Assembly: GCA_018240405.1 (NCBI GenBank)
Contig: JAFEFW010000616.1
Coordinates: 53,692 to 117,691, forward strand
Origin: Pseudomonadota bacterium
GTDB taxonomy: Bacteria; Pseudomonadota; Alphaproteobacteria; Acetobacterales; Acetobacteraceae
DNA length: 64,000 bases
Reading direction: 5' to 3'
Under the pieces are notes generated by a model that saw nothing but the letters and a program-made list of their open reading frames with translations, did no database searches and was not told where the DNA came from. Positions 1 to 64,000 of the stretch are shown in pieces (the stretch's first letter is position 1; each line of letters opens with the position of its first letter). A program made the position numbers and the translations under genes.

Positions 1-2
1 TG

Positions 3-131
3 CGTCTCTCGCGCCAGGCCGATATCTCCAAAGCCCGTCGCGAACTCGGCTTTGAGCCGACCCCGGTGGAAGCGGCGATCGAAGATGCGTGGCAGGACTT
101 CGTCACGCGTGGCATGGCGGCGCGGGCATGA
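3..131 (+). CDS. NAD-dependent epimerase/dehydratase (HpnA-like), C-terminal end only
   Basis: Only the last 42 residues lie in the window; the reading frame is open from the left edge. The tail (DISKARRELGFEPTPVEAAI) resembles the C-terminus of extended short-chain dehydrogenases such as the hopanoid-associated HpnA epimerase and 3-beta-hydroxysteroid dehydrogenase-like enzymes, where a helix with KARRELGF/Y-x-P is usual. Its TGA overlaps the ATG of the sterol methyltransferase by 4 nt, so it is part of the same transcript. Given the neighbours it could act on the sterol nucleus (3-oxidation/C-4 decarboxylation type) or be HpnA-like. The catalytic part is not visible, so the function is an inference. 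Confidence 0.5.
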   Translation, partial: RLSRQADISKARRELGFEPTPVEAAIEDAWQDFVTRGMAARA

Positions 132-1162
132 GCGGGCGGCCGGCCGACCACGGAACGCCCGGCCTGCTGCGCTCTGCGCGTGGCACTGCGGCGCCGGACG
201 CAGTGTCGGCGTCCGTCGACCGCTACCACGCCCTCTATCAGGGTCAGGCGGACCAGCGCCGGCGCGACTATACATCCGTCGTTAACACATATTATGATCT
301 CGTTACGGATTTCTATGAGTATGGCTGGGGCCAGTCGTTCCATTTCGCGCCGCGTGCCCGCGGCGAAACGTTTCGTGAATCGATTCTGCGCCATGAGCAG
401 TGGCTTGCCCTGCGGCTGGGCCTTGTGCCTGGCAGCCAGGTGCTGGACGTCGGATGCGGCGTTGGCGGGCCGATGCGGACGATCGCGCGCTTTGCCGACT
501 GTCACATCACCGGACTCAACAACAACGACTATCAGGTCGAGCGTGCGCGCCTGCATAACCGCCGCGCCGGGCTGGACGCGCGCTGTACCGTTGTGAAGGG
601 CGACTTCATGGCTATGCCGTTTCCGGCAGACAGTTTCGATGCCGCGTACGCCATTGAGGCCACCGTTCACGCCCCGCGCCTTGCCGGCGCCTATGCGGAA
701 GTGGCGCGCGTCCTGAAACCCGGCGGGATGCTGGCCAGCTATGAGTGGGCCATGACGCCCCGCTTCGATCCGGCAGAGCCGGAACACCGCCGCCTGCGGG
801 CGGAGATCGAGTTCACCACCGGCATCGTCCACCTTTCGACTGCCGCCGAGGTCGAAGCCGCGGTCGTGGAGGCCGGGCTGGAGCTGCTGCAGTTCGAGGA
901 CAGATTCCTCGCCAGCGAGGTGTCCTGGCTCGAGCGGCTCGAACCGGCGAAGAACCCGTTCGCGTTGCGCCGCTCCTCGGGTATCGGCAAGCATTTCACC
1001 ACGGCCGCCGTCCGCGTGCTGGAGGCGTTGCGGGTTGCCCCGCGCGGAAGCACGACCGTCGCGCGGCTACTGGAGCAGAGTGGCGAGGTCGTGGTCGCGG
1101 CCGGACAGGCGGGCATTTTCACCCCCGGCCTGCTGGTCGTGGCGCGCAAGCCGGCGTCGTGA
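128..1162 (+). CDS. smt: Sterol C-24 methyltransferase (SMT/Erg6 family)
   Basis: A 344-residue SAM-dependent methyltransferase that should transfer a methyl group to C-24 of a sterol side chain. The sequence tracks yeast Erg6 over its whole length: YYDLVTDFYEYGWG (YEYGWG at 63-68, sterol-binding region I), LDVGCGVGGP (106-115, SAM site), NNNDYQ (131-136), IEATVHAP (176-183, Erg6 has IEATCHAP), VLKPGG, YEW and a C-terminal FTP-x-L-x-VARKP sterol-methyltransferase domain end. The first ~45 residues are not conserved. ATG at 128 was chosen because it forms the 4-nt overlap with the upstream stop; an in-frame ATG at 89 would overlap more. Its own stop overlaps the cyclase start (GTGA). Motif match makes SMT far more likely than a generic methyltransferase; the exact substrate and the number of methylations are unknown. 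Confidence 0.93.
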   Translation: MSGRPADHGTPGLLRSARGTAAPDAVSASVDRYHALYQGQADQRRRDYTSVVNTYYDLVTDFYEYGWGQSFHFAPRARGETFRESILRHEQWLALRLGLVPGSQVLDVGCGVGGPMRTIARFADCHITGLNNNDYQVERARLHNRRAGLDARCTVVKGDFMAMPFPADSFDAAYAIEATVHAPRLAGAYAEVARVLKPGGMLASYEWAMTPRFDPAEPEHRRLRAEIEFTTGIVHLSTAAEVEAAVVEAGLELLQFEDRFLASEVSWLERLEPAKNPFALRRSSGIGKHFTTAAVRVLEALRVAPRGSTTVARLLEQSGEVVVAAGQAGIFTPGLLVVARKPAS

Positions 1163-3159
1163 CGGGTTGGGCTGCGGCGGCGGCACGTGGGACGGAACGG
1201 CTGCTGGCGCAACAGGGTACGGCGGGCTGCTGGGAGGGCGAGGTCGTCTGGTGCCCGGTGATCACCGCGCAGGTGGTGCTGGCCTACGCGGTCATGCGGC
1301 GTCCGATCCCGGAAGACCGGCGGCGGCTGATCCTGCGGCATTTCGCGCGCACACGGCGCCCGGACGGCGGGTGGGGCCTGCATCCGGAGTCACACGCCTA
1401 CCTGTTCGTCACGACGCTGGTGTACGTCGCGGCCCGCCTGCTGGATGAACCGCCGGACGGTGCGCTGCTGCATGATGCGACCGTCTGGCTCCGGCGGCAC
1501 AAACAGGGCCTTGGTACGCTGCCAAGCTGGGGACGGTTCTGGCTGGTACTGCTGGGCCTATACGAGCGCGACCGGCTGACGGTCTGTCCGGCGGAGTTCT
1601 TCCTGCTGCCGTCATCCTTCCCGATTGCCGCGGACCGGCTGTATTGCCACACGCGCGCCATCTACCTTGGCATGGCGTACCTGACCGGGATCCGGCTGCA
1701 GGCGGATCTGGGGCCTCTGGGCGAGACGCTCCGGCAGGAGCTGGCGAGCTTTACGTGCCCCGGCCACCAGCCGCGCTACGAGATTGCGGCGACGGATGTC
1801 TACGTGCCGCCTGGCAGAGGCCTCCGGATAACGTATGAAATCATGCGCCGTCTCGGGCCGGTTTGGCACAAGGTGCCGGGCAGCGCTGGCTTGCGGCGGC
1901 GCGCGCTGGCGCGTTGCCTGTCCCGCATCCGGGCGGCGCAGATCGGTTCGGCCTATCAGGGTCTGTCGCCGGTGAATGGGCTGCTGAATACGCTCGCGCT
2001 TTGGGCGCATGATCCGAACGGGGACGACACGCAAGCCAGCATCGCCGGGCTGGAGGCGTGGTGCTGGCGGGACGAAGCGGATGGGCTGCGCTATGCGGGC
2101 GCCCGCTCGACGAGCTGGGACACCGCGTTCGCGTTGCAGGCGCTGGTCGAGGCCGGCGACATATCACTGGACCAGCATCCCGTCCTGCGCCGGGCCTATG
2201 CCGGTCTCGCCGCACTGCAGCTGACCACTCCGTCGGCCGTGCTCGAGGAAGGACGCCAGGACCCTGTTGGCGGCTGGTGCTTTGGCGAACCGGCGCATGG
2301 CTGGACCGTCAGCGACTGCGCCGCGGAAGCGGTCAGCGCCCTGCTGCTGTGTCACGGCGTTTCGCACCTGATTGCGCCGGAAGACCGCATGCCGGCTGGC
2401 CGGATCACCGCGGCGGTCGGCTTTCTCCTGGCGCGTCAGAATGATGACGGCGGCTTCGGCACCTATGAGCGGCGGCGGGGAGGCCCGCTTCTTGAGCGGC
2501 TGAACCCGTCGGAGATGTTCGGTGCCTGCATGACAGAGCGATCTTATATTGAGTGCTCGGCATCGGCGATCCGCGCGCTGCACCATATCATCGTATGCGC
2601 GCCTACGAGCGTTGACCCACCGATGCGCGTTGCCTGTCAGCAGGCAATCGGGCGCGCCCGGGATTTTCTTTTGAGTTCACAACGAACTGACGGTGCGTGG
2701 GCGGGCTTTTGGGGCATCAATTTCATTTACGCGACCGGCTTCGCCGTGGCGGCACTGCGTGATGCAGGTCTTCCGACGGATCATCCGTCCATTCAACACG
2801 CCGTCTCGTTTCTATGTATGACACAACGTGACGATGGCAGCTGGGGCGAACATTTCTCAGGCTGTCTGACGGGAAGCTATGTCGGCAATCCTACGGGCCT
2901 TGTCATCTCAACGAGTTGGGCTGTACTTGCCTTGTTGCGCGCCTCCGCTGACCTGCTGCCGGCGGCGCGGCGCGGGCTGGACTGGCTTGCCGCCCGGCAG
3001 CAGCCCGATGGCGATTGGCCGCGGGATTCCGTCAATGGCGTGTTCTTCGGCACCGCCATGCTGGATTACCGTTTGTACAACACCTACTTCCCGCTTTGGG
3101 CCCTCAGGCTCGGTAACCGGCGCGCGCTTTCCGTTGCAGTTGCACGAAGTGAGCCGTAA
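1159..3159 (+). CDS. osc: Oxidosqualene cyclase (lanosterol/cycloartenol synthase type)
   Basis: A 666-residue triterpene cyclase with repeated QW-like motifs (DGGWG, DGGFG, DGAWAGFWG, DGSWGEHF, DGDWP). The proton-donor motif is VSDCAAEA with D386. This is the VSDCTAE form of 2,3-oxidosqualene cyclases, not the DxDD form of squalene-hopene cyclases. NPSEMFGACM followed by IECSASAIRAL is another oxidosqualene-cyclase hallmark. Residues before the catalytic Asp are H380 (-6) and V384 (-2), a mix of cycloartenol-type His and lanosterol-type Val. GTG at 1159 is the start: it overlaps the SMT stop by 4 nt and gives a length usual for bacterial family members. It cyclises oxidosqualene made by the epoxidase encoded 1.5 kb downstream. 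The product (lanosterol, cycloartenol, parkeol or other) cannot be read from the sequence. Confidence 0.93.
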   Translation: MTGWAAAAARGTERLLAQQGTAGCWEGEVVWCPVITAQVVLAYAVMRRPIPEDRRRLILRHFARTRRPDGGWGLHPESHAYLFVTTLVYVAARLLDEPPDGALLHDATVWLRRHKQGLGTLPSWGRFWLVLLGLYERDRLTVCPAEFFLLPSSFPIAADRLYCHTRAIYLGMAYLTGIRLQADLGPLGETLRQELASFTCPGHQPRYEIAATDVYVPPGRGLRITYEIMRRLGPVWHKVPGSAGLRRRALARCLSRIRAAQIGSAYQGLSPVNGLLNTLALWAHDPNGDDTQASIAGLEAWCWRDEADGLRYAGARSTSWDTAFALQALVEAGDISLDQHPVLRRAYAGLAALQLTTPSAVLEEGRQDPVGGWCFGEPAHGWTVSDCAAEAVSALLLCHGVSHLIAPEDRMPAGRITAAVGFLLARQNDDGGFGTYERRRGGPLLERLNPSEMFGACMTERSYIECSASAIRALHHIIVCAPTSVDPPMRVACQQAIGRARDFLLSSQRTDGAWAGFWGINFIYATGFAVAALRDAGLPTDHPSIQHAVSFLCMTQRDDGSWGEHFSGCLTGSYVGNPTGLVISTSWAVLALLRASADLLPAARRGLDWLAARQQPDGDWPRDSVNGVFFGTAMLDYRLYNTYFPLWALRLGNRRALSVAVARSEP

Positions 3160-3168
3160 CGTAATCAA

Positions 3169-3897
3169 ATGGCTTCCACGGTCGTCGATGTTGAGCCGGT
3201 GCGCACCGCGGATACGCGTTTGCGGCCAGTGGCCGCGTTTCGCGCACTGCGGGATCTTGCGAGAAGCGAAGGCAAGGATCTGCATGCCGGCGTAGCGTTT
3301 CTGCGCGCGACTCAGGGCCGGTCCGCAATACGCGCGTTTGCCCGGTTCCGCGCCGGCGATGTCGGGCGGCGCATCCTCGATCGCCGTATCATCCTGCGTG
3401 ACCGCCTGCTGGAGCGTGATGCGCTGGAACGCCTGCCGGCGGAAAGTCTTGGGCGCAGTTATCTTGCGTTCATGGAAAGAGAAAACGTGGCTGTGCCCAG
3501 CCTGCTGGACCTGGCGCAGAGCTGCCCGGAGGTGGCGCGAACGGCGGAGGAGCGGCTGTTCGCGGAGCGTACCCATGTCATGCACGACCTTTGGCACGTC
3601 GTCGCCGGTTATGGCACGGAGCCGCTGGGCGAAGTCTGCATCCTGGCAATCCGCAGTGCGCAGATGCGCCATGTCGGTGTGTGGATTCTCTGCCTTGGCG
3701 GTATGCGGCATGTAGAGAATGATCTCGGCCGGGCACGGGCGCGAGCGGCGGTGCGGGAGGCCTTCACACGTGGTCGGCGCGCAGCTTGGCTGTACGGCGT
3801 CGACTGGGAGGCCATGCTGCCGCAGCCGCTGGAGGCGGTGCGTCGCGCGCTCAACCTGACGCCGCCGGTGCGGTACCAGTCGGCGATCGGCGCGTGA
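3169..3897 (+). CDS. Coq4-family protein, copy 1
   Basis: A 242-residue protein of the COQ4 family. Visible are the family's SLGRSYLAFM segment, the metal motif H139-D140-L-W-H143 and, 11 residues later, E155 in GYGTEPLGE, i.e. the HDxxHx(11)E signature. COQ4 acts in ubiquinone biosynthesis, where it is linked to oxidative decarboxylation of the ring. Nothing else from that pathway lies here, and a second Coq4 paralogue follows at once, so a role on a sterol or other lipid intermediate is a reasonable inference. The gene sits 9 nt behind the cyclase, and its stop overlaps the next gene by 4 nt (GTGA). Confidence 0.85.
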   Translation: MASTVVDVEPVRTADTRLRPVAAFRALRDLARSEGKDLHAGVAFLRATQGRSAIRAFARFRAGDVGRRILDRRIILRDRLLERDALERLPAESLGRSYLAFMERENVAVPSLLDLAQSCPEVARTAEERLFAERTHVMHDLWHVVAGYGTEPLGEVCILAIRSAQMRHVGVWILCLGGMRHVENDLGRARARAAVREAFTRGRRAAWLYGVDWEAMLPQPLEAVRRALNLTPPVRYQSAIGA

Positions 3898-4634
3898 GGC
3901 CAGCTGCCAACCGCATCCGGCCGCTTCAGGCACTTCGTGCCTTGCGTGCGCTCGCCCGATCCGGCGGCCAGGATTATGTGCAGGCCGCTACATTCATGAA
4001 TGCGACCGAGGGACGGTCCGGCCAGCGGGGCTTTGCCCGGTTCCGGCAAAGCCCGGACGGCGCGCGCTTGCTACGCGACCAACCCTCGCTGCGCGACGTC
4101 CTTGGCCAAGACCCCAGCGCTCTCGCGGCCTTGCCGTCCGCGTCGCTCGGCCGCGCCTACTACGACTTCATGACGGTGCACGGCTTCTCAGTCGAGGGCA
4201 TGGCCGAACTCGGGCAGGCCGGCGGCGCTCGGCCGATGGATGCGGACGAGCGGTGGTTCGCGGAGCGAATGAACACGCTGCACGATGTACGCCATGTCCT
4301 GGCTGGGTATGGCCAGGAACCGCTGGGCGAATTGTGCCTGCTGGCGTTCCGCTATGCCCAGGCGCGGCATCCGGGCATGGCGTTCTTCGCCATCACCTGG
4401 GGCCTGAAAATGGCACGCGAGCAGCCGGGGGTACCTGTTCTGGCAGCCGTGCGCGAAGGCTATCGCCGTGGCCGGGCGGCGGTCTGGCTCGACGACCTGC
4501 CGTGGGAGACGCTGCTGGCAGAGCCGTTATCCGCACTGCGCGAACGGCTGCGGATCACGCCGCCGAGCCTCTACGCGGGCATTGGCGCTCCGGCGCCGGC
4601 CACCGCCTTCGCCGGCGCGGAGCGCCCGGCATGA
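3894..4634 (+). CDS. Coq4-family protein, copy 2
   Basis: A 246-residue paralogue of the preceding gene. It keeps SLGRAYYDFM, the H130-D131-V-R-H134 metal motif and E146 in GYGQEPLGE. The start is GTG at 3894, inside the stop of copy 1. The two copies share the motif scaffold but differ elsewhere, so this is an old duplication; they could form a heteromer or act in sequence. The stop overlaps the epoxidase ATG by 4 nt. A function in ubiquinone synthesis is possible, but the context argues for a sterol-linked function; this is inference. Confidence 0.83.
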   Translation: MRPAANRIRPLQALRALRALARSGGQDYVQAATFMNATEGRSGQRGFARFRQSPDGARLLRDQPSLRDVLGQDPSALAALPSASLGRAYYDFMTVHGFSVEGMAELGQAGGARPMDADERWFAERMNTLHDVRHVLAGYGQEPLGELCLLAFRYAQARHPGMAFFAITWGLKMAREQPGVPVLAAVREGYRRGRAAVWLDDLPWETLLAEPLSALRERLRITPPSLYAGIGAPAPATAFAGAERPA

Positions 4635-5905
4635 GCACTGACGTCGATGTGGTGGTCGCCGGCGGCGGCGTCGCCGGCAGCACCGCCGCCGCGGCTTTGG
4701 CTGCTCTGGGCTGGTCGGTGCTGATCGTGGAGCCGGGACAGCATCCGGAGCGCCGGCTGGCCGGGGAATTGATCCACCCGGCCGGCGTCGCAGGACTGGA
4801 AACGCTCGGCTTGCTGGGCAGCGACTTCCAGGCCGCCGTACGGTTGCATGGCTTCACCGTTTTTCCGACAGCGTGCGAAACAGGCTGCATAGACCTGCCC
4901 TATCTGTCCGGGGCAGACCGGCCCGGTGTCGCTCTGTCGATGGACCATTCTGCGATCGGCAAGGCCTTACTGGGCGCCACGCTAGCCCACCCCCGGGTAA
5001 CGCTTGCGCAAGGCTGGCGCGTCGGCGGCCTAAATGCACCCGATGATGCGCCGATCGTCACGCTACGCCGGAATGCAGTGACTGAGACCGTCACCTGCCG
5101 GCTTGTCGTCGCCGCGGATGGCGCAGCGTCAGCGGTTCGCGGTTATGCCGGGCTGCATCACCGGCGGATCCGCAACGCCGTTCTCACCGGCTACCGGGTC
5201 CCAGCCGAGGCGCTGCCGCGCCCAGGCCGTGGACATGTTTTTACCGCCTGCGCCGGCCCCGTCCTGGCATACGCCATCAGCGGCGAGGACGCACGGGTGC
5301 TGTTCAACCGCCGGCTCGACGGGACCGTACGGGAGCCGCACGCGCCGCCGACGCTCGATGCACTGCCACCTGTCCTGCGGGAGACGGTTGCGCGCGCGAT
5401 CACAGCCCAATCAGGCCTGCGCTTCGTCAGCAGCGACGTCAGGGTCAGCGGCATAAGTCGCGGTCGCGTCGTCCTGGTCGGCGATGCCGGCGGGAGCTGC
5501 CACCCGATCAGTGCCAGCGGCATGACGATGGGGATCACGGACGCGGTTCACCTTGGCCAGGCTATTGCCGGATGCGGTGGAGATATCGCGCAGGCCCTTA
5601 CGATGTACGGCCGGGAACGCCGGTCCCGTCAGCGGGCGCGCGTGCTGCTGGCCGCGATGCTGCATGAGGTGCTGAGTGGTGACGCCACCACCATGGGGAG
5701 CATGCGAAGCGCTATGCATCGCTATTGGTTGGGCAGCGACCGGGCGCGCGCCGCCTCAATGGCACTGCTTGGGATGGATGATCTGCGGGTCGGCACCATC
5801 CTGCGTGAATTCGTCCACGTCGGGCTCGCAGGATCACTCAGTGCATTCGCCCGGTTTTCGCTGCCAATGATGCGGCATGTCGTTGGCACGATGCGGGTGC
5901 AATAG
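4631..5905 (+). CDS. sqe: Squalene monooxygenase (epoxidase) homologue
   Basis: A 424-residue FAD-dependent monooxygenase with the Rossmann GGGVAG at 11-16. RRLAGELIHPAG follows (GELIHP 45-50), matching the GELLQPGG segment of squalene epoxidases and its following LxxLGL. Further on come the VVAADGAASAVR dinucleotide-fold segment and GDAGG (284-288) with CHPISASGMTMG, the counterpart of GDA-x-x-x-RHPLTGGGMTVA. HVFTACAGPVLAYAIS also matches the epoxidase substrate region. It should convert squalene to 2,3-oxidosqualene, the cyclase substrate. The protein lacks the N-terminal membrane anchor of eukaryotic enzymes. A UbiH-like hydroxylase is the main alternative; the GEL-P-G motif and the neighbouring oxidosqualene cyclase favour epoxidase. 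ATG at 4631 overlaps the upstream stop. Confidence 0.85.
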   Translation: MSTDVDVVVAGGGVAGSTAAAALAALGWSVLIVEPGQHPERRLAGELIHPAGVAGLETLGLLGSDFQAAVRLHGFTVFPTACETGCIDLPYLSGADRPGVALSMDHSAIGKALLGATLAHPRVTLAQGWRVGGLNAPDDAPIVTLRRNAVTETVTCRLVVAADGAASAVRGYAGLHHRRIRNAVLTGYRVPAEALPRPGRGHVFTACAGPVLAYAISGEDARVLFNRRLDGTVREPHAPPTLDALPPVLRETVARAITAQSGLRFVSSDVRVSGISRGRVVLVGDAGGSCHPISASGMTMGITDAVHLGQAIAGCGGDIAQALTMYGRERRSRQRARVLLAAMLHEVLSGDATTMGSMRSAMHRYWLGSDRARAASMALLGMDDLRVGTILREFVHVGLAGSLSAFARFSLPMMRHVVGTMRVQ

Positions 5906-5908
5906 GCC

Positions 5909-7225
5909 ATGGGAATGCCCCTGATGCAGCCTCGCTTCGATGTCGTGATCGCCGGCGCCGGCCCCGGCGGCGCGACTTGCGCCTGGTATCTTGCACGCGC
6001 GGGCCTGCGCGTGGCCCTCCTCGACCGGCATACGTTTCCGCGCGACAAGGTTTGCGGCGATGCGATCTGCAGCCGCGCGCAGATGCATCTTTCCCGCATG
6101 GGCGTATTGCAAGAGATCATGGCCAATGATGAGGGGCATCCGGCTGCCATCGGCGGCATGGTGAGCCCCGGCGGCGTGGTTGCCATCGGTGATTCCAGCG
6201 GGCACATCGCCTCGTCACCGGTCATCGCGATCCGCCGGATCGACATGGACCACCGGATCGTGGTGGCAGCGCAAACCGCCGGCGCGACATTGCTGGAACG
6301 CTTCGACGTCGCCGACGCAACGCTGGACCGGACGGCGGGCACATGGACGGTCCTGTCGGCGGCGGGTGCGACGGTGCAGGGCCGCGTCCTGGTCGCGGCC
6401 GACGGCGCGAACTCGCGGCTCGCCCGGCGCCTCGGCGTCGTTGACGGCCCGGCCGAGGCGGTCTGCAGCCGCGCCTATATCGCCGCGCCAAGCACATCAT
6501 TTGGCTGTGATGGCGTGGCGTTCTACCGCCGCGACCTGCTGCCCGGCTACTGTGCCTTGTTCCGGGAGTCGCGTGAGGAGCTGAACTTCTGCCTCTACAT
6601 CATTCCGGGCGGCGGCGCCGGCACGGGGGATCTTCGTGCGATGCACGAGTCGGTGCTGCGGGACGATCCGTTTGTCAGCCGTGCGGTGGGTCCACGCGCC
6701 GAAATTGGCGCCATGAAGGGTGCGCCCCTGCGGTTGGGTGGCATCCAGCGCAGCTATGCCGACCATCTGATTGTGCTGGGCGACGCTGCGGGCCAGATCG
6801 ACCCGCTGACCGGTGAGGGCATCCAGTACGCCATGGATGCCGCGGAAATCGCCGCCGAGACGCTGCAGTCCCTGCTTCCCCCGGGCCGGCTGACCGAGGC
6901 CGATCTGAGCGTGTACCATGCCCGCTGGTATCGCGCTTTCGGTCGGGATTTCGCCTGGAGCGCCCGAATCGCCGCGTTGTGCGCCCGCCACCCTGGACTG
7001 CTCGACACCGGTGCGCGAGCGCTGCGAGATCATGGCGCACCGCTGCTGGGGCAGTGGGCGGAGGTGATGACGGGCGCACGACCGAAGACGCATTTCCTGC
7101 GCCCAGCCATCGTCATGCCGATGCTGCAGTCCCTGCTGCGGCACACGTTCCGGCTGCGTGGCGAACCGCCGGCCGGGCCATCGCAGGAGCCGGACGCGAC
7201 GGCCATCCTGCGTCGCGCAGCCTGA
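5909..7225 (+). CDS. Geranylgeranyl reductase family FAD-dependent oxidoreductase
   Basis: A 438-residue flavoprotein of the geranylgeranyl-reductase/ChlP family: GAGPGG at 16-21, the family's cysteine motif KVCGDAICSRA with C51-G52-D53, VLVAADGANSRLAR, and GDAAGQIDPLTGEGI for FAD ribityl binding. Members reduce isolated prenyl double bonds or act as halogenases/monooxygenases. Here it lies 3 nt behind the epoxidase and ahead of a P450, so reduction of a sterol side-chain or nuclear double bond is a plausible but unproven task. A second in-frame ATG at 5924 is an alternative start. Confidence 0.8.
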   Translation: MGMPLMQPRFDVVIAGAGPGGATCAWYLARAGLRVALLDRHTFPRDKVCGDAICSRAQMHLSRMGVLQEIMANDEGHPAAIGGMVSPGGVVAIGDSSGHIASSPVIAIRRIDMDHRIVVAAQTAGATLLERFDVADATLDRTAGTWTVLSAAGATVQGRVLVAADGANSRLARRLGVVDGPAEAVCSRAYIAAPSTSFGCDGVAFYRRDLLPGYCALFRESREELNFCLYIIPGGGAGTGDLRAMHESVLRDDPFVSRAVGPRAEIGAMKGAPLRLGGIQRSYADHLIVLGDAAGQIDPLTGEGIQYAMDAAEIAAETLQSLLPPGRLTEADLSVYHARWYRAFGRDFAWSARIAALCARHPGLLDTGARALRDHGAPLLGQWAEVMTGARPKTHFLRPAIVMPMLQSLLRHTFRLRGEPPAGPSQEPDATAILRRAA

Positions 7226-7233
7226 AGGCGGCC

Positions 7234-8679
7234 ATGGCGGCGTCGGCAACGCTTGGTCTGCTGCAGCTTACAAGCGAGGCCGTGGCGAACGCTGTCCAGG
7301 ATCGGATTTCCATCGTCGGCAAGTGCCTGCCGCCGTCGCCGCCGATCCGCCATCGTTGGCTGGGGCACCTGCACGACATCCGCACCGAGGGATTCGTTGC
7401 GTTTCATGCTCGCTGCGTGCGGGAATACGGACCGCTGGTGCTGCTGCGGTTCGGCCCGCCCGCGCTTGGCCGGCGCTTTCTGCTGGTGGCCGACCCTGAT
7501 GTCGCTTGGCAGACACTGACGCAGGATCTGCAGCGCAACTTTCCCATCGGTACGGGACCTCGGCTCGCCTTTGGCGATGACGCCGTGTTCTGCACCGCGG
7601 CCGCCGATCCGGTCCACGAACGGCGGCGTGCCCTTATTCGGCGCCACGTGACGCCAGACATGCTGCGCCGCCATGTGGCACAGATGGATGCAGTGTGGGG
7701 ACCGGCGGTGGAGACACTCGTCTCGATCCCGGCCGGCTGTGGCTCAATCGAGCGCTTCAACATCAATCCGGCCATATTGTTTGCCACACAAGAGGCGGCC
7801 ATCCGCTGCTGGATGAGCGTGTCGCCGGGTCCCAACGAGGTGCTGTCGACGCTGGAGCGTTATTTCGACACCGGCAATCTGCTGAGCGAAATTCTTTTCA
7901 ACACCTGGTTCTTTCTGCATGCGAAGCGGCGGGTCGGGGCGCTTCGCACGGCCTATGCGCCGCTCCTGGCACGAGCACTGGACATGCTGGCGGACGGCGA
8001 CGATGCAGCGCCGTTTATTGCCAGTTCGCTGCGGGAACTGGGTTGGGATACCGCCAGGGCGCGGGACGACGCTGCCTACCGGGCCGCTTTATTGGCGGAC
8101 CTGCCGATCTATCAGCATCTGTTCACCGTGATGCTGCCGTCGATGGGCTCTACAGGAGGAACGATCCTGTTCCTCTTGCGCCAACTCGCGGCTGACGTCT
8201 CCCTGCAGGATGATCTCCGGCGTGAACTGGCAGCCTGCGACCTGGCCATGGACCCTTGCCCACCACCGCTCACCGGGCAGGCGATTCGCGAGTGTCTGCG
8301 GCTGTACCCGCAGGCTGCCGGCATTACCCGTTACCTGACGACCGCACGCACCTATGGCGGGTACTTCGTGCCGAAAGGCTCCTACACCTTCACGCACCTG
8401 CACACGCTGCATCGGCATGCCTGCCGCCACGCGGAGCCGGATCGATTCAATTCCGCCAGGGAGGCCGGGCCGCCTGGAAGCTGGGCCGGCTTCTCCATCG
8501 GGCCGCTGTCCTGCACCGGCCGCAGTTTTGCCGAGTTGCATATCGCAGTGGCGCTGAAGGCCATACTGACACGCTATCGCCTCACCGGCGCAGAGCCGGA
8601 TCCGGACGCCCATAATGATTATCAGGGATCGGTGACGTTGCAGCCGCAACCGTTTTCCATCGGGTTCACGTTGCCATGA
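7234..8679 (+). CDS. Cytochrome P450 with non-canonical I-helix
   Basis: A 481-residue P450. The K-helix ExxR is E353-C-L-R356, the PERF-like segment is EPDRFN, and the heme loop is F420-S-I-G-P-L-S-C427-T-G, with C427 as the thiolate ligand. Two usual elements are missing. The heme-loop Arg (FxxGxRxCxG) is Leu or Ser, and the I-helix carries SMGSTGGT rather than AGx(D/E)T, as in CYP7/CYP8-type enzymes. It does not show the GQHTS or YD motifs of CYP51. In this operon it may hydroxylate or rearrange a sterol; C-14 demethylation cannot be claimed. ATG at 7234 sits 8 nt behind the reductase gene; its stop overlaps the next gene by 4 nt. Confidence 0.87.
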   Translation: MAASATLGLLQLTSEAVANAVQDRISIVGKCLPPSPPIRHRWLGHLHDIRTEGFVAFHARCVREYGPLVLLRFGPPALGRRFLLVADPDVAWQTLTQDLQRNFPIGTGPRLAFGDDAVFCTAAADPVHERRRALIRRHVTPDMLRRHVAQMDAVWGPAVETLVSIPAGCGSIERFNINPAILFATQEAAIRCWMSVSPGPNEVLSTLERYFDTGNLLSEILFNTWFFLHAKRRVGALRTAYAPLLARALDMLADGDDAAPFIASSLRELGWDTARARDDAAYRAALLADLPIYQHLFTVMLPSMGSTGGTILFLLRQLAADVSLQDDLRRELAACDLAMDPCPPPLTGQAIRECLRLYPQAAGITRYLTTARTYGGYFVPKGSYTFTHLHTLHRHACRHAEPDRFNSAREAGPPGSWAGFSIGPLSCTGRSFAELHIAVALKAILTRYRLTGAEPDPDAHNDYQGSVTLQPQPFSIGFTLP

Positions 8680-9710
8680 CGGTCGTCCTGCTGGTTGACG
8701 GCACGCGGGTATTGGCGGAGCGGAGTGAGGCACCGTTCGTCCGGTTCAACATCAACCTGCCGGCCCTGGAAATCCGCCTGATCTCCGGTTTTGCGGCTCC
8801 GGCCGACCTGACCTCCTCCGGCGATACGCGCCGCCTTGGGGTCCTGTTGCGTGGCGCCCGGTGGATCCGCGGCGAAGAGGTCTTTGACGTCCCGCTGGAT
8901 TCGCCCGGTTTCGTCGACGGCTTCCACCCTGTGGAAAATCACGGAAATGGGTCAGTGCGATGGACCTCCGGCGATGCGGGACTGCCGCCGCAGGCCATAC
9001 CAGCCTGGAGTGGTCCTGTTGTCCTTGAATTGAACATCAAGGAATGGGACGGCAGTTCGCTGAATACGATGCAGAGCCCGGAGGCTTCGCTCCTGAGCCG
9101 TTTCGAAAGTCTGGGCGAAGACTGCGACTTCAGCCTGACGCAACGTCAATACCTCGTTGAGCCGCCGCTATCGCTGTATCGCTGGGGCGGCGCGCCTGTC
9201 GGCGACCTGATTCGCGGTCTGCTATGCCGCTTTGACGGACTCGGCGACCCTGAAACGACCGAACTGATCTGGTTTCATGAACAGTACTTCCTGCGCACGC
9301 CGTTTGTGTCGATGCACACCGGATGCGTGAAGGAACAGGACGATGCCGGCCGCCAGGAACTGCTTGAGGTCGGGCGGTCCACCTTGCGAATCCTGCGGCG
9401 GAAACTATTGAAGGATATTTCCAGGGGCGATCGGATATTCGTGTTCAAGAGCTTGTCCGGAACAATCGATCAAACTCAGATGTTGGCCCTGCATGGCGCA
9501 CTCCGCGAACTTGGCCCGTCAGCGCTGCTGTGCGTGCAGCGGACGGATGATCCACACCGTGCCGGGACGGCGGAACGCATTGCTCCCGGGCTTTATGGCG
9601 GGTACCTGGACCGGTTCCTGTCCTCGACCGACTCGCGCGAGGTGCGGCTTGCCATATCGGCCGGCTGGCTCGCCGTGTGTGCCGCCACACTCGCGCTGCA
9701 CACCGAATGA
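8676..9710 (+). CDS. Uncharacterised two-domain protein in the sterol operon
   Basis: 344 residues, not assignable to an enzyme class from sequence alone. Residues ~30-130 show RRLGV, then GFHPVE and RWTSGDAGLP. This pattern resembles a beta-rich module that in Acetobacteraceae-type bacteria is often attached to Hint-domain or glycosyltransferase-like proteins (RRRLGV...GWH..E...RWTdGdA). From ~145 on, SLGEDCDFSLTQRQY followed by LYRWGGAP matches a widespread domain of unknown function with the SLGENCEFG..QR...LfRW signature. There is no signal peptide. Its coupling by 4-nt overlaps to both the P450 and the ACP indicates a role in the same pathway. Confidence 0.7.
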   Translation: MTVVLLVDGTRVLAERSEAPFVRFNINLPALEIRLISGFAAPADLTSSGDTRRLGVLLRGARWIRGEEVFDVPLDSPGFVDGFHPVENHGNGSVRWTSGDAGLPPQAIPAWSGPVVLELNIKEWDGSSLNTMQSPEASLLSRFESLGEDCDFSLTQRQYLVEPPLSLYRWGGAPVGDLIRGLLCRFDGLGDPETTELIWFHEQYFLRTPFVSMHTGCVKEQDDAGRQELLEVGRSTLRILRRKLLKDISRGDRIFVFKSLSGTIDQTQMLALHGALRELGPSALLCVQRTDDPHRAGTAERIAPGLYGGYLDRFLSSTDSREVRLAISAGWLAVCAATLALHTE

Positions 9711-9976
9711 GCGGAGAGAGCCGCGCTGTGCCACAGGATCCTGAGCCATACGGTGCCCTTGAGGCCGTTGCCGCAACGGTACGGCGGCTGTGCAAGTCGC
9801 CGAACCTGGTCGTAACGCCGGAAACGAGGCTGGCTGACTTGCCGGGCTTGGACAGCTTGCGCGCATTGCACCTTGTGGCAACGCTGGAGGATCAGTTCGG
9901 TGTTGAAATCGACGTGGCGGCTCTTGGTGAGCTTCGACGTGTCAGCGACATTCTCCACTGGCTTGAAAAGCGGTAA
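9707..9976 (+). CDS. Acyl carrier protein
   Basis: An 89-residue carrier protein. LADLPGLDSLRALHLVATLE contains the DSL phosphopantetheine attachment site with S50, followed by EDQFGVEID, the usual helix III region of ACPs. It starts by a 4-nt overlap with the preceding gene and ends the operon. No ketosynthase or adenylation enzyme is seen nearby, so it must be loaded by an enzyme encoded elsewhere. A dedicated ACP at the end of a sterol operon suggests transfer or modification of an acyl group; that is inference. Confidence 0.85.
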   Translation: MSGESRAVPQDPEPYGALEAVAATVRRLCKSPNLVVTPETRLADLPGLDSLRALHLVATLEDQFGVEIDVAALGELRRVSDILHWLEKR

Positions 9977-10138
9977 GGCAACAGAGGGCGAGACCCGATC
10001 TGCCAAAATTGCGCGCAGCAGCACCAGTGCTGCACGTGGACTGGGGGCGTCGGGCGTATGTGCGGCGGCAAGCGCAACTGCCATCAGGGCAAGGCCGGCC
10101 AGTGAAGGTTCAGCAAACTATCGCACCATCCCCATAAG

Positions 10139-13100
10139 TCACCGGCGCACCGGCGTCACCGGCACGTCGGTCAGATTGATCCGGAATTGCGGAAGCACAT
10201 CCTTGAACGAGCCGGTGAGGGTTTCGTAGTACGCCGGATTTGCAGCGAGCGGGAACCGCCAGGCCCGGACCGGCGCACCGGTAGGCCCGTACTGCACGAA
10301 CAACTCAGCTTCGGGGATCAGGTAGCCGCCGGACGTCACGCGTGGATTGGGCCCGACGATATCGTGCGCGGTATAAGTCGCGCCTTCGCGCTTCAGCATC
10401 TGCTCGAGGTTGTTGCGTATCCACTCGTTGTATTTCCTCGGATGAGCGACGAAGTTACGCGGGTCCGCGGTGGCGAGCATCTGGCCGGGGCCCGGTCGTG
10501 GCGTGGCGGCGTGCGGCACCCTGTGACCCCGGCCGTGGGTCATGCCGGTCAGCGCATCAAACATTGTGTTCGTCGCCATCGGAAAGTTCCGCGGGCCAGG
10601 ATAGGAGCCACCAGGACGCGGCTGTACGAAAGCGGAAAGGTTGGCGCCTGGCGCATCAACCAGGAAGGCTGGGTCGTTAACCCCGTAGGTGACGAGCGAG
10701 GATGCCGGCACGCCTCCGGGCCGGCTTGGGTAGTAGGCAAGGCCCCACTCGCCGCTTGGCATGCGCACCCAGACGCTGCCCTCGCCACCATAGGGAAGCA
10801 TGGACGTGCCGCGCTGCGCGACCGCGGTGCCCCATTGCTGCGTCAACGATTGCTCAAACGACTGCGGCACCAGCGGTCCGACGTAAGCAATGTCAGGTGG
10901 CGGTGCGGTCAGCAGACCGTATGGCTGTGGGCCAGGACCCAGCATGTAGGGCGGCCGGAACCCAGCCTCCCACAGCGGCGGCGGGGCCTGTGGAAGACCC
11001 TGCGGGAGATTGGCGCCTGCCAGGACCAGGGTGCTATCGCTGCCCGCGATGGCGGTGACGGGCATTCCTGAAGCCGCGTCGATCAGCAATGGTGAGGCCG
11101 TGGCGGCTGGCTGGGCCACAGGGGCCGCGGGTAGCGCAAGCTCCGGCCAGACACCGAACTGAACAGGAAGCTTTGACTGCGGCGAAATCATCGCCCAACC
11201 GCGCTGGCCGAATGCGACTGAGCTGGGGTAATTCGGATGTGCGATATCGAAACGGGCACCTTGCCCCAGGCTGCTGTCACCAGCCAGCTCCGCGGGCCAG
11301 ACGCCCTCCTCCAGCACGACCGACGCATTGTTTCCGGCGCGGCCAATCACCCGGTAGCCAGCCTGGGTGACCCGGATCGTTACGCCCTCTGACTCAATGG
11401 CAAGATCGACGACGCCCTTGCTGACCGTGCGGGCCACGACGCCATCCGGTAGCGTGGCGCCGGCTTCGAGCGCCGCAACAGCCAGAGCGCCTTTGGATTG
11501 CAGTCCGCCGAGGACTTTACCGGCGACCGGCAGCGCCGCACCAAGTCCAGCGCCGAGTAGCCCGGCCACGGCGATGTCTCGACCGGAATAAGCGGTCCCT
11601 TTCCACCACCCTTGCAATGTAGGGTCGGCGAAGTCCGTGTACGACGTATAAAGATTCGATGCCAGCATGGGGCCTGTCGCAACCACGAGCCCGGTTGTGG
11701 CACCAAACAGTGCCATACCCCCAAGCGTCACCGGCTCAAAATAGATGCCGAGCCCGAAGGTCGCGAGAGTCAGCGCAAGCGTGACACCAGCGAAGATTTG
11801 ACCGCGATGCTCGGCCTTGGCGACCCCTTCGGCCCAACTTTCATAGCTGATCAGCCCTGCATCATAGGCCTTGCCTAACTGCCGCGCGTGCTCCGGCGCT
11901 CCGCCGGTTGCCAGGTTTTGATAGCCCTGCATCCTCGCGGCGTCGATGATGTATAACTTGTTCCAAGCCGAGGGATTTTCTTTGTCTTCCTTCTCGGTTT
12001 TCTCGATGCTCTCGGACATCCTTTCATACTCGCTTTTCGACCTCGGATGGGTCGCGCGCCATACGACATCCGCCTTCCGGCAGGCTGCAAATTCACCCTT
12101 GAGGAAGCTGCTGAGTTCGCCGCGAACCGGCTCCGCTAGTTCAGAAAAGGGTTTCGCCACGATTGCCGCAAGTTCGGCTTCGATCTTGCGCAAATCGGCA
12201 TCGACCTGTTCGAGCGCTTGCGCCGCGATCTTCGCGTGGTCTTGCGTGGCGAGATCGCGCGCCGCTTTCAGCCTGGCTTTCGCGGCGTCGACTTTGCTGA
12301 TTGTTGCAGCGAGTATATTCAGCTCCCCGCTCATCTGCTGGAGGGATTGATCGAGCGTGCCGTCAATCGACTTGTCAACAATTGCGATCGTTAGCAGGCC
12401 GTTCAGTGTTGGCAGCGGGCGTCCGCGTAGCGAAAAGCTCAGCAGGCTTCCGGTCCCTCCTGCCTTGCCTTCCGGATCGACCAACGCGATTGTCACGGAA
12501 TCGTTCATGATGAACGGGTTGGCGTTGAGCCAGCGGTAAAGAATTTCGTCCTGGATTCGCGCGCTCATGTCAGCGGCTGTGCCACCCGCCTGGGCTCGTG
12601 CGAAGACATCGCGCAGCCACTGGTCACCGCCGGAACGCTTGCTCTGGGTAACGCGCGGCTGAAAAAGGTCGTCGACCGTAACAACAACTTCCGGCTTTAC
12701 CAGCTCATTCTCCACTGGTGGCGCCTGTCCGCTCGCGACAGTGTCCGTGCGACGCCGCGCCGCGGCGTTGAGCGCGTTCCAGTCAGAGGGCGAAAGACGG
12801 TCGCGGATCGCTGCATAGGCGTCCAATGGATCGGCTGTGCCGGCCACAGGCACGATGACGAATGAAGCATTCTTGCCGGTTGCCGTGCTGGGTCTGGCTG
12901 GGGCGAGCTGCACCAGAGCCGCACCGCCTCGCTGCTGTACGACATGGGTCGCTTCATGGGCCATCAGCCGCATGTCGTGGGGCGATGCACCGGGCCCAAG
13001 CCAGATGTCGCTGCCATGAGTGAAGGCGCGGGCATCGAGGTCACGTGCCGCCGCGTGTGCCGCCTCATCGTCATGGACACGGACCTGGCTGAGATCGGCT

Positions 13101-13657
13101 CCAAGCTGATTCTCCAGGGTGGTCCGCATGACCGGGTCAAGCGGTGTGCCGGGACCCTTCAAAGCGATGGCCTGACTCGCTGTCGGAGTCATCAAAGCGC
13201 CGGGCGCCTGCGACTCGGCGGTGTCGCGTTGAATGGTATTGGCTTTTGCCAGCAGACCTGGTGTGACCGGTGAAATCCTTGTCGCCGCCGGCCTCCCTGC
13301 AGCCACGTGGTCCGAAACGGCATTCGCCTCGCTCGCGAACCGGCTGGCTTCGGCGCCGGAGGAGGCCTGCCGTTGGACAATGGGGCTGTTTGCTGCCGGT
13401 GAGGCGTCGGTGACCCTGTCGCCAGGGATAGCCGACGTATCTGGCCGGGTCAGTCTGTCCTGTCGCGACGCAAACCTGGCCGGCTCAAAGCGGCTGGCCG
13501 TGCTCGTCGGCAGGGCAGGGCCGTCGGCCGGACGATAGCGGGTGGCGGTTGAGGCGAATGACGAGGTTAGGAGGTTGGGTGCAGACCAGGTTGCTGCCGC
13601 CGGTGGAGCCGATGCCGGCTGACGGGCGCGTTCGATTTCCAGAGGGCGCTTGGTCAT
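10139..13657 (-). CDS. Giant DUF4157 (HEATH) protein, probable toxin/effector
   Basis: 1172 residues. The first ~150 are disordered and rich in Ala/Ser/Pro/Arg. Next comes a DUF4157 (eCIS-core-like) domain: PLDPVMRTTLENQLGADLSQ, VRVHDDEAAHAAARDLDARA, then H234-E-A-T-H238-VVQQ, a zinc-protease-like HExxH motif. A coiled-coil stretch lies near 460-560, and hydrophobic segments near 650-730 look like a pre-toxin transmembrane region. The C-terminal ~300 residues (proline-rich linker, then a folded tail ending FRINLTDVPVTPVRR) are unrecognised and may carry the activity. The start is ATG at 13657 with AGAGGAGG 14 nt upstream; an in-frame TTG at 13714 is an alternative. No secretion apparatus or immunity gene is evident beside it. 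It converges on the sterol operon. Confidence 0.8.
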   Translation of the reverse strand: MTKRPLEIERARQPASAPPAAATWSAPNLLTSSFASTATRYRPADGPALPTSTASRFEPARFASRQDRLTRPDTSAIPGDRVTDASPAANSPIVQRQASSGAEASRFASEANAVSDHVAAGRPAATRISPVTPGLLAKANTIQRDTAESQAPGALMTPTASQAIALKGPGTPLDPVMRTTLENQLGADLSQVRVHDDEAAHAAARDLDARAFTHGSDIWLGPGASPHDMRLMAHEATHVVQQRGGAALVQLAPARPSTATGKNASFVIVPVAGTADPLDAYAAIRDRLSPSDWNALNAAARRRTDTVASGQAPPVENELVKPEVVVTVDDLFQPRVTQSKRSGGDQWLRDVFARAQAGGTAADMSARIQDEILYRWLNANPFIMNDSVTIALVDPEGKAGGTGSLLSFSLRGRPLPTLNGLLTIAIVDKSIDGTLDQSLQQMSGELNILAATISKVDAAKARLKAARDLATQDHAKIAAQALEQVDADLRKIEAELAAIVAKPFSELAEPVRGELSSFLKGEFAACRKADVVWRATHPRSKSEYERMSESIEKTEKEDKENPSAWNKLYIIDAARMQGYQNLATGGAPEHARQLGKAYDAGLISYESWAEGVAKAEHRGQIFAGVTLALTLATFGLGIYFEPVTLGGMALFGATTGLVVATGPMLASNLYTSYTDFADPTLQGWWKGTAYSGRDIAVAGLLGAGLGAALPVAGKVLGGLQSKGALAVAALEAGATLPDGVVARTVSKGVVDLAIESEGVTIRVTQAGYRVIGRAGNNASVVLEEGVWPAELAGDSSLGQGARFDIAHPNYPSSVAFGQRGWAMISPQSKLPVQFGVWPELALPAAPVAQPAATASPLLIDAASGMPVTAIAGSDSTLVLAGANLPQGLPQAPPPLWEAGFRPPYMLGPGPQPYGLLTAPPPDIAYVGPLVPQSFEQSLTQQWGTAVAQRGTSMLPYGGEGSVWVRMPSGEWGLAYYPSRPGGVPASSLVTYGVNDPAFLVDAPGANLSAFVQPRPGGSYPGPRNFPMATNTMFDALTGMTHGRGHRVPHAATPRPGPGQMLATADPRNFVAHPRKYNEWIRNNLEQMLKREGATYTAHDIVGPNPRVTSGGYLIPEAELFVQYGPTGAPVRAWRFPLAANPAYYETLTGSFKDVLPQFRINLTDVPVTPVRR

Positions 13658-13842
13658 TGATTGCAAAGGCAGCCTCCTCTTTGACCGCGCATGACACGCG
13701 CTCAAGACGAGCAATCAGACGCTGGGCGACCCGCACAGCCAGGATCAGTTTACCATCGCCAGGCTGGTCACGTGAAACGAAAACCAGACGGCTCAGGACT
13801 GGCTGTCGTGATTCGAAATAGTTGCACAATCTGTCTAGTCCG

Positions 13843-14127
13843 ATGACAGGGCTGATCACATGCCTCGTCAAGTGGGTGGCAGCGTTGGTGCCGGCCGATA
13901 AGATTGGCACGACTATCAACCTGACGAGGCAGTCGCACGAGTTCAGCTCGAACAAGACAGCGCAGCTTGTCGGGTTGACCGGCTTCATTTTCACCATTCT
14001 CGGAATGGACCCAACCATCGCTGAAGGCACGGTGCTGACCGAGAATGTCTACTGGGACATGAATGAGCACACCCATGGTTGGAAACAGCGTGGTCCAGCT
14101 GCTGCTATCCCTGGACAAGGTGCCTAA
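13843..14127 (+). CDS. Possible small protein, unrecognised
   Basis: A 94-residue frame (ATG at 13843) divergent to the DUF4157 gene. It has a hydrophobic stretch (LVGLTGFIFTILGM) and an acidic middle (TVLTENVYWDMNEHTHG). The composition is protein-like and not simply a GC-rich shadow, but there is no convincing ribosome binding site and no family match. It could be a decayed gene, or a partner of the divergent toxin-like gene. Confidence 0.3.
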   Translation: MTGLITCLVKWVAALVPADKIGTTINLTRQSHEFSSNKTAQLVGLTGFIFTILGMDPTIAEGTVLTENVYWDMNEHTHGWKQRGPAAAIPGQGA

Positions 14128-14470
14128 TTCGATAATCTAAGTAATAGATTGCGATCCGTATAGACGAGCGCAACATCCATTCAAGCCACCTGTTTCGTCT
14201 GACGTAGGTCCGTGCGATCCGCGGGCCTGGCGCGATCTCTGACCGCGTCGCCAGCACCCTGGCCGACAACGCGCTCCGCCCGCTTTCTGATGGCGGCTGC
14301 AAGCCCGTGCCAAGTAGCCCGGTGGCGCGTGTCGGGAGTCGCTCGTTACCAGGCACCGCACGGTGACGCTGGAGACGTCAGGACGTGTGCGGCGGTCCGC
14401 AGCATCGAGGGATTGAAGGCGCCAGATTGCATGCAGTACGCTGGTTGCCGGAAAAATGCGGGAGTTCGCC
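14128..14470. other. Non-coding stretch, small hairpin only
   Basis: No gene is supported. A 6-bp inverted repeat AATCTA-5 nt-TAGATT lies at 14134-14150. The rest is GC-rich sequence with only shadow frames. Confidence 0.4.
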
Positions 14471-15010
14471 ATGTTCGACCTTGACCAATTCATCGCCGAC
14501 CTGCGCGCCTGCCTGCCGGAGCGTTCCCGCCAGGGTATGCAGCAGATCGTGGCCAGGGCCGTATCCGATCGCGGATCGTTGCTGCAGGTCCTTGGCGAAC
14601 CCGACAAGGCCGGCGTCAAGGTGCTGCACGCCGCAGCGGACCTTACCGTTATCAACCTTGCCTGGGGGCCACACCAGGTGACCTTCCCGCACAACCATAT
14701 GATGACGGCAATCATCGGCATGTATGGCGGCCGGGAGGACAACATGTTCTGGCGCCGTACCCCCGACGGCAGCCGGCATAATCTGGAGGTCCGTGGCGGC
14801 GAGGCACTGGGTGCGGGCGATGTCACGATCCTTGGGCCAGACATCATCCACTCGGTGGTCAATCCGCTGGCGAAGATCAGCGGCGCCATCCACGTCTACG
14901 ACGGCGACTTCCTGCACGTGGCGCGCAGTATGTGGGACGCCGAGACACTGGTCGAACAGCCCTATGACATGAACGCCGTTGCCCGCGGCATGGTTATGCT
15001 GAAGGACTGA
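14471..15010 (+). CDS. Cupin / cysteine-dioxygenase-like metal-binding protein
   Basis: A 179-residue single-domain double-stranded beta-helix protein. TFPHNHMMTAIIGMYGGRED supplies the first cupin motif with two histidines (HNH), and GDVTILGPDIIHSVVNP the second with its His, as in predicted metal enzymes of the cysteine-dioxygenase-like group. ATG at 14471 is preferred because GGGAG lies 6 nt upstream; ATG at 14456 is in frame but has none. The gene stands alone before a substrate-binding protein. The substrate is unknown. Confidence 0.72.
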   Translation: MFDLDQFIADLRACLPERSRQGMQQIVARAVSDRGSLLQVLGEPDKAGVKVLHAAADLTVINLAWGPHQVTFPHNHMMTAIIGMYGGREDNMFWRRTPDGSRHNLEVRGGEALGAGDVTILGPDIIHSVVNPLAKISGAIHVYDGDFLHVARSMWDAETLVEQPYDMNAVARGMVMLKD

Positions 15011-15206
15011 CTGGGCGGCCAGGTTGCCATTTGCCGTGCTATAGCCGGTCCGTGCGTCACGGGCGGCTCGCTATCGGAGCGCAACGAAAGGTACAGGCGC
15101 TACCGGCTGTCGCGGCACGGCAAAAGTCAAATTGTCCGGCATCTTGCGCAAAACTGTGAATAGGGCAGAAACCTGCCGGCAAGCGTCCAAGCCGGGAGGA
15201 AATGCT

Positions 15207-16781
15207 ATGCGCCGCAGAGATCTGCTGAAGGCTGTACCCGCCGTTGCCACTGCCTCACTGGCGGCGCCAGCGCTCGCTCAGGGGCAGAGGCCGCTGCGCT
15301 TCATCCCGCAGGCCAACCTGACCTCGATCGACCCGATCTGGACAACGGCGGTCATCACCTACAACCACGCCTACGCGGTCTATGACACGCTGTATGGCTA
15401 TGACGGTGCCGGTAACATCAAGCCGCAGATGGTTGCTGGCCACACGATCTCCAATGACAACCTGACCTGGACCTTCACCCTGCGCGACGGACTGAAGTTC
15501 CACGACAACGAACCGGTGCTGTCGCGCGACTGCGCACAGTCGATCCGGCGTTGGGGATCGCGCGACTCGTTCGGCCAGCATCTTATGCGCTACATCAATG
15601 AGATCACGCCGTTGGACGACAAGCGATTCGAGGTCCGGCTGAAAAGGCCGTGTCCGCAGTTGCTGTTCGGCTTCGGCGGCCGGCAGAGCTTCATCATGCC
15701 GGAACGGATCGCCCAGCGCCCCGGCACGGAGCAGATCACCGACGCCACCGGTTCCGGCCCGTTCCGCTTCCTGAAGGATGAATGGGTTTCCGGCGCCCGC
15801 GCCGCCTATGCCCGTTTCGATGGCTATGTGCCGCGGCAGGAGCCACCGGCTTTCTTCGCCGGCGGCAAGGTAGCCAAGTTTGAGCGCATCGAGTGGACAA
15901 TTCAGCCCGATCCCGCCACCGCCGCCGCGGCGTTGCAAAAAGGCGAAACCGACTGGCTGGAGCAGCCTCTGATCGACCTATGCCCGATGCTGGCAAAGTC
16001 ACCGGGTGTCTACACCAAGATCATCGATCCCGGCGGATGGCTGATGTTCATGGTGCTGAACAACCTGAACCCGCCGTTCGACAACCCGAAGGTGCGGCAG
16101 GCAGTCCTGATGGCGCTGGATCAGCAGACGTTCGCCGATGCCGGCGTCGGCGACCAGAAGAACCTGGAGATTATCCCGACCGGCCTGTTCGCACCGACCA
16201 TGCCGATGTCGAACACTGCTGGTATGGAGGCGCTGACGAAGCCGCGCGACATCGCCGGGGCGAAGAAGCTGATCGCCGAGTCCGGCTACAAGGGTGAGCC
16301 GGCGATGATCATGTCGCCTTCGGACCAGCCGGTGCTGGCGCAGATGTCGCAGGTGGCAGCGGAGCTGTTTAAGAGCATCGGCCTGAACGTGGACCTGCAG
16401 AGCATGGATTGGGGCTCTGTGGTAACGCGGCGCGCCAGCCAGAAGCCGCTGGATCAAGGTGGGTGGGGCGCATTCATTACGGTCATGAGTCCGCTGACCG
16501 CGGCCAATCCCGGCAGCATGCTGCCCTTGCGCGGCAACGGCACGAAAGGCTGGTTCGGCTGGCCGACCGACCCGCAACTGGAGGAGATGCGCGAGGCCTG
16601 GTTCGATGCGCCGACACTGGCAGAGCAGAAGGCGATCGCCGAGAAGATCCAGGCACACTACTTCGAGCGAGTGCCGTTCCTGCTGCTGTGCCGGATGCAG
16701 CAGCCAATGGCTTTCCGCAGCGATATCGTTGACGTGGTAAACGCATCATTCCCGATGTTCTGGGGGGTGAGACGCGCGTGA
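15207..16781 (+). CDS. ABC transporter solute-binding protein, SBP_bac_5 family (peptide/opine type)
   Basis: 524 residues beginning MRRRDLLKAVPAVATASLAA with cleavage near ALAQG, a Tat-like twin-arginine signal. It is therefore exported and acts in the periplasm. The mature protein has the family pattern: LDPIWTTAVITYNHAYAVYD near the start, GHTISNDNLTWTFTLRDGLKF, then NPPFDNPKVRQAVLMALD. The start at 15207 has GGGAGGA 6 nt upstream; a longer in-frame start at 15132 is unlikely. No permease or ATPase genes follow, so it is an orphan component that may share a transporter with another locus. The ligand is unknown. Confidence 0.88.
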   Translation: MRRRDLLKAVPAVATASLAAPALAQGQRPLRFIPQANLTSIDPIWTTAVITYNHAYAVYDTLYGYDGAGNIKPQMVAGHTISNDNLTWTFTLRDGLKFHDNEPVLSRDCAQSIRRWGSRDSFGQHLMRYINEITPLDDKRFEVRLKRPCPQLLFGFGGRQSFIMPERIAQRPGTEQITDATGSGPFRFLKDEWVSGARAAYARFDGYVPRQEPPAFFAGGKVAKFERIEWTIQPDPATAAAALQKGETDWLEQPLIDLCPMLAKSPGVYTKIIDPGGWLMFMVLNNLNPPFDNPKVRQAVLMALDQQTFADAGVGDQKNLEIIPTGLFAPTMPMSNTAGMEALTKPRDIAGAKKLIAESGYKGEPAMIMSPSDQPVLAQMSQVAAELFKSIGLNVDLQSMDWGSVVTRRASQKPLDQGGWGAFITVMSPLTAANPGSMLPLRGNGTKGWFGWPTDPQLEEMREAWFDAPTLAEQKAIAEKIQAHYFERVPFLLLCRMQQPMAFRSDIVDVVNASFPMFWGVRRA

Positions 16782-16904
16782 CGTCGTCAGCGTCGTGGCC
16801 GGCCTTGTGCCGGCGCTTCACGACTCGCGATCGATCCACCGTCGAGCAAGACCTGGCCGAAGCGCAATTGGATGCTGGGCAAGCGGCCGCCGATGAGCCT
16901 TGCC

Positions 16905-17645
16905 CTACCCCTCCAGCGCCAGCTCTCCCGCCGCCGCCATCTGCTCGTATAGCGCGACGTCTGCCGCGCTCGTCACGCGACCGCCTTGGCCATCCGTGCC
17001 GACTGTTCCGATTGCGATGCTCCTCGCGTCCAGCAACCAGTGCAGCAGGCTGCCGATATCCAGATGGTCCCGCACCCGGGCCTCCAGTGTGCCGAGGAAA
17101 GCCTCCACCGCCTGCCATGCCGTCGGTGTGAATTTCAGTACACCGTTTGGCTGTCCCTGGATGCCCTCGGCGTCCTCGGCAAGGCCGCCGATATCCAGCA
17201 GGTTGCCCGCCGGCCCGCGTCGGAACGCGGCGACCTGACCTGTCAGGTCGCGGAACCGGCGGGTCCATAGCTCACGCCATTTGCGGTCGAAACCAACGAC
17301 CAGGGTGCCGCGGACGGTGCCGATGGCGTGCACGAATTCGTGACGGAAGAAGACATCCGCATCGCACACGACGACCGTACCGCTCCGCAGCCATTCGGCA
17401 GCCGCACAAAGTTGTGCCACATCACCGGTCTCCGCCCAGCGCGGATGGTCGAACCAGGTGACGTCGGCCGCCTTCACCGCGGCCGCATAGTAGCCCCGGA
17501 CCACACCGATTTCAGTCACGCCGCCGGCGCGCAGGGCGGCAATTTGCCGCTCCAGCAGCGTCCGGCCGGCCAGCGGCGTCATGACGGGTGGAAGGTTGTC
17601 AGGGGCGAAGGTGCCTTTTCCGGCGGCGAGGATCAGACCGCGCAC
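16905..17645 (-). CDS. Nucleotidyltransferase-fold protein (NTP_transferase-like)
   Basis: 246 residues with an N-terminal LILAAGKGTFAPDNLPPVMT, the nucleotide-binding loop of sugar-nucleotide or phosphocholine nucleotidyltransferases. VVVCDADVFF provides the metal-binding Asp pair and FDRKW a later conserved site. The loop normally reads LAAGxGxRl-x-P-x-T-xx-xPK; here Arg is replaced by Phe and the Lys is absent, so activity may be altered. The start is GTG at 17645 with AAGGAG 8 nt upstream. It is divergent from the M20 hydrolase gene. The substrate is not predictable. Confidence 0.68.
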   Translation of the reverse strand: MRGLILAAGKGTFAPDNLPPVMTPLAGRTLLERQIAALRAGGVTEIGVVRGYYAAAVKAADVTWFDHPRWAETGDVAQLCAAAEWLRSGTVVVCDADVFFRHEFVHAIGTVRGTLVVGFDRKWRELWTRRFRDLTGQVAAFRRGPAGNLLDIGGLAEDAEGIQGQPNGVLKFTPTAWQAVEAFLGTLEARVRDHLDIGSLLHWLLDARSIAIGTVGTDGQGGRVTSAADVALYEQMAAAGELALEG

Positions 17646-17782
17646 AGGGCGTACTCCTTGTTGGGGCCTCGGCAGGCTCCGGGTTCGTTTCCTGAACGGT
17701 CTTATAAGCTTGCCTCTCCGGCGATGCCACCCACCGGCACTGGCATTGCTGCCCCGACGCCGGCACGCTAGCGTTTCCGCGT

Positions 17783-18943
17783 ATGGCAACCGCACCGATG
17801 GACAAGGACCTGCACGAGACGCTGACGCGTTGGCGCCGGCACCTGCACGCCCACCCCGAAGTGACGCTGAACGAACGCAACACCGCGGCCTTCATCCAGG
17901 ACCGATTGCGGGAGTTGGGCATTCCATTCGAGGCCAATATCGGCGGCCACGGCGTCGTCGCCACGCTCACACATGGTGGCTCCAACCGCTCCGTCGGGCT
18001 GCGCGCGGATATGGATGCGTTGCCGATCCAGGAAACCAGCGGCGTGCCGCACGCCTCGACCAATCCCGGCGTCATGCATGCCTGCGGCCATGACGGCCAC
18101 ACCACCTCCCTGCTCGGCGCCGCCGCGCTGCTGCGGAACGATCCGTCCTGGTCCGGCACCGTGCAGCTTGTGTTCCAGCCGGCGGAGGAAGGTGGCGGCG
18201 GTGCCAAGTCGATGATTGCCGCCGGGCTGTTCGAGCGCTTTCCGATGGAGCGCATCTTCGGCTACCACAATTGGCCGGGCCTGGAAGCGGGCGCGGTCGC
18301 GGTGCATGACGGCCCGGTGATGGCCGCCGGCAACCGTGTCTACCTGACCATCACCGGCCATTCCGGTCACGCCGCTCTGCCGCACCTGACGCGCGATCCG
18401 ATGGTCGCCTCGGCGCATCTGCTGCTGGCGTTGCAGACCATCGTCTCGCGGACGGTCGACCCGATGGACAGCGCGGTGCTGTCGATGGCGACGATCCAGG
18501 CCGGATCGGCGGCCAACCAAATTCCGGATACGGCCGTCATGCGCGGCACCATGCGCACACTGCGCGACTCCGTCCGTGACCATGTGGAGGCGGAGATCCA
18601 TCGCATCGCCGACGGCATCGCGCGCACCTTCGGCGTCCGCATCGATGTCGACATCCCCCGCGGCAACGTCGTCACCGCCAATTCACCCACCGAACGCGAT
18701 ATGGCGGTCGAAGCCGTGCAGGCGCTGGGCGTGCCGCTGCGGCGCGATCTGTCGGCGGCGATGACCGGCGAAGATTTCTGCTGGTATCTGCAGGAGCGAC
18801 CCGGTGCGTTTGTCTGGATCGGCAATGGATCGGCCGAGGGCGGGCGCGATCTGCACAACGCCAATTACGACTTCAACGACGCCATCCTGCCGTCCGCGTC
18901 CGGCTACCTTGCCGCGGTCGCGAAACGGGCGCTTGCGGGCTGA
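17783..18943 (+). CDS. M20-family amidohydrolase (hippurate hydrolase / N-acyl-amino-acid hydrolase type)
   Basis: A 386-residue metallopeptidase-fold hydrolase: RRHLHAHPEV at the N-terminus, GLRADMDALP, MHACGHDGHTTSLLGAA, FQPAEEGGGGAK with the catalytic Glu pair, GHSGHAALPH in the dimerisation domain and MTGEDFCWYLQ near the end. These are the standard M20D signatures. It removes an acyl group from an amino acid or related amide in the cytoplasm. It is followed 50 nt later by a PPOX-fold gene on the same strand. Confidence 0.88.
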   Translation: MATAPMDKDLHETLTRWRRHLHAHPEVTLNERNTAAFIQDRLRELGIPFEANIGGHGVVATLTHGGSNRSVGLRADMDALPIQETSGVPHASTNPGVMHACGHDGHTTSLLGAAALLRNDPSWSGTVQLVFQPAEEGGGGAKSMIAAGLFERFPMERIFGYHNWPGLEAGAVAVHDGPVMAAGNRVYLTITGHSGHAALPHLTRDPMVASAHLLLALQTIVSRTVDPMDSAVLSMATIQAGSAANQIPDTAVMRGTMRTLRDSVRDHVEAEIHRIADGIARTFGVRIDVDIPRGNVVTANSPTERDMAVEAVQALGVPLRRDLSAAMTGEDFCWYLQERPGAFVWIGNGSAEGGRDLHNANYDFNDAILPSASGYLAAVAKRALAG

Positions 18944-18993
18944 TCAACCCGCCCCAATCTTTTGGGTCTTGCTGACCTGAAGGAGCGACCGGC

Positions 18994-19392
18994 ATGGCCG
19001 ACATTCCCGCCGCCTATCTCGACCTGATGACGCAGAAGAAGGCGTTCGCCCATCTGGCGACGATCCAGCCCGACGGTTCGCCGCAGGTAACGCCGGTGTG
19101 GTTCGACTATGTCAGTGGGAAGGTGCGGGTCAACACGGCCAAGGGCCGTGTGAAGGCGCGCAACATGGCGACCGGGACCAAGGTGGCGCTGTCGATCCTC
19201 GATCCGGACAACGCCTATCGTTACGTTCAGATCCGTGGGACGGTGACCGGCGAAACGACGGACGGGGCTGTGGCGCATATCGACAGCCTGGCGAAGAAAT
19301 ATCTCGGGAAGGATACATATCCCTGGCATAATCCAAAGGACGAACGGGTGATCTTTGAGATCACGCCCAGTGCGGTGCAGACGATGGGGTAG
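18994..19392 (+). CDS. PPOX-class (pyridoxamine-phosphate-oxidase-fold) flavin/F420-dependent protein
   Basis: 132 residues of the split beta-barrel fold: FAHLATIQPDGSPQVTPVWF at the N-terminus, GKVRVNTAKGRVKARNM binding the cofactor phosphate, then VALSILDPDNAYRYVQIRGTV. This pattern is typical of the PPOX-class F420-dependent family. GAAGGAGCGACC lies just before the ATG. The substrate is unknown. A good terminator follows directly. Confidence 0.8.
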   Translation: MADIPAAYLDLMTQKKAFAHLATIQPDGSPQVTPVWFDYVSGKVRVNTAKGRVKARNMATGTKVALSILDPDNAYRYVQIRGTVTGETTDGAVAHIDSLAKKYLGKDTYPWHNPKDERVIFEITPSAVQTMG

Positions 19393-19413
19393 GTGCCCTT
19401 CGCGGGCGCCTTT
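19392..19413 (+). terminator. Rho-independent-like terminator after the PPOX gene
   Basis: GGTGCCC and GGGCGCC pair over 7 bp (one G-T wobble) around the loop TTCGC and are followed by TTTA. It overlaps the last base of the stop codon. The T run is short, as is common in high-GC genomes. Confidence 0.55.
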
Positions 19414-19644
19414 AGGTTCGTTCCAAGGATGCTGTGATCCTGCGCCATCGTCGTGGCGGGCGCAGGCTTGCCACGAGGGGGGAAGAGCCTGCGTCGGCTG
19501 ATCAGGTGTTCAATGCGGTTTATATTAACGCAAGGCCGAAGGGCCGCCATCCACGCCTTGCGCTATGGTATCGGTTTCCGACAGCGTCTTGGCACAATCC
19601 GCGGGTTGTGGGCCTGCGCCGGCCATGGCCGCGGATATACTGCT

Positions 19645-21642
19645 CTACCCACGCTCCTCATCCCGCAGATGCGCCCGAGCCTCGCTGCCGCTGTCGTAGA
19701 TATGCGGCGCAACGCGGCGGCGTGACAGGGCGTCGCCCAGTTTGACGCGCAGGAAGCCGCTGGTGGTGTAGCGAGCCGTACTGAGATAGAAACGATCGGT
19801 CAGCCGGGCGATCATGTCGGAGTACAGGTCCAACAGTTCCGGCACGATGGAGAAATTCTCGTAGTTCACGACCGCCCGCACCTTCTGGCCGAGCCCCCCA
19901 AGGCGCTCCGCCACCAGCGCTTCGATGCGTACGATCTCGTCTGCACTGCGAACCGACATCCCCTCGAAGTTGACGAAGAAGGTGTTGCTGTCCGGATCGT
20001 AGATCAGCCGGTCTTCCAGCGGCACCGTCAGCAGCGACTCCCGCAACCCCATCGGTTCCAGGCTGAAGATGCGTGGGTCCATCAGGCGCGGTGTATTGAC
20101 GATCGGGCGGAAGCCCATTCGGCTGAGGATATCGCGCTCGATATCAATGCCCGGTGCGACCTCGATCAGTTCCAGCCCCGCCGCCGTCAGGCGGAAGACG
20201 CAGCGCTCCGTCACATACAGCACCGGTTGCCCGCGCTTGGCCGCGTACTCGCCTGAGAAGGTGCGATGCTCTACCTGCGGCACAAACTTGCGGGCGCTGC
20301 CGTGCTGGCGGATCTCCAGGGCGCCGTCGTTGATTGCCACATCCAACCCGCCGGCGTCGAACGTGCCGGCGAACACCAGCCGCCGCGAGGCCTGGCTGAT
20401 GTTGATGAACCCGCCTGCCCCGGCCAGCTTCGGCCCGAACCTGGAGACGTTGACGTTGCCCTGCGCGTCAGTCTCGGCCAGGCCGAGGAAGGCAATATCC
20501 AACCCACCACCGTCATAGAAGTCGAACTGGTAGGGCTGATCGATCACAGCCTCGGTGTTGATGGCCGCGCCAAAGTTCAGCCCACCCTGCGGGATGCCGC
20601 CGATCACGCCGGGTTCGGCGGTCAGCGTAATCAGGTCGCCGATCTTCTCCTCATGTGCCACGGCCGCGACGCCCTCGGGCATACCGATGCCCAGGTTCAC
20701 CACGGCATTCGCCATCAATTCCAGCGCGGCGCGGCGGGCGATGATCTTGCGCACGCCCAATTCCATCGGCGCCAGTGACCCGGCGGGCGCGCGGACTTCG
20801 GCGGAGAAGGCCGGGCTGTACGGCATGGCAAAGGTCTGCCAGTGATGCTCCGGTTTCTCTGCCACCACGACGCAGTCGACCATGATGCCCGGCACCTTCA
20901 CCTGCCGCGGGTTGAGCGAATGGCTGTCGGCGACGCGCTCCACCTGCGCAATGACAATGCCGCCGGAGTTGCGCGCTGCCATGGCGATCGACAGCGCCTC
21001 CAGCGTCAGCGCCTCGCGTTCCATGGTGATGTTGCCGTTCAGGTCGGCGGTGGTGCCGCGGATGATGCCGACGTCGATCGGAAAGGACTTGAAGAACAGC
21101 GCCTCCTCGCCGCCGATGGTGACGAGTTCGACAAGGTCCTCAACGGTGCGGTCATTGATCTTGCCACCGCCGAAGCGCGGATCGACGAAGGTGCCCAGGC
21201 CGATCTTCGTCAGGTGTCCCGGCCGGTGTGCGGCGATGTCGCGCAGCAGGTGGGTGATGACGCCCTGTGGTAGGTTGTACGCCTCGACCTGTCCGCTGAT
21301 CGCCAGTTCCTGCAGTTTGGGCACCAGCCCCCAGTGGCCTCCGATCACCCGTTTCACCAGCCCCGGATGGCCCAGGTGGTTCAGCCCGCGGGATCTTCCG
21401 TCGCCCTGTCCTGCCGCATAGACAAGTGTCAGGTTAGCCGGCTTGTGCGGTTCATCCGGCGCCAGGAACAGCGCTTCCAAGGCAACGGCAATGCCTTCGG
21501 GAAAGCCGATGCCGACGAAGCCGCCGGTGACGACCGTGTCGCCGTCACGGATCAGCCGGACGGCGTCCATCGCCGACACGACCTTGCCGCCATGGCCGGT
21601 GCGCAGCGAGCGGAGGAATGGATGGTGTTGCTTACCCTGCAC
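19645..21642 (-). CDS. Fused acyl-CoA:acetate/3-ketoacid CoA-transferase (propionate CoA-transferase/YdiF type)
   Basis: 665 residues with alpha and beta CoA-transferase domains in one chain. The alpha half shows [18 protein letters not shown] and [20 protein letters not shown]; the beta half shows [14 protein letters not shown] and [14 protein letters not shown], where the Glu is the CoA-thioester-forming residue. A C-terminal extension ends around [13 protein letters not shown]. The start is GTG at 21642 with AGGAGG 6 nt upstream. It moves CoA between short-chain acids in the cytoplasm. It precedes no partner gene; the aldo/keto reductase lies upstream on the same strand with a gap of 75 nt. 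Confidence 0.87.
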
Positions 21643-21717
21643 GACATCCTCCTGGGATTCCGGCCGGATGATACGCCGCCGCCGCCATGATCCGCTATCG
21701 TATCTGGAACGGCGCGT

Positions 21718-22686
21718 TCAGGCACCAGCGACGCTGGCGTCGACGCGATCCATCAGGTCTGCTGGTAATGGTCCCGCCAGGGCCGCGGCGACGCACCCGG
21801 CAAGCTCCGACCGATTCTTGACGCCGAGCACCAGCGTATCGATTGGCAGGGCCAGGGCATAGCGGTGGGCGATGATCGCCGGATCTTCGCCCAGCTCGGC
21901 GCACAGCTTGCGAAAGCCGGCGGCGCGGGCGTAGTCGAGAACCTCGGGATGGTCCCGCGGCAGATCGCGATCGATCGCCGCGGTGAGCGCGCCGGCCTGG
22001 ACGGCCCTGATCCCCATGACGCCGACGCCATTGGCGCGGGCCGCCGCCATGACCGCGCGCGGCTTTGCCGGACCGTCAAAGAACTTCAGGCCACCCGGCG
22101 AGTCCAGCAGGTTGGCAATGACCTGTACCGCCGCCGGTTTCATGTCCTGGCCAAGTGCCTCGATGATGGCGTCGGGATGGCCAATGCCGGTGATGCCCCA
22201 GGCCGCGATCAGGCCCTCGGATTTCAGCTTTTCAAAGGCCGGCCGCACGTGGGAGCGGTACAATGAGACCGGCGTGAAGCGGCTGGTATCGGACCGGTTC
22301 CACATTGAATCGCCGTCCGGTGCCAGGTTGGAGTGCAGGAAGAAGATGTCCAGCCGGTCGAGCTTCAACAGGCGCAGACTGGTTTCGATCGACTCCCGCA
22401 TGATGCGGTAGACGCGGTCCGGCGGCGGATTGCCCAGGTTGCACTTACTGGTGACATGCACCCCTGTCGGTAGGCGGCCATTGAATGCCTCGCCTACCAC
22501 CTGCTCCGCCTTGCCGTCGCCGTAGCGCGGCGCGAGGTCGAGCAGGTTGATGCCGGCTTTCACCGCGTCGTGGACCGTGGCGACGCATTCCTCGAACGTC
22601 GTTTTCCCCCACAGCATCCCCAGGCCGCCGCCGCCAAGCGTCAAGGTCGAGGCAGGGAACAAGCCACCGAGCTGGTGCGTCTGCAT
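21718..22686 (-). CDS. Aldo/keto reductase
   Basis: A 322-residue (beta/alpha)8 NADPH-dependent reductase: NLLDLAPRYGDGKAEQVVGE carries the catalytic Asp and Tyr, HVTSKCN the Lys, and LDIFFLHSN the His of the tetrad. AWGITGIGHPDAI and a C-terminal NRSEL cofactor segment complete it. It is probably co-transcribed with the CoA-transferase downstream. The substrate is unknown. Confidence 0.85.
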   Translation of the reverse strand: MQTHQLGGLFPASTLTLGGGGLGMLWGKTTFEECVATVHDAVKAGINLLDLAPRYGDGKAEQVVGEAFNGRLPTGVHVTSKCNLGNPPPDRVYRIMRESIETSLRLLKLDRLDIFFLHSNLAPDGDSMWNRSDTSRFTPVSLYRSHVRPAFEKLKSEGLIAAWGITGIGHPDAIIEALGQDMKPAAVQVIANLLDSPGGLKFFDGPAKPRAVMAAARANGVGVMGIRAVQAGALTAAIDRDLPRDHPEVLDYARAAGFRKLCAELGEDPAIIAHRYALALPIDTLVLGVKNRSELAGCVAAALAGPLPADLMDRVDASVAGA

Positions 22687-23107
22687 GATACTTCTCCTTC
22701 GATGTCATCCGCTCAGTCGCAGGTTGTCTGCCTATGGAGCGGATGACAATCGTGACGAGTCGGAGCAGTGATAGAAAGTATTAGTAAAGCATCGGCCATA
22801 TCATCCTGGTAATATTGAAATCCTGTAATGTTAATTTCCTGTAAATTCTGGGCGCGGTGACGATTTTTCACTCGCTTCGCCTTGACGCCGCACGCACCTA
22901 TCATAAATCGTTTACCAACAGTCTCCGGGCCCCTCTGGCGAGGACGCCGCTCAAGCGCGGCCAACCTCGCGATGTCGGATCGCCGTGCGCATCTGTCCTG
23001 TTACGGGAAGTCGCGCCGTGCATGGGCCTGGCTGCTGCAAGGTCCTCCACGGCTGTCCTCACGTCCAGCGGCACCTGCGCGCAAAAGTCGCACTGCAGGA
23101 GGTCAAT
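22687..23107. promoter_or_regulatory. Divergent intergenic region with an AT-rich core
   Basis: A 421-nt gap between the aldo/keto reductase (-) and the TerB operon (+). Bases ~22770-22850 are much richer in A+T than the rest of the window and carry three spaced repeats (listed separately), so the promoters of one or both units are likely here. No gene is supported in it. Confidence 0.5.
22804..22847. repeat. Three TCCTG-TAA repeats at helical spacing
   Basis: TCCTGGTAAT at 22804, TCCTGTAATG at 22821 and TCCTGTAAAT at 22837. The copies are 17 and 16 nt apart, in an AT-rich block ahead of the TerB operon. The arrangement is that of an iterated regulator site; the regulator is unknown. Confidence 0.45.
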
Positions 23108-23872
23108 ATGCTGACAGAAACGTTTGGAACGACCACGCAGCCGGATCGCTCTCGGCTGCTGCTGACACTGCGCCGGCACGATCCAGACCATTACCTGGAA
23201 GCCATGGTCACTGGATGCGCAATGACCGCCGGCTCGGACGGCCACGTCGCACCGGCCGAGCGGGCTACTGTCTTGTCGTTGATCTGCAATGATCCGCTTC
23301 TCTCGCTATATCCGGCCCAGGACGTTACGGCCATCTTCGATACGCGTGTGCGCGCGTTCGCGGAGGATCCGGCGGCGGCGTTTGCGGACGCTATCCACAC
23401 GCTTGCAGAGGTTTCTGATCGGCCCGCCCAGGCGCGCGCCATACTCAGGGCCTGCCTGATCGTGACCGGCGCCGATGGACGCACCACGTCGGCCGAAGTG
23501 TCCGCAGTGCGGGCCATCCGGGAAGCGCTGAACCTTGGACCCACACCGGCCGTTCGAACCGCGGAATGGGACGACCTGGTCCCTGAGGCCGTTGTGCCGG
23601 TCGCACGGACAGCGGCGACCACGGCCGCCGGCACGGCGATAGCAGCATCCGAACCGATAGCGGATCGGTTCGTCGCCGCTGCACAGGCAGCGCGCCGCCT
23701 GCAGTCCCTTGTCGCGCAGGCGGCACAAGTCCGCAAGGTGCGCGGGCCGCTGACGGCCAACAGCCGCATCGCGCGGAAGGACGGATCAGCGTCGCAATAC
23801 ACTGATGATTTCCCCTCCGGCAGCGCGGCGAAGTCACGCTGTCGTCGTAACAACCTGGTCGCAACCCAATAG
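23108..23872 (+). CDS. TerB-domain protein
   Basis: 254 residues. Residues ~25-150 form a TerB-like helical domain: YLEAMVTGCAMTAGSDGHVA followed by PAERATVLSLI, then a second acidic turn ACLIVTGADGRTTSAEV. The DG-x-(V/T)-x-x-x-E motifs are those that bind metal in TerB proteins. The C-terminal ~100 residues are Ala/Arg-rich and low in order. ATG at 23108 has AGGAGG upstream. It is the first gene of a four-gene operon. TerB family members are linked to tellurite resistance and membrane-associated stress complexes; the specific role here is unknown. Confidence 0.78.
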   Translation: MLTETFGTTTQPDRSRLLLTLRRHDPDHYLEAMVTGCAMTAGSDGHVAPAERATVLSLICNDPLLSLYPAQDVTAIFDTRVRAFAEDPAAAFADAIHTLAEVSDRPAQARAILRACLIVTGADGRTTSAEVSAVRAIREALNLGPTPAVRTAEWDDLVPEAVVPVARTAATTAAGTAIAASEPIADRFVAAAQAARRLQSLVAQAAQVRKVRGPLTANSRIARKDGSASQYTDDFPSGSAAKSRCRRNNLVATQ

Positions 23873-23882
23873 AGGAAATACC

Positions 23883-24449
23883 ATGAGCGAAGCCATCCTG
23901 GACAACCGCCGCCGCGCGCTGGAAAACGCGTTCTTCGTCGAGCACGACCGACGCCTGATCAATCGTCTCGCGCATGATGACGCGCACCGCGCGGAGCGTG
24001 AAGCGATTACCGCCGCAACCGGCATTACCGATCCGGTCGTCATCGATCAGTTTGTTGCACTCGATCTGCGCGGATCGACGCTGGCGGCGCTTGCCGTCGT
24101 TCCGCTGGTGGCAGTGGCTTGGGCGGACGGCAGTGTCGGTGAGCGCGAGCGCGCCGCCGTTCTCGCTGTGGCCGTGGAACTCGGTTTCGATACCGATAGT
24201 GAGAGCTTCAACCTGCTGGAGGATTGGCTGATGCATGAGCCGCCCGTGGAACTGCTGTCGGCCTGGGAGGCCTACACGGCCGCGTTCATCAGCCAGTTGG
24301 ACGAGGCGGGTCGGACGGCCCTGCATGACGAGGTCGTGACGCGTGCTCGGGCCGTTGCAGAGGCGCAGGGCGGCTTCCTCAGCTTCGGGCGCGTATCGCA
24401 GTCCGAGGAGGCGGTGCTGCGGCGGCTTGAAGCCGCTCTGACGGGTTGA
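23883..24449 (+). CDS. TerB-like helical protein
   Basis: 188 residues, mainly helical. The core AALAVVPLVAVAWADGSVGE followed by RERAAVLAVAVELGF repeats the WADG-x-(V)-x-x-x-E pattern of TerB-like domains. GAGGAAATACC precedes the ATG. It lies 10 nt behind the TerB gene and 29 nt ahead of a DUF2333 gene, so the proteins probably work together. No catalytic motif is seen. Confidence 0.65.
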   Translation: MSEAILDNRRRALENAFFVEHDRRLINRLAHDDAHRAEREAITAATGITDPVVIDQFVALDLRGSTLAALAVVPLVAVAWADGSVGERERAAVLAVAVELGFDTDSESFNLLEDWLMHEPPVELLSAWEAYTAAFISQLDEAGRTALHDEVVTRARAVAEAQGGFLSFGRVSQSEEAVLRRLEAALTG

Positions 24450-24478
24450 ATGGGCTTCTGGCCCCGGAGAGAAATGGA

Positions 24479-25447
24479 ATGAGCGACACGATGTCAGTGA
24501 GTCGTTGGGCGGGGACGGCGGCCAAGCGTACCTTAAGTACACCGCGTCGTCCGTGGCGGTGGATCACCCTTGGGACAGCCTGCCTTCTCGCCTTCGCGTG
24601 GTTCGTGGCCGGCGGCGTCCTCCGGCACCGCGTTGATGACAACCTTGCCTTTACGCCCCCCATCCTGACGGCGAAGGGAAGCAGGACGGTGGATGTTGCC
24701 GCCGGATTGATTGCACGTGAAGTCGATCAGAATGGCTGGCAGCCGAACGACCCCTGGTTTTATCCGACTGCGCTGACCGACAACGCCGCGAATTTTCAGT
24801 CGGGTATGATGTGGGCCATATCGCGGCTGACGGTGGAGTTGACCGATCATGTCGGCCGCCTGGGCACCGTCGGCCGTATCGATGATGACCTGCAACGGGC
24901 GATGGGTTTGCTGCAGTATCCTGGTGACGTCTGGGTACTGGATCTTCGCTCTCTGCTGCCGGCCCCGAGCGAGGCGCAGTACCGGTCGGGGCGTGATTCC
25001 CTGCTGAACTACAACAAGCGTGTGGCGCAGGGCACTGCGGTGTTTGACGCACGGGCGGACAATCTGGCCGCGCTGCTGAACCGCATCGCCCGGGACATGG
25101 GCGCCGAATCCGAAAGCATTGAGAAGCGGGTGGCGCAGTCCAGCTTCGTGATTAGCCGCAGCGCGGACGATCTATTCTACCAGATCAAGGGCGCGGTGTA
25201 TGCCTACGCCGTGCTGTTCAAGGCGCTGGAAGCGGACTTCGCGCAGGTCATCACGGACGCGCGGGTGCAGACGCTGTGGACGGCGACCCAGCAGGCGCTG
25301 GACGACGCAGCTTCGTTACGGCCTCTGATCGTCCTGGACGCGCCCGCAGATGGATCGGTCTTCGCCAACCATCTTGCTGCCGAAGGCTACTACATTCTGC
25401 GCGCCAAGGCTCGGCTGCTGGATCTGGTGGGGGCGTTGCAGGTCTGA
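24479..25447 (+). CDS. DUF2333 family inner-membrane protein
   Basis: 322 residues: one N-terminal transmembrane helix (WITLGTACLLAFAWFVAGGV) after a basic stretch, then a periplasmic domain with DVAAGLIAREVDQNGWQPND, a typical DUF2333 start, and long helices. The family has no known function. ATG at 24479 has GGAGAG upstream. Its TGA overlaps the next ATG by 1 nt, so it is translationally coupled to the YqhA homologue. Confidence 0.75.
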   Translation: MSDTMSVSRWAGTAAKRTLSTPRRPWRWITLGTACLLAFAWFVAGGVLRHRVDDNLAFTPPILTAKGSRTVDVAAGLIAREVDQNGWQPNDPWFYPTALTDNAANFQSGMMWAISRLTVELTDHVGRLGTVGRIDDDLQRAMGLLQYPGDVWVLDLRSLLPAPSEAQYRSGRDSLLNYNKRVAQGTAVFDARADNLAALLNRIARDMGAESESIEKRVAQSSFVISRSADDLFYQIKGAVYAYAVLFKALEADFAQVITDARVQTLWTATQQALDDAASLRPLIVLDAPADGSVFANHLAAEGYYILRAKARLLDLVGALQV

Positions 25448-26004
25448 TGTACAGCCAGCACCGGAACATTCTCATGACCCCTGCTGACGCTACAGTCGAA
25501 ACAAACACGCCGGCTGCGGAGCGCGTGCTGGAGCGCACGATCTTCGCAACGCGGTGGCTGCTGGTCCCGTTCTATCTGGGACTGGTCGTGGGTTTGCTGT
25601 TGCTGCTGCTGGTCTTCGGGCAGAAAGCGGTGGACCTGATCGACCTGGTCTGGACGGCGAAGCCGACGGACGTTGCGTTGGGCGTACTGGCACTGGTCGA
25701 TCTCTGCCTGATGGCGAACCTGATCGTAATGATCATTTTCGCGGGCTACGAGTGCTTCGTTTCACGCCTGGATGTCGGGCATGAGCGACTGGCATGGATG
25801 GGGCGGATCGGCTTTGGTGACCTCAAGCTGCGCCTGGTGGCATCAATTGTTGCCATTTCGGCAATCCATCTGCTGGAGGACTTCATGAAGGTCGGCAGCA
25901 TGCCTGATCGCGAACTGGCCTGGCGGCTGGGCCTGCACGGTGCGTTTGTGCTCTCTGGCGTGCTGCTGGCATGTATGGACCGACTGGTGGGTGAGCGGCA
26001 CTGA
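25447..26004 (+). CDS. yqhA: YqhA-like UPF0114 membrane protein
   Basis: 185 residues with three to four transmembrane helices. It aligns by eye along its length with E. coli YqhA: RVLERTIFATRWLLVPFYLG, LVDLCLMANLIVMIIFAGYE, CFVSRLD, LKLRLVASIVAISAIHLLED and a closing MDRLVGERH. Function is not established. In-frame ATG at 25474 is an alternative start that would give the length usual for the family. Last gene of the TerB operon. Confidence 0.82.
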   Translation: MYSQHRNILMTPADATVETNTPAAERVLERTIFATRWLLVPFYLGLVVGLLLLLLVFGQKAVDLIDLVWTAKPTDVALGVLALVDLCLMANLIVMIIFAGYECFVSRLDVGHERLAWMGRIGFGDLKLRLVASIVAISAIHLLEDFMKVGSMPDRELAWRLGLHGAFVLSGVLLACMDRLVGERH

Positions 26005-26158
26005 CGGTGACGGCGGCGGATCCCTACCCGCCAGCACGAAGGACCAACGGCTTGGCTCTCCGGCAACGCGCGGGGGAGCCAACCTCAACGCCGGCCGAAC
26101 CCGCGCCTGCCTCGGCCATGGAGCACTTTAGCGCGCCGCGTCAGAGCCGACCGATCCG

Positions 26159-27661
26159 TTACGCGTATTGCCGGCGTAGTTCCCGCTTCAGCAGTTTGCC
26201 GGCCGTGTTGCGGGGCAGGGTGTCGACGAACTGAACCTGCTTCGGCAGCTTGTACGGCGCCAGATGCTGCCGGGCGTGGGCAATCAGTTCCGCTGCCTCG
26301 ACAGACTGGTCCGGGCGGAGCACGACGAAGGCGGTCACCGCCTCGATCCATTTGTCGTCCGGCAATCCGACAACCGCGACCTCGGACACCGCCGGATGGG
26401 TGAACAGCTACTAGTCCACCTCGCGGCTCGCCACCAGAGCGCCGCCGGTGTTGATCACGTCGCGAATGCGGTCGACGATGTAGAGATACCCTTCCTCGTC
26501 GAAATAGCCGACATCGCCGGAATGAAACCAACCGCCGGCGAAGGCGTCCTCAGTCTCCTTCGGCTTGTTCCAGTAGCCCTGCATCAGGTGAGGGGAGCGG
26601 TGCACGATCTCGCCATGCGTGCCGGGAGGCACGTCGTTCATCTCGGGATCGACGACGCGGGTCTGCACGTTCAGGCAGGGGCGGCCGCAGGAGGCCGGGC
26701 GAGCGTCGTGCTCCTCGGGGCGCAGCATGGTCGCCAGCGGCGCGATTTCGGTCTGGCCGTAGCAGTTGTATGGCCGCGCATTCGGCAAGCGCTCGCGCAA
26801 CTCCTGCAACACCGGCACCGGCATGATCGAAGCGCCATAATAGATCTTCTGCAGCGAGGTCAGGTCGCGCTTGGCAAAATCCGGGTGGCGCAGCAGGCTG
26901 ATCCACACCGTCGGCGGCGCGAAGAACGAATTGATGCGCTCCTGCTCGATCAGGCGCAGCACCTGGTCCGGCACTGGCGCCTCTATCAGAATGTTGCGGA
27001 TGCCGACCATAAGCTGCGGCATCGTAAAGGCATGGGTCTGCGCCGTGTGGTACAGCGGCAGAGCCGCCAGGGCCACGTCGGTCTCGGCATAGTCCATGCC
27101 GTGGATGACCGAGTAATACTGCGACAGCATGGCCTTGTGCGACATCATGGCGCCTTTGGGAGCGGCCGTCGTGCCCGAGGTGTAGACGATCTGCGCCAGG
27201 CTGTCGTCGTGCAGCGCCGGGTCCGGCACGGGCCCGACGGGCGGCGCCAGGGCAATGTCGACAAACTCGCCGATTGGCCGGTGCGGCACAGCGATGCCGG
27301 CTACGTTGCCCTCCAGCCCCTGCCCGACCAGCAACAGGCGGGAACCGGATTGTTCGACGATGTAAGCCAGTTCCTCACCGGTCAGCGCGTAGTTGACCGG
27401 CACATGGACAAAGCCGCCACGCACGCAGGCCAGCCAGGCGATGAAATAGGCGTCGGAATTGCGGCCATAGGCAGCAATCCGGTCGCCGGTCTCCAGCCCC
27501 AGGCTGGCGAAATAGGCCGCCACCGTGTCCGCCGCCTTGTCGAGTGCCGTGAACGACCAGTCACGATCCCCGAACACCAGGGCGGAGCGCTCACGAAACA
27601 CCCGAGCGGCGCGGTGGATGGCGTCGCCAACGGTATTGCGGCGGATCAGGTCAATGTTCAC
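26159..27661 (-). pseudogene. Acyl-CoA synthetase (AMP-forming) interrupted by two adjacent in-frame stops
   Basis: The 5' part (26411-27661) encodes 416 residues of an ANL-superfamily ligase with IVYTSGTTAAPKGAMMSHKA (P-loop), YGQTE, FHSGDVGYFDEEGYLYIVDR and DVINTGG. It then meets TAG (26411-26413) and TAG (26408-26410). The same frame continues without further stops to 26159 through LFTHPAVSEVAVVGLPDDKW to PRNTAGKLLKREL, the C-terminal domain with the catalytic Lys. Where homologues have GGENV-x-x-REVEEVL this one reads GGALVASREVD**L, so several neighbouring codons are altered. As written it cannot make the C-terminal lid. Its ATG overlaps the RidA stop by 4 nt. A sequencing error is less likely, as two stops plus changed flanking codons are involved. 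Confidence 0.8.
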
Positions 27662-28047
27662 GCCACCGCCTCGGCTTCGATCTCGACCATGAACTTCGGG
27701 TCGGCGAGGCCGGCAACGAACAGCAACGTCGAGGCCGGGGCGTGCGTGCCGAAGACGGCACCACGGGCGGCACGAAACGCAGCCAGCAGGTCGCGATCGG
27801 TGAGGAAGACGGTGGTCTTGACGATGTTTTCCACGCCCATGCCGTTTTCGGTCAGAATCGCGCGGAGATTGGCGAAAGCCTGGGCGATCTGGGCTTCGCC
27901 GCCGGGGGGAACGGTACCGTCGGGCGCCATGCCGACCTGACCCGAGATGATCAGCCGTCGTGCGTCACCGGTAATTTCAATGGCGTGTGTATAGCCGGTC
28001 GGCTCCTTAACGGCGGCCGGATTGCTGCGCTTGATCTGGGCTGGCAT
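27658..28047 (-). CDS. RidA family (YjgF/YER057c/UK114) protein
   Basis: 129 residues of the RidA fold: YTHAIEITGDARRLIISGQV, QIAQAFANLRAILTENGMG, NIVKTTVFLTD and FGTHAPASTLLFVAGL, the last normally holding the conserved Arg (P-x-R/T-S). Family members hydrolyse reactive enamine/imine intermediates or act in catabolism. ATG at 28047 has GGGAGG 9 nt upstream. It is co-transcribed with the broken acyl-CoA synthetase. The gap of 238 nt to the thiolase gene upstream holds no gene. Confidence 0.82.
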   Translation of the reverse strand: MPAQIKRSNPAAVKEPTGYTHAIEITGDARRLIISGQVGMAPDGTVPPGGEAQIAQAFANLRAILTENGMGVENIVKTTVFLTDRDLLAAFRAARGAVFGTHAPASTLLFVAGLADPKFMVEIEAEAVA

Positions 28048-28285
28048 GGCTGTGGACCTCCCGACAAAGGCGCGGGCGGTGCCCACGCTGGCTCGCGGCG
28101 TAGCGCGGATTCCGGCGATGGTGCAACGGGGGTATTCGAGCGCGGGGCCGGCGCGCTCATCGGATGTGATCGCGCTTGCCGCGACCACATCCGATGAATG
28201 TGTGGTGAAGGTCAGCCAGCGGCGCACCACGCGCCCGAAGTCGTGGATGTCCGGCGCGAGGCCGGCCATCACAGTGCAACGAAAT

Positions 28286-29458
28286 TTACCGCTCTAGCGC
28301 CATTGCGACGCCCATCCCGCCGCCGATGCACAGGGTGGCGAGGCCCTTCTTCGCGTCCCGCTTCTGCATCTCATGCAGCAGCGTGACCAGGATGCGCGCG
28401 CCGGAGGCGCCGATCGGGTGGCCGATGGCGATCGCGCCGCCATTGACGTTCACCTTGGCGGTGTCCCAGCCCAGATCCTTGTTCACCGCCAGCGCCTGCG
28501 CGGCAAACGCCTCATTCGCCTCGACCAGGTCCAGGTCATCAGGCGACCAGCCAACGCGCTTCAGCACCTTGCGGGTGGAGGGGATTGGGCCGGTGCCCAT
28601 CACCGCCGGATCGACGCCGGCGGTGGCAAAGCCGGCGATGCGAGCAAGTGGCGTCAGGCCGCGCTTCTGCGCCTCGGATGCCGTCATCAGCACCACCGTG
28701 GCGGCACCGTCGTTGATGCCGGACGCATTGCCGGCGGTCACCGTGCCGTCCTTGGTGAAGGCGGGGCGGAGCTTGGCCATCGTCTCCAGGTTCGCGTCGT
28801 GGCGGATATACTCGTCGTCGGTGATCACCGTCTCACCCTTGCGGGTCTTCACCGTGACCGGCGCGATCTCATCCTTGAACCGGCCAGCCTTCTGCGCGGC
28901 CGAGGCCTTGTTCTGCGACTGCACCGCGAAGGCGTCCTGCTGTTCGCGGGTGATCTGGTACTTAGTGGCAACGTTTTCCGCCGTGTTGCCCATGTGGTAG
29001 CCGTGGAACGCGTCCCACAGCCCGTCCTTCAGCATCGTATCGATGAACTCGACACCGCCCATCTTGGTGCCATTGCGCAGGTGCGCGGCGTGGGCGGACA
29101 GGCTCATGCTCTCCATGCCGCCGGCGGCGACGATCGCGCTCTCGCCGGTGCGGATCTGCTGCGCCGCCAGTGCAACCGCACGCAGGCCGGAGCCGCAGAC
29201 CTGGTTGATGCCGAAGGCGGTGGCGCTGTCCGGCACGCCGGCGGCGCGGGCGGCCTGGCGGGTGGGGTTCTGGCCTTCGCCGGCGGCGAGCACCTGGCCG
29301 TAGATGAGTTCGTCGATGTCCGAGGCTTCCAGCCCCGCCCGGCCGATTGCCGCCTTCAGCGCAATGGCGCCGAGGTCATGCGCCTGCAGTGAGCCGAGTG
29401 CGCCGTTGAAGCTGCCGACCGGTGTGCGGGCCGCCGAGACGATAACGATATCTTCCAT
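28286..29458 (-). CDS. Acetyl-CoA C-acetyltransferase (thiolase)
   Basis: 390 residues, the normal length for biosynthetic thiolases. The acyl-accepting Cys is C88 in INQVCGSGL, with H347 in GHPIGASG and the proton-transfer C377 in CIGGGMG. NASGINDGAA and EANEAFAAQAL are also present. It condenses two acetyl-CoA to acetoacetyl-CoA (or the reverse) in the cytoplasm, and could serve polyhydroxyalkanoate, fatty-acid or acetoacetate metabolism along with the CoA-transferase 6.6 kb away. It is divergent from the Rieske-FAD reductase gene. Confidence 0.93.
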   Translation of the reverse strand: MEDIVIVSAARTPVGSFNGALGSLQAHDLGAIALKAAIGRAGLEASDIDELIYGQVLAAGEGQNPTRQAARAAGVPDSATAFGINQVCGSGLRAVALAAQQIRTGESAIVAAGGMESMSLSAHAAHLRNGTKMGGVEFIDTMLKDGLWDAFHGYHMGNTAENVATKYQITREQQDAFAVQSQNKASAAQKAGRFKDEIAPVTVKTRKGETVITDDEYIRHDANLETMAKLRPAFTKDGTVTAGNASGINDGAATVVLMTASEAQKRGLTPLARIAGFATAGVDPAVMGTGPIPSTRKVLKRVGWSPDDLDLVEANEAFAAQALAVNKDLGWDTAKVNVNGGAIAIGHPIGASGARILVTLLHEMQKRDAKKGLATLCIGGGMGVAMALER

Positions 29459-29667
29459 TTCTCTGATCTCCCCTGATTGAGGATGGCCTCTCCCGGCGGC
29501 CTGGCACCGCCGGGGGGAGATGTGCGGAATTCTGTGTTGCAGCGCAAGATGACTCTGACGCCGGGCAGGGTTGCCATGGGCTGCGTGTCGGGCGCGAGGC
29601 CGGTCTGGCCGACGAACCGGCGTTGGCAGGATGCGTTCTGCGCACAGGGCAGAACGGTGCAGCGGCG

Positions 29668-31215
29668 ATGACGGCTTCCTCGGAACATGACGTGGCGGCG
29701 CTGGACGAGGTGCCGCTGACCGGCCTGCACGTCGTGGATGTTGCCGGCACGCCGATCCTGCTGACGCGGCAGGGTGACACGGTGCACGCGGTGGGCGCGC
29801 GCTGCCCGCACGCCGGTGGGCCGCTGGCGGAGGGTGTCCGCGACGGCGACCGGGTGATCTGTCCCTGGCACAAGGCGGCGTTCTACCTGACGACCGGGAC
29901 GCTGCTGGATCCCCCCGCAGTCGATCCGCTGCCCCGCTATGACGTGCGCGTCGCTGCCGGGCGGGTGCTGGTGACGCTGCCCGCTGCGCCCGCCAAGGAC
30001 GCTGCTGCCGCGCCGGATGCTCGTTGCTTCGTCATCGCCGGCGCCGGCGCGGCGGGTGCGATGGCGGCGCAGGCGATGCGGGAGATCGGCTTTGGCGGCC
30101 GCATCGTCATGCTCGATAGCGCCAACCGCGTGCCGTACGATCGGACTGTCCTGAGCAAATACGCGCTGTCCGGCGAGGCCGGCGCAGAGAAGACACCGTT
30201 GCAGCGGCAGGACTACTACCGCGCGCATCGGATCGAGCGTCGGACCGCGACGGTCGTCGCCGTTGATCCTGACGGCCGGCGCATCACCTGCGCCGACGGA
30301 ACCAGCCTGGCCTATGATCGGCTGCTGCTCGCAACCGGTGGTATGCCGCGCAGTCCACACATTCCCGGGGCGGAGCGGGCGTTCCTGCTGCGCAGCAGGG
30401 ACGACGCAGAGCGCATCCTGGCGCAGGCGGAACGCAGTGAGCGCGCCGTTGTGTTCGGGGCCGGCTTCATCGGCATGGAGGTGGCGGCGGCCCTGCGCGA
30501 GCGCGGGTTGGACGTGACCGTGGTCGGGCCGGAAGCAGCGCCGTTCGAGAAACAGCTCGGTGCGACGATCGGCCGCGCCTTTGTTCACCTGCACCTGCGT
30601 TACGGCGTCGCCTTCCGGCTGAGCCGCTCGATCACGTCGATCGAGGCTGACGGCGTCACGCTGGACAGCGGCGAGCGGCTGCCGGCGGATCTTGTCGTGA
30701 TCGGCGCCGGCATCACGCCGGCGACCGAATTTGCCGCTTCGTTGCCGCGCAACGACGACGGCAGCCTGAGCGTCGACGCGACGCTGCGCGTGGCCGACGG
30801 CATCTACGCCGCGGGCGATATCGCGCGCTTTCCGCTGTATGGCGACGGGACACCGATCCGGGTGGAACACTGGCGCGTCGCGGAACAGCATGGCCGCGTG
30901 GCAGCGCGCAACATGCTGGGCGGGTCGGAGCGCTATGACGCCGTTCCGGTATTCTGGACGATCCAGTATCTCAAGCGCCTGGATTATATCGGCCATGCGG
31001 CCGACTGGGACGACATCGTCGTCCACGGCGACCTCGAGCAGCCCTGTTTCCTGGCGTACTACGTCAAAGACGGCTTTGTGGTCGCCGCGGCCGGGTTGGA
31101 CCGCGATCGCGACACGGCCGCCCTGATCGCGCTGTTTTCGCGGCGGCGCGACTGGACACCTAAGGCGCTCGGGGCGTCCCCCGCCGACGTGCTGGCGCGC
31201 GGCGCTGGGGCGTAG
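29668..31215 (+). CDS. Rieske [2Fe-2S] domain fused to FAD/NAD(P)H oxidoreductase
   Basis: 515 residues. An N-terminal Rieske domain has its ligands in CPHAGG (Cys, His) and CPWHKA (Cys, His). A pyridine-nucleotide-disulfide-type reductase follows: FVIAGAGAAGAMAAQAM for FAD, VVFGAGFIGMEVAAAL for NAD(P)H, and GIYAAGDIARFPLYG for the second FAD contact. This is the AIFM3-like or ferredoxin-reductase-like architecture. ATG at 29668 is used; a longer frame from 29623 is open but less likely. It probably passes electrons to an oxygenase or quinone; the partner is unknown. Confidence 0.88.
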   Translation: MTASSEHDVAALDEVPLTGLHVVDVAGTPILLTRQGDTVHAVGARCPHAGGPLAEGVRDGDRVICPWHKAAFYLTTGTLLDPPAVDPLPRYDVRVAAGRVLVTLPAAPAKDAAAAPDARCFVIAGAGAAGAMAAQAMREIGFGGRIVMLDSANRVPYDRTVLSKYALSGEAGAEKTPLQRQDYYRAHRIERRTATVVAVDPDGRRITCADGTSLAYDRLLLATGGMPRSPHIPGAERAFLLRSRDDAERILAQAERSERAVVFGAGFIGMEVAAALRERGLDVTVVGPEAAPFEKQLGATIGRAFVHLHLRYGVAFRLSRSITSIEADGVTLDSGERLPADLVVIGAGITPATEFAASLPRNDDGSLSVDATLRVADGIYAAGDIARFPLYGDGTPIRVEHWRVAEQHGRVAARNMLGGSERYDAVPVFWTIQYLKRLDYIGHAADWDDIVVHGDLEQPCFLAYYVKDGFVVAAAGLDRDRDTAALIALFSRRRDWTPKALGASPADVLARGAGA

Positions 31216-31233
31216 GCGCCGCGCTTCGTCCGG

Positions 31234-31944
31234 TCAGACGCCGAGCTTCGTCGCCATGTCCTGGATGTCGGTGGCAACGATGTCCCAGTCCTGTTCGGCC
31301 TTGGTATCGCGGACCTGATGTGGGCCGTACTCGGTCGGGCGAGGGAAGAAGGCCGTCTGCAGCCCGCATCTGCGCGCGGCGGCGAGGTCGCCGTTATGCG
31401 CCGCGGCCATCATCACCTGGTCCGGCCGGACGTTGAGCATGTTGGCGACACCCAGATAGGTCTCCGGGTCTGGCTTGAAATGGCCGAACAGGTCGGAGCC
31501 GAAGATCATGTCCCACGGGATGCCGGCGTGCTTGGCCATGTTCAGCAGCAGGGAGACATTGCCGTTGGACAGCGGGCCGATGATGAACCGGGACTTCAGG
31601 CGTGTCAGGCCGGGGACGGAGTCCGGCCATGGGTTCAGCCGGTGCCAGCCGAGGTTGATGTGGACTTTGTCCTCCTCGGTCAAGCCGGTGATGCCGTGTT
31701 CGGTGATCAGGCGGTCGAGTGAGCCGCGGTGCAGGTCATCGAGCCGGGTCCATGGCAACTCGCCGCTGCGGACGCGCTGCATGGACGGCTGATAGGCGGC
31801 GCGCCAGGCATCAACCAGGGCCGGCCAGTCGGCTTTGACGCCCCGTTGCGCGCCATAGGCGGAGAGGTCGGCGATGAGGCTGGAGCGCCAGTCGACGACG
31901 GTGCCGAAGGTGTCGAAGACGATGGCGACGGGGGACTGGGGCAT
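31234..31944 (-). CDS. Haloacid dehalogenase, type II
   Basis: 236 residues of the HAD superfamily. FDTFGTVVDWR contains the nucleophilic Asp, followed by a helical cap domain, IGPLSNGNVSLL (motif II), FGHFKPDPETYL (motif III Lys) and AAAHNGDLAAARRCGL (motif IV), which is the L-2-haloacid dehalogenase arrangement. ATG at 31944 has AGGAGGAGA upstream. It releases halide from 2-haloalkanoates or acts as a related phosphatase. Convergent with the Rieske-FAD gene. Confidence 0.86.
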   Translation of the reverse strand: MPQSPVAIVFDTFGTVVDWRSSLIADLSAYGAQRGVKADWPALVDAWRAAYQPSMQRVRSGELPWTRLDDLHRGSLDRLITEHGITGLTEEDKVHINLGWHRLNPWPDSVPGLTRLKSRFIIGPLSNGNVSLLLNMAKHAGIPWDMIFGSDLFGHFKPDPETYLGVANMLNVRPDQVMMAAAHNGDLAAARRCGLQTAFFPRPTEYGPHQVRDTKAEQDWDIVATDIQDMATKLGV

Positions 31945-32174
31945 GGACGAGGTCTCCTCCTGAGGTCCGGAGAGAGCGAGCGTAAGAGGCTTGGTCAAGT
32001 TCCGCCAATGTGGCCGGCCAATGGGGTGGTCCATGCAAACGAATGCAACGCAGAATGGCGGCAGGTCATGCGGGGTTTCGTTGACGGATCGAACCGGTCG
32101 ACGGTCATTCTCGCGCCAAGTAGAGCCCGTTGCCCAGCTCCGATAGTTTCAGCCTCGTCCTGAGGAGCCGCGCC

Positions 32175-32504
32175 TCAGTCAGCCGATTTGTCGACCGCGG
32201 GATCAATGCCGATGTCGTCGTCGGCATCCAAATCATCGTCTGCATCAGCTTCGTCGGCGTCAGCGTCGTCGTCGACCGCATCCGCAGGCTCAACCTCATC
32301 GTCAACAGTTGTTGGCACCGGCGTGTGCAGACGCTGCATTCTGCTGCCAAAGCGACGGACAGTCGGCGGTCGTATGACACGGGGTTGTGTCGGCGGCTGC
32401 TTTGCGCCGCATTTCGGGCAAACCGCCGGAACCCGTTTCAGGTCGTAGAAGCGTTCTTGACACCCGGTGCAGGTGCACTTGGTGCCCAATTCCGGCCGGC
32501 CCAT
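32175..32504 (-). CDS. TIGR02300/FYDLN-type acidic zinc-ribbon protein
   Basis: 109 residues. An N-terminal zinc ribbon (CTCTGCQERFYDLKRVPAVC followed by PKC) contains the FYDL motif that names the family. A basic linker and then an Asp-rich tail (about 20 Asp in the last 40 residues) follow. The family is small, of unknown function, and typical of Alphaproteobacteria, which supports the taxonomic inference. Confidence 0.85.
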   Translation of the reverse strand: MGRPELGTKCTCTGCQERFYDLKRVPAVCPKCGAKQPPTQPRVIRPPTVRRFGSRMQRLHTPVPTTVDDEVEPADAVDDDADADEADADDDLDADDDIGIDPAVDKSAD

Positions 32505-32625
32505 CTTCTTTTCCTAAACGAAAGAGCGCTGACCGACCCATGCCGGAAGGCCTTTTCGTCCTCGTCCAAAGCTCCAGTGGCGTAGGCAGGCGGACGGCTG
32601 GTGCCGTCCCACTATCGCCCACGAG

Positions 32626-32982
32626 TCAGCCGGCCTTCGCGACGCTCAATTTGTCTGCACAGGCCCGCGCGAGGGCGCTGTCAGGTGCCTTGTCGTCACC
32701 GAACGTCGCCCAGCCGGCCTTCATCACCATGTCACTACGCGTGTACCACGCAGTCTCAGCCTGCATTTTTGTGAAGACCGTCTTGTCAGGATCGAGTTGT
32801 GCCTTGGCAACGCAGAACGGGACAAGAGCCGACACGACGGCAGCGCTTGACCGCTCCTGCGCGAGCTTTTCGGCGGTTGCCGATGTGGTCCATCCGAGCT
32901 GCGAAAATCCGGTGATCGCCATTACAACTGCGCCAGCCACGACACCCCAGATTGCGGGCTTGACCCAAACAGGGATTTTCAT
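32626..32982 (-). CDS. Small membrane-anchored protein, unknown function
   Basis: 118 residues with one N-terminal transmembrane helix (AIWGVVAGAVVMAITGF). A soluble, mostly helical domain follows, with C-x-A-K and an ARACADKL tail; two Cys could pair if it faces the periplasm. ATG at 32982 has AAGGAG 7 nt upstream; an upstream in-frame start at 32997 lacks this. Similar short proteins are known in alphaproteobacteria, without assigned role. Confidence 0.6.
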   Translation of the reverse strand: MKIPVWVKPAIWGVVAGAVVMAITGFSQLGWTTSATAEKLAQERSSAAVVSALVPFCVAKAQLDPDKTVFTKMQAETAWYTRSDMVMKAGWATFGDDKAPDSALARACADKLSVAKAG

Positions 32983-33224
32983 TGGACGCTCCTTCATTGT
33001 GAGGAAGACGGTTCAGCTCAAGGCGACATTACGTTTGCTTCAGATGGTAGGCGGCCTTCGCCGTTACAGCACCCGGACAAAAATAATCCTCCAGACGCGG
33101 CGGCATCGCGTTATGTAAGACTTGGGACACTGTGTGCCGACAAACTTGGCTCACGGGCGTATGCTTTGCTGATCGGCAAGATCCGTGATAAGCGCAAGAG
33201 CTGTAGACACGAACGGAAATTATC

Positions 33225-33368
33225 GTGGCAAAAGGCCAGAAGAGATCAAATCGAGAAGCAAAAAAGCCTAAGAAAACGGCCGCAGACCGGCTGAAGGAGA
33301 GCACGGCCGCTGCCGATCGTCAGATTGCCCGCATAAGCCTCAAGGACGCGGCGGCTAAAAAAGGTTAG
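33225..33368 (+). CDS. Small basic KGQKRSNREAKKPK protein
   Basis: 47 residues from GTG at 33225, very Lys/Arg-rich at the N-terminus (AKGQKRSNREAKKPKKT), with a helical tail. Short proteins with the same KGQxRSNREAKKPK start are widespread in alphaproteobacteria and may bind nucleic acid; the function is unknown. GGAA lies 8 nt upstream of the start. It is divergent from the preceding small membrane protein. Confidence 0.68.
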   Translation: MAKGQKRSNREAKKPKKTAADRLKESTAAADRQIARISLKDAAAKKG

Positions 33369-34117
33369 CAGATATCTTACTTGCTAGGCGCGACTGCATG
33401 ACGGGGCGCTTGGTTAATCGGTCTCATTAGTAGACAGCCAAAGCAGCGCCAGAGGCTGCTGGAGCGCTGGCAGCATTGAACGTCGATGACGAGTGTCTTG
33501 CAGCGGGCCCATGCATGGACGCGCCGTGTTAAGGCATTGTCGTGCTTGCAGCGTGCTCTTGGCCTCTTACGCATTGCCTTGCTGCGAAACAAAATCTGTA
33601 ACGACATATGTCGTTACATCGGGTGCCGCGGTGGCAACTCGAAAAGCGTCTGGCCGTTCGAAGCATTCAGGAGAGCAACCACCGTGATGAGGCGGTCGGT
33701 CTGGCTGCATCACAGCGGCCATGTCGTTAGGAGTTCCCCGAGGCTCCGTTGTTGTCGCTTCGGACCATATCCACCTCACGCATCGCGCTGGGCTCTCAAC
33801 AAGCAGCAAGAGTCCGCCGTCGCTGCCGCGCAAGTACGATACCCCTGGCACGTGCGTATGCTGATGAGCATCAGAAGAATGCAGCGGGCCTGAGTGCGTC
33901 CGGCCTGGTGAGACAAGAGCGGTAAACGTTCGCCACTGCCCAAATGTTCAGCGGCTCGACATGAAACGGGATAAGCATCCAGCGGCGTCTGGCCGGCCGG
34001 GGTTTCTCGCCGACGACGCCGCAAGCGGCGAGGTCATCGCAGCGACGAACACGCAGTAGGCGATCAACCCGAAACGGTTAGGCCATGAGCGATGCTGACG
34101 GCGCCGGCCTGGTGCGA
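33369..34117. other. Gene-poor stretch of about 750 bases
   Basis: No intact gene is supported. Codon patterns are poor on both strands, GC is lower than in the neighbours, and a 22-bp perfect palindrome lies at 33597-33618. Short protein-like fragments downstream of the palindrome (e.g. TTYVVTSGAAVATRKASGRS) suggest a decayed small gene. Confidence 0.5.
33597..33618. repeat. 22-bp perfect palindrome
   Basis: The half site TGTAACGACAT is followed without spacer by its exact reverse complement. In size and symmetry it looks like a dimeric regulator operator. It has no intact gene immediately next to it. Confidence 0.65.
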
Positions 34118-35944
34118 TCAGCGCGTCAGTTCCAGTCCGGGCAAAGACCCATCCTTCCGCCACCGCTCCAGGATGCGAACGAACTGCACCGGCCCCCGCC
34201 AATACTGGTTGTTCTTCGCGATCCGCATATCCAACTCGCCCCCCTCATTATTGTAGTAACCGGGGGTGCATTCCGACAGGAACGCCCGGCGGCCGATTGC
34301 CAGCTTCACTACGTTATCCACCCATGCCGCCTCGGCCTCTGCCGTCGGCTCCAGCGTCCGGATGCCGCGCGCTTCGACCTCTCCCAGGATGAAGGCGATA
34401 TGCTTCGCCTTCTCATCCAGCATGTGCTGGAAATTCGCGCTCTGCCCGGACTGCCGCGTCGATAGCACGAAGCAGTTCGGAAAGCCGCGCGTGAAGATGC
34501 TGTGCAGCGTCTCGGCGCCATCCTTCCAGCGATCGGTCAGCGATTGCCCGCCGCGGCCGTAGATTTCGAAGCCGATCGTATTGGCGTAGTCCGTGCCAAC
34601 CTCGAAGCCGGTCGCATAGATCAGGCAGTCGAGCGGATACTCCTTCCCGTCCACCACCACACCGGCTTCAGTCAGCCGCTCGACGCCCTTGCCCTTAGTG
34701 TCGATCAGATGGACGTTCGGCCGGTTGAAGGTCGGCAGATACGTGTCGTGGAAGCACGGCCGCTTGCAGAACTGGTTGTACCATGGCTTCAGCGCCGCGG
34801 CAGTCGCCCGGTCCTGCACGATCGAATCCACCCGTGCCCGGACGCGCTCCATCGTCTGGTAGTCGGCCAACTGCACCAGCGCCTCGGGGTCCTCGACGGG
34901 TTCGCCCGCCTTGGCGCGGCGGCGCGCAGCCAGCAGGATGTTGCCGATCAGGTCTGTCCAGCCGTCATTCACCAGATCGACCTCAAAATCGCCGCCCGAG
35001 ATCACCGCGGTAAAATTGTCGATCCGTTCCTTGTGCCAACCTGGCTTCAGCGACTTCGCCCAATCCGGATCGGTCGGCCGGTCGGCGCGCACATCGACCG
35101 AGGATGGCGTGCGCTGGAACACATAGAGTTCCTTCGCCCATTCCCCCAGATGCGGCACGCACTGCACCGCCGTTGCGCCGGTGCCGATGATGCCGACCCG
35201 CTTGTCCTTCAGCTTGACCAGGCCGCCCTCCGGCCCGCCGCCGGTGTAGTCATAGTCCCAGCGGCTGGTGTGGAAGGTATGGCCCTTGAAGTCATCGATC
35301 CCCGGCACGCCCGGCAGCTTCGGGCGGCCCAACGTCGTGCCGCCGGCCAGAATGACGAAGCGGCCGGAGAACGTATCGCCGCGGTCGGTAGTGACGACCC
35401 AGCGGCTGCGCGACTCGTTCCATCGCATCTCCCGCACCACGGTCTGGAAGCAGGTGCGCGGATACAGGTCGTAGTGCCGGCCGATCCGCCGGCAATGCTC
35501 ATACAGTTCCGGCGCCTTGGCGTATTTGGAGGTCGGCATGTAGCCGGTCTCCTCCAGCAGCGGCATGTAGATGTAGCTCTCCGTGTCGCACGCCGCGCCG
35601 GGGTAGCGGTTCCAGTACCAGGTGCCGCCGAAGTCGCCCGCCTTCTCGATGATGCGGATATCGCGGATGCCGGCTTCCTGCAGTCGCGCGGCGGACAGTA
35701 ACCCGCCGAAGCCGCCGCCCATGATCAGGACGTCGACGTCCTCGGTGATCGGGTCACGGGTAAAGTTCGGGTCGGCGTAGGGGTCGTCGAGGTAATGCGC
35801 ATAACGCCCGGTCATCGGCACGTACTGGCCCGAGGCCTCGGGCCGCAGGCGCCGGTCACGCTCGACGCGGTAGCGCTCCTTCAAGGCCTCCGGATCAAAA
35901 TCCGGCTCTTCCAGGACATTTCCCGCGTGCGCGACGTTCGCCAT
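34118..35944 (-). CDS. Flavin-containing / Baeyer-Villiger-type monooxygenase
   Basis: 608 residues with two Rossmann motifs (VLIMGGGFGGLLSAARLQ for FAD, VGIIGTGATAVQCVP for NADPH). Between them is FKGHTFHTSRWDYD, which fits the FxGxxxHxxxW fingerprint of Baeyer-Villiger monooxygenases. A ~70-residue N-terminal extension precedes the FAD site, as in the longer cyclohexanone/phenylacetone monooxygenase relatives. It inserts oxygen next to a ketone using NADPH and O2. ATG at 35944 with GGGAA upstream is preferred over TTG at 35962. The substrate is unknown; steroid or terpenoid ketones are known substrates in the family. Confidence 0.88.
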   Translation of the reverse strand: MANVAHAGNVLEEPDFDPEALKERYRVERDRRLRPEASGQYVPMTGRYAHYLDDPYADPNFTRDPITEDVDVLIMGGGFGGLLSAARLQEAGIRDIRIIEKAGDFGGTWYWNRYPGAACDTESYIYMPLLEETGYMPTSKYAKAPELYEHCRRIGRHYDLYPRTCFQTVVREMRWNESRSRWVVTTDRGDTFSGRFVILAGGTTLGRPKLPGVPGIDDFKGHTFHTSRWDYDYTGGGPEGGLVKLKDKRVGIIGTGATAVQCVPHLGEWAKELYVFQRTPSSVDVRADRPTDPDWAKSLKPGWHKERIDNFTAVISGGDFEVDLVNDGWTDLIGNILLAARRRAKAGEPVEDPEALVQLADYQTMERVRARVDSIVQDRATAAALKPWYNQFCKRPCFHDTYLPTFNRPNVHLIDTKGKGVERLTEAGVVVDGKEYPLDCLIYATGFEVGTDYANTIGFEIYGRGGQSLTDRWKDGAETLHSIFTRGFPNCFVLSTRQSGQSANFQHMLDEKAKHIAFILGEVEARGIRTLEPTAEAEAAWVDNVVKLAIGRRAFLSECTPGYYNNEGGELDMRIAKNNQYWRGPVQFVRILERWRKDGSLPGLELTR

Positions 35945-36070
35945 TCTGCTGTTCCCAACCAACTCACCTGCGCCCGCCCGACCGGAAGCCCAGCATGGCT
36001 TCTCGGCACCCGGCGGGGCTGCTACTGGGCAGTATTACCGGCCAACCGGCCGGGAGTGTCAAACCTGCGG

Positions 36071-36865
36071 CTACATCGACCAGCCCAGCGCGACCATCGC
36101 CAGGAGCGCACCACCCAACAGGATTCGGTACACCGCGAAGACAAAGAACCGATGCGTCTGGATGTAGCGCAGCAGCCATTTGACCGCGATGAATGCGACG
36201 ACAGCCGCTACGACGAAGGCGATCGCCAGTTCGCCCCAGGCCTCGTGCCCGCCGCCCTGCTTGAACCCTTTGTAAAGCTCATAGCCGCTGGCCGCGTACA
36301 TCGTCGGAATCCCGACCAGGAAGGAGAATTCGGTCGCCGCGGCCCGATTGCTCGTTCCCAGCAGCATGGCCGCGAAGATCGTCGCCCCGGACCGGGAGGT
36401 GCCGGGAAATACCCCCGCAACGATCTGGGCAACACCCACGCCGACCGCCACCAGCCAGGACACCTCCGTCCTGTCAGGCTGCCGCGCCGCGACCCATTCT
36501 GCTACGATGATCCACACGCCTCCGAGCACCAGCGCCCAGGCGACCGGACCGACCGTATCTGGCAAACGGAAGCCGAGCTTCTTTGCCATGAACCCCAGGA
36601 CACCGGTGATCAGGAACGCCAGCAGCAGCTTGCCCAGATAGGCGCGCGTCTCCGGCTCCCGCCATTTCAGGACGAAGTCCAGCAGCCGGCGCCAGTAAAT
36701 CAGCGTGATCGCCAGGATCGCGCCGGACTGGATCACAACGTTGAAGATCTCCGACCGCTCGCCCAGCCAATGCTCGGCGATCAGCAGGTGACCGGTGCTG
36801 GAAATCGGCAGGAACTCGGTGATTCCCTCGATCACGCCGAGAATGATTGCGCTGACAATTTCCAT
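36071..36865 (-). CDS. uppP: Undecaprenyl-diphosphatase (UppP/BacA)
   Basis: A 264-residue polytopic inner-membrane protein. It has the two family motifs: GVIEGITEFLPISSTGHLLI near the N-terminus (Glu-rich motif) and VAGVFPGTSRSGATI (PGxSRSG). Length and about eight helices match UppP. It dephosphorylates undecaprenyl pyrophosphate to recycle the lipid carrier for peptidoglycan and confers bacitracin tolerance. It is transcribed away from a methyltransferase gene; the 287-nt gap contains no gene. Confidence 0.95.
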   Translation of the reverse strand: MEIVSAIILGVIEGITEFLPISSTGHLLIAEHWLGERSEIFNVVIQSGAILAITLIYWRRLLDFVLKWREPETRAYLGKLLLAFLITGVLGFMAKKLGFRLPDTVGPVAWALVLGGVWIIVAEWVAARQPDRTEVSWLVAVGVGVAQIVAGVFPGTSRSGATIFAAMLLGTSNRAAATEFSFLVGIPTMYAASGYELYKGFKQGGGHEAWGELAIAFVVAAVVAFIAVKWLLRYIQTHRFFVFAVYRILLGGALLAMVALGWSM

Positions 36866-37152
36866 TCAATCCGCCAGGAAAAGTGAAACAGGGACGCAGG
36901 CAGCCGATTCGCAAGGTGTTGGCTCGGACACTTCATCGCCCTGATTGCTGCCATCGGACAAGCCATGCTGCAGTGAACCATGCCCCCGTGTTGCCTGCGC
37001 CGCGGTATGAGCGACGCCTGCAGCCGGGAGACCTTTCTGAACCCGCGCCATCCTTTCCGGGGCGCTCCATCGGCTGGATCCCGATCCGTATCGACCTGCC
37101 GCCGCTGGTCGGATAGACGCAATACCGGATCACACCGACGTCATGCGATTCG

Positions 37153-38220
37153 ATGAAGCCAACCAACGACCTCGCCATCACCCAATACCAAGACGGCCCA
37201 GCCATGTTCACCCACCTAGCCAGAAAAATAGCGCTCATGGTCCCACAGGTCAGGCGCCTGGAAGAGGAACGCAACGCAGCGCTGCGCCGGATCAACGCAT
37301 TGGAGCGTCAGATCTCGGATATCGCGCAAAGGCAAGAACGCCCGGCGGAGCCGGCACAGGCGCAGCCAGAGCACGTCATGCAACAGGCCGTGGAACAGGC
37401 GTTGTCACGCGTGCGGGCCGAGTACACGTCGCTGCCGAGATTCGGCTATCATCTGCCGCTCGATTATGAAGCGCTGACGCTGCCTCCCGCTTTCGATCCC
37501 CCAGTAATGGTCGAGGGCGAAAAACTGCCGTTGCCGCCCGTTGCCGAGCGGCACGGACACGCCGGCAGCGACGCCGATTATCTCGAATGGGGCCGCTACG
37601 AGAAGGACATCCTACTTGGATTCATGCGGGAAGGCCTGCCGTCGCTCGACCATCTGTCCATCATGGATTTCGGCTGTTCGTCCGGCCGCATTCTGCGCCA
37701 TTTCTACGATGACGCGGCGGATCACGGGTGGGCGTTGACTGGCGTCGACGTTTCCGCGCGTCGCATTGAATGGATGCGCCGGCACTGGCCGCGGGACATC
37801 CAGGTCTATACCGGCACGTTCCTGCCGCATCTGCCCTTCGAGTCAAACAGCTTCGATGTCATCTACGGCATGAGCGTGTTCACGCACATGAAATACCTGT
37901 GGGACACGTGGCTGTTGGAGCTGCGTCGTGTGCTGAAGCCGGGCGGAATGCTGATCCAGAGCATCCATACGGAACATGCCTGGAGGTTCTTCTACGACAA
38001 CAATCAGCAGGCCTGGGCGCAGGATGCACTCGGGCCGATGATCCTGCAGCACGAGACAATGCCCTCTGACTTCGTCTATTTCGGCGACCTCGACAAGAAT
38101 CAGGTGTTCTGGAAGCGGGAAATCGCCCTCGAGTTCTGGAGCAGGTACTTCCGCGACGTGCGGGTCCTGCCACCGCCGGAACGGTACAGCTATCAGAACT
38201 GGGTCATCGGACGGAAGTAA
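37153..38220 (+). CDS. Class I SAM-dependent methyltransferase with coiled-coil N-terminus
   Basis: 355 residues. Residues ~20-85 form a coiled coil (VRRLEEERNAALRRINALER). Next comes a methyltransferase domain with IMDFGCSSGRILRHF (SAM motif I), a GVDVSARRIEW acidic-loop segment and ELRRVLKPGGMLIQS. The arrangement resembles methyltransferases in glycan or lipopolysaccharide loci. In-frame ATG at 37204 is an alternative start; neither has a strong ribosome site. The substrate is unknown. Confidence 0.75.
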   Translation: MKPTNDLAITQYQDGPAMFTHLARKIALMVPQVRRLEEERNAALRRINALERQISDIAQRQERPAEPAQAQPEHVMQQAVEQALSRVRAEYTSLPRFGYHLPLDYEALTLPPAFDPPVMVEGEKLPLPPVAERHGHAGSDADYLEWGRYEKDILLGFMREGLPSLDHLSIMDFGCSSGRILRHFYDDAADHGWALTGVDVSARRIEWMRRHWPRDIQVYTGTFLPHLPFESNSFDVIYGMSVFTHMKYLWDTWLLELRRVLKPGGMLIQSIHTEHAWRFFYDNNQQAWAQDALGPMILQHETMPSDFVYFGDLDKNQVFWKREIALEFWSRYFRDVRVLPPPERYSYQNWVIGRK

Positions 38221-38235
38221 CCGCGCCGCATCCGA

Positions 38236-38919
38236 CTAACCGCCCTCAAACCCCTCAAACCGCATGAACGTCCGGGCCGGCGTGCGCTCGGTCGCCAGGT
38301 GGTTTTCCGGCGCGTCACGATCGGCGTAGCCCAGGGCCATGCCACAGACGACGATCTCCTCCTCCTGCAAGCCCAGCACCGGGCGGATCGCTTTGTGGTA
38401 ATGGGACCAGGCGGCCTGCGCGCAGGTATCCAGCCCGCGCGCCCGCGCCGCTGTCATGATATTCTGCAGGAACATGCCGTAGTCGAGCCACGAGCCGGTC
38501 GCCAGCCCGCGGTGAACGGTGAAGATCATCCCCACCGGCGCGTCGAAGAACTGGAAGTTGCGGCGATGTTGCGCCCGCATCTTCGCCGCCTCCCCCTTGG
38601 CGATGCCAAGTAGCCCATACAGGCCCCAGCCAACGGTCCGGCGCCGCGACAGGTACGGCTCAAAGAACTCGTCCGGATAATACTGCACTTCCTGCACATG
38701 CCCCGGCGCCTGTGCGTCAAACGCGACCTGCACGGCGTCGATCAGCCGCTGCTTTGCCGCGCCCACCAGAACGTAGCCGCGCCACGGTTGCATGTTCGTC
38801 CCGCTCGGCGCCCGAGCGGCAACATCCAGGATGGCCTCCACTGTTTCGGCCGGCACCGGCGTGGACAGGAAACGCCGGATCGACCGGCGGGACGTGATGG
38901 CGTCGTCAACCGCGTTCAT
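38236..38919 (-). CDS. Nitroreductase family protein
   Basis: A 227-residue FMN-dependent enzyme: ITSRRSIRRFLSTPVPAETV at the N-terminus binds FMN phosphate, AARAPSGTNMQPWRGYVL is the second family motif, and ALGYADRDAPENHLATER closes the fold. It reduces nitro compounds or related substrates using NAD(P)H. ATG at 38919. It lies downstream of the MetX-like gene on the same strand. Confidence 0.87.
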   Translation of the reverse strand: MNAVDDAITSRRSIRRFLSTPVPAETVEAILDVAARAPSGTNMQPWRGYVLVGAAKQRLIDAVQVAFDAQAPGHVQEVQYYPDEFFEPYLSRRRTVGWGLYGLLGIAKGEAAKMRAQHRRNFQFFDAPVGMIFTVHRGLATGSWLDYGMFLQNIMTAARARGLDTCAQAAWSHYHKAIRPVLGLQEEEIVVCGMALGYADRDAPENHLATERTPARTFMRFEGFEGG

Positions 38920-38988
38920 GCATTCATCCTTGGGATTACCGCCTGCCACGCCCTGTGCCCGCACCGGCCGCGCCTGTCCAGCCGACGT

Positions 38989-40017
38989 TCAGCGATTTCT
39001 GGCTTCCAGCTTCGCCATGAACGCGCGCAGGGCCGGCGCCCATTTGGCGGCATCCGCGCCCGAGGCGAGGTGCCCGTGGTCGCTGTCGATCTCAAAATAG
39101 GTTGCATCCACCCCGGCCTTCCGCAGCCCGTCCATCACCACGGGTGCCAGGCTCGGCGGGAACAGCGCGTCCGTGCGCGACAGGACGAACAGCACCGGCA
39201 CCCGGATCCTGTTGTACTCGCGTGTGACATCGTACGCCGCCATCGCGTGCCCCAGGATGAACAACGAGTTGGCGTCGAACACGTCGGCCCAGGAAGCGGC
39301 GATACGCCGCAGCTCCGCATCCGGATCGGCGTGTGTTTCGGCCAGGCTGTCTCGCAAGCCATAGCGCGTTAGCGTATCGATTCGCAGCCGGGTCAGCGTC
39401 TCCTTCACCCCGCCGGTCTCGTAATAGTCGCCGCCATTCCAGTTCGGGTCGGGGGCGAACCACTTCAGCAGCCCCTCGATCCGGTCTGACTGCGGCGGCA
39501 GCGGTGAGGTCACCACGGGCGCCACACCGTCCATGAAGTCCGGGTACGTCACCGCCCACTGGAATGCCTGGAACCCGCCATAGGATGGCCCGACGACAGC
39601 ACGCAAGTGTTTCACGCGCAGATGCTCCAGCAACCGCATCTGCGCCGAGACGATGTCGCGCACGGTGATTCGCGGAAACCGCGACCCGTATGGCTTGCCC
39701 GTTCGCGGATCGATGGACGCAGCATTGGTCGAGCCATAGCTGGAACCGAGCATATTGGAGCAAACGACGAAATAGCGGTCCGTGTCGATCGGCGCGCCAG
39801 GCCCCACCAGCGTGCTCCACGCGCCTTCGGAGGAGCCCACGCCCGGTTCGATCATTGCCGGTCCGCTGGTGTAGCCGTGCGTCACCAGCACCGCGTTCCG
39901 TCCGTCCGGCGCCAGGCCACCGCGCGTGACATAGGACAGCGTCACCGACGGCAGCACCTCTCCGCTGTCGAGCCGGAAGTCGGAGAAGGTGAATCGGTTG
40001 CGTACGACGTCGGACAT
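38989..40017 (-). CDS. MetX-like alpha/beta-hydrolase (homoserine O-acetyltransferase family)
   Basis: 342 residues of the alpha/beta-hydrolase fold: VVGPSYGGFQAFQWAV contains the Ser nucleophile, LSRTDALFPPSL the Asp, and IDSDHGHLASG the His. FVVCSNMLGSSYGSTNAAS, with GRNAVLVTHGYT earlier, matches the homoserine/serine O-acetyltransferase family, but the chain is shorter than true MetX (about 370-380). Some short members are hydrolases or other acyltransferases, so no gene symbol is given. GGGGAG lies 7 nt upstream of ATG 40017. It is divergent from sodC. Confidence 0.77.
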   Translation of the reverse strand: MSDVVRNRFTFSDFRLDSGEVLPSVTLSYVTRGGLAPDGRNAVLVTHGYTSGPAMIEPGVGSSEGAWSTLVGPGAPIDTDRYFVVCSNMLGSSYGSTNAASIDPRTGKPYGSRFPRITVRDIVSAQMRLLEHLRVKHLRAVVGPSYGGFQAFQWAVTYPDFMDGVAPVVTSPLPPQSDRIEGLLKWFAPDPNWNGGDYYETGGVKETLTRLRIDTLTRYGLRDSLAETHADPDAELRRIAASWADVFDANSLFILGHAMAAYDVTREYNRIRVPVLFVLSRTDALFPPSLAPVVMDGLRKAGVDATYFEIDSDHGHLASGADAAKWAPALRAFMAKLEARNR

Positions 40018-40122
40018 GGCAGCTCCCCTTGCGGATTCCTCACGCGGTTCCTCTCGCGGAAGCCTCCAGGTTGCCATTGCCCGGTTCGGTATGCGAATCA
40101 GCCGCGACAGTTGGGGGACCGG

Positions 40123-40665
40123 ATGCTGCAGTTGACGAAGCGTATGCTGCCTTTTGCTCTGGCTACCACACTGGCGTCTTGGCCCGCCGCCGCCGCCGAC
40201 GCGGTGACAGTGCCGATGGCAAAGGCGACATCGAGCGGTCCCGGCGACTCCATTGGCAGCATCACCATCCAGGACACGCCGACCGGCCTGCAGTTCAAGC
40301 TGGCGCTCGTCGGCCTGCCGCCCGGACCGCATGGGTTCCATGTGCATGAGAACGGAAGCTGCCTGCCCACCCTTACGGCCGGGGTTCGGATTGCGGCGGG
40401 TGCGGCGGGCGCGCACTGGGACCCGGAGTTTACCGGCAAGCACCTCGGTCCCGAGGGCAGCGGACACAAGGGCGATCTGCCGCTGATCGACGTTGCCAAC
40501 AACGGCACCGCCAACCAGACGCTGGCGGTGCCACGGCTCAAAAGCCTGGAGGCGCTGCGGGGCCGCTCGCTGGTGATCCATGTCCGTGGCGACAACTACA
40601 GCGACCAACCGGATCCGCTGGGCGGAGGCGGCCTGCGCCTCGCCTGTGGCGTGACCCCAAAATAG
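40123..40665 (+). CDS. sodC: Superoxide dismutase [Cu-Zn], periplasmic
   Basis: 180 residues with a signal peptide (LPFALATTLASWPAAAAD). The metal site is complete: GFHVHENGSC gives two Cu ligands, AHWDPEFTGKHLGPEGSGHK then GDLP gives the bridging His and Zn ligands with the Asp, and VIHVRGDNYSDQP gives the last Cu His. The Cys pair (ENGSC and RLACGV) forms the intrasubunit disulfide. It converts superoxide to peroxide and oxygen outside the cytoplasm. GGGGGA lies 5 nt upstream of the ATG. Confidence 0.93.
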   Translation: MLQLTKRMLPFALATTLASWPAAAADAVTVPMAKATSSGPGDSIGSITIQDTPTGLQFKLALVGLPPGPHGFHVHENGSCLPTLTAGVRIAAGAAGAHWDPEFTGKHLGPEGSGHKGDLPLIDVANNGTANQTLAVPRLKSLEALRGRSLVIHVRGDNYSDQPDPLGGGGLRLACGVTPK

Positions 40666-40678
40666 AGGAGCCTGACCG

Positions 40679-41746
40679 ATGGAATTTGGCATCGCCGTCA
40701 CCACCGCCGCCGACTCCTGGAAAGTCGTAAAACGCGCTGAGGAACTCGGCTTCTCCCACGCCTGGTTCTACGACACGCAGATGCTGTGCGCCGACTGCTT
40801 CGTCGCCATGGGCGCGGCCGCGGTGCAGACCTCGAAGATCCGGCTGGGCACCGGCGTGCTGATCCCGTCCAACCGCATCGCACCGGTGACCGCCAATGGC
40901 TTTGCATCGCTGAACCAACTGGCGCCGGGGCGGATCGATTTCGGTGTCGGCACCGGCTTCACCGGCCGGCGCACCATGGGCCTGGGCGCGATGAAGCTGG
41001 CCGACATGGAGGAATACATCCGCGTCGTCATGGCGCTGCTAGCGGGTGAGACAGTTGACTTCACCGTTGAGGGCAAGCGGCAGAAGATCACCTTCCTGAA
41101 TCCGGAGCTGAAGCTGATCAACCTGGCCGACCCGGTCAGGCTGCACCTGTCCGCCTACGGCCCGCGCGCCCAGGCGCTGACCGCGAAGCTCGGCGCCGGA
41201 TGGATCAACTTCGTCGGTGACGTAGCCGGTGGCAATCGTGCGCTGGCATCGATGCAGGAATCGTGGCGGAAGGTTGGGCGGGCGGACGGCTCGATGTCGG
41301 CCGTGGCGTTCGCCCTGGGCTGCGTACTGCAGCCGGGCGAGGCCGCGGACGGTGAACGCGCCATGGCACAGGCCGGGCCGCGCGCAGCGGTGCTGCTGCA
41401 CCGTGCGGCGGATGAGGCTCTGTCGGGGCTGCCAAATACATCCACGATCCCTGAGTCCGTTGCCGATCCGGTCGCTCGGTACGTCGAACTGGCGCGGGGT
41501 TTTGAGCCAGCGGATGCGCGATACCTGATGAACCACCGCGGCCACCTGATGGCGGTGAAGGATATCGAGCGGCCCTACGTGACGGCAGACTTGATCCGGC
41601 AGACGACACTGACCGCCGAGGAGGATGAGATCGTGCGGCGGATCCGGGCGCTGCGGGACGCCGGGTATACGCAGTTCACCATCCAGCTGACGCCGGGGCA
41701 GGAGGCGGCGATTGAGGATTGGGCGCGGGTGGTGGCCAAGGTGTAG
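40679..41746 (+). CDS. Luciferase-like (LLM class) flavin/F420-dependent oxidoreductase
   Basis: 355 residues of the bacterial luciferase TIM-barrel fold: EELGFSHAWFYDTQM, IRLGTGVLIPSNR, ASLNQLAPGRIDFGVGTGFT and a C-terminal GYTQFTIQLTPG. The pattern is that of 5,10-methylene-tetrahydromethanopterin-reductase-like or F420-dependent oxidoreductases. It starts 13 nt behind sodC and may be co-transcribed. The substrate is unknown. Confidence 0.84.
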   Translation: MEFGIAVTTAADSWKVVKRAEELGFSHAWFYDTQMLCADCFVAMGAAAVQTSKIRLGTGVLIPSNRIAPVTANGFASLNQLAPGRIDFGVGTGFTGRRTMGLGAMKLADMEEYIRVVMALLAGETVDFTVEGKRQKITFLNPELKLINLADPVRLHLSAYGPRAQALTAKLGAGWINFVGDVAGGNRALASMQESWRKVGRADGSMSAVAFALGCVLQPGEAADGERAMAQAGPRAAVLLHRAADEALSGLPNTSTIPESVADPVARYVELARGFEPADARYLMNHRGHLMAVKDIERPYVTADLIRQTTLTAEEDEIVRRIRALRDAGYTQFTIQLTPGQEAAIEDWARVVAKV

Positions 41747-42718
41747 GATGCGCCGAACCTTTCGCGCCGACTGGCTACGTTCTTGGTGAGGAGCCAAATC
41801 AAGCTGCCCGTAATCGGCCCAGGATGCTCTCAATCACAGTGCCGAGGCTGCGGGCTTCCTTCGACAGCTGGCCAACGATCGACAGCACCTCATCCGCCGA
41901 ACTGCCAACCTTGACCGCCCCTGCGCTGACCTCGCCGATGTTGACGGTCACGGTTTGAGCCCCTGCTGCAGCCTGCTGAACATTGCTGGCGATGTCGCGG
42001 GTCGTTGCCTGCTGCTCTTCGATGGCCGAAGCGATGGCGGTAGCGATCTCGTTCATCTGGCGAATAACGTTGCCAATCGTCTCGATCATGCCGGCAGTAT
42101 CCTGAGTGACCCGCTGCATCTCAGTCACCTGCGTAGCGATCTCCTCGGTGGCCTTGGAGGTTTGCGATGCCAGGTTCTTCACTTCCGAGGCCACCACAGC
42201 GAAGCCCTTGCCCGCTTCGCCGGCGCGGGCCGCCTCAATCGTTGCGTTCAGCGCCAGCAGGTTGGTTTGCCCGGCGATGGCCTGGATCAACTGCACCACG
42301 CCGCCGATGCGCTGCGCCGTGGCCGTGGTGTTGGATACCTGCCGGTTCGCCTTTTCGGCGGCATGAACCGCCTCTTCCGCAACCTGCGTGGATCGATTGA
42401 CCTGGTTGGTGATTTCTTGGATCGAGGCCGACAGTTGCTCGGCGGCAGCGGCAACCATCTGGACGTTGGTGCTCGCCTGACTCGCGGCCTGTGTTACACC
42501 CTGAGCATCACGGCTGCTTTGTTGTGCCGTTTCGCTCATAGAATGGGCAGTTCCGTCCATATGCTGTGACATTGCTTCGACATTGTCGGCAACCTGTTTG
42601 ACGCTGGTTTCAATCTCCCGCGCGATGTCGCGCATGACCTGCCTGCGTTCGGCCTCCGCTCTTTCCTGCGTCTTCTTTTCGTGCTCTTTGGCGGCCACCA
42701 AGTCTTGTTGCATACTAG

Positions 42719-43579
42719 AGGCTGTTATGGATTGGTCGGCGAGTAAACCCCAAGTTCCGGCCTATGACAGATGCCCGGAAGCGCTACCCCTCTGACGTCA
42801 GCGACGAAGAGTGGGCGCTGGTTGCGCCCTACCTGACGCTGCTGCCGCAGGAGGCTGGCCAGCGCCAACATGCCCTGCGCGAGGTCTTCAACGGCCTGCG
42901 CTACATCATCAAGACCGGCGCGCCGTGGCGGTGGATGCCCAATGACCTGCCGCCATGGGCGGCGGTCTATCAGCAGGCGCAGCGCTGGCTGGCCGCCGGC
43001 TGCTTTGAGGCGCTGGCTGAGGATCTGCGTGCCGTGTTGCGCCAACTGGCCGGGCGTGCCGCCGAGCCGAGTGCGGCCATCCTCGACAGCCGCACCCTGC
43101 GCTCAACGCCGGAAAGCGGCCCACGGGCGGGCTACGACGGCGCCAAACGCAAGCGTGGCTCGAAGCTGCACATGGCGGTCGATACCCTTGGTCATCTGCT
43201 GGCTTTGCATGTCACGCCTGCCAATGCCGATGACCGCGCCGAGGTCGGGCGGCTGGCACAGGCGGTGCAGGAGGCCACCGGCGACAGCGTCGATATCGCC
43301 TTCGTCGATGCCGGCTACAATGGTCCTAATGCTGCGGCGGCGGCCCAGGCACAGGGCATTGAACTGGTGGTGGTGAAGCTTCCTGAGGCGAAGAAGGGCT
43401 TTGTCTTGCTACCCCGACGCTGGGTGATCGAACGTTCCTTCGGCTGGACGACACGGTTTCGCCGGTTGGTCAGAGATTACGAGCGCTATGCCAGCACACT
43501 CGCCGGGCTGCACTTCGTCGCCTTCGTCTGTCTTATGCTTCAACAGGCCGCTCGACTTGTGGTCTGTTCATAACAGCCT
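42719..43579 (+). mobile_element. IS5-family insertion sequence, complete
   Basis: An 861-bp element with 11-bp perfect terminal inverted repeats (AGGCTGTTATG at 42719-42729 and its complement at 43569-43579). It is flanked by direct CTAG copies at 42715-42718 and 43580-43583. It holds a single transposase gene and appears intact. Size, ends and short target duplication fit the IS5 family, IS427-like group. It interrupts the chemoreceptor gene. Confidence 0.92.
42764..43573 (+). CDS. IS5-family transposase
   Basis: 269 residues in one frame. The N-terminal part SDEEWALVAPYLTLLP followed by LREVFNGLRYIIKTGAPWRW is the DUF4096-type start seen in IS427-like elements. The DDE triad lies in AILDSRTLRS, IAFVDAGYNG and WVIERSFGWTTRFRRL. 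No frameshift is needed for expression. It should cut and move the surrounding element. Confidence 0.93.
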   Translation: MTDARKRYPSDVSDEEWALVAPYLTLLPQEAGQRQHALREVFNGLRYIIKTGAPWRWMPNDLPPWAAVYQQAQRWLAAGCFEALAEDLRAVLRQLAGRAAEPSAAILDSRTLRSTPESGPRAGYDGAKRKRGSKLHMAVDTLGHLLALHVTPANADDRAEVGRLAQAVQEATGDSVDIAFVDAGYNGPNAAAAAQAQGIELVVVKLPEAKKGFVLLPRRWVIERSFGWTTRFRRLVRDYERYASTLAGLHFVAFVCLMLQQAARLVVCS

Positions 43580-44837
43580 CTAGTCAGGGCCGCGGCCAGG
43601 GTTCCGACCTCATCCTGCTGCGCGATCGCCAGTTTCTGATCCAGTTCGCCTCGGGCGATACCCTGGGCAAAGGTTACGCAGCCGCGTATCGGCTTGACGA
43701 TGCCGCCGGCCATCAGCCACATTGCGCTGACGCCCAGGCCTGCGACCGACAAGCCGACGCCGACCAGCCAGAACGCCGTGCTGACGCTGCGATCCGACAG
43801 GTCGCGCCCCAACGCTGTCGCTTCCACCAGCGCGACTGAGCGCGGCACCTCAACCAGAACGCTCCAGGGCTTGCCGGTATTGCCGAGCGGGATCGGCGCG
43901 AACGCGCGCAGCGTATCGTTCTGTGCGTCCAAGGCGACCGCGGCAATTCCTTGCTGGACGTTGCGTAAGTCTTCGCTCCAGTTGCCGCTCAGGGACTGAT
44001 AAGATTTGCCGATCATGTCAGGATGCTTCGAGCTGGCGACCACCAAGCCCATATTGCTGATGATGGTGACCACGTTCTTGCCGTCGAAGATAGCGGCACT
44101 GACATCCGTTGCCAGCTTTTGCACGAAGTCCAGATCGAAGTCTGCCCCTGCGACACCACTGAACTTGCCGTCGATCACGATCGGCACGGACAGAGTGGCA
44201 AGATAGACGTTCCGGCCCTGCACGATATAAGGCAGCGGATCGAGCACGCTTTCGCGTCCGCTTTCCTGTGGACCGATATACCAGCCGCCCTTCATCACGC
44301 CGTTTGGATGCAAGGCGCGGCTGTCGTACTCGACCAACGGCTGCATGGCTACGTGGCCGCTGTTGTCACGGTTCCAATATGGAATATAACGCCCTGTTGC
44401 ATCTGTGCCGGTTTCCCGGCGGTTGCGGTAGGCGGCATCCTGTCCGTCTAACGCATCCGGCTCCCAGGCGGTATAGGTGCCGTTCAGCAGCGGCTCGCGC
44501 CGCAGTACGGCTTCCAGGATGCGGTTGATGTCCGTGCGCCTGGCTTCGGCCGGCAAGCCCGACTTACCGTCGGCCAGTATCGAAAAGCTGGCGGCCATGT
44601 CACGGGCGGCATCAAGTGCGGTGCGAAAATCGAGCAGGATCTTGTTGGCCTGCACAGCGGCAACTTGGCCGAGGAATTCCTCAGCTTTTCTGTTCAGCAC
44701 TTTTCCGTGCTGTTCTGCACAAAGCTGGCGGTACTGAAGGCGGACAGCAGGCTCCAGCCTGCAAGCAGCACGATGCTGCTCAAGAGGCAGACGCCGGAAA
44801 TAGTCGCAATCTTGGTCTTGATCGAGCGGAAGGCCAT

Positions 44838-45029
44838 TAGCACACCAGACAAATAATGTCTGTAGGCTATCGGCACCTAGTAAAGGAACGGTTAACGTCG
44901 AGCGGATAGTTGTGGTCAGCAACAAGCCAGAAGTAGTGGTGGCAGTGCGGGAGGCTCCGTCAGCGCTCGCATCAGGGTTCTCATCTGGCCAATCTGGCTT
45001 GGCGTACGCGGCGATGGTGGGAGCGGGTA
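44838..45029. other. Upstream region of the broken chemoreceptor gene
   Basis: No gene is supported. It must hold the old promoter of the chemoreceptor; the adjoining right side is transposase debris. Confidence 0.4.
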
Positions 45030-45167
45030 ATGCGGTGTGTTGGCTACCGCTCTGCCGCCGTTTCGGAACGGCCGGAGCGCGACGCCCATGGCTACCGCAG
45101 GTTCCGCTGCGGGGTCTGCGCCACGCAGTCTGACGGGTTTCGTCGGCACGCGCGCCCGCAAGCATAG
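45030..45167 (+). pseudogene. N-terminal fragment of an IS6-like transposase
   Basis: 46 codons starting MRCVGYRSAAVSERPERDA with HGYRRFRCGVCATQ. This matches the zinc-ribbon N-terminus of IS6-type transposases (C-x-x-C...SERPERTAQGYRRFRCRxCGKQFNER). One Cys of the first pair is lost, QFNER has become QSDG, and a stop follows. Only a remnant. Confidence 0.5.
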
Positions 45168-45207
45168 GTGGCGTTCAGCGGCAGGCCAGGCGGTCCGGCC
45201 ACGCGGA

Positions 45208-45381
45208 CGGCGGAAGCTGCATCATTCGATCGAGGACCTGCAGGCCGACCTCGATGACTGGATGCGGCACGACAACACCGAGCGAACCCACCCGGGCTGC
45301 TGGTGCTACGGCGAGACGCCGACACAGACCTTCGTTGACTGCTGCCAGTGGCCAAGGAAAAGGTGTTGCGGGGGCGCGTAA
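45208..45381 (+). pseudogene. C-terminal fragment of an IS481-like transposase
   Basis: About 57 residues, HHSIEDLQADLDDWMRHDN then TERTHPGCWCYGETPTQTF. This corresponds to the end of the integrase core in IS481 transposases (LQADLDxWLxxYNxERTHQGKMCCGRTPMQT). The catalytic Asp residues lie in the missing part. It sits next to the IS6-like scrap, so two unrelated elements decayed here. Confidence 0.65.
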
Positions 45382-45619
45382 GCAGACAATTCATCCCGTC
45401 GAGCACCAAACGCAGCGCGATGTCTCACTGCCAGATGCAGTCCACGCTCTTGCAAGTCAGTGCACCAGCCGCCATCGCCGCCTGTTCTACTTCCAGGGTA
45501 AGTCATCAAGAATTCCGTGCTACTCAGTAGCATACTCTCGTGTTGCTCCGTGTCGGCTTGATTGACCAAAGTTTATAGCCGCACCGCCCCCGCCAGGAGA
45601 CGTGGGAAACCCAACGCCG
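45382..45619. other. Non-coding stretch after transposase remnants
   Basis: No gene, terminator or repeat is recognised. It separates the IS debris from the FkbM gene, which ends at 45620 on the other strand. Confidence 0.35.
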
Positions 45620-46429
45620 TCACCAGGATACCACCCGCTCCAACCGATGCAGCAACGCGCGCCGCTCCCCCTCCTCCACCGGGACCTCCGGTGCAAACGG
45701 AAAGAACCACAGCGGAATATCCTGCGCCTGCGCATTGTTTCCGGTATCCAGCGCTGTCGGGTAGAGCGTCCGGGACGGTGCGCGCCTCACGAGGTCGGAG
45801 CGGACATAGGAAAGCTCCATCACGTCGCAGACCACGAACGGACCGACTACTCCCACCGGCGCGTAGTTGTTCGCATGCACATGAAACAGCGTGAACTGCT
45901 TTGTCAGATTGGAGAGTGCGCGGTGCGCGCAATCACAGACCTCCGGTTTCCACAATTGGAGCAGGCCATGCACCTCCACCACGATCTGGTCGAACTGACC
46001 CAGCGTCATGTCGTCGGCAGCCGCCAGCACCGACCATTCCGCACCTTCAACATCAATCTTTAGCAACGTCGCGCCGCCCAGCCGCGGACGCACCGCCGCG
46101 ACGTGATCGTGTAGCGTCAGCAGACCAACCGCCGGATCAGACTCACTTGCCAAGCCCAGGCGGTGGAAGTGGAAGCCGGGATGGACGAACGGCGGACCGT
46201 CGATCGTGTGGTCGTACTGGAACACCGGATGGCCACGCTCCGCCAGTTGCAGATCAAAGCTGCATTCACTGCCGATGCCAAAGCTGAAAACCGGCTGACC
46301 CAGGCGCAGGCAATCAGCGATGACATAGCCGCCGTCACCCATTTTGTTCCCCATGCGGATTTTTCCGATGTTGATGTCGTATGGGGTCAGCAGCCGGAGC
46401 GTCTCGTACAAAGCGATGATCGGGGACAC
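45620..46429 (-). CDS. FkbM-family methyltransferase
   Basis: 269 residues. KIRMGNKMGDGGYVIAD at the start and FSFGIGSECSFDLQLAERGH form the SAM-binding half. LLKIDVEGAEWSVLAAAD is the FkbM hallmark (KIDVEGxE), followed by FDQIVVEVHGL. The start is GTG at 46429 with AGGAGA 5 nt upstream; the frame is open far further upstream but without a better start. FkbM enzymes O-methylate sugars or polyketides; here the substrate is unknown. Confidence 0.8.
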   Translation of the reverse strand: MSPIIALYETLRLLTPYDINIGKIRMGNKMGDGGYVIADCLRLGQPVFSFGIGSECSFDLQLAERGHPVFQYDHTIDGPPFVHPGFHFHRLGLASESDPAVGLLTLHDHVAAVRPRLGGATLLKIDVEGAEWSVLAAADDMTLGQFDQIVVEVHGLLQLWKPEVCDCAHRALSNLTKQFTLFHVHANNYAPVGVVGPFVVCDVMELSYVRSDLVRRAPSRTLYPTALDTGNNAQAQDIPLWFFPFAPEVPVEEGERRALLHRLERVVSW

Positions 46430-46607
46430 GGGATCTCCTGACGGGTCTGCTGCCGCGGCGCCGATCTGCCTACGCATAGGTCGGCCCGAGGCGTCAACAA
46501 GATGTTTCGTCGCGGCACACCCATCAGTTCCGTCGGCAACGCGCCGACTTGCCATCCGCGCCCAAGCGGAGATGGTGGTGTCGTCATTGCCTTCCCGGAG
46601 CCCACGC

Positions 46608-47381
46608 ATGTCAGACCCCTTCGCCGCCTTCCGCCTCGCCGGCCGCACCGCCCTGGTCACCGGCGCCCGGCGCGAGATTGGCCGCGCGATCGCCCTCGGC
46701 CTTGCGGGCGCCGGTGCGCGCCTCGCCATCCACCACGTCGGCACGCCCGAGGAAACTGAGGACGCCGCCCATGTGGTGCGGGAGATCGAAGCACAGGGCG
46801 GCATCGCCGCCGCCTTCGCCCAGGATTTCGTCCTGGATGACGCCGGCCACGCCCTTGCCGCCGCCGTCACCGCCTGGGCGCCCGTCGATATCCTGGTGCT
46901 GAACGCCTCGATCGAACTGCCGGAAGATTTTGCCACCATCACCCGAGAGCGCTTCGACCGTCAGATCGCGGTGAACCTGCGCACCACGATGGAACTGCTG
47001 CAGGACCTGGTGCCACTAATGGCGCAGCGCGGCTGGGGCAGGGTGGTGACCATCGGCAGCGTGCAGCAGGAGCGTCCACACCCCGCCATGCTCGTCTATG
47101 CCGGCAGCAAAGCGGCCCAGCTCAACTGGTCACGCAGCCTCGCTCGGCAGTACGGCGGCAGCGGTGTGACGGTGAACAACCTTGCCCCCGGCGCCATCCT
47201 GACCGCGCGCAACAAAGTGCAAATGCAGACCGAAGCCGAGGGGCTGATCCAGCGCATCCCCGCCGGGCGCCTCGGCACGCCGGACGACCTGGTGGGCGCG
47301 GCGATGCTGCTGTGTTCCGACGCCGGCCGCTACATCAACGGAGTGAACCTCTACGTCGATGGCGGGCGTACGGCCGTGTAG
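46608..47381 (+). CDS. Short-chain dehydrogenase/reductase (SDR)
   Basis: 257 residues: TGARREIG (18-25) binds NAD(P), NAS (99-101) matches the NAG site, and the catalytic set is S151, Y164 and K168 (YAGSK). It ends YINGVNLYVDGGRTAV, the classical C-terminus. The glycine motif reads TGARREIGRAI instead of TGxxxGIG, a common variant. CGGAG lies 8 nt before the ATG at 46608. It is divergent from the FkbM gene. The substrate is unknown. Confidence 0.87.
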   Translation: MSDPFAAFRLAGRTALVTGARREIGRAIALGLAGAGARLAIHHVGTPEETEDAAHVVREIEAQGGIAAAFAQDFVLDDAGHALAAAVTAWAPVDILVLNASIELPEDFATITRERFDRQIAVNLRTTMELLQDLVPLMAQRGWGRVVTIGSVQQERPHPAMLVYAGSKAAQLNWSRSLARQYGGSGVTVNNLAPGAILTARNKVQMQTEAEGLIQRIPAGRLGTPDDLVGAAMLLCSDAGRYINGVNLYVDGGRTAV

Positions 47382-47390
47382 CCGCCGGCG

Positions 47391-48296
47391 CTACTGCGGG
47401 AACCAGGGCGCCGAAAGCTGGCGGACCAGGCGTAACCGACCGCCCTCCAGCTGGAAAATGTCCTGCATGACCGCAGTGCGGTGGCCGAACAGGCAGCCTT
47501 CGGGCGGGTTGTCGTCCGGCGTAGCGGCAATGCGGCCGGAAGCATCCACGCCAAGACGCACGGGTGCGCAGCAATGCTCCGGACTCAGCAGGAAGCTACG
47601 CGCCGGCGTCTCCAGCTTCGTTGTTCGGGTTTGCCCATCCCGGCGCGAGATCAGCGCAGGGATCGGGCAGATATCGCGAGCGCTTTCTTCCTGCGCCGTC
47701 GCATAGTCGAACGGCTTGCGAGAGGGCAGCAGCGCCAGGCAGCTTCCATCGGGCAATGCTACCGCAGTCGTGTCCTTGGCCAGCGGGCAGGCAGCCTCTC
47801 GGAAGCCGCCCACCATCTTCGCCGTCTGCGTCGCCGCGGCAACCGAGGCACAGGTCGCGTCGAACGCGCTTGGTCCACCAGCGCAGGCAGGCACGCACAG
47901 GTTCCAGTTGAACCGCATGGCCCGCTGCAGCGCGGGTGGCAACGCGGCGAGGCGCGCGCCCGGTGTAGACTGCGCCAGGTCATAGTCCAGCAGGACGTCA
48001 AGGCACGCTCGATCGTCGCCGGCGCGATGCAATGCGAGCGCAAGGTCATTGGCAATCGCACCCAGTGTCGCGGTCGACAAGCCACCACTCGGGCCGCCGC
48101 AGGCATTCATCACCTCCCGCAGCATGGCGCCCGCATCAGCAAACCGTCCGGCGTCATAGGCACTCTTGAACGCGCCGCGCGCGGCGGCCACTGCCGGTGC
48201 TTCGCAGCTTGGATCAGCGGCGGCGACGGGCCGCCCGCCGCCCAACGCGAGGACAGTCAGCCCAATAAGGACACACTTAACAAACAGCGCCCACAT
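47391..48296 (-). CDS. Secreted cysteine-rich protein of unknown function
   Basis: 301 residues with an N-terminal signal peptide (CVLIGLTVLALGGGRPVAAAD). The mature part is helical at first (possible TPR-like region, AAARGAFKSAYDAGRFADAG) and carries about a dozen Cys, as expected for disulfides outside the cytoplasm. No family is recognised. It converges on the SDR gene and is divergent from the peptide transporter operon. Confidence 0.62.
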   Translation of the reverse strand: MWALFVKCVLIGLTVLALGGGRPVAAADPSCEAPAVAAARGAFKSAYDAGRFADAGAMLREVMNACGGPSGGLSTATLGAIANDLALALHRAGDDRACLDVLLDYDLAQSTPGARLAALPPALQRAMRFNWNLCVPACAGGPSAFDATCASVAAATQTAKMVGGFREAACPLAKDTTAVALPDGSCLALLPSRKPFDYATAQEESARDICPIPALISRRDGQTRTTKLETPARSFLLSPEHCCAPVRLGVDASGRIAATPDDNPPEGCLFGHRTAVMQDIFQLEGGRLRLVRQLSAPWFPQ

Positions 48297-48425
48297 GGCG
48301 CGGCAATGGACGAACAGGTCACGCGGCTGTCAATCGTGCCTGCGTATCGGCAGCAGCCAAGGGGGCTCCGTCCCAATCCGGTATACATCTTGCTTAACCT
48401 CCTCTCGTCCACCTGAGAGGGCTTC

Positions 48426-50033
48426 ATGAAGCGCCGTACCCTGATCAAGACCGCTGCCGCCGCGGCGGCCCTGGCAACCCCCGCCGTCCGCCGCACCGCG
48501 GCCCAGGCGCCAACCCGCAATGAGACGCTGATCGTCGTTCAGGAATACGGCCCCAACAGCATGGACATGCAGGGCATCGGCGCTGCCCAGCCGGTCAACG
48601 GCGTGTCGTTGAACTGCTACGACACGCTGATCCGCTTCAAGCGCATCCCGTTCGCCGAGGGCATCATGACGCATGACCTGAAGGCGTATGACCCGGCCCT
48701 GGCGACTGAGTGGCAAGTCGCCAGCGACGGCATGAGTTGCACGTTCAAATTGCGCAAGGATGCCGTTTTTCATAGCAAACGCCCCGTAACGGCCAAGGAC
48801 GTCAAGTGGTCGATGGACCGTGCCGTCACCATAGGCGGTTTCGCGACGACGCAAATGGCCGCCGGAAGCCTGGAGAAGCCGGAGCAGTTCGTCGTCGTCG
48901 ACGACAACACCTTCCGCATCGACTTCGTCCGCCGCGACAAGCTGACGATGCCGGACCTCGCGGTGACGATTCCGATGATCTACGATAGTGAATTGGCGAT
49001 CGCCAATTCCAATGGCGATCCACTGGCCAAGGAATTCCTGAAGAACAATGTCGCCGGCAGCGGCGCCTATAAGGTGGAAAGCTGGAAGCCTGGGTCGGAG
49101 ACCATTTACGTCCGCAACGATGACTGGAAGTGCGGGCCGCTGCCGCAACTGAAGCGGGTGATTACGCGTGACATCCCGTCGCCGTCCACGCGCCGCGCCC
49201 TGATCGAGCGTGGCGACGCCGATATGTCCTACGGCCTGCCGCCAAAGGACTTCAAGGACCTCGCCGAAGGCGGCAAGGTCCGCGTCGCCGCCGTGCCGGT
49301 GCCGAATGCGATCTGGTACGTCGCGATGAACACGGTGAACCCGCCGTTCAACGATGTCCGCCTGCGGCAGGCGGTGGCCTGGGCGATGCCCTACGAGAAG
49401 ATCTTCAACGCCGCCCTGTTTGGCCGCGGCGTGCCGATGTGGGGCGGGCCGGAGACGGTGCAAGGCACCAAGTGGCCGTTCCCGTTCAAGTACAAGACGG
49501 ACATGGAAAAGGCGAAGGCACTGGCCTCTGCCGCAACCGGCGGCACCACGGTCAATACGACGCTGATCTTCGACGCCGGATCAGCGACCATCGCTGAACC
49601 CATGGCGGTGCTGGTACAGGAGGCGCTGGGCCAGATCGGCATCAAGCTGGAGATCAGCAAGATTCCTGGTGCCAATTTCCGTGGCGAACTGAACAAGAAA
49701 ACGGCGCCGATGGTCATCAACCGATTCGGCGGCTGGCTGGACTGGCCGGATTACTTCTTCTTCTGGAACTACCACGGCAAGAACTCGATCTTCAATGTCT
49801 CGTCCTACCAGAACAAGGAGATGGACGCGCTGATCGACGGCGCCCGCTTCACCACGGACGAAACCGTCTACGACACCGACGTAAAGGGCTTCCTGCAGAT
49901 GGGCATGGACCAGGTGCCGATGGTGTCGATCTGCCAGCCCTTCCACGACGTCGCCATGCAGAAATACATGAGTGGCTACACCTACTGGCCGTGCCGGGAG
50001 CCGGATTTCCGCTTCCTCGTCAAGGGCGCCTGA
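48426..50033 (+). CDS. ABC transporter solute-binding protein (dipeptide/oligopeptide type)
   Basis: 535 residues, SBP_bac_5 family, with a Tat-like signal MKRRTLIKTAAAAAALATPA and cleavage after AAQA. Conserved: WQVASDGMSCTFKLRKDAVF, KPVTAKDVKWSMDR-like KRPVTAKDVKWSMDRAV, NPPFNDVRLRQAVAWAMPYE. It captures the ligand in the periplasm for the permeases encoded next. The ligand could be a peptide, glutathione-like compound, opine or sugar; it cannot be told from sequence. First gene of a five-gene operon. Confidence 0.92.
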   Translation: MKRRTLIKTAAAAAALATPAVRRTAAQAPTRNETLIVVQEYGPNSMDMQGIGAAQPVNGVSLNCYDTLIRFKRIPFAEGIMTHDLKAYDPALATEWQVASDGMSCTFKLRKDAVFHSKRPVTAKDVKWSMDRAVTIGGFATTQMAAGSLEKPEQFVVVDDNTFRIDFVRRDKLTMPDLAVTIPMIYDSELAIANSNGDPLAKEFLKNNVAGSGAYKVESWKPGSETIYVRNDDWKCGPLPQLKRVITRDIPSPSTRRALIERGDADMSYGLPPKDFKDLAEGGKVRVAAVPVPNAIWYVAMNTVNPPFNDVRLRQAVAWAMPYEKIFNAALFGRGVPMWGGPETVQGTKWPFPFKYKTDMEKAKALASAATGGTTVNTTLIFDAGSATIAEPMAVLVQEALGQIGIKLEISKIPGANFRGELNKKTAPMVINRFGGWLDWPDYFFFWNYHGKNSIFNVSSYQNKEMDALIDGARFTTDETVYDTDVKGFLQMGMDQVPMVSICQPFHDVAMQKYMSGYTYWPCREPDFRFLVKGA

Positions 50034-50039
50034 CCCGCC

Positions 50040-51050
50040 ATGCGCGCCGTGCTGATGCGCCTGGCCGGCGCCGTGCCGACGATCTTCGGCGTGGTGGTGG
50101 TGACGTTCCTGCTGACTCGCGTGCTGCCGGGTGACACCGCCACCTACTTCGCCGGACCGGCGGCGACAGCTGAATCGATTGCCCAGATCAAGGCGAGCCT
50201 GGGCCTCGACCAGCCGCTGCCGGTGCAGTTCTGGCGCTACCTCGTTGCGCTGGGGCACGGCGACCTCGGCATGTCGCTGACGACAGGACAGCCGGTGCTG
50301 AAGGAACTGGTGACGCGCCTGCCGGCGTCGGCGGAACTGACCTTGTGCGGCCTGTTCCTGGCGATCGGCATTGCATTGCCGCTGGGCGTGCTGGCAGCCG
50401 TGCGGCAGGGCTCGATCATCGACCACGCCTGCCGGATCATTTCGACAGCGGGCGTATCTCTGCCGGTGTTCTTCACTGGTCTGCTGCTGGTCTATGTCTT
50501 CTACTTCGTCCTCGGCTGGGCGCCCGCGCCGCTGGGACGGCTGGACACCTTTGCCACCCCACCCCGGCCGTTGACCGGCGCCTTCCTGATCGACTCCCTG
50601 GCAATCGGAGACTTCGAAACGTTCCGCGCCACGGCTTCGCAACTGGCGCTGCCGGCCATCACCCTGGCGCTGTTCGCGCTGGCGCCGATCGCGCGCATCA
50701 CTCGCGCCTCGATGCTGGCGGTGCTGGGATCCGAATTCATCCGCACCGCCCGCGCCAGCGGCCTGTCCGGCCCGAAAGTGGTCGTCACCTACGCCCTGCG
50801 CAACGCGCTCCTTCCCGTCGTCACCGTCCTCGGCATGGTCTTCTCCTTCCTGCTCGGCGCCAACGTGCTGGTGGAGAAGGTGTTTGCCTGGCCGGGCATC
50901 GGCAGCTTCGCGGTCGAGGCGCTGATCGCCTCGGATTTCGCGCCCGTGCAGGGCTTCGTGCTGACCATGGCGATCCTCTACGTGCTGCTGAACCTGGGGA
51001 TCGACCTGCTGAACAGAGCCATTGACCCGAGAGCGAGGCGAGCGGCATGA
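50040..51050 (+). CDS. ABC transporter permease, DppB type
   Basis: 336 residues with six transmembrane helices. The LPGD-T-A-T-Y-F-A-G region, SLGLDQPLPVQFWRYL and the EAA loop near EFIRTARASGLSGPKVVVTY are those of the B-type inner-membrane subunit. It starts 6 nt after the binding protein and ends in a 4-nt overlap with the second permease. Confidence 0.93.
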   Translation: MRAVLMRLAGAVPTIFGVVVVTFLLTRVLPGDTATYFAGPAATAESIAQIKASLGLDQPLPVQFWRYLVALGHGDLGMSLTTGQPVLKELVTRLPASAELTLCGLFLAIGIALPLGVLAAVRQGSIIDHACRIISTAGVSLPVFFTGLLLVYVFYFVLGWAPAPLGRLDTFATPPRPLTGAFLIDSLAIGDFETFRATASQLALPAITLALFALAPIARITRASMLAVLGSEFIRTARASGLSGPKVVVTYALRNALLPVVTVLGMVFSFLLGANVLVEKVFAWPGIGSFAVEALIASDFAPVQGFVLTMAILYVLLNLGIDLLNRAIDPRARRAA

Positions 51051-51952
51051 GCGCCACGACAGAACCAGCCGCCGCGGTGGCGGCGCCATCGCCGGTGGTG
51101 CGGCAAAAGTCCAGCACCTGGCGGCACATTCGCTACGTATTGAGCGAGAACCCGGTGACGCTGTTCGCCGCGGTCCTGTTTCTGTGTTTTGCCGCCATGG
51201 CCATCTTCGGCCCGGCTGTCGCGCCCTACGATCCGCTCGCCAGCGATACGATCCGGGCGCTGGAGGGGCCCAGCAGGGCGCATTGGTTCGGCACGGACCA
51301 GTTGGGCCGCGACATCCTCAGCCGGGTGATCGTCGCCGCGCGCATCGACCTCGGCATCGCCGTCGCCTCGGTGGCGCTGGTGTTCGCCGCGGGCGGGCTG
51401 GCGGGCCTGGCCGCCGGGTTCTTCGGCGGCTGGGTCGATGCCGTGGTGGGACGCATTGCCGACACTATCATGGCGTTCCCGCTGTTCGTGCTCGCCATGG
51501 GCATCGTCGCCGCGCTGGGCAACACCATCCCGAACATCGTGCTGGCAACAGCCATCATCAACTTCCCCCTCTACGCCCGCGTCGCGCGTGCCGAAACGAT
51601 TACCCGCCGCGAGGCCGGCTTCGTCGATGCGGCGCGCCTGTCCGGCCACCGCGACGGCGTGCTGCTGCTGACGCAGGTGCTGCCGAACATCATGCCGATC
51701 ATGGTGGTGCAGATGTCACTGACCATGGGCTACGCCATCCTGAACGCCGCCGGGCTGTCCTTCATCGGCCTGGGTGTGCGGCCGCCGACCGCCGAGTGGG
51801 GGATCATGGTTGCGGAAGGCGCCAGCTTCATCGTTTCGGGTGAGTGGTGGATCGCGCTGTTCCCCGGCGCCACGCTGATGCTGGCGGTGTTCTGCTTCAA
51901 CCTGCTGGGCGACGGGCTGCGCGATATCGTCGACCCGAGGAGGCGCACATGA
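51047..51952 (+). CDS. ABC transporter permease, DppC type
   Basis: 301 residues: an N-terminal OppC-type cytoplasmic stretch, then APYDPLASDTIRALEGPSRA, HWFGTDQLGRDILSRVIVAA (family signature) and the EAA loop ARAETITRREAGFVDAARLS. Six helices. It pairs with the preceding permease. Its stop codon lies inside the first copy of a 14-nt tandem repeat that also carries the next gene's start. Confidence 0.93.
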   Translation: MSATTEPAAAVAAPSPVVRQKSSTWRHIRYVLSENPVTLFAAVLFLCFAAMAIFGPAVAPYDPLASDTIRALEGPSRAHWFGTDQLGRDILSRVIVAARIDLGIAVASVALVFAAGGLAGLAAGFFGGWVDAVVGRIADTIMAFPLFVLAMGIVAALGNTIPNIVLATAIINFPLYARVARAETITRREAGFVDAARLSGHRDGVLLLTQVLPNIMPIMVVQMSLTMGYAILNAAGLSFIGLGVRPPTAEWGIMVAEGASFIVSGEWWIALFPGATLMLAVFCFNLLGDGLRDIVDPRRRT

Positions 51953-51964
51953 GGAGGCCTACAT
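51937..51964 (+). repeat. 14-bp tandem duplication of a ribosome-site/start region
   Basis: GAGGAGGCGCACAT is followed at once by GAGGAGGCCTACAT (12 of 14 identical). Each copy ends in AT followed by G. The first copy's ATG overlaps the permease stop but is out of frame with the ATPase; the second supplies the AGGAGG and ATG actually used at 51963. Confidence 0.8.
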
Positions 51965-52940
51965 GACCGCGCCGGTGCTGCGCGTCGAGGACCTGTCGGT
52001 CGCATTCCATACGCGCAACGGTGTGGTGCGTGCGCTGGACCGCATCAACTTTGCCGTCGATGCCGGCCAGACCATGGCACTGGTCGGCGAATCCGGGTCC
52101 GGCAAATCGGTCACCGCCTATGCGATCATGGGCCTGCTGGAGGAAGCCGGGAAGATCACCGGCGGCCGGGCCTTGCTCAGCGGGACTGATCTCGTCGCGT
52201 GCTCGCCGCGCGCGCTGAGCCGCATCCGCGGCCGGCGCATCGCCATGATCTTCCAAAACCCGCGCGCCGCCTTGAACCCGATCCGCGCGGTGGGGCGGCA
52301 GATCGCCGATGTCCTGCTGCGCCACGGCGGCGCCACAGCTGCGAACGCGAAGCAGCGCGCCATCGAGGCACTGCAGGCTGTCGGCATTCCCGATCCGGCG
52401 CGCCGCGCCAATGCCTATCCGTTCGAGTTGTCGGGCGGCATGTGCCAGCGCGTCATGATCGCCATCGCGGTGGCCGCTCGGCCGGAACTGCTGATCGCGG
52501 ATGAACCGACCACCGGCCTGGATGTGACGACGCAGGCGGTGGTGATGGACCTGATCCAGGCGATGGCCGCCGAAACCGGGATGGCAACGATCCTGATCAC
52601 CCACGACCTCGCGCTGGCCGCGGAACGGGCCAGCCGTATCGCGGTCATGCACGCCGGCCACATGGTGGAAGACTGCGACACCGCAACGTTGCTGGCGCAA
52701 CCGCGGCACCCCTACACGGCGCGGCTGATCGCGGCGACACCCAGCGCGACGGGTCGTCTGGAGGCGCTGCAATCGGTGCCGGGTGGGCTGCCTGATCTGC
52801 GGCGTAACGATTTGCCGCCGTGCCGCTACGCCGCCCGCTGCGAGCGGCGCGCCGAAGCCTGCGACCGGGTGATCACCATGCGCGACATCGCGCCGCATCA
52901 TCGCATTGGCTGCTGGAACCCGCTGGAGCAAGCCGCATGA
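51963..52940 (+). CDS. ABC transporter ATP-binding protein, DppD type
   Basis: 325 residues with Walker A GESGSGKS, signature LSGGMCQRVMIAIA (Gln of LSGGQ replaced by Met, as is common in this subfamily), and Walker B LLIADEPTTGLDV. The C-terminal oligo/dipeptide domain has LPDLRRNDLPPCRYAARC with the Cys cluster. GAGGAGG lies before the ATG. It energises import with its partner encoded next. Confidence 0.93.
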   Translation: MTAPVLRVEDLSVAFHTRNGVVRALDRINFAVDAGQTMALVGESGSGKSVTAYAIMGLLEEAGKITGGRALLSGTDLVACSPRALSRIRGRRIAMIFQNPRAALNPIRAVGRQIADVLLRHGGATAANAKQRAIEALQAVGIPDPARRANAYPFELSGGMCQRVMIAIAVAARPELLIADEPTTGLDVTTQAVVMDLIQAMAAETGMATILITHDLALAAERASRIAVMHAGHMVEDCDTATLLAQPRHPYTARLIAATPSATGRLEALQSVPGGLPDLRRNDLPPCRYAARCERRAEACDRVITMRDIAPHHRIGCWNPLEQAA

Positions 52941-53917
52941 CCACCGCACTGCTGGAACTGGAAAGCGTCAGCAAGCGGTTTCCCATCGGGCGCCACGGCC
53001 TGTTCCGCCGTGGACATGTGCCACACGTTCACGCGGTGGATGATGTCAGCTTCACCGTCGGCCAGGGTGAAACGATCGGCCTGGTTGGTGAATCCGGCTG
53101 CGGCAAGTCGACGCTGGTGCGCATGATCACGCGTCTGCTGGATGTCACCGACGGGAAAATCTGGCTGGACCGGCGCGCCGTGTCGGAGGTGCCGGCTGCC
53201 TTGTTCGCGCGTGATGACGACCGTGGCCACATCCAGATGGTGTTCCAGGATGCTGGCGACAGCATCAATCCGCGCTTCACCGCGTTCGATGCGATCGCCG
53301 ATCCGCTACGGCGTCTGGGCGGCCTGCGCGGCGAGGCATTGCGGGCCCGTGTCGAGGAGGCGGCGGTGCAGTGCGGTCTGCCGGTGGAACTACTGGAGCG
53401 CTTCCCGCACCAGTTGTCCGGTGGTCAGCGCGCCCGCGTCGGCATCGCCCGCGCCATCGGCACGAAGCCGCGCCTGCTGATCCTGGATGAGCCTACAGCG
53501 GCGCTGGACGTCTCGGTGCAGGTAACGGTGCTGAAATTACTGCAGCAACTGAAGGCAGAGCTTGGATTAAGCTACATCTTTGTCTCGCACGATCTGAACG
53601 TCGTGCGGTTGCTGTGCGACCGGGTCGTGGTGATGTATCTTGGGCGTATCGTCGAAACCGGTCCGGCGCAGGCGGTGTTTGATTCGCCCGCGCATCCCTA
53701 TACCCGCAGCCTGATCAACGCGATTCCACGGCTGGATGGCGTGCGGCATACCGAGGGACGGCTGACGGGGGAACCCCGCAGTCCGATCGATCCCAGTCCC
53801 GACGTGTGCCGGTTCTATGGCCGCTGCCCGATGGGAACGGACCGCTGCAAGACGGAGATGCCACCGCTGCACGCGCTGCCGGGACACCGGCAGGCGGCAT
53901 GTCATTTCGCCGCGTAG
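52937..53917 (+). CDS. ABC transporter ATP-binding protein, DppF type
   Basis: 326 residues: Walker A GESGCGKST, signature LSGGQRARVGIARA, Walker B LLILDEPTAALDV and the C-terminal oligopeptide domain with CRFYGRCPMGTDRCKTEMP. It starts by ATGA overlap with the previous gene, so the two ATPases are made in step. Last gene of the transporter operon; it converges on nusB. Confidence 0.93.
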   Translation: MTTALLELESVSKRFPIGRHGLFRRGHVPHVHAVDDVSFTVGQGETIGLVGESGCGKSTLVRMITRLLDVTDGKIWLDRRAVSEVPAALFARDDDRGHIQMVFQDAGDSINPRFTAFDAIADPLRRLGGLRGEALRARVEEAAVQCGLPVELLERFPHQLSGGQRARVGIARAIGTKPRLLILDEPTAALDVSVQVTVLKLLQQLKAELGLSYIFVSHDLNVVRLLCDRVVVMYLGRIVETGPAQAVFDSPAHPYTRSLINAIPRLDGVRHTEGRLTGEPRSPIDPSPDVCRFYGRCPMGTDRCKTEMPPLHALPGHRQAACHFAA

Positions 53918-53938
53918 CGTGCGGCCTCTACCGCCCCG

Positions 53939-54418
53939 TCAGAACTCGCCGGCCCGCAGTGAGTGCGCCAGGCGGTCCAATACGGCGTTCGCCAGGTTGG
54001 GTTCCGCGCCCGTAAAGAACCCGCGGGCAATATCCATGTACTCGTTGATCACCACCCGTGCCGGCGGCGCTTCGTTCTGCATCCGCAGTTCTGCTGCCCC
54101 GGCACGCAGCACGGCGCGCAGGACCGGGTCAATCCGCGCCAGTGGCCACTCCGGCGGCAGCATTTCGGCCAGCTGCGCATCGATCTCCGACTGCTGCAGC
54201 ACCGCGGCGCGGACGACGCGCTGGAACAGCGGCACCTCGGCGTCGGGGATGCGGCCATCCTCGAAGCCGCCGGTTCCAGGCAACTCGCCCAGGCGGTGGC
54301 GGATGAACTGGTCGATCACGGTTTCGGCCGAATCCCCGGCCTGCTCACTCTGGAACAACGCCTGCACGGCAGCGACCCGGGACGCGGTCCGCGTCCGGGG
54401 TCGTGGCATCCGCGCCAT
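53939..54418 (-). CDS. nusB: Transcription antitermination protein NusB
   Basis: 159 residues, all-helical NusB fold: TASRVAAVQALFQSEQ at the N-terminus (arginine-rich RNA-binding side), then RIDPVLRAVLRAGAAEL and PPARVVINEYMDIARGF. It binds boxA RNA with S10 in rRNA antitermination. Its ATG overlaps the ribH stop by one base, as in many alphaproteobacteria. Confidence 0.95.
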   Translation of the reverse strand: MARMPRPRTRTASRVAAVQALFQSEQAGDSAETVIDQFIRHRLGELPGTGGFEDGRIPDAEVPLFQRVVRAAVLQQSEIDAQLAEMLPPEWPLARIDPVLRAVLRAGAAELRMQNEAPPARVVINEYMDIARGFFTGAEPNLANAVLDRLAHSLRAGEF

Positions 54419-54900
54419 CAGGACGCGCCGAGGGTGCGGGCAGCGTTGATCTGGATCAGCGCGGCGGCAGCCGCTTCGGCGCCCTTGTTATGGCCGTCCA
54501 TGCCGGAGCGTGCCTCTGCCTGCTCGATCGTGTCGCAGGTCAGCAGGCCGGTGCCGAGGCACATGCCGAACTGCAGCGACACCGTCAGGATGCCCTGCAT
54601 CGTTGCCTGGCAGATGAAATCATAATGATCGGTCTCGCCCTTCACCACGCAGCCTAAAGCGACGAACCCGTCGTAGCGTTTCGTGCCGCGCATCGCGATT
54701 CGCAGCACCTGGGGCAGCTCGTAGGCGCCCGCAACGTCCAGCACGTCATGCGTCGCGCCGGCATCGGCCAGGATGCGCGCGGCGCCCGCTGTCAGACCGT
54801 CGACGACCTTGCGGTAATACGGCGCGCGCACGATCAGCACGTGCGGCGCCGGGCCCTGGACCTTAGGGGCGCTGGGAAGTTCGGCGTCCTGCGTGCTCAT
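54418..54900 (-). CDS. ribH: 6,7-dimethyl-8-ribityllumazine synthase
   Basis: 160 residues: VAGAYELPQVL, VALGCVVKGETDHYDFICQA with the catalytic His, FGMCLGTGLLTCDTIEQA and HNKGAEAA. It condenses the pyrimidine intermediate with dihydroxybutanone phosphate. It overlaps ribBX by 4 nt and nusB by 1 nt. Confidence 0.96.
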   Translation of the reverse strand: MSTQDAELPSAPKVQGPAPHVLIVRAPYYRKVVDGLTAGAARILADAGATHDVLDVAGAYELPQVLRIAMRGTKRYDGFVALGCVVKGETDHYDFICQATMQGILTVSLQFGMCLGTGLLTCDTIEQAEARSGMDGHNKGAEAAAAALIQINAARTLGAS

Positions 54901-56051
54901 GATTGGTTTCCGACGGCAGTGAGCGGCGGGATCGGCCGCTGCTCGACAATGTTCAGCCCGTAGCCTTCCAGGCCGATGATGTTCAGCGGCGTATTGGTCA
55001 GCAGCACCATGTTCTGTACGCCGAGGTCGAGCAGGATCTGCGCGCCGATGCCGTAGTCCCGCAGCTCCCGGTTCACGCGCTTGGCCCCGGCGGCGAGCTT
55101 GCGCACGCGCTCTGCCAGCGCGGTCGGCCGGTGTTCGCGGATCAGCACGACGACGCCGCGGCCGGACTTGGCGATGGCATGCATTGCGCCATGCACGGCC
55201 AGCCAGTGCGGCGCCGCGGTCATGTCATCGAGCAGGTCGACGGCGTGCATACGCACCTGCACGGGTTCGGGGCCACTGACATCGCCCTTCACCAGCACGA
55301 GATGCTCCTGGTACTCGACCGTGTTGGCATAGACCATGGCCCGCCACATGCCGCCGGCGGGATGTTCGTAGTCGCCTTCCTCCACGCGCTTCACCAGGCG
55401 CTCGGTCAGGCGACGATGGGCGATCAGGTCGGCGATAGTGCCGAGTTTCAGGTTGTGCTTCTGGGCGAAGGTCACGAGGTCCGGCAGGCGGGCCATCGTG
55501 CCGTCATCGTTCATGATTTCGCAGATCACGCCGGACGGGTTCAGGCCGGCCATGCGTGCGATGTCGACGGACGCCTCGGTATGGCCTGCGCGCACCAGCG
55601 TTCCGCCTTCGCGTGCTACTAGCGGGAAGACGTGGCCCGGTGTGGTGATGTCGTCGCGGCTGGTATCCGGGCTGATCGCCACGGCAATGGTGCGGGCGCG
55701 GTCGGCGGCGGAAATGCCGGTGGTGACGCCCTCGCGGGCTTCAATCGAAACGGTGAAGGCGGTCTGGTGCCGCGTGCCGTTCAGCCGGCTCATCAACGGC
55801 AGGCCAAGTTTCTCGACACGCTGGCGGGTCATCGCCAGGCAGATCAGGCCACGGGCGTGACGGGCCATGAAGTTGATGGCGTCCGGCGTGGCGAACTGCG
55901 CCGGGATGATGAGGTCGCCCTCATTCTCGCGATCCTCGTCATCCACCAGGATGAACATGCGGCCGTTGCGCGCTTCCTCGATCAGCTCCTCGGCGGAGGA
56001 GAGGTACTGCGACAGGTCAGCGGTGACGTGGGTTTCCTGGAGGCTGGACAT
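54897..56051 (-). CDS. ribBX: 3,4-dihydroxy-2-butanone-4-phosphate synthase fused to a degenerate GTP cyclohydrolase II domain
   Basis: 384 residues. The N-terminal RibB domain is intact (LVDDEDRENEGDLI, LVAREGGTLVRAGHTEASVD). The C-terminal domain has the GCHII fold pattern (VRMHAVDLLDD, LRDYGIGAQILLDLGV, NIIGLEGYGL) but not the zinc triad C-x2-GD-x8-C-x-C: the region reads MTAAPHWLAVHGAMHAIAKS without Cys. It should therefore make only dihydroxybutanone phosphate. This is the RibBX-type hybrid known in proteobacteria. GTP cyclohydrolase II must be encoded elsewhere. Confidence 0.9.
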   Translation of the reverse strand: MSSLQETHVTADLSQYLSSAEELIEEARNGRMFILVDDEDRENEGDLIIPAQFATPDAINFMARHARGLICLAMTRQRVEKLGLPLMSRLNGTRHQTAFTVSIEAREGVTTGISAADRARTIAVAISPDTSRDDITTPGHVFPLVAREGGTLVRAGHTEASVDIARMAGLNPSGVICEIMNDDGTMARLPDLVTFAQKHNLKLGTIADLIAHRRLTERLVKRVEEGDYEHPAGGMWRAMVYANTVEYQEHLVLVKGDVSGPEPVQVRMHAVDLLDDMTAAPHWLAVHGAMHAIAKSGRGVVVLIREHRPTALAERVRKLAAGAKRVNRELRDYGIGAQILLDLGVQNMVLLTNTPLNIIGLEGYGLNIVEQRPIPPLTAVGNQS

Positions 56052-56674
56052 CAGGTGTTTCCTGCTTCTTCTCGTGTGTCGACCAGACGGGCGACGTAAC
56101 GCGCCAGCATGTCGATCTCGATATTGACCTTATCCCCAGGACGTGTGGTGCCCAGGCTGGTGACGGCAGCCGTATGCGGGATGATGTTGACCCCGAAGGT
56201 ATCAGCATGCACCTCGTTCACAGTCAACGATATGCCGTCGACCGCAATGCTGCCCTTCGCGGCGATGAAGCGCGCCAGGTTCGCCGGCACCCGGAAGACC
56301 CAGCGGATGGACGCGTTTTCCGGCGTCGCTGACACCGCCTCGCCGACGCCGTCGACATGGCCGGACACGATATGACCACCGAGTTCGTCGCCCATGCGCA
56401 GCGACCGCTCCAGGTTGACCTGGGAGCCGACGGTCCAGGTGCCCAGCTTGGTGTGGGCCAACGTTTCGGCGGAGGCATCGATGGCGAACCAGTCGGATCC
56501 GTGTTCAACCACCGTCAGGCAGCAGCCGGAACAGGCGATCGAGGCGCCAAGTTCGACGGGCGGATCGGCCAGAAACGCTGCCGGCGTGCCGATGACCAGC
56601 CGCATGTCACGGCCGGCGCCAATAGGATCGATGCGCCGGACGGAGCCCAGCGCCGTGATGATACCGGTGAACAT
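56051..56674 (-). CDS. ribE: Riboflavin synthase, alpha chain
   Basis: 207 residues with the two internally similar lumazine-synthase barrel halves. The start MFTGII is invariant in the family, and GCCLTVVE plus DGISLTVNEV are the paired substrate motifs; GGHIVSGHVDGVG lies between them. It dismutates two lumazines to riboflavin. ATG at 56674 is chosen for the MFTGII start; it overlaps the ribD stop by 1 nt, and the stop overlaps ribBX by 1 nt. Confidence 0.96.
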   Translation of the reverse strand: MFTGIITALGSVRRIDPIGAGRDMRLVIGTPAAFLADPPVELGASIACSGCCLTVVEHGSDWFAIDASAETLAHTKLGTWTVGSQVNLERSLRMGDELGGHIVSGHVDGVGEAVSATPENASIRWVFRVPANLARFIAAKGSIAVDGISLTVNEVHADTFGVNIIPHTAAVTSLGTTRPGDKVNIEIDMLARYVARLVDTREEAGNT

Positions 56675-57774
56675 CAGGACAGCCTTTGAAAGTCCGACAG
56701 AATGTCGTTGCCAACCACAGTTGCGCAAGTGCGTCTGAAGCGCGGCATGAGGTCAAGGCCCCGCACGCCGAAGGCCTGCACGCCGGGCCAGCCGTCGCCG
56801 CCCATGATGGCAGGCGCGTGGAACCAGGCGATGCGGTCCACCAGGTCTGCGCGCAGCAGCGCGGCGGCCAGCTGCCCGCCGCCTTCGACCAGGACGCGCG
56901 TCAGCCCGGCATCGCCCAGCGCCTGCAGCGCGGCAGTAATGTCTACACCGGCGTCTGACGCCGGCACCTGGAGAACCGTTGCACCGAGATCGGAGAAGGC
57001 GGAGACTCGGGCCGGATCCGTTCCATCCCGGGTCAGAAACCAGACCGGCGCGTCCTGCGCCGTTGCGGCGAGGCGCGATGTCAGCGGCGTCCGCAGATGG
57101 CTGTCGGCGATGACGCGGACGACCGGCGTGGACCGGAAACCGGGGATGCGGCAGGTCAGGTCGGGATTGTCTGCCAGCACCGTGCCAACGCCGACCATGA
57201 CTGCGTCGTGCCGGCCGCGTAGCGCGTGTGCCGCCTTGCGGGCGTCCGGGCCGGTGATCCACTGGCTCTCACCAGCGGCGGTGGCGATCTTGCCGTCCAG
57301 GGTGGTGGCCAGCTTCAGCGTCACCATCGGCCGCCCGAGCGTGATGCGGGTCGCGAAGCCCGTCAGGACGTCGTTGGCCTCGGCCTCCAGCACGCCGGTC
57401 GTGACCTCGATGCCGGCAGAGCGAAGCCGGGCGGTTCCAGCGCCGTCGACCCTTGGGTCCGGATCGGTGGCACCGATCATGACGCGGGCGATGCCGGCGT
57501 CGATCAGCGCGTCGGTGCAAGGGGGCGAACGACCCCAATGGTTGCAGGGTTCCAACGTGACGTATGCGGTGGCGCCCCGAGCCTGTGTTCCGGCCATGGC
57601 CAGTGCCATCGGTTCCGCATGCGGCCGCCCGCCGGGCTGTGTCACGCCCCGGCCGACAACGCGGCCGTCCCGGACGATAACGCAGCCGACCGACGGGTTC
57701 GGCCATGTGGTGCCAAGGCCCCGGCGTGCGAGGGCCAGGGCAGCGCGCATATGGGCGATGTCGTCGGAGCTCAT
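56674..57774 (-). CDS. ribD: Bifunctional riboflavin deaminase/reductase
   Basis: 366 residues. An N-terminal zinc deaminase domain has HAEPMAL and PCNHWGRSPPC as its zinc ligands, and a C-terminal NADPH reductase domain has LKLATTLDGKIATAAGESQW and RVLVEGGGQLAAALL. It carries out the second and third steps of riboflavin synthesis. ATG at 57774 is preferred; GTG at 57777 is possible. No FMN riboswitch is visible in the 185 nt upstream, up to nrdR. Confidence 0.94.
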   Translation of the reverse strand: MSSDDIAHMRAALALARRGLGTTWPNPSVGCVIVRDGRVVGRGVTQPGGRPHAEPMALAMAGTQARGATAYVTLEPCNHWGRSPPCTDALIDAGIARVMIGATDPDPRVDGAGTARLRSAGIEVTTGVLEAEANDVLTGFATRITLGRPMVTLKLATTLDGKIATAAGESQWITGPDARKAAHALRGRHDAVMVGVGTVLADNPDLTCRIPGFRSTPVVRVIADSHLRTPLTSRLAATAQDAPVWFLTRDGTDPARVSAFSDLGATVLQVPASDAGVDITAALQALGDAGLTRVLVEGGGQLAAALLRADLVDRIAWFHAPAIMGGDGWPGVQAFGVRGLDLMPRFRRTCATVVGNDILSDFQRLS

Positions 57775-57959
57775 CACTGGTGCATCGGCGCGCGCAAATC
57801 GTCAGCACAGGCGCACGTCCACCGTCCACGCCTGGCGCGGCGCCGGGCCAGTACCGGATGGTGCCGCGTCAGCAAGGGCCTGGATAACGGGCCTTCGCCC
57901 GCCATGATGATAGAAACGTTCGCCGACCATGACGGAGATATGAGGTCGTACTCCACCCC

Positions 57960-58421
57960 TTACTCCTCCGCGCCCTCGGCCAGGCCGCCGACGAACTCCT
58001 CGAAATCCTTCGCCTCCCGGAAATTCCGGTAGACGCTGGCGAAGCGGACATAGGCAACCTTGTCCAGCTCCTTCAGCGTATCCATCACCAGCTCACCAAT
58101 CTGCTTGCTGGGTACGTCGCTGTCGCCCGACGCCTCCAGTTGGCGCACGATCGAGTTCACGATCCGCTCGACCCGCTCCTCCTGGATCGGCCGCTTGCGG
58201 AGCGCGATACGGATCGAGCGGGCGAGCTTGTCGCGGTCGAACGGCACACGCCGCCCGTCTGACTTCACTACCGTGAGTTCGCGCAACTGCACGCGCTCGA
58301 TCGTCGTGAAGCGCTGGCCACAGGTGCTGCAGAAGCGCCGGCGCCTGATGGCGCCGTTGTCCTCGGTCGGCCGGCTATCCTTCACCTGGGTGTCGTCGGA
58401 CCCGCAGAACGGGCAGCGCAT
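57960..58421 (-). CDS. nrdR: Transcriptional repressor NrdR
   Basis: 153 residues: zinc ribbon [20 protein letters not shown] and [11 protein letters not shown], then an ATP-cone ([20 protein letters not shown]). It senses (d)ATP and represses ribonucleotide reductase genes. It is 6 nt behind glyA, an arrangement common in alphaproteobacteria. Confidence 0.96.
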
Positions 58422-58427
58422 CGCGGA

Positions 58428-59732
58428 TCAGGCTCGCGGATACAGCGGGAAGCGGGCGCACAGCGCTTTCACCTTGGCGCCGACTTCCTGCTCGATCGTA
58501 GTGTTGGTGCCGTCGTTGGACCGCGACAGGCCCTCAATGACGTCGTCGATCATCAGGCCGATCTGCCGGAACTCCTCGACGCCGAAGCCGCGGGTGGTGC
58601 CGGCCGGGGAGCCGAGGCGGATGCCCGAGGTGATTGCCGGCTTCTCCGGATCGAACGGGATGGCGTTCTTGTTTGCCGTCATGTGCGCCCGTTCCAGGCT
58701 GGCCTCGGCAGCCTTGCCGGTAACACGCTTCGGCCGAAGATCGACCAGCATCAGATGGCTGTCCGTGCCGCCGCTGACGATATCGAGGCCGCGGCTGACA
58801 AGCGTCTCCGCCAGTACGCGCGCGTTGTCCTGCACCGCCTTCTGGTAGGCTCTGAATTCGGGCTTCAGCGCTTCATTGAACGCTGCCGCCTTGCCGGCGA
58901 TGACATGCATCAATGGCCCGCCCTGCAAGCCGGGGAACACGGCGGAGTTGATCTTCTTGCCGAGCTCCGGGTCGTTTGACAGTACCATGCCGCCACGTGG
59001 GCCACGCAGCGTCTTGTGTGTCGTCGTGGTGACGACATGCGCGTGCGGCAGCGGCGAGGGGAACAGGTCGGCGGCAACGAGGCCCGCGAAATGCGCCATG
59101 TCCACCATGAAGTAGGCGCCAACCTCGTCCGCCACCTTGCGGATACGCGGAAAATCGATGAAGCGCGGGTAGGCGGAGCCGCCGGCTATGATCAGCTTCG
59201 GCTTCTCGGCGCGCGCCAGACGCTCCAGCTCCTCATAGTCGAGCAGCCCGTCCTCCTTGCGCACGCCATACTGTATGGCGCGGAACCACTTGCCGGACTG
59301 GTTCGGCGCCGCGCCATGCGTCAGGTGGCCGCCGGCGGCGAGGCTCATGCCCAGGATCGTGTCGCCGGGCTGCAGCAGGGCGAAGAACACCGCCTGATTC
59401 GCCTGGGCGCCGGAATGCGGCTGCACGTTAGCGAACGCGCAGTTGAACAGTTTCCTGGCGCGATCGATGGCCAGTGTCTCGGCGACGTCGACATAGACGC
59501 AGCCGCCGTAGTAGCGGCGGCCGGGATAGCCTTCGGCGTATTTGTTGGTCAGCACGGAGCCTTGGGCTTCGAGCACCGCGGCCGAGACGATGTTCTCGGA
59601 AGCGATCAGCTCGATGCCGTCCTGCTGGCGGTCCATCTCCTGCTGCAGGGCGACGGCCAGTTCAGGATCGGTTTCAGCCAGCGAGGCGGAGAAAAAACGC
59701 TGCGTGCTGGCGGGGATGGTCTGCTGGTTCAT
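58428..59732 (-). CDS. glyA: Serine hydroxymethyltransferase
   Basis: 434 residues, normal length. [54 protein letters not shown] with the PLP Lys, and [12 protein letters not shown] near the end. It interconverts serine and glycine and feeds one-carbon units to tetrahydrofolate. It heads the glyA-nrdR-rib-nusB block; the 268-nt gap upstream holds no gene and no recognised riboswitch. Confidence 0.97.
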
Positions 59733-60000
59733 GGAATAAACCCGGCTATGACGAAGGGGCGTCCTGTAGCACGGTGGTGTGGGCGAACAAGCGGTAAGAG
59801 CGCCATTTCCCGAAAGACGCGCTTAACCCTGATATGACACACGCATAGGATGCGCCCAGAAAGCGCCCAAGGCCACCTGATGGGTTGGCCGGGTTCTGGA
59901 ACCGGCATCGCCGCGGTCAGCCGCCCGGATCGGCCACTCCATCCATGCATTCTGGCCTGCCGCGGCGCCGCGACGCAACCCGCGCCGCGGCAGCCGCCGC

Positions 60001-60780
60001 TCAGCGGTGCCCGCCGGCGGCCCGCAGCGCGGCCAGCCGCTCCGCCACGCTTTGCGGCTGGGCCGGCTTGCCGGCGGCCGCGGACAGCGCCGCGGCAATG
60101 TTGGGATCATCCTGCTCCGGCGTCGTTGGCCGCAGCAATCGCGCCTTGGCACTGGCGGCATCGGCAGAGACACGATCCCTCTGCGCCGATTCCTGCATCG
60201 CCTTCAGCGCCACCGTCAGGCTACTGGTGGAGGACGCCAGTCCTGCGGCGCGGCGCGATGTCTCGGCCTGCCGCTCCGCCGTCTCGCGCTGCTGCGCCGC
60301 CCGGGCCATGTCGCGTTGCGCCCGTTCCAGTTCTGAGCGACCCTGCTTCAGCTTGCCGCCCGCCTCCGCATAGGTCTGCTCCAGCATCTCCAGGAAGTCC
60401 TTGGCGTCGGCGGCATCCTGCTTCTCACGGTCGATGTCGGGCTGCATTTTCTCCAGCATGTCGACCAGCGTCGTCAGGCTGCTCTCCAACGCCGCCTTGC
60501 GCCCGGGATCGGCTTCGGTTGCGCTCTGACGCTGCAGATGATCGGCCGCCGCCAGGCGCTGCTGCGCCAGGGCCTGGATCGCGTCGGCCTCCTTCTTCTC
60601 CCGGTCGTAAGCGGCCCGCGCCTGGGCCACCTCGCGTCCGAGCTCGTCCAGATGTTGCTCCATCGTGCGCAGCTCGGCCTCGCTGGCCGATTTCGGGTCC
60701 CAGCGCACCAGCGCCTCGATGCCGGCATTGGCGGCCTGGCTGGCTTTCACACCCAGCAGGTTGCTCATGAATCGCAGCAT
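60001..60780 (-). CDS. Coiled-coil PspA/IM30-like protein (YjfJ type)
   Basis: 259 residues, almost entirely predicted helix and coiled coil (ELRTMEQHLDELGREVAQAR, ARAAYDREKKEADAIQALAQ and further heptads), ending in a flexible tail. There is no signal peptide. It resembles the PspA-like YjfJ of E. coli. The link is strengthened by the neighbours: a DUF350 (YjfL-like) and a DUF2491 (YjfK-like) gene upstream on the same strand. Probably a membrane-surface scaffolding protein. Confidence 0.72.
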   Translation of the reverse strand: MLRFMSNLLGVKASQAANAGIEALVRWDPKSASEAELRTMEQHLDELGREVAQARAAYDREKKEADAIQALAQQRLAAADHLQRQSATEADPGRKAALESSLTTLVDMLEKMQPDIDREKQDAADAKDFLEMLEQTYAEAGGKLKQGRSELERAQRDMARAAQQRETAERQAETSRRAAGLASSTSSLTVALKAMQESAQRDRVSADAASAKARLLRPTTPEQDDPNIAAALSAAAGKPAQPQSVAERLAALRAAGGHR

Positions 60781-60806
60781 GTCGTCTGACTCCTCTGTCG
60801 GACAGC

Positions 60807-61247
60807 TTAATTGGGGACCATCGCCGCCGCGTTCAGCAGGGCGATGGCAATCTGCACGCCAACCAGGGTGATGGCGGCGCTGACATTGCCGGCCTCGATC
60901 ATCCCGGCGAGCCCGCGCATGACGCGGGAGACGACCAGCAGCGTGACCAGCTGGATCAGCAGCGCGACGATGCCCCAGATCAGGATGTCGAGCAGGGCAA
61001 AGGTGGTGGCGAGCAAGGCGGCGAGCGGGATCGCCAGCGCCAGGATGGCTCCGGCCAACACGGTTCCCGCCGCGACGTTGCCCTTTGCCAGCAGCGCACG
61101 CTCATGGAATGGCGTGACCAGCGTATAGATGGCCATGCCGGCGAGCAGCAGCGCCAGCGTCAGCAGGAACTGCAGCAGCAGATGCGGCAGGCCGGATCCG
61201 ACCGCATTCAGGATGGCCAGGATCATGGATTGCGGCTCACTGCTCAT
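60807..61247 (-). CDS. DUF350 membrane protein (YjfL type)
   Basis: 146 residues with four transmembrane helices in two similar halves: LLQFLLTLALLLAGMAIYTL with GNVAAGTVLAGAILALAIPL, then GIVALLIQLVTLLVVSRVMR with GNVSAAITLVGVQIAIAL. The repeated GN-x-(S/A)-A-x-x-L-x-G motif defines DUF350. Function is not established; it lies between the YjfJ-like and YjfK-like genes. Confidence 0.82.
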   Translation of the reverse strand: MSSEPQSMILAILNAVGSGLPHLLLQFLLTLALLLAGMAIYTLVTPFHERALLAKGNVAAGTVLAGAILALAIPLAALLATTFALLDILIWGIVALLIQLVTLLVVSRVMRGLAGMIEAGNVSAAITLVGVQIAIALLNAAAMVPN

Positions 61248-61267
61248 GCGGGACTCCGGTGCGGCGG

Positions 61268-62710
61268 TCAGGCGAGGGGAACGGCTGGCAGTGTCAGCGC
61301 CGCCGGGTTGATGTCGATCCCGGCGTGGATCTCGACCCAGGCCTGCCCGGCTGCCTCGACCGCGCTGACCAGGATGAACTCGGATTGCGGTGCCGGCGGC
61401 GGCGCATTCGTCGGACCGCCATACAGCATCGCCTGCACGGTCCGCTGGGTAACGCCCTGAAGGTCCTGCAGCGTCTCCTGAAACCTCACAGGCGGACTCC
61501 GGCTACCGCCGGGCGCCCAGACCCGTCCATAGGTCTTGCCGTCCTTGGTCTGGAACTGCGGCCAGCCGATCATTCCTTCGGCCGGGTCGAGCCAGAAGCT
61601 CCACTCATCATTGCTGGCGGGCGCGACCTCATCGATCTGGGAGAACCAGCGGCACTCATCCGGTGTGCCATCGGGGCCGAGATGGAGCTGAAAGAACCCT
61701 CGCCGCCCGGGCAGATACAGGCGGTGCAATGCGGCCCTGCCATCGCTGAGCATGCCGATGGCCTCGACGCTGATCAGGCTGCCGCCTTCGGGTGCGGTAA
61801 CCTTGGTCACGCCCGCCGCCAGCAGGAAGGCGGATGGATCGAGCGGCAGGGTCATGCCGACGCGGAAGCGGGTGGTGGAACTGCCGGACACGGATGGTTT
61901 GGTGGCTGGCATTGCCCCTCCCTTGGCGGCGCGAGCGCGCCAGGCCCACAGCAGAACGAAACCGCCTCCGAGCACAAACAGCACCAGGATGGTTACGCCC
62001 CAACCCGATCCCGAGGACGCTGGCGGCGGTGCGGCTGGAGCCGGTGGCGGCGGCGCCGACCCGGGCTCGGCGAGCACCTTGTCGAGTTGCGACAGCTTGT
62101 CGGCAAGCGCCGGATCGCGCGCGGCGGCCGCATCCGCCTGCGTGCGCCAATCCTGATAGCCGGGGTCGTAGCGGTGCTCCTGGAAGTAGCGGGCATTGGC
62201 GGCGGAACTAAGCGCGTTCAGCAGGCTCCAGGCAATGACCGCATCCCAGACGCCGGAGCGTTGCGGCGCCTGGACATAACCGCCGCCGGTCCAGCCGCGG
62301 CCGCTATTCCCCGAGCCGCCCCACCAGCCGCCGCCGCCGTATTGCGGACGGCGTTCCGGCGCGGGTGCGGCGCCCGAACCCCAGGGCGAGGGCCGGCGTA
62401 TCTCCGGCGGCGGCGCCTGCTGGGTGCGGTAGTTGTTCAGGGCATCCGCAGACCGGCTGCGCGAAAAGGCGCTGTCGCCGGCGGAGCCGGTCGCATAGCC
62501 GCCCCCGCTGGGCGGCGGCCGCGTGTAGCCGAAGCTGGTTGAAGGCCGGCGGGACGGCGCGCTGTAGGAGGGGGCGCTGTAGGATCGGGACGTTGAGGGG
62601 CGGCTGTAACCGCCGCTGGAGGCACGGGCCATTGCCTGCTCGCAGGGCGCGGCGAGGGCGATAAGCACTGCCAGCGCGGCGGCACAGCAACGGGTGGTCA
62701 GGACAGGCAC
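61268..62710 (-). CDS. DUF2491 protein with secreted low-complexity N-terminus (YjfK type)
   Basis: 480 residues. A signal peptide (AALAVLIALAAPCEQAMA) is followed by a Ser/Tyr/Gly/Pro-rich stretch to ~150. A second hydrophobic helix at ~240 (VTILVLFVLGGGFVLLWAW) and the DUF2491 domain come next: FLLAAGVTKVTAPEGGSL, LHRLYLPGRRGFFQLHLGPD, WSFWLDPAEGMIGWP. It is longer than E. coli YjfK because of the low-complexity N-terminus. First gene of the yjfK-yjfL-yjfJ-like operon. Confidence 0.8.
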   Translation of the reverse strand: MPVLTTRCCAAALAVLIALAAPCEQAMARASSGGYSRPSTSRSYSAPSYSAPSRRPSTSFGYTRPPPSGGGYATGSAGDSAFSRSRSADALNNYRTQQAPPPEIRRPSPWGSGAAPAPERRPQYGGGGWWGGSGNSGRGWTGGGYVQAPQRSGVWDAVIAWSLLNALSSAANARYFQEHRYDPGYQDWRTQADAAAARDPALADKLSQLDKVLAEPGSAPPPPAPAAPPPASSGSGWGVTILVLFVLGGGFVLLWAWRARAAKGGAMPATKPSVSGSSTTRFRVGMTLPLDPSAFLLAAGVTKVTAPEGGSLISVEAIGMLSDGRAALHRLYLPGRRGFFQLHLGPDGTPDECRWFSQIDEVAPASNDEWSFWLDPAEGMIGWPQFQTKDGKTYGRVWAPGGSRSPPVRFQETLQDLQGVTQRTVQAMLYGGPTNAPPPAPQSEFILVSAVEAAGQAWVEIHAGIDINPAALTLPAVPLA

Positions 62711-63242
62711 GACAGCATCCCAGCGGAAAGCCCGGCGCTCTGCTACAGGGCAAGCGTCAGACCGGGCAACAAGAAACGGTCATCATCCCGGTCACGCTGC
62801 TCCGCGGGCGACCGGACTGTGAGACAAGGCCACCTGCTTGGGCCTGCACCCGTTGCGGTGGGATGGTCGCCAGACCCTGGTGCTCGCTGGCGATATCTGG
62901 ACCGTGCGTCGTCGCCTGCCCGCAGGGCGACGTGCTGACCATAAGCCGCTTATCAGCTTCATGGATATTTCCAGGGCAACACGTGTGCTCCCGGACCTGA
63001 ACGGGCCGTTCTGGACCGGGCGGCTCCGCGCCAAGGGGGGGCCGGCCGGTCGCGCACGGGCCGCGGATCCTGTCGTGGCCGCGTGCGTGCCTTCATGATA
63101 GAAAGCGGCTCGGGCTCATTGGTCAGGTTGAAGACCGGACAGTGCCGATTGCAGCACCGGCCCCGCCGGCTGCGCGGCAACAAGAACAATGGCTCGTGGC
63201 GAATGGTCCCGTCGGCAGCAGCGCTGAAGCGGGGTGCGTATT
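62711..63242. other. Intergenic region of about 530 bases
   Basis: No gene is supported. It is divergent between the DUF2491 operon and the last gene, so it should hold both promoters. Only short GC-rich frames without ribosome sites are present. Confidence 0.45.
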
Positions 63243-64000
63243 ATGACAAGACGAACGATCTTTGATCACAGCCCGGATCCGGTCGGGTTATTCGACGAGT
63301 TGTATTTTCAGGTCGATCGGGACTTTCTTGGTCTGCCGCTGGGCGACGTAGCTGGTCACGTCCGTCGCCGATACACCGCATGCTACGGCGCGCTGTGCGT
63401 TGCCCGTATGCTTACCGATCTGGGCCGCATCGATGACGGCGTCGTAGTCGATGTCGTCGGCGCGCGGTTTCAGGACAAACGCACATCCTATGAGTTTCCC
63501 GCGGCGCATGTTGTCCCATGCGATCTGCTGCTGGCGTCTGCTTCGCATCCCGCGCCCGGGGTGCATCTTTACGACCTGCTTCGGAATCCGTTCAGCCGAA
63601 CATGGGTGCAGATGAACATCTTTGGCCAGACGGATCGGGTGCACCGACTGGTAAACGTTGCGGATCGAAGCTGCGAGGCTGGCGCGGACGGCATGGCGGC
63701 GGCGTTTTCCGGCGCGTGCGAAGCCGTGATAACCGAAGGCCTGCGCGCGCGCAGCGTCGTCCGACTGGCCGGGACGGAGCCGCCAGGTTTTCCGGCGGTG
63801 CTATACCACCTGGAGAGGACGATAGTACCGCGGTTCTCTGCCGCGGCCGCGGCGCGCTTACGTCGGCTCGCGGATGACTTGACGCCGGACGAGCGCACGG
63901 AACTTTCGCGCCGCCAGGTGGTCGATCAGTTTGGCAAGCCGGCCCTGGAGCGTCCGTCCGATACCCGCCTTGGCTCCACCAATGCGCAGGCGCGGACCGC
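63243..64000 (+). CDS. Unrecognised protein, 3' end beyond the window
   Basis: An uninterrupted frame of 252 codons from ATG 63243 to the right edge. It begins MTRRTIFDHSPDPVGLFDEL and contains HLYDLLRNPFSRTWVQMNIF then GQTDRVHRLVNVADRSCEAG; later parts are Ala/Arg-rich and helical. Codon choice is regular (GC-rich third positions). There is no signal peptide, no membrane helix and no catalytic motif that I recognise. The ribosome site is weak. Confidence 0.6.
   Translation, partial: MTRRTIFDHSPDPVGLFDELYFQVDRDFLGLPLGDVAGHVRRRYTACYGALCVARMLTDLGRIDDGVVVDVVGARFQDKRTSYEFPAAHVVPCDLLLASASHPAPGVHLYDLLRNPFSRTWVQMNIFGQTDRVHRLVNVADRSCEAGADGMAAAFSGACEAVITEGLRARSVVRLAGTEPPGFPAVLYHLERTIVPRFSAAAAARLRRLADDLTPDERTELSRRQVVDQFGKPALERPSDTRLGSTNAQART

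What the first reader, a model, noticed from the sequence alone, without database searches (positions are those of the whole stretch)
3..9976. A compact bacterial operon for C-24 alkylated sterols with several unassigned extra enzymes
Seen: SMT, oxidosqualene cyclase, two Coq4 proteins, squalene epoxidase homologue, GGR-family reductase, P450, a two-domain unknown and an ACP, all on one strand. Most are joined by 4-nt overlaps (128, 1159, 3894, 4631, 8676, 9707) and the remaining gaps are 3-9 nt. Established: epoxidase and cyclase are the core of sterol synthesis, which is rare in bacteria, and SMT-encoded side-chain alkylation is rarer still and is used as a eukaryote biomarker. Inference: the operon makes a modified, perhaps acylated or side-chain-reduced, C-24 alkyl sterol by a route not described as such. 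None of the known C-4 demethylation genes is visible.
Basis: partly seen in the sequence, partly recalled or inferred. Interest (0 to 1): 0.92.

Follow-up and report, generated by a model that had tools for sequence, protein, structure and literature searches.

The report
Bacterial alkyl-sterol operon with conjugation module
An alphaproteobacterium carries a compact gene cluster that looks able to build sterols with extra side-chain carbons, a eukaryote hallmark, plus unusual extra enzymes that may attach an acid to the sterol; the core is of a known kind, the extras are new and testable.

Summary
The genes and junctions are real. The operon is longer than the window shows: an adenylation gene, a Rieske oxygenase and an SDR lie directly upstream. 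The core is syntenic in Acidisphaera sp.; all 12 genes recur, on two contigs, in Rhodopila sp. RYN_443. Of 398 family genomes, 2 have an OSC-class cyclase. Bacterial SMT/OSC/SdmAB clusters are published (PMC10070321), so the core is a known kind. The extras differ: a GGR outside the Bsr clade; a P450 without the CYP51 motif and no C-14 reductase found; Coq4 confined to the operon; and an adenylation domain, ACP and ORF8 whose C-domain resembles papain-like proteins, with invariant Cys and His, a module seen elsewhere in the family. Best reading: a C-4-demethylated, C-24-alkylated sterol, perhaps conjugated through an ACP-bound acid (inference). No HpnC/HpnD-type squalene synthase or hopene cyclase was found in this draft assembly. 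No product has been measured.

The parts
1..131 (+). 3' end of SDR gene (SdmB-type); whole gene G000:C573:52797-53822; upstream of it Rieske SdmA-type (C573:51731-52810) and adenylation domain (C573:50109-51728), all outside the window
   Evidence: NCBIfam best hits SdmB 292.8 bits, SdmA 371.5 bits
128..1162 (+). sterol C-24 methyltransferase (SMT, Erg6-type)
   Evidence: PF08498 3.5e-18; signatures YEYGWGQSFHF, LDVGCGVGGP, IEATVH, YEWAMT
1159..3159 (+). oxidosqualene cyclase
   Evidence: TIGR03463 726 bits; aligned to 1w6k with the VSDC motif conserved; tree
3169..3897 (+). Coq4-family protein a
   Evidence: PF05019 1.9e-20; HDLWH-x11-E; 6e12 match 3.8e-9
3894..4634 (+). Coq4-family protein b (GTG start), 46% identical to a
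   Evidence: PF05019 4.5e-17; HDVRH-x11-E and paralogy
4631..5905 (+). squalene epoxidase homologue
   Evidence: PF08491 2.4e-17; homologue in 29 of 32 OSC loci
5909..7225 (+). GGR-superfamily FAD reductase, clade separate from Bsr
   Evidence: TIGR02032 167.7 bits; motif and tree
7234..8679 (+). cytochrome P450, not CYP51-like
   Evidence: PF00067 3.8e-23; motif comparison
8676..9710 (+). ORF8: N-terminal beta-rich domain plus C-terminal domain resembling papain-like proteins, with invariant Cys150 and His214; candidate acyl-transfer enzyme
9707..9976 (+). acyl/peptidyl carrier protein with DSL phosphopantetheine site; last gene of the operon
   Evidence: PF00550 5.4e-11; motif

Best explanation
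A 12-gene operon of an Acetobacteraceae bacterium for a C-4-demethylated, C-24-alkylated sterol, probably further modified. Proposed route: the epoxidase makes 2,3-oxidosqualene; OSC makes a lanosterol-type sterol; SdmA/SdmB remove C-4 methyl(s); SMT adds carbon(s) at C-24; the GGR enzyme reduces a double bond of the side chain; the P450 and the two Coq4 proteins make a further oxidative change that is not canonical C-14 demethylation. The adenylation domain loads a carboxylic acid, probably not an alpha-amino acid, on the ACP, and ORF8 moves it through Cys150 to the sterol. Shown here: gene content, order, motifs, conservation. Inferred: every reaction. My estimates: sterol core with C-4 demethylation 0.85; alkylation 0.8; GGR as side-chain reductase 0.55; conjugation by A-domain/ACP/ORF8 0.4; a specific role for Coq4/P450 under 0.3. 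The confidence below is for the sterol core with alkylation.
For: OSC motif kept. OSC clade sister to Minicystis rosea, 95/91, a published cholesterol maker (PMC12004948, parts 1-2 of 7 read). OSC, SdmA, SdmB 44-52% identical to Calothrix NIES-4105 genes shown by others to make lanosterol and remove both C-4 methyls (PMC10202945, passages). SMT signatures and PF08498. Same core order in Acidisphaera sp.; all 12 genes in Rhodopila sp. RYN_443, on two contigs. In the three genomes Coq4 lies only in the operon; 8 of 398 family genomes have a Coq4. No PF01222 reductase in the three genomes, present in 2 of 2 myxobacterial comparators; Acidisphaera has one P450, the operon's. A-domain, ORF8 and ACP are kept with the sterol genes at 52-66% identity; a C-A-PCP-ORF8 fusion exists.
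Against: No lipid data exist. No HpnC/HpnD-type squalene synthase and no SHC were found in this assembly, so squalene supply is unproven; a gap in a 681-contig draft is my guess, not shown. OSC is under the TIGR03463 cut-off (726 vs 851); SdmA and SdmB are under their cut-offs of 600 and SdmB leads HpnA by little (292.8 vs 254.0); the epoxidase's best NCBIfam model is UbiH-type, under its cut-off, and no NCBIfam model named for SMT is among the 25 shown of 34 hits. The core order occurs without ORF8/ACP in Acidisphaera. The ORF8 module also occurs in relatives without an OSC, so it is not sterol-specific. RYN_443's operon is split and its GGR is frame-broken; Acidisphaera's Coq4 is frame-broken: assembly error or decay.
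Confidence: 0.75

Rival explanations
1. The operon makes free alkyl sterol only; the A-domain/ACP/ORF8 genes are hitch-hikers of a family module that acts on something else (for example a glycan or surface lipid).
For: Module present in 8 relatives that show no OSC-class cyclase; no ORF8 or ACP at the Acidisphaera operon.
Against: The A-domain gene and ORF8/ACP bracket the sterol genes in one apparent transcription unit, and all three are kept with the sterol genes in RYN_443 at 52-66% identity.
Confidence: 0.4
2. The P450 is a diverged sterol C-14 demethylase and the sterol is fully demethylated, with an unrecognised C-14 reductase.
For: Only P450 in the Acidisphaera genome; P450s of five of seven other P450-bearing OSC loci looked at have the CYP51-type I-helix, so a C-14 demethylase is usual in such loci.
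Against: No CYP51 I-helix motif; tblastn similarity to those five only over about the last 130 residues at 27-31%; no PF01222 reductase.
Confidence: 0.25
3. The A-domain activates an oxidised sterol side-chain acid made by the P450, so the sterol itself rides on the ACP and ORF8 releases or transfers it.
For: A-domain has Gly where the Asp that holds the alpha-amino group would be, in both Rhodopila-type copies; P450 nearby.
Against: Five related standalone A-domains near ORF8 relatives in genomes without OSC also lack Asp at that column, so the trait is not sterol-specific.
Confidence: 0.15
4. The cyclase makes a non-sterol triterpenoid and the methyltransferase a non-sterol product.
For: Score below the curated OSC cut-off.
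Against: OSC motif, SdmA/SdmB partners, SMT signatures, tree.
Confidence: 0.07

Closest known systems
Bacterial SMT/OSC/SdmAB gene clusters of uncultured bacteria (Brown et al. 2023, PMC10070321)
   Same: SMT with OSC and sdmA/sdmB in bacterial clusters; side-chain alkylation proposed de novo
   Different: The main text has no mention of Coq4, acyl carrier, adenylation, P450, proteobacteria, Rhodopila or Acetobacter (word searches; supplements not seen)
Calothrix sp. NIES-4105 sterol cluster (Lee et al. 2023, PMC10202945; here L108)
   Same: OSC, SdmA, SdmB, epoxidase, the same GGR clade (51-53%) next to an SMT-like gene
   Different: Has a P450 with the CYP51-type I-helix; its genome has no PF08498 match; tblastn found no Coq4, ORF8, ACP or A-domain in the 22-kb locus
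Bsr, bacterial C-24 sterol reductase (PMC12004948)
   Same: GGR-superfamily flavoprotein in a sterol cluster
   Different: Window GGR lacks YxWxFP and falls in a separate 100/100 clade
Coq4 (oxidative decarboxylase of ubiquinone precursors in human cells; review PMC11495197, passages)
   Same: Pfam family and HDxxH-x11-E motif
   Different: Located only in a sterol operon in these three genomes
Papain-like cysteine peptidase fold proteins
   Same: C-domain of ORF8 matches giant-virus proteins so named; invariant Cys and His
   Different: Found with or fused to carrier and adenylation domains; no Pfam match

Membership tests
Oxidosqualene cyclase (OSC) | Catalytic (V/I)xDC motif instead of SHC DxDD (recalled) | tested here: met
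   WTVSDCAAE aligned to human lanosterol synthase WIVSDCTAE
Oxidosqualene cyclase (OSC) | Over curated cut-off of TIGR03463 | tested here: not met
   726.4 vs 851 bits; TIGR01787 met, 424.8 vs 322.7
Sterol C-24 methyltransferase (SMT) | PF08498 C-terminal domain and four signature regions (regions recalled) | tested here: met
   65.9 vs 21.7 bits; motifs
Sterol C-24 methyltransferase (SMT) | Methylates a sterol | not testable with these tools
   needs assay
SdmA (C-4 methylsterol Rieske oxygenase) | Best NCBIfam hit, Rieske ligands, partner SdmB, OSC neighbourhood | tested here: met
   371.5 bits vs next 37.0; CxH...CxxH; SdmA/SdmB pair in 17 of 32 OSC loci
SdmA/SdmB | Equivalog cut-off 600 bits | tested here: not met
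   371.5 and 292.8; SdmB margin over HpnA is small, 292.8 vs 254.0
Bsr C-24 sterol reductase | YxWxFP motif and Bsr clade | tested here: not met
   GYCALFR at that place; separate clade; the Bsr clade was taken from Minicystis and cluster-located genes, the S. amylolyticus sequence was not in hand
CYP51 sterol 14-alpha-demethylase | I-helix GQHTS-type motif (recalled) and full-length similarity | tested here: not met
   absent in the window P450 and its two orthologues; present in L091, L094, L101, L108 and, as GHHTSS, L102; a second pattern, for the B' region, matched none of the proteins tested and told nothing
Coq4 | PF05019 and HDxxH-x11-E (motif recalled) | tested here: met
NRPS amino-acid adenylation domain | Asp235 equivalent (numbering recalled) and TIGR01733 cut-off | tested here: not met
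   Gly at the column in both Rhodopila-type copies; 258 vs 317.4 bits; PF00501 is met
Papain-like fold enzyme (ORF8 C-domain) | Structural match and Cys/His pair | tested here: inconclusive
   BFVD E 6.4e-5, TMt 0.62, TMq 0.40; Cys150 and His214 in 12 of 12; no PDB match at E<=0.001; no Pfam match but one PycTM hit at 0.033 in one of 12 members; side-chain geometry not seen

The most novel reading that the evidence does not exclude
The operon encodes a first genetic route for sterol conjugation in a sterol-making bacterium: a carboxylic acid is adenylated, held on a dedicated ACP and transferred by a papain-fold, LRAT-like Cys/His acyltransferase (ORF8) to a C-24-alkylated, 14-methyl-retaining sterol, with a Coq4 pair acting as sterol oxidative decarboxylases beside a non-CYP51 P450 and an SMT-linked second family of GGR sterol reductases.
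Probability: 0.2. Interest if true: 0.85.

Novelty: new variant of a known kind. Interest (0 to 1): 0.62.

Why it matters
C-24-alkylated steranes are read as eukaryote fossils; an alphaproteobacterial family with an alkyl-sterol operon widens the possible bacterial sources. [quoted passage not shown] this operon offers named candidate genes. It also marks a second GGR clade to test for reduction of alkylated side chains, and a setting where Coq4 can be studied outside ubiquinone synthesis.

Tried and rejected
Bsr identity for the GGR: rejected on motif and tree. CYP51 identity for the P450: rejected on motif. Missing C-4 demethylation: rejected, genes upstream. Ubiquinone role for Coq4: no other Coq4 in the three genomes that hold the operon; weakened, not excluded. 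SHC identity of the cyclase: rejected. GGR/SMT co-occurrence as proof of function: window-type GGR is in 5 of 32 OSC genomes and PF08498 in 12 of 32, 4 genomes having both; 8 genomes have PF08498 without this GGR; three of the genomes are one family, so suggestive only. In the Myxococcales genome G458 no other operon homologue was found in the 20 kb around its GGR. Terminator and promoter scan at the 3' end gave nothing. PDB fold search of ORF8 gave nothing at E<=0.001. Plasmid search for ORF8: 5 records, none covering 80%. The literature search was badly framed and is not used; one search added nothing beyond PMC10202945; one search gave only an abstract.

Rows dropped: GGR tree left out L125 and L134 (pieces of a frame-broken gene), L133, and L080, L081, L084, L090, L104, L108 (same genes as loci kept). 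OSC tree holds the window and 31 of 32 loci; L105, whose match is split, fell out by the coverage filter. The SMT tree of 7 rows has no starred fork and is not used. The OSC scan used two short peptide patterns, so its 32 loci are no census of bacterial OSCs; L091 was not held as a genome, so the 32 genomes are the window's and 31 others.
Full report
OBSERVATION. The nine genes, their strand and their junctions are as described. The window is G000:C573:53692-117691 of a 7.37-Mb draft in 681 contigs, 97.6% complete. Reading upstream on the contig adds three genes on the same strand: an adenylation-domain protein (539 aa), a Rieske protein (359 aa from a GTG that I chose, 2 nt after it; the mechanical ORF is longer) and an SDR (341 aa, 14-nt overlap) that ends at window 131 and overlaps the SMT start by 4 nt. 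555 bases separate the first gene from a large ORF on the other strand. Downstream of the ACP the largest ORF is on the other strand. So I count 12 genes in the unit.

WHOSE GENOME. The second OSC found in the family (G323) lies on a contig of 32,090 bases, as does the Acidisphaera sp. CP_BM_RX_R8_15 record JAFAYM010000176.1 with the same genes at the same identities; I take them as one. Acidisphaera and Rhodopila are labelled Acetobacteraceae.

CORE PATHWAY. The cyclase keeps the OSC motif VSDC and aligns over most of its length to human lanosterol synthase; TIGR03463 scores it 726 bits, below its cut-off of 851, while TIGR01787 is passed. Of 398 family genomes searched, G000 and G323 score over 700 bits; the next best is 281 bits, as expected for hopene cyclases. 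In a tree of 32 OSCs the three Acetobacteraceae form a 100/100 clade, sister to Minicystis rosea at 95/91. Minicystis makes cholesterol (PMC12004948, parts 1 and 2 of 7 read, plus word searches). The SMT carries PF08498 and four signature regions that I know from Erg6 (recalled). The Rieske protein hits SdmA at 371.5 bits with the next family at 37.0; the SDR hits SdmB at 292.8 against HpnA 254.0; both are under their cut-offs of 600. SdmA- and SdmB-type genes occur together in 17 of the 32 OSC loci, Acidisphaera included. The Calothrix NIES-4105 relatives (L108; OSC 44%, SdmA 51%, SdmB 52%) have been expressed by others: the OSC gave lanosterol and SdmAB removed both C-4 methyls (PMC10202945, passages). 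An epoxidase homologue is in 29 of 32 OSC loci; the window's own scores best on a UbiH-type NCBIfam model, under its cut-off, and has the Pfam SE domain.

CONSERVATION. Acidisphaera has Rieske-SDR-SMT-OSC-Coq4-epoxidase-GGR-P450 in the same order at 48-69% identity; upstream of it are a repeat/Hint-type protein (by eye) and a distant adenylation protein (26%), with no ORF8 or ACP match. Rhodopila sp. RYN_443 has A-domain, Rieske, SDR, SMT on one contig (66-75%) and OSC, Coq4a, Coq4b, epoxidase, GGR, P450, ORF8, ACP on another (52-72%). So all 12 genes are kept, but there the unit is split between SMT and OSC.

GGR. A GGR-family C-24 sterol reductase, Bsr, is published (PMC12004948). The window GGR is not in that clade: it joins Acidisphaera, Calothrix NIES-4105 and an SMT-bearing myxobacterium in a 100/100 clade, while GGRs from sterol clusters of other cyanobacteria and a myxobacterium, with one from Minicystis, fall in another (98/95); the YxWxFP motif is GYCALFR here. 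Strong matches (43% or more) occur in 5 of 32 OSC genomes; 4 of these have PF08498 and the fifth has an SMT-like gene next to the GGR. Hence my proposal that it reduces the alkylated side chain; 8 genomes have PF08498 without this GGR, so the link is loose.

P450 AND COQ4. Of seven other OSC loci whose P450s I looked at, five (L091, L094, L101, L102, L108) show a CYP51-type I-helix (GQHTS or GHHTS), two (L084; L081, a fragment) do not; the window P450 and its two orthologues do not, and resemble the five only over about the last 130 residues. No ERG4/ERG24-type reductase was found in the three genomes, while both myxobacterial comparators have it. Acidisphaera has exactly one P450 match; the window's genome has 10, and whether one of the other nine is a CYP51 was not tested beyond the few fetched. 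So canonical C-14 demethylation is unlikely in Acidisphaera and unproven in the window's genome. Coq4 is rare in the family (8 of 398) and in the three genomes occurs only in the operon; both window copies keep HDxxH-x11-E. Human COQ4 is reported to be an oxidative decarboxylase (review PMC11495197, passages). A sterol role is inference.

CONJUGATION MODULE. ORF8 has two domains that also occur apart; 108 of 300 genomes of the order match one or both. Ten near-full-length relatives from 8 other genomes were examined in the DNA around them, from 2.9 to 19.9 kb: 8 have an adenylation domain and/or carrier protein there; L070 and L014 do not. All 8 genomes were and none has an OSC-class score. 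One relative is a single protein C-A-PCP-ORF8 (Pfam on L073); L072 looks alike by length and tblastn only. The AlphaFold model (pLDDT 87, pTM 0.67) had no PDB match at E<=0.001, but the four viral-library matches under that limit are all giant-virus proteins named putative papain-like cysteine peptidase (best E 6.4e-5, TMt 0.62). Cys150 and His214 are invariant in 12 of 12. Papain-fold acyltransferases of lipids exist (LRAT: recalled; LRAT-like family named in the abstract of PMC3142127, seen in the listing). The operon's A-domain has Gly where amino-acid-activating domains have an Asp (numbering recalled); five related standalone ones also lack Asp at that column, though one has it a column earlier, while the two fused ones have it.

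GAPS. G000 shows one CrtB-type and one distant PF00494 protein and no second cyclase, although each of the 13 same-genus genomes listed has a cyclase in the SHC score range. I guess that an hpn locus is missing from the assembly; loss cannot be excluded. Frame breaks: Acidisphaera Coq4, RYN_443 GGR.

PRIOR ART. Functional bacterial SMTs and SMT/OSC/sdmAB clusters: PMC10070321 (parts 1 and 2 of 7 read, plus word searches). Sponge-symbiont clusters with ERG24, CYP51 and LSS: PMC9531527 (passages). One alphaproteobacterial OSC, Methyloceanibacter, in PMC4919349 (passages). I found no report of sterol genes in Rhodopila or of Coq4 with an OSC in searches (no paper; 31 papers, 15 listed, passages of two read; 3 papers, passages of one read); one hopanoid paper says the alphaproteobacteria it studied do not make sterols (PMC12583986, passages). 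The library lacks most subscription journals, and no supplements were seen.

VERDICT. A sterol operon by gene content, a new member of a known kind in its core and a new variant in its extras. Interest lies in the extras and in the host family.

Noticed in passing
window 10139-13714 (-): 1191-aa ORF next to the operon with an eCIS_core domain (PF13699, 8.5e-24); such domains are linked with extracellular contractile injection systems (recalled). Not examined further.
   Followed up: partly
G000 as a whole (C651, C608): No squalene-hopene cyclase and no HpnC/HpnD found in this assembly, although each of 13 listed same-genus genomes has a cyclase.
   Followed up: partly
L073:9280-13845 (-) and L072:9812-14311 (-): ORF8-type domain at the C-terminus of long NRPS-like ORFs; perhaps an unrecognised terminal domain after the carrier protein (Pfam on L073 only).
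   Followed up: partly
L108:16328-17206: SMT-like methyltransferase directly downstream of a window-type GGR in the Calothrix NIES-4105 sterol cluster; the genome has no PF08498 match.
   Followed up: no
window 42764-43573 (+): ORF that reads like an IS-type transposase by eye, not tested.
   Followed up: no
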